This document shows positions 1 to 20,360 of a DNA stretch of 20,360 bases, in pieces. The DNA comes from a virus. Numbering within the stretch: the stretch's first letter is position 1; every line of letters starts with the position of its first letter. The position numbers were made by a program, and so were the translations under genes. A model generated the notes under the pieces. It worked only from the letters and a program-made list of their open reading frames with translations. It was not told the DNA's origin and did not search any database. The stretch covers positions 1 to 20,360 of IMG/VR virus record IMGVR_UViG_3300047381_000081. The stretch is one strand, 5' to 3'.

Positions 1-253
1 TTTTTAACATATACAAATACATCTCGTTTATTTTTTCTTCTAACTCTTTACTGTTCTGTTTGTAAGAACCTTTACCCATTTTCTTTTGTCCTTGTAAATC
101 CATCACAAGCTGAACAGGATAAGGCTTCTTTGACCACCCTCTTCCCATTGGATGTTGCTCTACAAAAAAACCTTTGTTCCAACAACCACTATACACCTTG
201 TGTCTAATACGGTTGTCTTTGTTTATCTGTTCTAACGTGTAATCGCTGCCCAT
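1..253 (-). CDS. hypothetical protein, C-terminus cut by the window edge
   Basis: The reading frame opens at ATG 253 and stays open for 84 codons to the left edge, so the C-terminus is missing. The protein starts MGSDYTLEQINKDNRIRH and is rich in Lys, Gly and aromatic residues, including GRGWSKKPYPVQLVMDLQG. I do not recognise the family. Its start overlaps the end of the 52-aa ORF at 232-390 by 22 bases, a typical overlap for this phage, which suggests co-translation. It belongs to the small-gene run transcribed from the promoter at 691-721. No catalytic motif or membrane segment is visible. Confidence 0.6.
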   Translation of the reverse strand, partial: MGSDYTLEQINKDNRIRHKVYSGCWNKGFFVEQHPMGRGWSKKPYPVQLVMDLQGQKKMGKGSYKQNSKELEEKINEMYLYMLK

Positions 254-390
254 ACTAATACTTTGTATGCTGTTAGGAATCCTGCTGCTTGTGCAGTCAT
301 CAAAATAAGTAATTGTTTTCCTGCTCTAATAAGTTCTGGTCTGTTGCGTTTAGCAAATACCATTTCTGTAAGTTCCATAAATTCTCTCAT
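232..390 (-). CDS. small hypothetical protein, 52 aa
   Basis: An ATG at 390 opens a 52-codon frame ending in TAG at 232-234. The first half is charged (MREFMELTEMVFAKRNRPEL). The second half, about residues 26-49, is hydrophobic with Ala, Leu, Ile and Val, and could be a membrane-associated helix. The start lies 20 nt downstream of the U-tract of the hairpin at 411-430, behind a shortened form of the repeated A-rich leader (AAAACAACAATTATTATG). The stop overlaps the start of the next gene. I do not recognise the family; the call rests on position, leader and overlap. Confidence 0.55.
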   Translation of the reverse strand: MREFMELTEMVFAKRNRPELIRAGKQLLILMTAQAAGFLTAYKVLVWAAITR

Positions 391-410
391 AATAATTGTT
401 GTTTTAAATT

Positions 411-430
411 AAAAGGGGCATTGCTGCCCC
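411..430 (-). terminator. intrinsic terminator hairpin
   Basis: On the minus strand, GGGGCA, loop GCAA, TGCCCC is followed directly by TTTT. The stem is 6 perfect G/C-rich base pairs. It follows the 73-aa gene ending at 441. The short T-run and the start codon only 20 nt further on suggest a leaky terminator or an attenuator for the genes to the left. Confidence 0.7.
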
Positions 431-440
431 CTGTGGTTTT

Positions 441-662
441 TTACTGAATAAAGTCAAATTCACTTACCCCTAACTTTTGCAACTTATTAATCGCTGAATT
501 AAGTGTTTTTGAAACGTGAACACATTTAGCGTTAAAAAAAATTGCCCATTCATTACGATTCATTTGAATATGCCCACTTGAACTATGTCCAAAAGCATTT
601 GTAATTTCAAAATCTAGAGCATCTCCGTTAGTTGTTACTGATTGCTTAATTAAATTTTTCAT
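441..662 (-). CDS. hypothetical protein, 73 aa
   Basis: This is a single-gene unit: a consensus promoter lies at 691-721 and a terminator at 411-430. The start codon sits in the exact leader AAAACAAACAATTATG shared with the genes starting at 5422 and 5683. The protein is small and soluble, with an N-terminal segment that looks beta-rich (about residues 14-44) and a C-terminal helix with Lys and Leu (about 50-65), ending EFDFIQ. I do not recognise the family. Its own promoter and terminator, just downstream of the terminase gene, suggest it is expressed independently of the packaging genes, perhaps early. Confidence 0.75.
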   Translation of the reverse strand: MKNLIKQSVTTNGDALDFEITNAFGHSSSGHIQMNRNEWAIFFNAKCVHVSKTLNSAINKLQKLGVSEFDFIQ

Positions 663-675
663 AATTGTTTGTTTT
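660..675 (-). repeat. repeated translation-initiation leader, copy 1
   Basis: The minus strand reads AAAACAAACAATTATG, ending in the start codon of the 73-aa gene. Identical 16-base copies precede the genes starting at 5422 and 5683, and a shortened form precedes the gene starting at 390. It contains no Shine-Dalgarno sequence. Bacteroidota genes commonly initiate from A-rich leaders, so a role in translation initiation is likely (inference). Confidence 0.65.
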
Positions 676-690
676 AATTGTTATACACTT

Positions 691-721
691 CAAAGATATA
701 AACTTTTTATTAACTACCAAA
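691..721 (-). promoter_or_regulatory. Bacteroidota-type promoter for the 73-aa gene
   Basis: The minus strand has TTTG (718-721), a 19-base spacer, then TATCTTTG (691-698). This matches the TTG / TAnnTTTG pattern described for the primary sigma factor of Bacteroidota. Transcription should start near 684, giving a leader of about 22 nt. The -33 box abuts the terminase large-subunit stop codon at 722. Confidence 0.75.
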
Positions 722-1894
722 TTAATAGATAAAATAATTTCCTTTGTGTGGGTTCTCTAATGTATCAGTCAATATGTAACGTGCAGCATCTATACAGTCA
801 GGATGTTCTCCTGTGGGTTTCTGTAAGGTGTTCCCCTCTTTGTCCTTTGCCCAAATGTAGCCTTGTAATTCCCTCTTTAGGTTCTTGCTTCTTGATGTTA
901 TATAAAGTTCGTTTTGATTCATTAGGTTGATTCCATATACTACTGAATCCCTACCCTTGCTCACAGGTGTTACTGTATGTCCATATCCTTGTAGTTCTGC
1001 AATAGACTTTGGTTCTGCTGAATCAGCTACAATAGCTTCCTTTATTCCGCTTGTTGTTAGAAACCTGCTTATATCTCTATTAAGCATTCCTTTCTTGTAT
1101 AGAACCTCATCGTAGATGTAAGCATCATTCCATTTATATAGTGCTATTAATGTTGTTGGGTCTACTGAATAACCAAAGTCCATTCCGTAGCCTAGTAGTC
1201 TAGCTTCGACAGGAACTGTATCAATCTCTTTCCAATCAGGAATACAAACGCCGTCAAGTGTTCCAATTTCTCCATCCAAATAGACTCTGCACCACGAAGC
1301 CCAATAAGTGCTTGTTTTAGCCTTTTCCTTTGCTTTTAACAGTTCATTGACTATGCTTTGGGATAAACTATCATTATCCCTATAAGTAAGCGTTATGAAG
1401 TCTGTATCGGGTTGTCCTATTAATTGCTTATCCACCCAAAACAATGCAGCAGGGTTGTAGTCTAACCATATTTGCTTGTTGGTTCTTATGGCGAGTTCTT
1501 GGTAAGCATCAAATCCTGATATAGTATTACACTCGTTCACGAACAATAAATCACGTCTACTACCTCTTAATTTTGCTGAATCGTCTGTTGAAAAGAAGTC
1601 GATGTAACTTCCACTTGTAAAAGTGTATCGCAACAAAGACTTGTTGTGTTGGCTTTCCTTATACCTATTTAAACTCTTGAGTATTTGAATAAAATCTTTG
1701 TATGCTCCACGTCTTAATGCAGGAACTGTGCCTGTTACAACAGATATAACCTCATCATTATTTTTGATTGCGTAGTCAATCAAGATAAGCAAGATGCAAA
1801 TAGTCTTACCTGCTGATGTACCACCACGTACAATCTTGACCCTGCTGTTGAGGTTTCTTAGTTTGGTAAGTGCTTCTGTTTTCTTTATCTGCAT
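722..1894 (-). CDS. terL: terminase large subunit (packaging ATPase/nuclease)
   Basis: This 390-aa protein is the DNA-packaging motor. Residues 24-31 (GGTSAGKT) form the Walker A loop, preceded by the arginine typical of terminases. Residues 116-121 (LLFVNE) form Walker B with its catalytic glutamate. The C-terminal RNase H-like nuclease starts at about residue 235 (GMDFGYSVDP), continues at AIVADSAEPK, and ends in HPDCIDAARY, giving the usual set of metal-binding acidic residues. Length and order fit the PBSX/Terminase_6C-like group. It follows the putative small subunit by 29 bases and is the last gene of the long leftward operon. Family assignment is firm; the subgroup is inferred. Confidence 0.95.
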   Translation of the reverse strand: MQIKKTEALTKLRNLNSRVKIVRGGTSAGKTICILLILIDYAIKNNDEVISVVTGTVPALRRGAYKDFIQILKSLNRYKESQHNKSLLRYTFTSGSYIDFFSTDDSAKLRGSRRDLLFVNECNTISGFDAYQELAIRTNKQIWLDYNPAALFWVDKQLIGQPDTDFITLTYRDNDSLSQSIVNELLKAKEKAKTSTYWASWCRVYLDGEIGTLDGVCIPDWKEIDTVPVEARLLGYGMDFGYSVDPTTLIALYKWNDAYIYDEVLYKKGMLNRDISRFLTTSGIKEAIVADSAEPKSIAELQGYGHTVTPVSKGRDSVVYGINLMNQNELYITSRSKNLKRELQGYIWAKDKEGNTLQKPTGEHPDCIDAARYILTDTLENPHKGNYFIY

Positions 1895-1923
1895 ATATTT
1901 TACAGATAGGGTTTAGGTTATCC

Positions 1924-2166
1924 CTAATCTATAAACAAAGGTACATCTTCGTTTATAGAGATGTCCTTAGTTTCTTTTGGTTTCCCAAGATAGTAGTTAA
2001 GATAAAGAGTAACCCATTTAATATCCCCTGACTTTACACCTTCTGCTAATGCAGCTAACGCATCATCTTCTAATGGGGATAAACGTTCTACAAGTTGTAT
2101 TTCTTCAGCCTTAGGTTTTCTACCTGCACCTGCTCTTGCACCTCCATTAAACTTCCTTTTATCCAA
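1924..2166 (-). CDS. putative terminase small subunit
   Basis: This 80-aa protein starts at TTG 2166. No ATG is available before the in-frame stop upstream. Residues 8-18 (GGARAGAGRKP) match the glycine/arginine-rich N-terminal signature common in phage terminase small subunits and related DNA-binding proteins. The rest is short and helical (LSPLEDDALAALAEGV) and ends in an acidic tail. Its position directly before the large subunit supports a role in recognising phage DNA for packaging. It is shorter than classical small subunits (about 140-180 aa) and lacks an evident oligomerisation domain, so it could instead be an unrelated small DNA-binding protein. Confidence 0.65.
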   Translation of the reverse strand: MDKRKFNGGARAGAGRKPKAEEIQLVERLSPLEDDALAALAEGVKSGDIKWVTLYLNYYLGKPKETKDISINEDVPLFID

Positions 2167-2196
2167 TTTGAAAAAGTTTGATTATTCAATATCTAT

Positions 2197-2219
2197 ATAC
2201 TAACAATAAGATTTAGTAT
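2197..2219. repeat. inverted repeat before the terminase genes
   Basis: ATACTAA (2197-2203) and TTAGTAT (2213-2219) are perfect 7-base arms around a 9-base spacer, in the 59-bp gap between the 26-aa ORF and the terminase small subunit. The stem is A/T-rich and no T-run follows, so it is not a convincing terminator. An operator or mRNA hairpin is possible. Confidence 0.35.
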
Positions 2220-2225
2220 GTTTTG

Positions 2226-2306
2226 TTAATCCTTAAAGTATTCATAGACTGCCATAGCTAACAATCCAAATGCTGTAATTACAAATAGAAGTAGTGAGTA
2301 TTCCAT
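2226..2306 (-). CDS. 26-aa single-span membrane microprotein
   Basis: ATG 2306 overlaps the stop of the DnaA-like gene as TAATG, and the frame runs 26 codons to TAA at 2226. The peptide is MEYSLLLFVITAFGLLAMAV followed by YEYFKD: one hydrophobic helix (about residues 4-20) with a charged tail, a clear membrane-insertion profile. The stop/start overlap suggests translation by re-initiation after the upstream gene. Function is unknown. It is distinct in sequence from the 28-aa microprotein at 6099-6185 but similar in plan. Confidence 0.6.
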   Translation of the reverse strand: MEYSLLLFVITAFGLLAMAVYEYFKD

Positions 2307-2767
2307 TATAGTTCTGCGTATTTAGAGTATTTATTTGTCTTGTAATATCCATTGAGAAAACTTGTTAGTCTATATAGTCTATACTTTGCTTTTTCTGCTA
2401 GTTCTATTGCATCATCTCTTTCTTGTTCTGCAACTTCCTTATATCTTATTAGCTTTTCTATGTGGGTTTCATTCTTTTTTACCTTAACCTTCTTTAGAAC
2501 TTTTCCTATGGTTTCGTATGCTGCTAATTCACGTGTATATAGATTAGGTTGTAGTTTAAAGTTTTCAAACATTCTAAATCCGTATAGTGCTGTGGCGTGG
2601 TCTTTTTTAAAAACGTCAGCTATTCTTTGTAGTGAGTAAGGTGTGTATTCTCTTGCTAATCTGTAATAGACTGCTCTTGCTAATACGTTTCTTTGTTTTC
2701 TATTGTTTTGGTGCAGGTTTGTTTTTAACTCTGCTGCTACCATTTCTGCTATATTATCTAATATCAT
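2306..2767 (-). CDS. DnaA C-terminal-domain-like DNA-binding protein
   Basis: The first two-thirds of the fold match domain IV of the replication initiator DnaA. A basic helix (RNVLARAVYYRLAREYT, residues 26-42) leads to a helix-turn-helix (SLQRIADVFKKDHATALYG, residues 45-63) carrying the DHxT signature with which DnaA contacts its box. There is no AAA+ ATPase domain, so it cannot be a full initiator. It may bind DnaA-box-like sites to start phage replication, compete with host DnaA, or act as a regulator (inference). The C-terminal part (about 90-153) is charged and helical. A GTG start at 2836 would add 23 residues but overlap the upstream gene by 83 bases; ATG 2767 overlaps by only 14 and is preferred. 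Confidence 0.75.
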   Translation of the reverse strand: MILDNIAEMVAAELKTNLHQNNRKQRNVLARAVYYRLAREYTPYSLQRIADVFKKDHATALYGFRMFENFKLQPNLYTRELAAYETIGKVLKKVKVKKNETHIEKLIRYKEVAEQERDDAIELAEKAKYRLYRLTSFLNGYYKTNKYSKYAEL

Positions 2768-2957
2768 TCTTTTTCTCTTTAATGTTTTGTATTGTATCGT
2801 ATCTTGTTTCTTTGATTGCTTTAAGGATTCCTGCACAGGCTTCGTAGTCTTCTACATCCTCGTACATCTTTAAGTAAATCTCTAGTTCTTCTAGGGGTAC
2901 ACCCTCTGCTATGTCTAGGATTGCTATCCTGTAAAACCTGTATATCTCTTTATTCAA
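2754..2957 (-). CDS. hypothetical protein, 67 aa
   Basis: The frame opens at TTG 2957, overlapping the stop of the upstream nuclease-like gene by 8 bases, and ends at 2754 inside the start region of the DnaA-like gene. The protein is acidic and helical (EGVPLEELEIYLKMYEDVED) with a basic C-terminus (KEKKNDIR). I do not recognise the family. No ATG occurs in the first 30 codons, so the TTG start is inferred from the tight overlap. Confidence 0.6.
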   Translation of the reverse strand: MNKEIYRFYRIAILDIAEGVPLEELEIYLKMYEDVEDYEACAGILKAIKETRYDTIQNIKEKKNDIR

Positions 2958-3396
2958 ATCTGATATAATCTATTGAATATTTCTCTATTAAATTTTTATT
3001 CAATAACATCCCTTTAGATGTATTAGTTTCCACATATTTATATGCAAGTGCTTTTGAATAAATACCTTGTAATTCTTTTTTATCAAACATATATGCTTCT
3101 ATGTAGTTACCTATTATCCAAGTATGGGTATTGTCTTGTCTAAATATTCCAGACTTAACAAATTTATAATTTTTTACATCTGTTTTTTCTTCGTACTCTA
3201 TATATAAATTACCTGTTTCTTGAAACCTTTTATCGTATTTTATTTCATACCCTTGCTTTGTTTCTCCAATATTATATTGGTCAAATTTATCATCTATTAT
3301 ATCTAAATGCAACTTTCTTTTTAATAATAGTTGTTCCTTAATATACTTTTCAAATGCTTTACCATCCGCAAGTTGTTTTTTGTAATATTCAGTCAT
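2950..3396 (-). CDS. putative PD-(D/E)XK-type endonuclease
   Basis: This 148-aa protein has a core compatible with a PD-(D/E)XK nuclease: helical N-terminus (KAFEKYIKEQLL), then LHLDIIDDKFDQYNIGE with candidate metal-binding aspartates at 32, 35 and 36, then YEIKYD (E51, K53) and TGNLYIEYEE. The E-x-K on a strand followed by a second strand ending in E is the usual layout. It lies 5 bases downstream of the MT-A70 methylase, the arrangement expected for a restriction enzyme beside its protective methylase, though it could also process phage DNA. The fold is inferred from motifs; substrate and activity are unknown. Confidence 0.55.
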   Translation of the reverse strand: MTEYYKKQLADGKAFEKYIKEQLLLKRKLHLDIIDDKFDQYNIGETKQGYEIKYDKRFQETGNLYIEYEEKTDVKNYKFVKSGIFRQDNTHTWIIGNYIEAYMFDKKELQGIYSKALAYKYVETNTSKGMLLNKNLIEKYSIDYIRFE

Positions 3397-3401
3397 ATTT
3401 T

Positions 3402-4406
3402 TTATAATTCATTACCCCATCCATACCAATTTTGTTTTTTAATATCCCTACAAAACAACTCTATCTTATTGCCGTAGTTATACAGTTCATCTATTATATC
3501 TAAAAACTCAATAGGCTTTTCACTATGCCTATTACTCTTTTCTATTCTTTGTACGCTGTTGTGTAGTTTTTTATTATCTGGTGTGCAATTTCCTTTTGTT
3601 GCAACTAATAGAAATTCGTGTCTTACTGAATTATAATGTCCCATATTGTGCTGAACTTTATCCCATATAAAAGATGTCTTATAATTAAAACCCCAACTAT
3701 TTATAGTTTGCAGTCCTTCTTTCAACAAAGGAGATGTAACCCATAGAAATAATACAGCATCTTTTTCTGTTATATTATTTACAGGTAAATTATATATATC
3801 ATTATTAGACATTGTTCCGTAATGTTTTTCTGCACCACCTAAATTAGGTGTATTTTGTTTATCATTATAGGACCAAGCTGGGTCTGCGTAAATTACCCTA
3901 AACTTATCTTGTGTACTATATATATCTATATATTTATCTGTAATAGGTTTTTGTTCTGTTTTTTCTTCCCACTTCTTTTGTTTTTGTGATAAGTCATACA
4001 CTTTAGCTGCTTTTAGCATTCTACTTGTAGTAAGTTCTATTCTCTTACTGCTTTCTTCTTTTGCAGTTAATATTTCTTCTTCAAATATTTCTTGTGGTAA
4101 AGAAGCTATTTTTTGAAATGCTGAACTTTGATTTCTGTTTATACCTATACTATTCAATGATAATGTGTCATCCCCTGTTACACTTCTTCCTTTTGGTAAT
4201 TCTGTTTTTAATAAACCACCCAATATTCTTTGCGTTCTCAACTTTTGTTCTGCTATTACGTTTTGTAGTTCAGCATCTTTTTTTTCTGCTTTTGCCCAAA
4301 CCTCAATAGCTTTTACTTTGTTTAAATATTCAACACCTGTTTCAATGTCTTTTATTTGTGCAAGTTGATGTTTAGCGTTATCTCTTAGTGCTAGTACGTC
4401 TGTCAT
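3402..4406 (-). CDS. MT-A70-family DNA adenine N6-methyltransferase
   Basis: This 334-aa protein ends in an MT-A70 catalytic domain. Residues 170-180 (RVIYADPAWSY) hold the catalytic tetrapeptide, here DPAW in place of the common DPPW. They are followed by EKHYGTMSNNDI, a hydrophobic strand (AVLFLWVTSP), WDKVQHNMGHYN, and a closing block with HSEKPIEF and ELFCRDIKKQNWYGWGNE. The N-terminal 140 residues form a helical region (VKAIEVWAKAEKKDAELQN) seen in other phage methylases and possibly used for DNA binding. Likely role: methylating adenine in phage DNA to evade restriction or mark it for packaging or replication. The start overlaps the preceding 43-aa ORF by 29 bases. Confidence 0.88.
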   Translation of the reverse strand: MTDVLALRDNAKHQLAQIKDIETGVEYLNKVKAIEVWAKAEKKDAELQNVIAEQKLRTQRILGGLLKTELPKGRSVTGDDTLSLNSIGINRNQSSAFQKIASLPQEIFEEEILTAKEESSKRIELTTSRMLKAAKVYDLSQKQKKWEEKTEQKPITDKYIDIYSTQDKFRVIYADPAWSYNDKQNTPNLGGAEKHYGTMSNNDIYNLPVNNITEKDAVLFLWVTSPLLKEGLQTINSWGFNYKTSFIWDKVQHNMGHYNSVRHEFLLVATKGNCTPDNKKLHNSVQRIEKSNRHSEKPIEFLDIIDELYNYGNKIELFCRDIKKQNWYGWGNEL

Positions 4407-4509
4407 TTTCTATTTTTTCTTTTATTTTATCTACTGTTTCTTTTGATACTCTTAACTTCCATTCACCATCCACAAAACAAATTTGTGCATCTATATATTT
4501 GTCCATCAT
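4378..4509 (-). CDS. small hypothetical protein, 43 aa
   Basis: ATG 4509 overlaps the exonuclease stop as ATGA. The frame runs 43 codons to TAA at 4378, ending 29 bases inside the methylase gene. The sequence begins MMDKYIDAQICFVDGEWKLR and continues as a basic helix (SKETVDKIKEKIEN). The first part could form a short beta-hairpin. I do not recognise it. The double overlap with both neighbours is the main evidence that it is translated. Confidence 0.55.
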   Translation of the reverse strand: MMDKYIDAQICFVDGEWKLRVSKETVDKIKEKIENDRRTSTKR

Positions 4510-5273
4510 AATATGCCTCTCATTACATATTGGTCAATATCATTTTCTTCTTGGAAGAAGTACTTGTAGTTGTCTACTGCTTGTTTGAATTTGTCCTCAC
4601 CTCTTGCTATAAATTCTTCTGTTGTTTCAAAGATGCCAATATCACAACTTCCTTTGTCTACCACTAAGAACTTAAAGTCTTTTGCCTTAAACATTCTCTT
4701 GTACATATAAGCCTGTAAATCGTAGCCATACTTATCTGCACTATACTTAAATGTAGAAAGGTCAGCAGAAGTCTTTAAATCAATTATGGTGTCTCCTTGT
4801 ATAATATCTGCCTTTGCTCTAAAAGGTAACCCCTCTATCATTTCTATTGCAGGAACCTCAAACTCTGATTTGTTTAGTAGTTTAAGTGCTGCTTCGTTTC
4901 TTAGTACAGCATCTGCAACTCTTTCTGCTTGGCTCTTTTCTTTGTTCAGAAATACCTCACCGTGTGCTGCTTTCGCTTCTTTGTATATCTTGGTGTTCTT
5001 GGTTGATGCTTCTACAAAGTGTAACTCATCTACTTTGTGTGGTTCTAATATCATCCAATGTACTAACTTACCCTGTGCTAATGCAGGACTGTCTGAACTA
5101 GGGTCGCCATACTTAGTTACGTTTCTGTAAGTCTTGGGTGATTTAAGAATCATCTTTAGACTACTACTGCTTAGTGCGTGTTGTCCTAAGTGTCCATAGT
5201 AAAATTCATCGTTGTACATCTCTGCAAGGATTTCTTCCTTTCCCCAATGCTCGTTGTTTAGTAGTGTAATCAT
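4506..5273 (-). CDS. RecE-like exonuclease (PD-(D/E)XK, DUF3799-type)
   Basis: This 255-aa protein matches the C-terminal nuclease domain of RecE (exodeoxyribonuclease VIII). SSSSLKMILKSPKTYR (35-50) is the usual entry helix; GKLVH (68-72) gives the conserved histidine; FRAKADI (151-157) supplies D156; DLK (165-167) supplies the D-x-K pair; YDLQAYMYKR (184-193) is the Q/Y motif. It should digest one strand of duplex DNA to expose ssDNA. With the ERF annealing protein (9511-10029) and SSB (9139-9456) this gives a complete phage recombination set, although the exonuclease is encoded about 4 kb away. The start overlaps the preceding 50-aa ORF as ATGA. Confidence 0.85.
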   Translation of the reverse strand: MITLLNNEHWGKEEILAEMYNDEFYYGHLGQHALSSSSLKMILKSPKTYRNVTKYGDPSSDSPALAQGKLVHWMILEPHKVDELHFVEASTKNTKIYKEAKAAHGEVFLNKEKSQAERVADAVLRNEAALKLLNKSEFEVPAIEMIEGLPFRAKADIIQGDTIIDLKTSADLSTFKYSADKYGYDLQAYMYKRMFKAKDFKFLVVDKGSCDIGIFETTEEFIARGEDKFKQAVDNYKYFFQEENDIDQYVMRGIL

Positions 5274-5422
5274 ATTGCTTGTCTTTTTATTTTCTCAAAT
5301 CTTGCTCGTTTAACGTGTCCATCTAAATAATTGTCAGCATTATCTAAGATGTTGTCTAATTGTTCTTCTGTGTAGTTTGAGTACTCGTACTCTACCCACC
5401 AACTTTCTTGTTCGTATATCAT
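5270..5422 (-). CDS. small hypothetical protein, 50 aa
   Basis: ATG 5422 lies at the end of an exact copy of the leader AAAACAAACAATTATG, 13 nt after the U-tract of the terminator hairpin at 5436-5457. The frame ends in TGA at 5270, sharing ATGA with the RecE-like exonuclease start. The protein begins MIYEQESWWVEYEYSNYTEE, acidic and rich in Trp and Tyr, and ends in a basic helix (KRARFEKIKRQ). I do not recognise it. The overlap implies coupled translation with the exonuclease, so it may be a regulator or partner of that enzyme (inference). Confidence 0.65.
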   Translation of the reverse strand: MIYEQESWWVEYEYSNYTEEQLDNILDNADNYLDGHVKRARFEKIKRQAI

Positions 5423-5435
5423 AATTGTTTGTTTT
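5420..5435 (-). repeat. repeated translation-initiation leader, copy 2
   Basis: Exact copy of AAAACAAACAATTATG on the minus strand, ending in the start codon of the 50-aa gene. It directly continues the T-run of the upstream terminator, so terminator and leader form one compact module. Confidence 0.65.
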
Positions 5436-5457
5436 AAAAAAGGGGGATTTCTCCCCC
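5436..5457 (-). terminator. intrinsic terminator hairpin
   Basis: On the minus strand, GGGGGA, loop GAAA, TCCCCC and then TTTTTT. A perfect 6-bp G/C stem with a GAAA tetraloop and a six-T tract is a textbook intrinsic terminator. It follows the 71-aa gene ending at 5468. The next start codon is 13 nt beyond the tract, so downstream genes depend on read-through or on a promoter I cannot see. Confidence 0.8.
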
Positions 5458-5467
5458 TGTGATTGTG

Positions 5468-5683
5468 TTAGTTAAATAACTTATCTTCTGTCGAATCCAT
5501 AAGATACTCTACTTCCGATTTAAAAAAAGAAAATTCAGTTCTAATAGTTCCACAATCTTCTAGCGATTTTAACGCTGTGCCTTTCTTATAAGCACCTCTA
5601 CCTTCAGTAAGTTCTAAGAACCTTTCTTCGCTAATCTTAAACCATCTTGGCTCATCAGCGTAACATTGATAAACATTTTGCAT
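5468..5683 (-). CDS. hypothetical protein, 71 aa
   Basis: The start codon lies in an exact copy of the leader AAAACAAACAATTATG, and the gene is closed by a strong terminator at 5436-5457. The protein is acidic and soluble: MQNVYQCYADEPRWFKISEE, then a turn-rich basic patch (GRGAYKKGTALK) and an acidic helix near the C-terminus (SEVEYLMDSTEDKLF). I do not recognise the family. It resembles the 73-aa gene at 441-662 in size, leader and terminator, but the sequences are not similar. The 57-bp gap upstream may hold a promoter: it shares GTTTATATC with the consensus promoter at 691-721, but I find no clear TAnnTTTG. Confidence 0.72.
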   Translation of the reverse strand: MQNVYQCYADEPRWFKISEERFLELTEGRGAYKKGTALKSLEDCGTIRTEFSFFKSEVEYLMDSTEDKLFN

Positions 5684-5696
5684 AATTGTTTGTTTT
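5681..5696 (-). repeat. repeated translation-initiation leader, copy 3
   Basis: Third exact copy of AAAACAAACAATTATG on the minus strand, ending in the start codon of the 71-aa gene. Unlike copy 2 it has no terminator hairpin immediately upstream. Confidence 0.65.
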
Positions 5697-5740
5697 ATTA
5701 TTATGATGCTAATTACGTAAACATTTTTGATATAAACAAG

Positions 5741-5860
5741 TTATTCACTATCTTTTTTTTCTACACCTTCTAATTTTTCCAATCTAAGAATGACAGCAAC
5801 TAATACTTTTTCCATATTAGCTACCCTGTTTCTCATCTGTATTAATTCGCTTTCTTTCAT
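5741..5860 (-). CDS. small coiled-coil protein, 39 aa
   Basis: ATG 5860 overlaps the stop of the MazG-like gene as ATGA, and the frame runs 39 codons to TAA at 5741. The peptide (MKESELIQMRNRVANMEKVL, then VAVILRLEKLEGVEKKDSE) has a heptad-like pattern of hydrophobic residues over about residues 6-31, compatible with a short coiled coil. Function is unknown. It ends the operon segment that runs leftward from the helicase, before the independent 71-aa gene. Confidence 0.58.
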   Translation of the reverse strand: MKESELIQMRNRVANMEKVLVAVILRLEKLEGVEKKDSE

Positions 5861-6102
5861 TTCTGCTGTTTAAGTTTCTCAATGTATAGTGTAGCATCCA
5901 TCAGTTCCTCTTGTAGGTGGTTTAAGAAGGCATAGAATCCATCTGGGTTGTCTTGTAATGTTGTGTTATACTTTTGTATTCCTAGTTCACTACGTTGTCT
6001 GTATTTGCTTATTACATCATCTACTATCTTGTCTGTCTGTCTAAGGTCGACAGGAATAGTGCTGTCTGCATTCTCAAAATACTTTGTTACTGTATCACTC
6101 AT
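5857..6102 (-). CDS. putative MazG-like all-alpha NTP pyrophosphohydrolase, 81 aa
   Basis: This short helical protein contains KYRQRSELGIQKYNTTL followed by FLNHLQEELMDATLYIEKL. The EELMDA block (65-70) after a helix resembles the first acidic motif of MazG-type nucleotide pyrophosphohydrolases, which remove NTPs or dNTPs and are common in phages. The second acidic motif (ExxD) is not obvious in so short a protein, so activity is uncertain and it may need to oligomerise. It overlaps the preceding 28-aa ORF as ATGA. A different helical phage protein is the main alternative. Confidence 0.5.
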   Translation of the reverse strand: MSDTVTKYFENADSTIPVDLRQTDKIVDDVISKYRQRSELGIQKYNTTLQDNPDGFYAFLNHLQEELMDATLYIEKLKQQK

Positions 6103-6185
6103 TTTATAAAATTATTCCAAGTCCATACTATAAAAAATTCTATTGTTCTAAACAGAACATATCCTACTAATAGTTTTTGCATCAT
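6099..6185 (-). CDS. 28-aa membrane microprotein
   Basis: ATG 6185 shares ATGA with the stop of the upstream 108-aa gene, and its own TGA (6099) shares ATGA with the next gene, so the ORF is locked on both sides by 4-base overlaps. The peptide is MMQKLLVGYVLFRTIEFFIV followed by WTWNNFIK: one hydrophobic helix interrupted by a single Arg-Thr, with aromatic residues at the C-terminal end. It is probably inserted in or peripheral to the membrane. A 16-base inverted repeat (6144-6159) lies within the coding sequence. Function is unknown. Confidence 0.62.
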   Translation of the reverse strand: MMQKLLVGYVLFRTIEFFIVWTWNNFIK

Positions 6186-6508
6186 AATCTTAGTTCTTCT
6201 TTCTTCTTATATATTGATAATTGTTTCTCTAGTTCTGCAATTCTTTCATCTGCTTTCCTAGCACGTTCTATCGACCTTGTTGATTGGTTTCTATATTGGT
6301 CAATCGCTAAATGGTATGTTCCCCTGTCTAGCTGTAATTTGTTTGTAATGAATGTAACATTTAGAAGTGCTTCTCTTACTTCTTTCAGTTGTTCGTTTTC
6401 AGGTCTTGCGTTACACCACTCGCTTACATTCTCCTGCATTATTAGAAGTGAATTAGTAAGTTTAAGGTCATCAAGGTTATCAAATTTCTTTTGCATTGTA
6501 TCTCTCAT
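6182..6508 (-). CDS. hypothetical protein with C-terminal coiled coil, 108 aa
   Basis: The start shares ATGA with the upstream nuclease-like gene, and the stop shares ATGA with the 28-aa ORF. The N-terminal two-thirds is helical with a conserved-looking block (ENVSEWCNARPENEQLKE). Residues from about 80 (SIERARKADERIAELEKQLS) form a clear coiled coil with a basic tail. No catalytic motif is seen and I do not recognise the family. Its position within the replication operon suggests an accessory replication or regulatory role (inference). Confidence 0.7.
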   Translation of the reverse strand: MRDTMQKKFDNLDDLKLTNSLLIMQENVSEWCNARPENEQLKEVREALLNVTFITNKLQLDRGTYHLAIDQYRNQSTRSIERARKADERIAELEKQLSIYKKKEELRL

Positions 6509-6885
6509 AATTGCTCTGCATCTATCACAGGCAGCATCGCCACCTCTTTTTCTACTCTATTGTTGTTTGTAAAGTAAGTCGTTTTTTTCATTCTTGCAAA
6601 TTCCCATACAGGTTCAATCAAAAAAAGATTGTACCTATAAACTCCATTGGGTGTAGAACAAATGTAAATAGGTATATCAAGATTGTCGTTGCATTTCTCA
6701 ATCATTGCATCGTACTTCTTTCTTTCTAAAATAAGTGTATTCCAATGCTTTTCCCTGCATTTCAACTCTATCCTGTGATAAGTAGAAGGACTGTAACAAT
6801 CCCATCTACTCATCTTGTTTTTTGCCATTACTAAGTCTGGATAACAACAATTAACAAGGTGGTCAAATAGTTGTTGTTCTTGCAT
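6505..6885 (-). CDS. putative PD-(D/E)XK nuclease, 126 aa
   Basis: The N-terminal half fits a small PD-(D/E)XK nuclease of the Holliday-junction-resolvase or VRR-NUC type: YPDLVMAKNKMSRWDCYS (15-32) carries the candidate aspartates D17 and D29; YHRIELKCR (36-44) gives the E40-x-K42 pair; WNTLILERKKYDAMIE (48-63) is the following helix, where these families often place a conserved Lys and Tyr. The C-terminal half is beta-rich. The start overlaps the preceding Cys-containing gene as TAATG. Lying in the replication operon, it may resolve branched phage DNA before packaging (inference). Confidence 0.58.
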   Translation of the reverse strand: MQEQQLFDHLVNCCYPDLVMAKNKMSRWDCYSPSTYHRIELKCREKHWNTLILERKKYDAMIEKCNDNLDIPIYICSTPNGVYRYNLFLIEPVWEFARMKKTTYFTNNNRVEKEVAMLPVIDAEQL

Positions 6886-7298
6886 TAACTGTACTCCTTA
6901 AATACACGTTCTAACTTCTTCCATACCCCATTTAAAAAACAAGTGCTACAACCTGTTAATTCTCTATTGTCTTTAAAAACCCTATTGTATATTACTAACA
7001 AACTTTTTTGTTCTTCAGGTGTTACCTTGTTAAGTTTACCTACACGATCTGACAAATAATTAAATTCATCTTCTGTAAGGCAATTTGGCTTTTGATAGGG
7101 GAATAAGTAGTTAAGTTTATCTTTGCGTTCATCACATCCACAGTCCTCACCTGCCAAAAATTTAACTGCTTTCTCTATTCCTGTTGCTTTTGTAATCTTC
7201 TGTACAGTATCTCCTACCCCTGTACTTGCTTGTTCGTGGTTCTTAACCCACTCTTTGTAGGCTTTAGTCCTTTTGTCTTTTGGTGGTAATTCGTTCAT
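6885..7298 (-). CDS. hypothetical Cys-containing protein, 137 aa
   Basis: Two cysteine clusters are visible: EDCGCDERKDKLNYLFPY in the middle of the protein (preceded by KATGIEKAVKFLAG) and GCSTCF near the C-terminus, with one further Cys (PNCLTEDEF) between. They could form a zinc site or disulfides. The stretch between the clusters is helical. The start overlaps the sigma-factor gene by 35 bases, and the stop overlaps the nuclease-like gene as TAATG. I believe this kind of protein recurs in flavobacterial phages, but I cannot name a function. Confidence 0.7.
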   Translation of the reverse strand: MNELPPKDKRTKAYKEWVKNHEQASTGVGDTVQKITKATGIEKAVKFLAGEDCGCDERKDKLNYLFPYQKPNCLTEDEFNYLSDRVGKLNKVTPEEQKSLLVIYNRVFKDNRELTGCSTCFLNGVWKKLERVFKEYS

Positions 7299-7833
7299 AG
7301 TCGTTGTGTTTAAAATCTAAATACTCTTCTTCTAGTTTATTCCTTAAATCTTCTTTAAGGTGTTTTAATGTGTGGTAAATACTTACCCAACTTATTGATG
7401 TTTCTGCTGCAAGTTTACGCATACTCATATCCGTTTGACTATATAGCTTCCACAACTTCTTATCGTACCAACTCCATCCATCTGCTACCTCATCTACTAA
7501 TTCACAGATTTTGTGAAACGCTTCGTTTTCTTCTATGTTGTCTTGTTGAGGTAGTTGTGTATATACGTCATCGTGGTCTATAAAAACAAACCCAACTTTT
7601 TTCTTTTTGTTGTAATATTGATAGTACAAACTTCTTAAAGTAAAGAACACATAACCTCTACTTACTTTACCATTCTTTATAACTTTTTCTTCACTTGCAT
7701 ACTTTATCAGTACAAAATACATTTCCTGCACAATATCTTCTGCATATCTATACTCACCAAAACTATTGATGATAGCTACCCAATCCTTGTGCTGTGCGGC
7801 AACAAGTTCTAACCATTTAAGGGGGTATCCCAT
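7264..7833 (-). CDS. sigma-70-like RNA polymerase sigma factor
   Basis: This 189-aa protein has the two conserved parts of a small sigma factor. Residues about 18-48 resemble region 2 (YAEDIVQEMYFVLIKYA), where the AEDIVQE helix normally contacts core polymerase. Residues about 125-160 resemble region 4 (DMSMRKLAAETSISWVSIYH), a helix-turn-helix that reads the -35-like element. The linker holds a basic stretch (YNKKKKVGF) and an acidic one. There is no region 1.1 or region 3. It probably redirects host RNA polymerase to phage promoters, for example those of the structural genes. The start overlaps the preceding membrane-protein gene by 25 bases. Confidence 0.78.
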   Translation of the reverse strand: MGYPLKWLELVAAQHKDWVAIINSFGEYRYAEDIVQEMYFVLIKYASEEKVIKNGKVSRGYVFFTLRSLYYQYYNKKKKVGFVFIDHDDVYTQLPQQDNIEENEAFHKICELVDEVADGWSWYDKKLWKLYSQTDMSMRKLAAETSISWVSIYHTLKHLKEDLRNKLEEEYLDFKHNDYERITTKRQKD

Positions 7834-8033
7834 ATTACTGTAAAACTAATTATAAATATGCAACATTGCAACGTATGTTCTGTTACATCTTCTTCTTCTA
7901 TGTCTACATAAGAATACAAAGCACCACACACTAACCCCATCAAAAGTCCTATGTGCATTTGTGCATTGTTCAACTGCCCCCAAAAAAGCATAAGGGTTAA
8001 TGTTAGTAGTAATGTAAATATTAATGGTATCAA
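7809..8033 (-). CDS. small membrane protein, 74 aa
   Basis: Three hydrophobic stretches are visible: PLIFTLLLTLTLMLFWGQ (about 3-20), MHIGLLMGLVCGALYSYV (about 26-43), and LQCCIFIISFTVIW near the C-terminus, separated by a short acidic loop (DIEEEDVTEH). The frame opens with TTG 8033, overlapping the helicase stop TGA as TTGA, which is why I keep this start; an internal ATG at codon 15 would remove most of the first helix. Three membrane spans and the size suggest a small inner-membrane protein. Its place between helicase and sigma factor is far from the lysis genes, so a holin role is less likely. Confidence 0.65.
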   Translation of the reverse strand: MIPLIFTLLLTLTLMLFWGQLNNAQMHIGLLMGLVCGALYSYVDIEEEDVTEHTLQCCIFIISFTVIWDTPLNG

Positions 8034-8944
8034 AATATTATTTCGTTTACTTCTGTTTTTTTGCTGTGTAAAATGTCTTTGCCTAGAAATTCAAATCCTA
8101 CATTATTTCTAGACATTCGCAACCTCAATGGCATTTCGTACGGGGTGCATCTCATTCCAGATTCTGTTGATTTGACCTTCAAAACGTGCAACTCTGAATA
8201 CATCCATTCAGTAGGGTGTGCTGTCATTCTGTGGACACACAGCACATCATCAGAACGGTTACCCCACTTGCCACCACCTTCTACTTGAGATAGGTTAAGG
8301 GGTTGAGGTAAGTTTTCGTATTCGTGTCCTTTAGGGTAAGTTCTACGCATTGCTTCTGTTACACCGTGTGCATTTAGGTAAATAGTTAAATTGTTTTGTT
8401 TTGCAAATAATCTTAGTTCACTTGCTACTTGGTAGTCGTATTCGTGTCCACCTAAGTTACGCATTAACTGTTTGTCTTTAGCTAGACTGTTGTAAGGGTC
8501 TATCATTAAAGCATCGTAGTGCCAAGCATCTTTAATAGCTTTTGCTTCTTGTAGTAGTTCCTTGTAAGTAACAAGGTTATCCACGTCTATTATTTTAAAA
8601 TGTGTATCACACCACTTAACCGCTTCATCTATATTTTCTTCTGTTGCAGTTTGTATTGGTTTACCCATCTTAAATTCTATAATCTTTCTTACAATACTTT
8701 GGGGTGTGTTTTCACTTGACCAGACAAGAAACTTTAGATTGTGTTTTATTGCCCAAACAGTAAACAGGTATGTAAGTACTGTTGTCTTTCCTACGTTAGC
8801 GTGTCCTATTAGTAGGTTAAAATTTCCGTGTTTGAATCGCAAGTACTCGTCTATTTCGTCTATGTCTATCTTCAAACCTTCTTTTATCCTTCCGTGTTTT
8901 ATGTCTAATATTCTTTCTTTTAAATCGTTTGCTCTTGCAATCAT
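8030..8944 (-). CDS. DnaB-like replicative helicase (RecA-fold ATPase)
   Basis: This 304-aa protein contains a RecA/DnaB-type ATPase core. GHANVGKTT (47-55) is Walker A; WSSENTP (75-81) follows strand 2; YDALMIDPYNSL (143-154) is Walker B with D149; LTIYLNAHG is the sensor strand with the conserved histidine; and the GGGKWGNRSDDVLCVHR region matches the late DnaB motif. It lacks the N-terminal domain of full DnaB, so it is a core-only helicase like those of several phages. It should unwind phage DNA at forks, and no primase is visible in the window. The start shares ATGA with the 52-aa ORF. Confidence 0.88.
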   Translation of the reverse strand: MIARANDLKERILDIKHGRIKEGLKIDIDEIDEYLRFKHGNFNLLIGHANVGKTTVLTYLFTVWAIKHNLKFLVWSSENTPQSIVRKIIEFKMGKPIQTATEENIDEAVKWCDTHFKIIDVDNLVTYKELLQEAKAIKDAWHYDALMIDPYNSLAKDKQLMRNLGGHEYDYQVASELRLFAKQNNLTIYLNAHGVTEAMRRTYPKGHEYENLPQPLNLSQVEGGGKWGNRSDDVLCVHRMTAHPTEWMYSELHVLKVKSTESGMRCTPYEMPLRLRMSRNNVGFEFLGKDILHSKKTEVNEIIF

Positions 8945-9099
8945 TTGTTAGGTATTGGTTTAATTCCGTATTTGTTTGTTTCTTTTGCTGTATTCTTTAC
9001 GTACTTTTCAAATTTATATCCTAGTATAGGATTTACATTATAGTTCCAAAAATCGTGAGGCATTTCCTCACCTTGTTTCAGTTCTTTAAGTTTTCGCAT
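8941..9099 (-). CDS. small hypothetical protein, 52 aa
   Basis: ATG 9099 lies only 8 nt after the T-run of the terminator at 9108-9132, and the stop (TGA at 8941) shares ATGA with the helicase start. The protein is basic: MRKLKELKQGEEMPHDFWNY, then NVNPILGYKFEKYVKNTAKE and a short basic tail. It has no membrane segment or known motif. The coupling to the helicase suggests a helicase accessory factor such as a loader (inference from position only). Confidence 0.62.
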   Translation of the reverse strand: MRKLKELKQGEEMPHDFWNYNVNPILGYKFEKYVKNTAKETNKYGIKPIPNK

Positions 9100-9107
9100 A
9101 AATATAT

Positions 9108-9132
9108 AAAAAAAGGGGGTTGTTACACCCCC
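9108..9132 (-). terminator. intrinsic terminator hairpin after SSB
   Basis: On the minus strand, GGGGGT, 6-nt loop, ACCCCC, then seven T. It follows the SSB gene, which ends at 9139. The next ATG is only 8 nt beyond the T-run, so the long replication operon to the left must be fed by read-through or a promoter upstream of the hairpin. Confidence 0.78.
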
Positions 9133-9138
9133 ACTTAA

Positions 9139-9456
9139 TTAAAATGGTAAATCTACTTCTCTTTCTTTATTCTGTTCTGCATTTGTTACCTCGTTCCTTT
9201 CTGCAACACTTACTCCCTCATCACTAATCCATCGTACTGCTGCATTTCCCAATGTGATAGAAGGTGTCTTTGCTTCTCTTTCTTCTTTACTTAGTGATTG
9301 CGTAACCCAAACGTTATTTCCATAACTTGATTGGTTCTGCACCATTGCTGTAAAGTTGAGGTAACTCTTACCATTTTTACCTTGAATTAATTTTGATTTG
9401 TCAATTGACGTAAGGTCAATACTTCCTGAAATAATTGCTGTGGTCTTTTTTTCCAT
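9139..9456 (-). CDS. ssb: single-stranded DNA-binding protein
   Basis: This 105-aa protein has a beta-rich OB-fold-like body. It opens with AIISGSIDLTSIDKSKLIQG, continues GKNGKSYLNFTAMVQNQ and NNVWVTQSLSKEE, has a Gln/Asn/Glu-rich linker, and ends EVDLPF. The acidic tail ending in a hydrophobic-Pro-Phe tip is the partner-binding tip of bacterial and phage SSBs. It is shorter than E. coli SSB (about 178 aa) mainly through a short linker. It follows the ERF gene by 54 bp, forming a recombination pair, and is followed by a strong terminator. Confidence 0.8.
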   Translation of the reverse strand: MEKKTTAIISGSIDLTSIDKSKLIQGKNGKSYLNFTAMVQNQSSYGNNVWVTQSLSKEEREAKTPSITLGNAAVRWISDEGVSVAERNEVTNAEQNKEREVDLPF

Positions 9457-9510
9457 TGTATTTTAAATTTATAATTATTATGTTCTCCTTTGTAATATAC
9501 GTTTTTTATT

Positions 9511-10029
9511 TTACACTTTTGATAACTCATCCTGTACTTTTTTAGATACTTTGTACTTTGATTTGATATTATCTATTGTGCCACCACCTTGTAAGTACTC
9601 TATTGCTTTTGAATATTCTACTGTGTTAGTGTTTAACCACTTCTTTTCTTCTTGTGTAGTCTTACCACTTGCAGCGTTTGCATCGTCATCTTCTGCTTGT
9701 AATCCTAAAAGGCTACTAAGTGTATAACGTCTGTAATATGTAACACAAGAACCTAACTTTTGTGGGTCTGTTATTTCAGGTAGTTTAAGTGCTGATACTT
9801 CTGCACCTCCTCCATCTATACATATTACTTTACTATAAACACAATCCTCTAATATAGGTTGTGTAAGTAACAACTTGTGCTTCTTAAGTAGAGGTTGTAG
9901 TTGTTTAATAAGTGAATTTATGTCAAAGTATTTTGACTTGTAAAAAGGGTTACTCGCATCCTTGCTGATTGCCCCAATTTCTTGCTGTAAGTTAAACAGC
10001 TTCTGATGTAAAGATAATTGTTTGCTCAT
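9511..10029 (-). CDS. erf: ERF-family single-strand annealing protein
   Basis: This 172-aa protein carries the ERF signature. The N-terminal part (KLFNLQQEIGAISKDASNPF, then YFDINSLIKQLQPLLKKHKL) matches the family's opening, and residues 93-116 contain GSCVTYYRRYTLSSLLGL followed by EDDDAN, the family's most conserved block. The protein should coat and anneal complementary single strands during phage recombination, working with SSB and the RecE-like exonuclease. It has its own promoter (10050-10082) overlapping the T-run of the upstream terminator. The C-terminal 50 residues (from GKTTQEEKKW) are a charged, variable tail. Confidence 0.88.
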   Translation of the reverse strand: MSKQLSLHQKLFNLQQEIGAISKDASNPFYKSKYFDINSLIKQLQPLLKKHKLLLTQPILEDCVYSKVICIDGGGAEVSALKLPEITDPQKLGSCVTYYRRYTLSSLLGLQAEDDDANAASGKTTQEEKKWLNTNTVEYSKAIEYLQGGGTIDNIKSKYKVSKKVQDELSKV

Positions 10030-10049
10030 ATTAATTGTTTTAATTTAAT

Positions 10050-10082
10050 CAAAGGTAAACAATAATTATGTAAAAAGCAAAA
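10050..10082 (-). promoter_or_regulatory. Bacteroidota-type promoter for erf-ssb
   Basis: The minus strand shows TTTTG (10078-10082), a 20-base spacer and TACCTTTG (10050-10057), matching TTG / TAnnTTTG. The -33 box is embedded in the T-run of the NinG terminator, so termination of one unit and initiation of the next share bases. Transcription should start near 10043, giving a leader of about 14 nt. Confidence 0.72.
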
Positions 10083-10099
10083 GGTGGACAAAATCCACC
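10072..10099 (-). terminator. intrinsic terminator after NinG
   Basis: On the minus strand, GGTGGA, loop TTTTG, TCCACC, then TTTTGCTTTTT. A 6-bp stem and an interrupted T-run make a good intrinsic terminator, 31 nt after the NinG stop codon. Confidence 0.75.
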
Positions 10100-10103
10100 C
10101 TTC

Positions 10104-10120
10104 ACAAACAAACAATTATA
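10104..10120 (-). ncRNA. candidate 3'-UTR antisense element against the repeated leader
   Basis: The transcript leaving the NinG gene contains ATAATTGTTTGTTT (10106-10119), 14 bases exactly complementary to the leaders of the genes starting at 662, 5422 and 5683. A further U opposite the G of AUG could form a wobble pair. The element sits between the NinG stop (10130) and the terminator hairpin (10083-10099), giving a layout of seed, stem-loop and T-run like that of many 3'-UTR-derived small RNAs. No ORF follows on the plus strand, so it is not an obvious plus-strand gene start. That it acts as an RNA is inference. Confidence 0.35.
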
Positions 10121-10129
10121 AGAGAAAAA

Positions 10130-10546
10130 TTAGGAAAGTTTTTTAAGAAGCGTAGAATATTCCTTAATCATTTCCTCTAATTCTACATTTGTAAATTTAG
10201 TTATTTCTTGACTTTTTTTATGTAGTTCTTCAGATAAGTTACTACCAAGATATAAACTATACTTGTATTGCTCTCCTGCTCTATAAACGTTACAAGCTAC
10301 ACATTGTGGTTTTACATTTCTTAAATCCCATCTAGTACTGTAATGTTTTCTACTTATAAAGTGTCCTGCTTGTATTCCACCTGTTTTCCAATGTCCTACT
10401 TTACCACAAGTAACACAAGTGCAATAACCTCTTTTATCAGCATTACTTAATCTTACATACTGACTAAATACAACATCTAACTTTTTTACAAGTTTACTTC
10501 TTGTTGGTTTCTTTGCTGTTTTTGGCATTGTCTTTTTTTTAATCAT
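10130..10546 (-). CDS. ninG: NinG/Rap-like recombination endonuclease
   Basis: This 138-aa protein matches the lambda NinG (Rap) family. KLVKKLDVVFSQYVRLSNAD (18-37) is the family opening; CTCVTCGK (42-49) is the first Cys pair; AGHFISRKHYSTRWDLRNVK (60-79) is the hallmark HNH-like block; QCVACN (81-86) is the second Cys pair, giving a four-Cys zinc site. Rap stimulates recombination by cutting branched intermediates. It overlaps the upstream 83-aa gene by 8 bases; codon 7 (MPKTAKK) is an alternative start. Its 3' end carries the antisense element and terminator described separately. Confidence 0.88.
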   Translation of the reverse strand: MIKKKTMPKTAKKPTRSKLVKKLDVVFSQYVRLSNADKRGYCTCVTCGKVGHWKTGGIQAGHFISRKHYSTRWDLRNVKPQCVACNVYRAGEQYKYSLYLGSNLSEELHKKSQEITKFTNVELEEMIKEYSTLLKKLS

Positions 10547-10790
10547 CTAAAGACTTTAAAAGTATCTCACCAGATGCTTCGTCTATACCTTTAATTTGTT
10601 TGTAAATAAATTTAGAATTTGCTTTTACTTCTTTTTTTTCTGTTTTACTAGAATTTAAACCTAAGTTCGTATATTGATTGCAATCTATTTTTAGTAAAGC
10701 ATCAGTTCTTTCTTTAATACTTAATTGGAAGTCTGTTGCTATTTTTTGTGCTAGTTCTTTTATGTCTTTCATATATTTAAGATAATACAT
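10539..10790 (-). CDS. hypothetical protein, 83 aa, upstream of NinG
   Basis: This is the first gene behind the promoter at 10808-10838. ATG 10790 and an in-frame ATG at 10772 (MKDIKEL) are both plausible; the longer form is given. The sequence is helical at the N-terminus (IKELAQKIATDFQLSIKERT), Asn/Ser/Lys-rich in the middle, and ends KQIKGIDEASGEILLKSLDD. No catalytic motif is visible and I do not recognise the family. The 8-base overlap with NinG suggests co-expression with this nuclease. Confidence 0.72.
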   Translation of the reverse strand: MYYLKYMKDIKELAQKIATDFQLSIKERTDALLKIDCNQYTNLGLNSSKTEKKEVKANSKFIYKQIKGIDEASGEILLKSLDD

Positions 10791-10807
10791 TATTAGCCTC
10801 CACCCAC

Positions 10808-10838
10808 CAAAGGTCGAACATTTTTTTTAAAAAGTCAA
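10808..10838 (-). promoter_or_regulatory. Bacteroidota-type promoter for the NinG unit
   Basis: The minus strand shows TTG (10836-10838, in context TATTGAC), a 20-base spacer and GACCTTTG (10808-10815), one base off TAnnTTTG. It shares ACCTTTG with the erf promoter at 10050. It lies in the 66-bp gap after the holin stop codon, at the boundary between the structural/lysis genes and the recombination/replication genes. Confidence 0.65.
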
Positions 10839-10856
10839 TAGAAATAATTATTTTTT

Positions 10857-11276
10857 TTACTTATGGTTCTTGTTGCCCATAACTTTTTCGTAAGACCTAC
10901 CCCCGAAGTACCCTGCAAAAACTACAAATAGCAATTCTTTAACGATTGACAAACCATCTATTTGCATATACCAACCCACAACAAAAGATACCGTTAAAAA
11001 TATCAATGTAAGGGGTCTTACCGACTGTGACAGCCAGTTATTAGAACGTGAATCAGCTACCCACCTTCTAGTAATACCATCAAATTCGTGTATTTCTTGT
11101 TCTAGTTTCTTAAGAGCAATTTGCTTATCTGCTTCAGACATATCCGACCCACCAATAAGGGAACGAACCACATTCCCGACAGGGGTATCATTAGCAAGAC
11201 TGCCAACAATACTGGGTATTTTTTCCAATAGGAAACTTCCAACCTTAGTATCTTTAAACTTCCTTTTACCACTCAT
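10857..11276 (-). CDS. holin, 3-TM gene-transfer-agent type
   Basis: This 139-aa protein has an N-terminal soluble helical part (about 1-75) containing SEADKQIALKKLEQEIHEFD, then WVADSRSNNWLSQSVRPLTL (72-91), the junction typical of the GTA_holin_3TM family. Hydrophobic segments follow (LIFLTVSFVVGWYMQI, about 91-106, and IVKELLFVVFAGYFGG, about 111-126) with a basic tail. Holins make membrane lesions that release the endolysin. It directly follows the M15 peptidase gene, as expected for a lysis cassette. No intrinsic terminator is visible after it. Confidence 0.8.
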   Translation of the reverse strand: MSGKRKFKDTKVGSFLLEKIPSIVGSLANDTPVGNVVRSLIGGSDMSEADKQIALKKLEQEIHEFDGITRRWVADSRSNNWLSQSVRPLTLIFLTVSFVVGWYMQIDGLSIVKELLFVVFAGYFGGRSYEKVMGNKNHK

Positions 11277-11296
11277 TTAATGTATTTCCTACTGTA

Positions 11297-11671
11297 TTAG
11301 TACACCCAGTAAACGTCTTGTGATTTTTCAGGGTGATTATCTGCGTGGATAAAGGTTTTAGCAATTCCAATTCTACGGAATCCTGCCTTAATAAGGGCAT
11401 TGAGTACTGTGGCTCTTTGTGATGAACTTGTAACGGAAATGTCAACAGCGTATCCATAAAGATGACTACTTCCTCCTTGCCCATTTTCGTCAGGCATTTT
11501 TCCACCGACATATGCATTGTGGCTTTTTGTTCTAAATCCACTATTGATTTTAAAGGGTATCCCTGCAATTGAACGCGCATCATCGAGCATTTGAAGAGTA
11601 GGAGACTGCATATACTTACCAGAACCAATTTCGTCTGGGGAATCAAATTCACTAATTTCAAAATGTAACAT
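11297..11671 (-). CDS. endolysin, M15-family peptidase
   Basis: This is a 124-aa zinc peptidase of the D-Ala-D-Ala carboxypeptidase type (Peptidase_M15_3). Opening MLHFEISEFDSPDEIGSG is characteristic; INSGFRTKSHNAYVGG (42-57), GSSHLYGYAVDI (67-78) and FIHADNH (107-113) give the zinc ligands H70, D77 and H109. It should cut peptidoglycan stem peptides during lysis, or less likely act in the virion. A longer form from TTG 11701 would overlap the upstream gene by 29 bases; ATG 11671, one base after the upstream stop, gives the family's usual N-terminus and is preferred. No signal peptide, so it needs a holin. Confidence 0.88.
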   Translation of the reverse strand: MLHFEISEFDSPDEIGSGKYMQSPTLQMLDDARSIAGIPFKINSGFRTKSHNAYVGGKMPDENGQGGSSHLYGYAVDISVTSSSQRATVLNALIKAGFRRIGIAKTFIHADNHPEKSQDVYWVY

Positions 11672-11672
11672 A

Positions 11673-12074
11673 TTATTTAGGTGGGTTGCGTTTATCGTCA
11701 AAATCCATTGCTGCCTTTAGTATAATTTTGTCCATAACGTTTTCTTGATTTTCAAGCATTTGTCTTTGTAACTCAATCACCATACCTTCTAAATTATCTT
11801 TAGCTTGTACTAAAAGTTCTATTTGATGTTCTTTCTTATCTAGTGCTGATTTAAGTGCTGTAACGTCATCAGGTTTTGTGCCTGTAATACTAGATATTAT
11901 AATAGGAATACTTGCTGCAATAGTACCTATTAACATCATTACAACTTCTTTATTAGAATCTAATACGGGAAACTGTAATAAAGTAACAATAATGCCTACA
12001 ACAAACAAAAATATAAACAAACTACCTGCATAGTGTCTTATTTCTTTTGCTACTCCATTTCTAGGCATTTTCAT
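11673..12074 (-). CDS. two-TM membrane protein with cytoplasmic coiled coil (lysis module)
   Basis: This 133-aa protein has two hydrophobic helices: SLFIFLFVVGIIVTLLQF (about 18-35) and VVMMLIGTIAASIPIIISSI (about 44-63). A charged coiled coil follows (ALKSALDKKEHQIELLVQAK onward) to the C-terminus. It lies between a 47-aa membrane protein and the endolysin, so a role in lysis (second holin, pinholin or antiholin) is likely. The long coiled coil is unusual for a simple holin and could regulate assembly. The start shares ATGA with the 47-aa ORF. Confidence 0.7.
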   Translation of the reverse strand: MKMPRNGVAKEIRHYAGSLFIFLFVVGIIVTLLQFPVLDSNKEVVMMLIGTIAASIPIIISSITGTKPDDVTALKSALDKKEHQIELLVQAKDNLEGMVIELQRQMLENQENVMDKIILKAAMDFDDKRNPPK

Positions 12075-12214
12075 TTTATCTGTTTGTAGATTTTAGTTAA
12101 CGTGTATATTATTGTCAATATCAATACAACTGTTTGCAACTGTGCATTTATGTTTGGCATAGTACTGAAAACTATTGCAGCTAAATTGAGTCCATATATC
12201 TTCAAGTCTTGCAT
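12071..12214 (-). CDS. small membrane protein, 47 aa (lysis module)
   Basis: ATG 12214 opens a 47-codon frame whose TGA (12071) shares ATGA with the next membrane protein. The peptide is MQDLKIYGLNLAAIVFSTMP, then NINAQLQTVVLILTIIYTLT and KIYKQIK. It has a weak hydrophobic stretch at about 8-19 and a stronger one at about 28-40, ending in a basic tail. It follows the lectin-like gene by 9 bp. Size and location suggest a holin-like component, but the family is not recognised. Confidence 0.65.
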   Translation of the reverse strand: MQDLKIYGLNLAAIVFSTMPNINAQLQTVVLILTIIYTLTKIYKQIK

Positions 12215-12223
12215 TGTTTTATA

Positions 12224-12943
12224 TTATAGCCCGTATAATCCTTTTGTTGCATTATAAGTATCTATTACTTGCTGTACAGTTAAAACTACACTATATGCTC
12301 TTATTTGTCCTACTGCTAGACCAGTGTGAACAATTCCAGATGAGTATCTACCAACCGACAGCGATGGGGTACTCCAAAATGAATTTGTCAAAGAAGAAAT
12401 ATGTGTAGAACCACCATTCATATAATAACGTAAATCTGAACCTGCGGCATTTGTAAGAACAAACATTCTCCACGTTCCATCTGCATATGCATAGTGTCCA
12501 TTTAAAGGTGCATAATCATAATCCGTACCACCGTAGTCAGTATAAGTACCAATGGATTCATTTGTAGGATTAGTTGTTACATTACCGAGTGTTATATAAT
12601 TGATATAAGATGGATTGTTGCCGCCTAAAAGAAAGCTGTAAGATGAACTCATTGATAAATTATACCAAATTAAAACTGAGTAGTTTGTGCCACTAGGCAA
12701 GTTCACAGAGGAAACCATATTTCCAGAGTTTGCTGTGAGACTCACATAATTATTTCCTGAACTATAACTGTAGCCGCCTTGTAGTGTAAAGTTATTAGTG
12801 TTAGAACTTAAATCAGTCATCGAAGTTCCACTCCCTTCCCAAGACTTTCCTGTTCCTACTTGTACCCAACTAGTAAGGTTATCTGTATATCCATCTGATG
12901 CTGCCGCTCCTGATGACGTAAAAAGTCTTTTCTTTAAACTCAT
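12224..12943 (-). CDS. LamG/concanavalin-like lectin-fold tail adhesin
   Basis: This 239-aa protein is rich in Ser, Gly, Tyr and Asn. After a short basic N-terminus (MSLKKRLFTSS) it has the pattern of a LamG-like jelly roll: NYSVLIWYNLS, ADGTWRMFVLTNAAGSDLRY and YMNGGS strands, ending VGQIRAYSVVLTVQQVIDTY and NATKGLYG, which matches the closing motif of this fold. Such domains bind cell-surface glycans, so it is probably a receptor-binding or fibre-tip protein. It follows two other tail-fibre-related genes. No catalytic residues are evident. Confidence 0.72.
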   Translation of the reverse strand: MSLKKRLFTSSGAAASDGYTDNLTSWVQVGTGKSWEGSGTSMTDLSSNTNNFTLQGGYSYSSGNNYVSLTANSGNMVSSVNLPSGTNYSVLIWYNLSMSSSYSFLLGGNNPSYINYITLGNVTTNPTNESIGTYTDYGGTDYDYAPLNGHYAYADGTWRMFVLTNAAGSDLRYYMNGGSTHISSLTNSFWSTPSLSVGRYSSGIVHTGLAVGQIRAYSVVLTVQQVIDTYNATKGLYGL

Positions 12944-12944
12944 A

Positions 12945-13415
12945 CTAAATAATTGATGGTAAATCGTAAGACGCTACTTGCGCTTTTGTAGTCTTTGCGT
13001 TTATAGCTGTTTCGTGGTCATTGCATTCCTCTCTCAAACCATCTCTCTCTGTTTGAATATCGCTAGGAATAGCAGTACCTTTTTCGCTTTTTCTAGTAAC
13101 ATACCAATCTGACTTAGTTAACTTAGAATTATATATACCTTTTAACTGTTTTATTTTAGCTGCCTTTAAATCTGCTAAACTTTCAGCCCAAGTTATATTA
13201 CTGACAGGGTATGTAAATTGACTGTTTTCAGAATCAAAGTATATATCACCTAGTTCTTTTATTCTACTATCAAATGTAGGCGCAACAACATCGTAAAATC
13301 CGTGTCCTTCCAATTCACTATCTGATAGTAAATCAAATCCCGCTATAATATTACCGTATGATTTAGGTACTGTATTATAAATTTTAATCGTTCCGTTGTA
13401 ATCTTTTGCTTTCAT
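12945..13415 (-). CDS. putative tail-fibre assembly / fibre-associated protein
   Basis: The N-terminal half is beta-rich (KDYNGTIKIYNTVPKSYG; VVAPTFDSRIKELGDIYFDS). The C-terminal half has a helix (WAESLADLKAAKIKQLKGIY), then KSDWYVTRKSEKGTAIPSDI, TERDGLREEC and a second helix. The DWY, R, G-IP, R order is the pattern of C-terminal domains in phage tail-fibre assembly chaperones and related proteins. It lies 2 bases upstream of the lectin-like adhesin gene, so it may help fold or attach that fibre. Family membership is inferred. Confidence 0.6.
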   Translation of the reverse strand: MKAKDYNGTIKIYNTVPKSYGNIIAGFDLLSDSELEGHGFYDVVAPTFDSRIKELGDIYFDSENSQFTYPVSNITWAESLADLKAAKIKQLKGIYNSKLTKSDWYVTRKSEKGTAIPSDIQTERDGLREECNDHETAINAKTTKAQVASYDLPSII

Positions 13416-13418
13416 AAT

Positions 13419-13934
13419 TTATGGTGTATCGTCTCCTGATGTGAATTTATTAATAGAATATGCTAGTCTTGCGCTACTATCTGTATCATCTACACAAGTG
13501 ATTTGTAAAATATTAGGCTCTGCAGTGTCTAACTCTCCTTCACCTACTCTGTAAAATACTTCATTTGTATAGTTTGAATTTAAGGTTAAAACCGCACTTG
13601 CCATTGAACCTAAAAAGACAACGTCTATTGTTTGCCCTAATTTTAAATTTTGTATTGTTAGTGTAGCTGTGGACATAGCACCAGACATTAAAAAAACACT
13701 TGCAGTAGAAGCATCTAAGTTTTGCGTTCCTGTTGAAGAACTTATTACCTTTGCTGTGTATCTGTCTGCTAACTCTGCGTGGTCTACAATGTCATCACTT
13801 AACATATCGTTAGTAACAAAATTGTTACCATACACCTCATCAAAGTTGTCGTTTAATTTGTCAAATGCACTTCTTAATGGGTCTCCTGTGCCGTCATTAG
13901 ATGTTGTACCAATATTTACTGTCTGTTTTGCCAT
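13419..13934 (-). CDS. tail-fibre-type virion protein
   Basis: The N-terminus MAKQTVNIGTTSNDGTGDPL followed by RSAFDKLNDNFDEVYG is a recurrent opening of phage tail-fibre and baseplate-attachment proteins. It is followed by a Ser/Thr-rich beta region (SSTGTQNLDASTASVFLMSG; ATLTIQNLKLGQTIDVVFLG) and a short C-terminal domain. The protein is 171 aa, short for a fibre, so it could be a connecting or trimerising segment whose distal part is supplied by the lectin-like protein encoded two genes downstream. Confidence 0.7.
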   Translation of the reverse strand: MAKQTVNIGTTSNDGTGDPLRSAFDKLNDNFDEVYGNNFVTNDMLSDDIVDHAELADRYTAKVISSSTGTQNLDASTASVFLMSGAMSTATLTIQNLKLGQTIDVVFLGSMASAVLTLNSNYTNEVFYRVGEGELDTAEPNILQITCVDDTDSSARLAYSINKFTSGDDTP

Positions 13935-13944
13935 TTTTTAATTT

Positions 13945-14112
13945 TTAATATTCTGTTGCATCTGCTCTATATGCTGTTGTATCTGCTTTTATTGTGTTTA
14001 CGTCTGCTGTCAAGTAAGAACCGTCTGCATCAGAAGGGTAAGCAATACCCCATCCAATACTTTCGTTTGCATTACCAAACCAAGTTACTTTATATATACT
14101 TCCCCAACTCAT
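13945..14112 (-). CDS. small fibre-region protein, 55 aa
   Basis: ATG 14112 follows the stop of the 33-aa ORF by one base, and the frame runs 55 codons to TAA at 13945, filling most of the gap before the fibre gene. The peptide starts MSWGSIYKVTWFGNANESIG, then WGIAYPSDADGSYLTADVNT, and ends in a threonine/alanine/aspartate-rich stretch. It looks like a small beta-rich structural piece with a helical tail. The start has the structural-module leader TATTGTATTAATATG. Family not recognised. Confidence 0.65.
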   Translation of the reverse strand: MSWGSIYKVTWFGNANESIGWGIAYPSDADGSYLTADVNTIKADTTAYRADATEY

Positions 14113-14113
14113 A

Positions 14114-14215
14114 TTAATACAATACTTTTTTGTTCTTTTTGTTACTCTTATTGAGATACTTTGTTAGCTTCTCAATGTTCTTTGCCTTTGGTTTGTATTT
14201 TTTTACAGTACCCAT
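14114..14215 (-). CDS. very basic small protein, 33 aa
   Basis: ATG 14215 overlaps the end of the connector gene by 13 bases; the frame runs 33 codons to TAA at 14114, one base before the next ORF. The peptide is MGTVKKYKPKAKNIEKLTKY followed by LNKSNKKNKKVLY, with 13 lysines and no acidic residue except one Glu. Such charge suggests nucleic-acid binding or a virion structural tail. Translation is supported by the tight fit between neighbours, but a chance frame cannot be excluded. Confidence 0.5.
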   Translation of the reverse strand: MGTVKKYKPKAKNIEKLTKYLNKSNKKNKKVLY

Positions 14216-14703
14216 CCACCAAATAAGTCTTTATCAGGACTTACATCTTCGTTATTGTTAGTATAGTATTCAGGGTATTTTGAACCTGCATTAAAAGATA
14301 AATGGTCTATTAACCTGTCGGTATAATACTGTGCTGTATTGCGTTCCTTTTCTAGTAAGTAATCAACCTCATCTCTTGATGCGTTTTCAGCATTCTCTGA
14401 ACTATGTTTAAACACTCCTTTGTTTGCAATAGTATATGCTGCAAAAGGAAGCATCTCAACCATTGCCCAATGAATTAAACAAGGTTTTACCCATTCGTTT
14501 ACTAAGGTTAGGTAATCACCTGCTAAATCATCATCTATTATGTGTTGCTTTATCTTGTCTATCAAATCAGAACCAAGATAGTTTTCTATGTGTTTGTCTT
14601 GTGCAATCTTGATGTACTGAATAAATTTATCAGTGTCAACATTACCACTCATCGCAGTAAACTTTACTATGTCTTTTCTTGTTACTAATAGTGCTTCTGC
14701 CAT
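14203..14703 (-). CDS. head-tail connector-like protein (DUF6712-like)
   Basis: This 166-aa, mainly helical protein follows the portal by 3 bases. It opens MAEALLVTRKDIVKFTAMSG, then NVDTDKFIQYIKIAQDKHIE and NYLGSDLIDKIKQHI, the pattern of small head-tail connectors found after portal or capsid genes in Bacteroidota phages (aspartate before an IQ helix, then LGSDL). The middle holds a hydrophobic helix pair (IHWAMVEMLPFAAYTIANKG). It probably joins portal and tail. The family name is from memory of similar proteins and was not searched. Confidence 0.65.
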   Translation of the reverse strand: MAEALLVTRKDIVKFTAMSGNVDTDKFIQYIKIAQDKHIENYLGSDLIDKIKQHIIDDDLAGDYLTLVNEWVKPCLIHWAMVEMLPFAAYTIANKGVFKHSSENAENASRDEVDYLLEKERNTAQYYTDRLIDHLSFNAGSKYPEYYTNNNEDVSPDKDLFGGWVL

Positions 14704-14706
14704 TTC

Positions 14707-16485
14707 TTACTTGTTTACAAATCCTTGATTAGGCATATCCTTTGGTCTTGTTGCTACTTTCTTGTCATTTACCTCTGGTTTGAACCCTTCCTTTTTTGCT
14801 TTGTTTACAGATATTTCTGCTTGTGGGTTTGTAGCATCTGGTTTAACTCCTTTACCCATATATGTCTTACGCATCCAGAAATGATGACAACCACCACCGC
14901 CTTTGTAAAGTTTGTGAAAGTTTTTGGTTAACCATATATTATATGTATCAGCACCATTTAAACCCCATCCTGCATTTACAGCTTTAGTTCCCATTTGAAG
15001 TATATCTTCTTTGCGGTATATCTTCTTGGATGCTACCATCTTCTTGCAAAACTCACGACTATTTGCACTTACCTTTAAAGGCGCGTATTGGTAGCGTACC
15101 TTAAATTTTAAACCATCTGCTTCCCCGTCTTGTTCGCTTCCTGCATTAGGTCTTGCAGAACCTGTTGAAGCCAATCCAATCATTTTATCTAATGCTTCTT
15201 CTTGGTCGTAGTCAACGGGTCTTTCATCTACTAATTCCCACTCGTCTAAATCTTCATCTTCTCCAAACTCTTCTAACAAGTCAAACATTTTATCATCATC
15301 AAAAGACTCTTCTTTAGCCAATTTAACGCCTGTTTCTTCCTCTCTTGCTTCGTCTGTGATGGCATTATCAGTTTCAATAAATTCAAGCGGTTGTAGAGTC
15401 TTAAAATAAAGTTTTAAACTTATTGCATTAACCGCTAAAATATCATCAATAGCTTCAATTATTAAATCTTGATAAGGTCGTATAGTAATGTTGTGGAATA
15501 GTAGAGATGCTGTTTTAATTTCGTCTGCATTATTTCCTAGACCACTATTCCCATCTCTAATACCTAAAAGCAAAGGTGATGTTACCCTATGTGCTACCAT
15601 TAATTTAGTAGAACATTCAGTAGATAGATATTCATAGTGTGCAGGTGCATCGTTTAACGGTACATCGTCTATTGTAGTTTTGCTTTCTGCATTGTTGTTA
15701 AAGGCTATAATTACTTTTTCACCTCTTGCACCTGTAAGTTTGTTCATTACATCATTCTTGATGCTCATTTGTTTTTCTCTATCAGGTACACCGTTGTTAA
15801 AGTTTACGACCTTCGTTCCACTAAATCCGTTTTGTACGTCATTCATTAAGTAGTCAGATATTTCTGATTCTAATTCAGAATAAGCTAACCCACCTTGATA
15901 ATCTACAGGGCAGTAATAATCGTACCCAGATACATAACGCTTAATAATTTTTACTTCTGGTTCTTTACCGTTTCCAAAACCAAATGCTGCTATCCTTTGT
16001 GGTTTGTCAGCAGGTTTCTTATTTCCCCAATCGTGATGGTAGTAGTACGCTTCGATGTGTCCTTCTTCGTTACACTTCTCTGCTCGTAGTGTTTGTCTTG
16101 GAAAGTGTTCACTTCTTATTACTTTACCATCTTTGTATAAGACTTGAAAGGATGCTTCGCCTAGTAATTTAAGGTCAAGAGATATTTTACGTAAACAGTT
16201 ATCGTGAAAGATAGAACGTAGTGCAGCATACTCATTTGTTTTTGTACTGCTATCTAAGGCATCTAAACCTTTTCCGTATATCATATTACTAACACCGTTT
16301 ATAATAGCGTTAGAAGTAGTTGAATTAGTGTATAGGTCTATAAGGTATTGGTAGTAATTGTTATCGCTACCATAAGCCACCCAATCTTTTTTCTTTTCCT
16401 CTACAACTTTAGGTCTATTGTAAGAAGATAAACTTACAACGTGGATGCTGTCTGTATTAGCTTTTATTTTGTTATTTCTTGCCAT
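14707..16485 (-). CDS. portal protein with C-terminal Cys/His domain
   Basis: This 592-aa protein is the portal. The first about 370 residues match phage portals: DWVAYGSDNNYYQYLIDLYT, NAIINGVSNMIYGKGL, GEASFQVLY, HRVTSPLLLGIRDGNSGLGN and NITIRPYQDLIIEAIDDIL. An acidic linker (about 385-435) follows, then an extra domain with SREFCKKMVASKKIYRKEDI, NAGWGLNGADTYNIW and GGGGCHHFWMRKTYMGK, a Cys/His pattern seen at the C-terminus of some Bacteroidota phage portals and reminiscent of Mu F-like head proteins. Portals form the dodecameric DNA channel. It starts at TAATG after the 113-aa gene. The extra domain's role is unknown. Confidence 0.88.
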   Translation of the reverse strand: MARNNKIKANTDSIHVVSLSSYNRPKVVEEKKKDWVAYGSDNNYYQYLIDLYTNSTTSNAIINGVSNMIYGKGLDALDSSTKTNEYAALRSIFHDNCLRKISLDLKLLGEASFQVLYKDGKVIRSEHFPRQTLRAEKCNEEGHIEAYYYHHDWGNKKPADKPQRIAAFGFGNGKEPEVKIIKRYVSGYDYYCPVDYQGGLAYSELESEISDYLMNDVQNGFSGTKVVNFNNGVPDREKQMSIKNDVMNKLTGARGEKVIIAFNNNAESKTTIDDVPLNDAPAHYEYLSTECSTKLMVAHRVTSPLLLGIRDGNSGLGNNADEIKTASLLFHNITIRPYQDLIIEAIDDILAVNAISLKLYFKTLQPLEFIETDNAITDEAREEETGVKLAKEESFDDDKMFDLLEEFGEDEDLDEWELVDERPVDYDQEEALDKMIGLASTGSARPNAGSEQDGEADGLKFKVRYQYAPLKVSANSREFCKKMVASKKIYRKEDILQMGTKAVNAGWGLNGADTYNIWLTKNFHKLYKGGGGCHHFWMRKTYMGKGVKPDATNPQAEISVNKAKKEGFKPEVNDKKVATRPKDMPNQGFVNK

Positions 16486-16826
16486 TATAATACTATAAAT
16501 TCGTTTTCTTCACTATTTTCTGTATAGTCGGTATTGTTTATGCTGTAACTGCTTATTGTTTGGTTAGTGCAAAATATTTTATCTCTAAATATTAGTTCAC
16601 TTCCTGCTTTTATTTCTAAAGTGTACATTGTATCTTCTACTAGTGTAAAAGTGTCTGTATGTTGGTAGTAATAGTCAGCCAACACAAAGCTAGTTACATC
16701 GCTACTGTAAATTTCTTTGTTTGTAGTTTCGTTCACAATCTTAATTGTGTAAGTTGTACCATCTACATAAGAACGTGGTATAAAACTGAATGTTTGGTCG
16801 CTTGATGAATTTTGTAAAACAATCAT
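16485..16826 (-). CDS. beta-rich virion-associated protein, 113 aa
   Basis: This small protein starts MIVLQNSSSDQTFSFIPRSY and alternates strands (TYTIKIVNETTNKEIYSSDV; TFTLVEDTMYTLEIKAGSEL; IFRDKIFC), ending in an acidic tail. No signal peptide or helix is seen. A beta-sandwich head- or tail-associated protein is likely given its place between the tail-tube-like and portal genes. The start has the leader TATTGTATAAGTATG; the stop overlaps the portal start as TAATG. I cannot assign a function. Confidence 0.7.
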   Translation of the reverse strand: MIVLQNSSSDQTFSFIPRSYVDGTTYTIKIVNETTNKEIYSSDVTSFVLADYYYQHTDTFTLVEDTMYTLEIKAGSELIFRDKIFCTNQTISSYSINNTDYTENSEENEFIVL

Positions 16827-16869
16827 ACTTATACAATAACATTATCTATTTTTTGTTAAGTATGGACAT

Positions 16870-16896
16870 AAAAAAAGGGTAACATTTCTGCTACCC
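16870..16896 (-). terminator. intrinsic terminator after the tail-tube-like gene
   Basis: On the minus strand, GGGTAGCA, a GAAA tetraloop, TGTTACCC, then seven T. The stem is 8 bp including one G-T pair. It follows the gene ending at 16918. The next start codon is 44 nt away, the longest gap after any terminator in this window apart from the one before the erf promoter. Confidence 0.78.
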
Positions 16897-16917
16897 CTTA
16901 ATCAAGACAAATTCTAA

Positions 16918-17466
16918 TTATGAATTAGTTCCTTCTGTAATTGTTGCAGTTGCACTTGACATACCCGCAAATGGGTCAGCAGCAGTAGGTGAATCTACAA
17001 AGTTTGCAGGTTTCAACTCCTGTGCATTAAAGGTTAGAGTGTAACCAGATAAATCAGCCATTGCTGCACCTGTTACGATTGTTCCACCAGTTACCTCTGC
17101 ACCGTGTTCTAATCCCATAACAAATACATTTCCGTTATAGTCTTCAACAGCGATATGCGGTCTACCGTAAGCTAATAGTTTTACTTCTTTGTTATCTTCT
17201 TTAGATAGTTTCTTAAATGTGATATTTAAGGTCTGGTCAAAGAAAGTCGTTCCGTTTTCTCTTGATGAGGTTACAGCTTGTTCAAAACTGCTGTTCCCTT
17301 TTAGTTCATATTTAAAGGCAGTAAAAGTACCTGACATATCTGTAATTTCGTCATCCGTTTGGGTTACAGTTCCGTAATCACCGAAATCTGTAAAATATAC
17401 CGCACGAATCCCACCAACTACATCTTTGCAAGGTTCTTTTCTACCACGTGTTAAATCACAAGCCAT
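16918..17466 (-). CDS. putative tail-tube / major tail protein
   Basis: This 182-aa protein begins MACDLTRGRKEPCKDVVGGI and is beta-rich after that (RAVYFTDFGDYGTVTQ; ALL-like strands TFTAFKYELKGNSSFEQAVT; FFDQTLNITFKKLSKED). It ends with VTGAAMADLSGYTLTFNAQE and a Pro/Ala-rich tail. Tail-tube proteins of long-tailed phages have this size and a closing SGYTLTFNA-like strand. It lies between major capsid protein and portal. A head-decoration protein is an alternative. The gene is flanked by terminators at 17481-17512 and 16870-16896. Confidence 0.58.
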   Translation of the reverse strand: MACDLTRGRKEPCKDVVGGIRAVYFTDFGDYGTVTQTDDEITDMSGTFTAFKYELKGNSSFEQAVTSSRENGTTFFDQTLNITFKKLSKEDNKEVKLLAYGRPHIAVEDYNGNVFVMGLEHGAEVTGGTIVTGAAMADLSGYTLTFNAQELKPANFVDSPTAADPFAGMSSATATITEGTNS

Positions 17467-17480
17467 AGTTTTTTAGTATT

Positions 17481-17512
17481 AAAAAAGGGTGAGTAGGCTC
17501 ATTGGCTCACCC
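17481..17512 (-). terminator. intrinsic terminator after the major capsid gene
   Basis: On the minus strand, GGGTGAG, 12-nt loop, CTCACCC, then six T. A perfect 7-bp stem follows the major capsid stop codon (17539). The next start codon (17466) is 14 nt past the T-run, so the downstream gene must rely on read-through, which would set expression of capsid well above that of later genes. Confidence 0.78.
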
Positions 17513-17538
17513 ACCCTCTTAGGTTATTTAATTAATTC

Positions 17539-18495
17539 TTAGTTTGCAGAGTTAGTAATCCCGTAAGTCACGATATCTTCTACAATTCCGTATTGTACTC
17601 CTGCGGTAAATCGCATTACTACACGTACGTTGTCAGAACCATCAAGGTCAGACATATCTAAAACTTTAACTTCGTTATGGTCTGCTAATAGCCCAGTTCC
17701 AAAGAATAAGTTAGATTTTTCAGCAGCAACAGCTGTGTTGTCAGCTAATCCGTTAGCTACGAATAATTGAACGCCATCAAAAGAAAGTGAACCGTTATTC
17801 CACCATTGAGTACCCATAGCGTTTGTACCTGCTGCACCTAAGCCTGAAGCACCAAATCCGCCTAATGCACGAACGTAAGCACGAGCAATATTTTGTGATA
17901 CATAAACGTTCAAGTCTTCACTTCCGTAAAGTGCAGAAGGAATAGCATCAACAATGCTTCCTAATTGTGCAATTACGTTTGAAGAATCAACAGTAGTTCC
18001 TGCAACTTCTTGTGCGGCAGGTAAAGCAGCATCAAGAGCAATTTGTGTAGTAAGTCCGTTGAATTGTCCGTTGTTAGAAGTATCTCCTGCCCAGATAGAC
18101 TGTTCTGTTTTTTGAGCAACTTTAGCCGCTACGTGAGCGATTAAGAAGTCAGAAAACGAAGGTGGTAAATCGTGGTGTGCAGAATATCCCATCTGAATAG
18201 CTTCAAAATCTGAAACAAAGTCTTTCTTACAAAGTTGTAAGTTCACTTGTTGATATTCAGGTTGTAAAACTCTTTCTGTAAGTGTAATAGTAGAAGTGGG
18301 GTCAAAATCACAAGTTGCATCTTTTACGATAGCATCAGTAGATAATTTTTTGATTACTTCTTTAAACTTTACGTTTGGTTTAACAGTAATACCACCGTTT
18401 TCGATAGTAGAACCGCTTAATAGTGCAGCAGCAATATATTTGCCTGCAAATTCCCCATTATATGTAGGGGAGGTAATACTTGTAGTTGTTGCCAT
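17539..18495 (-). CDS. major capsid protein, HK97-like fold
   Basis: This 318-aa protein is the likely major capsid protein. The N-terminal arm (MATTTSITSPTYNGEFAGKY) leads to a helix and strand region with CKKDFVSDFEAIQMGYSAHH; the spine helix lies near FLIAHVAAKVAQKTEQSIWA, followed by GDTSNNGQFNGL, a common MCP turn; the A-domain strands include DLNVYVSQNIARAYVRALGG; and the end FFGTGLLADHNEVKVLDMSD and VRVVMRFTAGVQYGIVEDIV is typical of MCPs. Length fits HK97-type proteins without a fused scaffold. It directly follows the scaffold-like gene and precedes a strong terminator. Confidence 0.88.
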   Translation of the reverse strand: MATTTSITSPTYNGEFAGKYIAAALLSGSTIENGGITVKPNVKFKEVIKKLSTDAIVKDATCDFDPTSTITLTERVLQPEYQQVNLQLCKKDFVSDFEAIQMGYSAHHDLPPSFSDFLIAHVAAKVAQKTEQSIWAGDTSNNGQFNGLTTQIALDAALPAAQEVAGTTVDSSNVIAQLGSIVDAIPSALYGSEDLNVYVSQNIARAYVRALGGFGASGLGAAGTNAMGTQWWNNGSLSFDGVQLFVANGLADNTAVAAEKSNLFFGTGLLADHNEVKVLDMSDLDGSDNVRVVMRFTAGVQYGIVEDIVTYGITNSAN

Positions 18496-18502
18496 TTTTT
18501 AT

Positions 18503-19096
18503 TTATTTATTAAAATTTCCAATTTTTCCGAGTACTCTATCAAATGTAGTAGCTACTCTTTTTTGTGCAAATAGGTTTAATTCTTTCTTTGCACTTGCTT
18601 CAGGGTTATGGGTGATTTTCTCAACAGGTTCTTCTGCTGATAGTTCTTCCTTAACTTCTTCCACAATATCTTCAACCGCTTCTTCTGCTAATTCATCTGC
18701 GCTCATTTCTTCTTTTGGTTCGAGCATAGATTTAATTTCTTCAACCATTTCTCTGATTTCAGAAAGTTCAGCTTTAGTAGCGTATTCCATTTCTTCTTTT
18801 TCTTCTTCCGCTGCTTCTACTTCTTCTTCGGCAGGGGCTTCTTCTTCTTGGGCTTCACCAATAGAAGCGATAATACCTTCTTCTTCTACAATTAAGGCTT
18901 GACCATCTTCTAACTTGTAATCACCCACAGGTAAGGCTACTCTTTCATCTTCTGTAACGATAAAGACCTCTTTACCTGCTGCCATCTCATCGGCTTCAAT
19001 TACAGTACCATTTTCCAAAGTAGCTTGTGCTAACTTCACTTCTGTTTCAATAGAAAGAAGTTCTTTTGCTTTTGATAAAATTTCTGTTGCTTTCAT
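18503..19096 (-). CDS. scaffold-like capsid assembly protein
   Basis: This 197-aa protein is strongly acidic. It has an N-terminal helix (MKATEILSKAKELLSIETEV) ending VKLAQ, a beta-rich module (TLENGTVIEADEMAAGKEVF; VALPVGDYKLEDGQALIVEE), a long Glu/Ala-rich coiled coil, and a basic C-terminus (AQKRVATTFDRVLGKIGNFN). Acidic coiled coil plus a basic tail placed directly before the capsid gene (7-bp gap) is the classic scaffold layout; the basic tail would contact capsid subunits. Its N-terminal pattern resembles that of the three proteins encoded upstream. The start has the structural leader TATTGTACAATATATG. Confidence 0.72.
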   Translation of the reverse strand: MKATEILSKAKELLSIETEVKLAQATLENGTVIEADEMAAGKEVFIVTEDERVALPVGDYKLEDGQALIVEEEGIIASIGEAQEEEAPAEEEVEAAEEEKEEMEYATKAELSEIREMVEEIKSMLEPKEEMSADELAEEAVEDIVEEVKEELSAEEPVEKITHNPEASAKKELNLFAQKRVATTFDRVLGKIGNFNK

Positions 19097-19137
19097 ATAT
19101 TGTACAATAAATTATTATTCAGTTTGTTGTGTTTTTA
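19097..19137. repeat. repeated intergenic leader, copy A
   Basis: The minus strand reads TAAAAACACAACAAAC then a run of A/T and TATTGTACAATAT before ATG 19096. It is nearly the same as the segment at 20273-20312, including the upstream stop codon. The two copies flank the block of three related coiled-coil genes, consistent with duplication. Confidence 0.7.
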
Positions 19138-19545
19138 ACTTACAAATTTTAAAGAATTAGCACGTTTGCGTAGTTCTTTTGTGTCAAACTCTAAGTTTTG
19201 TAAATTCTCTATTGCTTTTTGCATCGCCTTGTATTCAGTTAAACTTTTAACTTCATCACCAAAACCAAGTTTTTTTGATTCCTTTACAAGGTTGCTCATT
19301 ACACTTTTTAGTTGTCTTTTAAGGTCTGAAACATCGTCAAATTCTACTGCAATGCTTTTTATGTTTCTAATAATGTTGTCTAATGTATTTAACTCGCCCA
19401 TCATTTCTCTATGTAATTTATCTACATCAGAAATTTTTCCGTTTACTTCTTTTACTAACGTCTTGGCTTCGGCAATAGAAGCTAACTCTACCCTCTCTTG
19501 TTGTTTAGCTAACTTGGTAATTATTTTTTGTACGCTTGGTTTCAT
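19135..19545 (-). CDS. coiled-coil protein, tandem paralogue 3 (136 aa)
   Basis: The N-terminus MKPSVQKIITKLAKQQERVE continues LASI and then a long charged helix with heptad-like Leu/Ile spacing (VNGKISDVDKLHREMMGELN; DLKRQLKSVMSNLVKESKKL) to KRANSLKFVS. The first 14 residues are identical to those of the gene at 19553-19912, and the first 42 nt differ at only 2 positions. There is no catalytic motif. It lies directly upstream of the scaffold-like gene, so it may be an assembly or internal virion protein. Members of this tandem set may be partly redundant. Confidence 0.75.
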   Translation of the reverse strand: MKPSVQKIITKLAKQQERVELASIAEAKTLVKEVNGKISDVDKLHREMMGELNTLDNIIRNIKSIAVEFDDVSDLKRQLKSVMSNLVKESKKLGFGDEVKSLTEYKAMQKAIENLQNLEFDTKELRKRANSLKFVS

Positions 19546-19552
19546 ATTTTTA

Positions 19553-19912
19553 TTATTTAATTACTTCAAGTAAATCTTGTCTAATAGATGAAATCTTTTT
19601 TTGTAGTTGACGAGATTTTTTAATTTCAGGTAAACTGTTTTCATCAATACCCAATTCTTTTACTTTAGAAATCATTTTTTGTGCAATAGAAACAATTTTG
19701 TTTTCTGCTTTAGATAAAGATTTGAATGCTGCATCAGCTTTGTTCTGTACAGATTTTAAAGTTTTAACCAAATTTTCTGCATCTTCTAAAGATTGTAAAG
19801 CATCCATAGCAGCACTCGCATATTCTTGTGCTATTCCTAACTCTACCTTCTCTAAGTTATTCTCTTGCTCTTTAGCTAACTTAGTGATTATTTTTTGTAC
19901 GCTTGGTTTCAT
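19553..19912 (-). CDS. coiled-coil protein, tandem paralogue 2 (119 aa)
   Basis: The N-terminus MKPSVQKIITKLAKEQENNL continues EKVELG, followed by a helical body (AMDALQSLEDAENLVKTLKS; FKSLSKAENKIVSIAQKMIS) and a basic end. It shares the identical start with the next gene and the KVELG motif with the previous one. The 7-bp gap to the next start suggests co-translation. Function unknown; a virion-internal or scaffold-associated protein is the best guess from location. Confidence 0.75.
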   Translation of the reverse strand: MKPSVQKIITKLAKEQENNLEKVELGIAQEYASAAMDALQSLEDAENLVKTLKSVQNKADAAFKSLSKAENKIVSIAQKMISKVKELGIDENSLPEIKKSRQLQKKISSIRQDLLEVIK

Positions 19913-19915
19913 ATT

Positions 19916-20272
19916 TTAAAATTTTCCGTAAAATGCTTTTATAGCTGTTATATATTTTGTTTCCTCTTTGATTTCAGACTTACAACTTAATATTTTATTT
20001 TTAATATCATTAGGAACAGGCGCTCCTACTTCGTCAAATAATTCTTCTACTTGCTCACCAAGCGTAATTGCTTCTTTCCAATAAGATAGGTTTTGCTTGT
20101 ATTTTTGTTCAGCAGTAGATAAAGCATCTATTAGTTTTAAAGATATATTTTCGCCACCATCGTTTGCTTTGTTAAAAGCACTTTCAAATTTTGAAATAAA
20201 CCCACCTAACTCTACTTTTTCTACTTTATGCTTAGAAAACTTTTGTAAGATATTTTGTGTTTTATTGTCCAT
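19916..20272 (-). CDS. coiled-coil protein, tandem paralogue 1 (118 aa)
   Basis: The N-terminus MDNKTQNILQKFSKHKVEKV continues ELGGF, matching the pattern helix, basic residues, KVELG of the two genes downstream, though with lower identity. The body is helical (ISLKLIDALSTAEQKYKQNL; ITLGEQVEELFDEVGAPVPN) and the C-terminus is KYITAIKAFYGKF. The start has the structural leader TATTGTATAAATATG. The three proteins probably arose by tandem duplication and have diverged. Confidence 0.75.
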   Translation of the reverse strand: MDNKTQNILQKFSKHKVEKVELGGFISKFESAFNKANDGGENISLKLIDALSTAEQKYKQNLSYWKEAITLGEQVEELFDEVGAPVPNDIKNKILSCKSEIKEETKYITAIKAFYGKF

Positions 20273-20312
20273 ATTTATACAATAGGTTATTAATTACTTT
20301 GTTGTGTTTTTA
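20273..20312. repeat. repeated intergenic leader, copy B
   Basis: The minus strand reads TAAAAACACAACAAAG, then A/T-rich bases and TATTGTATAAAT before ATG 20272. It matches the segment at 19097-19137 over almost its whole length, including the stop codon of the upstream gene. Confidence 0.7.
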
Positions 20313-20360
20313 ATTTGCTGCTTCACATTCTGCACAGTCATCGTATTGAACAGATGCTGT
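20310..20360 (-). CDS. C-terminal end of an unknown gene (edge-truncated)
   Basis: Sixteen codons are visible before TAA at 20310: TASVQYDDCAECEAAN. The frame is chosen because its stop sits at exactly the same place in the repeated intergenic segment as the stop of the gene at 19135-19545. The CxxC pair might be part of a metal site. Too little is present to identify the protein. Confidence 0.5.
   Translation of the reverse strand, partial: TASVQYDDCAECEAAN

Follow-up and report, generated by a model that had tools for sequence, protein, structure and literature searches.

A conserved element at the 3' end of ninG in uncultivated phages changes in step with early-gene leaders and may act as a trans-acting antisense RNA

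Results

The ninG transcription unit

The window analysed here is a complete IMG/VR record of 20,360 bases, a fragment of an uncultivated phage with its recognisable genes on the minus strand. The locus of interest is ninG (10130-10546, minus), an ORF encoding a NinG/Rap-like junction endonuclease (PF05766, 3.5e-13; phrog_5034, 4e-25), the start of which is overlapped by an 83-aa ORF belonging to the same transcription unit (10539-10790, minus) and lacking any family match. Portal, endolysin and holin genes lie upstream. Past ninG there is a terminator and then the gene for an ERF annealing protein (PF04404), which has a -7-like box of its own (TACCTTTG); further downstream are found a DnaB-like helicase-domain protein, a sigma-factor-like protein, small ORFs, a RecE-like exonuclease, an MT-A70 methyltransferase and the terminase.

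Ahead of the ninG unit is a promoter-like block, TTGAC..AAAAAAAA..GACCTTTGGTGGGTGG (10801-10837, minus), which is conserved in relatives and has a -7 box of the sigma-A type TANNTTTG, in the version GACCTTTG in the window; the sigma-A -7 consensus of Flavobacterium psychrophilum is TAnnTTTG (PMC9723704). In approximately 60 distinct relatives the block recurs as TTGAC..A8..TA(A/C)CTTTGGTGGGT, with the ninG stop codon about 0.7 kb further 3'. Because it is so deeply conserved, the ninG unit is probably transcribed on its own, with read-through from the structural genes still possible; this is an inference from sequence alone. The presence of this block also weakens the idea that the RNA is the 3' end of a late operon and hence a late-to-early switch. 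At the -7 box, in the window (10789-10825, minus) and in relatives, a block CTTTGGTGGGTGGAGG (or CTTTGGTGGGTNAGTGGG) is almost invariant. Within it, GGAGG ahead of AATAATG could be taken for a Shine-Dalgarno sequence, which this phylum does not employ, or for a conserved 5' end of an RNA.

Gene starts in the structural region look different. At four of them (19097-19141, 20273-20316, and upstream of 16826 and 14112; all minus) ACAAA-N15/17-TATTGTAYAA (or TATTGTATTAA) stands directly before ATG. This sequence is unlike the TANNTTTG boxes of early genes, and TATTGTA recurs in two relatives (L046 and L060). The motif resembles a late promoter and could possibly serve the phage's sigma-like protein (7264-7833). 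Also in this region, two adjacent ORFs (19135-19545 and 19553-19912, minus; MKPSVQKIITKLAK.QE) are paralogous; a block of 57 nt where they begin is 93% identical between the two, from which we infer a tandem duplication.

An antisense element and terminator at the ninG 3' end

The 3' UTR of ninG carries a 14-nt element, ATAATTGTTTGTTT (10106-10119, minus), which lies about 10 nt beyond the NinG stop codon (10130-10132) and which we call the seed. Its position and its ATTGTT core are kept in relatives. Immediately 3' of it, the RNA would end in an intrinsic terminator hairpin, GTGAAGGGTGGATTTTGTCCACCTTTTGC-TTTTT (10077-10105, minus, with the tail reaching about 10072), recognised both by its fold (-17.1 kcal/mol, z -5.2) and by its conservation. 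When the 64-nt 3' end is folded the seed is unpaired; in a fold of 161 nt it is able instead to pair with upstream coding sequence. An Rfam scan of the window gave no matches above the gathering score, so the putative seed RNA does not belong to a known Rfam family, and a tRNA scan of the window was likewise without matches.

The seed is the exact complement of a leader, AAACAAACAATTAT, that occurs three times on the minus strand (661-674, 5421-5434 and 5682-5695), with the G of the ATG coming straight after it in each case. The reverse complement of this leader has a single minus-strand occurrence, at 10106-10119, and in 100 dinucleotide shuffles the expected number of exact 14-nt matches was 0.00 and the largest 0. 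The first leader (661-674, minus; -16.8 kcal/mol) precedes a 73-aa ORF (441-662) and has a -7 box, TATCTTTG, upstream. The second (5421-5434, minus) precedes a 50-aa ORF (5270-5422); here the exact pairing is extended by a G-U pair and reaches -22.2 kcal/mol with a second helix, a hairpin with a T-run lies before the leader, and the orthologous leader covaries in relatives. The 50-aa ORF in turn overlaps the start of the RecE-like exonuclease gene (DUF3799, PD-(D/E)XK-like; 4506-5273, minus; PF12684, 1.8e-22; phrog_412, 6e-40). The third leader (5682-5695, minus; -15.2 kcal/mol) precedes a 71-aa ORF (5468-5683). None of the small ORFs behind the three exact leaders has a Pfam or PHROGs match.

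These results bear out most of what an earlier note, made without database searches, had described: a 14-base pairing between 10104-10120 and three leaders at 660-675, 5420-5435 and 5681-5696, a G-U extension into the start codon, a following intrinsic terminator, and small target genes of unknown function, one of them coupled to a RecE-like exonuclease. Each of these points held, the ranges given for the element including flanking bases, and the description of the targets applying to the three exact leaders. The layout of seed, stem-loop and T-run that it likened to a regulatory RNA is also supported, while the RNA species itself and any repression remain inferred.

Two further pairings in the window lie beyond those three. 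At the start of the ERF gene (9511-10029), codons 2-6 (CAAACAATTAT; region 10009-10032, minus) pair with the seed at -16.5 kcal/mol, making ERF a probable target, and the leader AAAACAACAATTATTATG of a 52-aa ORF (232-390; leader region 388-408, minus) is a possible weaker one, pairing at -14.2 kcal/mol with bulges and two mismatches. Seed and targets all occupy the same strand, from roughly 0.1 to 9.4 kb apart. A cis-encoded antisense RNA of the OOP type is thus ruled out, the seed not being transcribed opposite any target.

The element in related phages

Relatives were collected by searching viral contigs with NinG and exonuclease queries, which produced 164 loci at which the ninG 3' end could be read, with NinG proteins 58-100% identical to that of the window. 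All are metagenomic contigs, apart from one contig of a Flavobacteriaceae metagenome-assembled genome (MAG), and none comes with expression data. A single-protein scan of genome contigs gave no matches; it was an alignment scan there that gave the MAG contig (L342, DIAL01000090.1; UBA5079). This contig has a class-b ninG end and a complementary ERF leader, AAAGAACAATG, and is the sole hint at a host family. NinG proteins of isolated phages (Flavobacterium tooticki, Riemerella PJR4 and Bacteroides BS-TP2) were not used as comparators, being at most about 42% identical and set in other gene contexts. As a finder of further copies a covariance model (R1) was abandoned; its best matches recovered ninG 3' ends and its weaker ones were ordinary terminators.

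Nearly all relatives have a T-rich element with the core ATTGTT no more than about 30 nt past the ninG stop codon, followed by a hairpin with a T-run, and the hairpin itself has changed on both sides at five of its nine pairs. The element keeps its place and varies in sequence, falling into about six variants: classes a (TTGTTTGTT), b (TTGTTCTTTGT), c (TTGTTCTTTATTTG), d (TTGTTTTATT), e (TTGTTTTATGT) and f (TTATTTGTTTTA). On the NinG tree at least 14 changes of element class are needed.

Co-evolution of element and leaders

The earlier note had proposed looking in related phages for compensatory change between element and leaders, and such change was found. The class-a element ATTGTTTGTTT is accompanied by the leader AAACAAACAAT(T)-AUG, the element ATTGTTCTTTGTTT by the leader AAACAAAGAACAAUG, and the element ATTGTTCTTTATTT by the leader AAAUAAAGAACAAUG; the compensatory element/leader pairs are ATTGTTTGTTT/AAACAAACAAT, ATTGTTCTTTGTTT/AAACAAAGAACAAT, ATTGTTCTTTATTT/AAATAAAGAACAAT, TTAATTGTTTTA/TAAAACAATTAA and TTGTTTTATGT/ACATAAAACAA. 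Individual genomes illustrate this. Three class-b genomes (L047, L068 and L308) have the leader AAACAAAGAACAATG; a class-c genome (L073) carries AAATAAAGAACAATG, and another of its genes is complementary to the element's other half (GAAACAAATAA with TTATTTGTTTC); TAAAACAATTAA and ACATAAAACAA are the leaders of L227 and L255. The same note had named as refuting evidence a leader that is kept where the element is lost. The class-a leader ACAAACAAT(T)ATG is present in 12 of 19 genomes with the class-a element, against 3 of 64 with other elements, and the three genomes without an element (L207-L209) lack this leader too.

Matches to the element are concentrated where translation would begin. Start windows make up 4.9% of the sequence and hold 45 of the 79 exact antisense matches that are 12 nt or longer; the corresponding figures for control matches are 3 of 24 (complement), 0 of 5 (reverse) and 0 of 4 (sense). 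Relative to the AUG, matches peak between -20 and -1, with a small second peak at +10 to +20 that represents ERF.

Several comparisons of own with foreign elements agree. For the exonuclease-linked leader the pairing energy was -10.84 kcal/mol with the own element and -8.25 (sd 0.36) with permuted ones, and for the ERF start -13.06 against -11.33 kcal/mol (sd 0.28), neither value being reached in 20,000 permutations. Since clustering of elements at a similarity of 0.75 merged almost everything and left no usable cluster test, we adopted a lineage-level test, which is stricter in that close relatives are collapsed and the foreign set includes elements of the same class; across 33 lineages there were 2.42 12-nt matches per 100 starts with own elements and 0.63 with foreign ones (0 of 20,000 permutations). 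Own elements match own starts 2.4- to 3.9-fold better than foreign elements at 10-12 nt, and 1.6-fold better at 9 nt. When 9-mers common to at least two gene starts were chosen without consulting the element, their complement was present in the genome's own element in 30 of 78 genomes, compared with 10.5 expected for elements of foreign classes and 0.6 for random segments; the same test on segments upstream of other terminators in these genomes gave 5 of 142. Single deviations at starts comprised 17 G-U, 2 A-C and 22 transversions, against a background of 27:14:95 (p 0.006), which is only modest evidence because A/C-rich leaders yield G-U by transition in any case. Pairing potential, its position at start sites and the co-evolution of element and leaders are shown at the level of sequence.

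There are weak points in the comparison. Simple ORF rules were used to assign gene starts, and permutations do not fully model phylogeny. Class b, a large class, is at background in the shared-9-mer test (5 of 24, with 4.35 expected from foreign elements) and is uneven, with clear paired leaders in some genomes and several exonuclease-linked leaders unpaired. Elements of classes d and e are of low complexity, and ERF has no better match to its own element there. A separate observation concerns class-b loci, where ACAAAGAACAATA(TACA), complementary to the element over 13-17 nt, is conserved in a coding region (L053:2903, L060:12721, L058:12720 and others), some 70 nt before the sigma-like gene and not at a start; it could be a target site or could reflect a conserved KEQY peptide.

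Discussion

In proposing a role for the ninG 3' end, we need to explain why a short sequence between a stop codon and a terminator should be complementary to the starts of several other genes, and why the two should change together. We consider it likely that a trans-acting antisense RNA, consisting of the ninG 3' end or derived from it, represses translation of early genes; the RNA species, its processing, the repression and its timing are all inferred. We propose that the ninG unit, consisting of the promoter-like block, the 83-aa ORF, ninG and the terminator, carries a T/G-rich seed beside the terminator hairpin, and that the active RNA would be either the ninG mRNA itself, acting through its 3' end, or a released RNA of about 50-60 nt. 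The seed would pair in trans with the A/C-rich leaders of several phage genes, which extend to the AUG or across it. The genes concerned would be ERF, three small genes of unknown function and the small one coupled to the RecE-like exonuclease. The duplex would hide the start codon and the upstream adenines used by Bacteroidota ribosomes that do without Shine-Dalgarno sequences, and initiation would be blocked, possibly followed by degradation of the target mRNA. Expression of ninG would in this way turn down other early and recombination genes.

Flavobacterium johnsoniae mRNAs lack Shine-Dalgarno sequences and initiate better with adenines at -3, -6, -12 and -13 and with little structure (PMC6847099). 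Most of those adenine positions would be hidden in a duplex spanning about -12 to +3, and for this reason, and given the predicted energies in the window, we favour translational repression in trans. The element also fits a 3'UTR-derived small RNA in those criteria that can be judged from sequence: it lies in a 3' UTR and uses the terminator of its parent mRNA, which is kept in relatives; its conserved seed is predicted to be unpaired in the 64-nt 3' end and is complementary to initiation regions, with the caveat of the alternative longer fold; and seed and targets show compensatory change, which is weak in class b. The earlier note had supposed that, if the RNA acts, expression of recombination genes would shut down translation of a set of genes across the genome. 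This needs correction, since the predicted targets include ERF and, through the coupled upstream ORF, the exonuclease; the circuit is therefore not simply one of recombination genes silencing unrelated ones.

The strongest alternative is a DNA operator, in which a phage protein binds AAACAAACAATTAT and its variants at early gene starts and an inverted copy where ninG ends, the protein evolving along with its sites. A site and its inverted copy are always complementary, a changing binding protein would leave the same own-versus-foreign signal, and two target starts do have a sigma-A-like -7 box shortly upstream. However, the ninG copy is placed between a stop codon and a terminator hairpin and not at a promoter; 38 of 60 start matches lack a promoter-like box within the 65 nt before them, so that copies track the AUG; the second leader of the window directly follows a terminator; the ERF pairing shifts into codons 2-6 in class a; and deviations favour G-U, a test weakened by the A/C-rich leaders. 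Because the sites follow AUG codons and not promoters, and because of where the ninG copy sits, we think an operator unlikely, without being able to exclude it fully.

Alternatively, the RNA might pair without repressing, by stabilising or activating its targets, by serving as a sponge or decoy, or by tying the 5' and 3' ends of mRNAs together. The sequence evidence provides pairing potential and not the sign of the effect, but almost every duplex takes in the AUG or the nucleotides immediately preceding it, and the leaders are A-rich where initiation in F. johnsoniae relies on adenines upstream and on little structure (PMC6847099). We think a non-repressive role unlikely as well. We give still less weight to an artefact of composition, that is, chance complementarity between T-rich stretches before terminators and A-rich Bacteroidota leaders. 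Both sides are indeed of low complexity, 9-nt matches are little enriched over foreign elements and class b is weak in one test, but foreign elements of like composition and position match 2.4- to 3.9-fold less at 10-12 nt, segments before other terminators rarely match, and dinucleotide shuffles never do. Finally, a functionless relic of an inverted gene start, which the earlier note had allowed and which the exact identity with three window leaders might suggest, is practically eliminated by an element that keeps its position in divergent relatives and whose sequence changes along with the leaders.

The proposed antisense RNA has partial analogues elsewhere. CisR, from prtV, represses the cep mRNA of CTX-phi (PMC13250501) and likewise has a 3' UTR seed at the end of its parent mRNA that pairs in trans; CisR, however, is encoded by the host, involves Hfq and has a phage target, whereas with ninG both parent and targets belong to the phage, the leader is shared by several genes, the hosts lack Shine-Dalgarno initiation and there is no experimental evidence. 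Lambda OOP on cII and aQ on Q (PMC12197685) are phage RNAs that lower phage genes through complementarity, an effect that is only inferred for ninG, but each has one target only (a cis action is proposed for aQ, and OOP lies opposite cII), while the ninG element is short and would act in trans on multiple targets. For the intergenic sRNA1 and sRNA2 of phage PAK_P3 (PMC4933390), base pairing in trans has been proposed as it is here; those RNAs were seen by RNA-seq and have no confirmed targets, whereas the ninG element has predicted, co-evolving targets and no expression data. Within the same phylum, Rfp18 of F. psychrophilum (PMC9723704) is predicted to use one pairing region for several related mRNAs, but it is an independent transcript of the host chromosome and differs in sequence and targets. 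RegA of phage T4 represses initiation at several early genes with related starts (cf. the review PMC3014915); it is a protein, and the factor proposed here is an RNA. Our search of the open-access literature, which was not exhaustive, found no phage 3'UTR RNA directed at a leader common to a number of genes of the same phage. It is rare for a phage RNA to control several genes of its own phage in trans, and no example was found for Bacteroidota phages in the literature searched.

A bolder reading, which in our judgement could as readily fail as hold, is that a widespread lineage of uncultivated Bacteroidota phages possesses an RNA regulon of its own, in which the ninG 3'UTR antisense meets a 'leader code' shared by early genes, and seed and code drift together so that each lineage keeps a private translation address in a host lacking Shine-Dalgarno initiation. 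Owing to the co-evolution, the RNA claim can be tested without a cultured phage. If it is true, the element would be a natural antisense probe of the leader positions that matter for initiation without Shine-Dalgarno sequences, and ninG, ERF and the RecE-like exonuclease would be linked in one RNA circuit.
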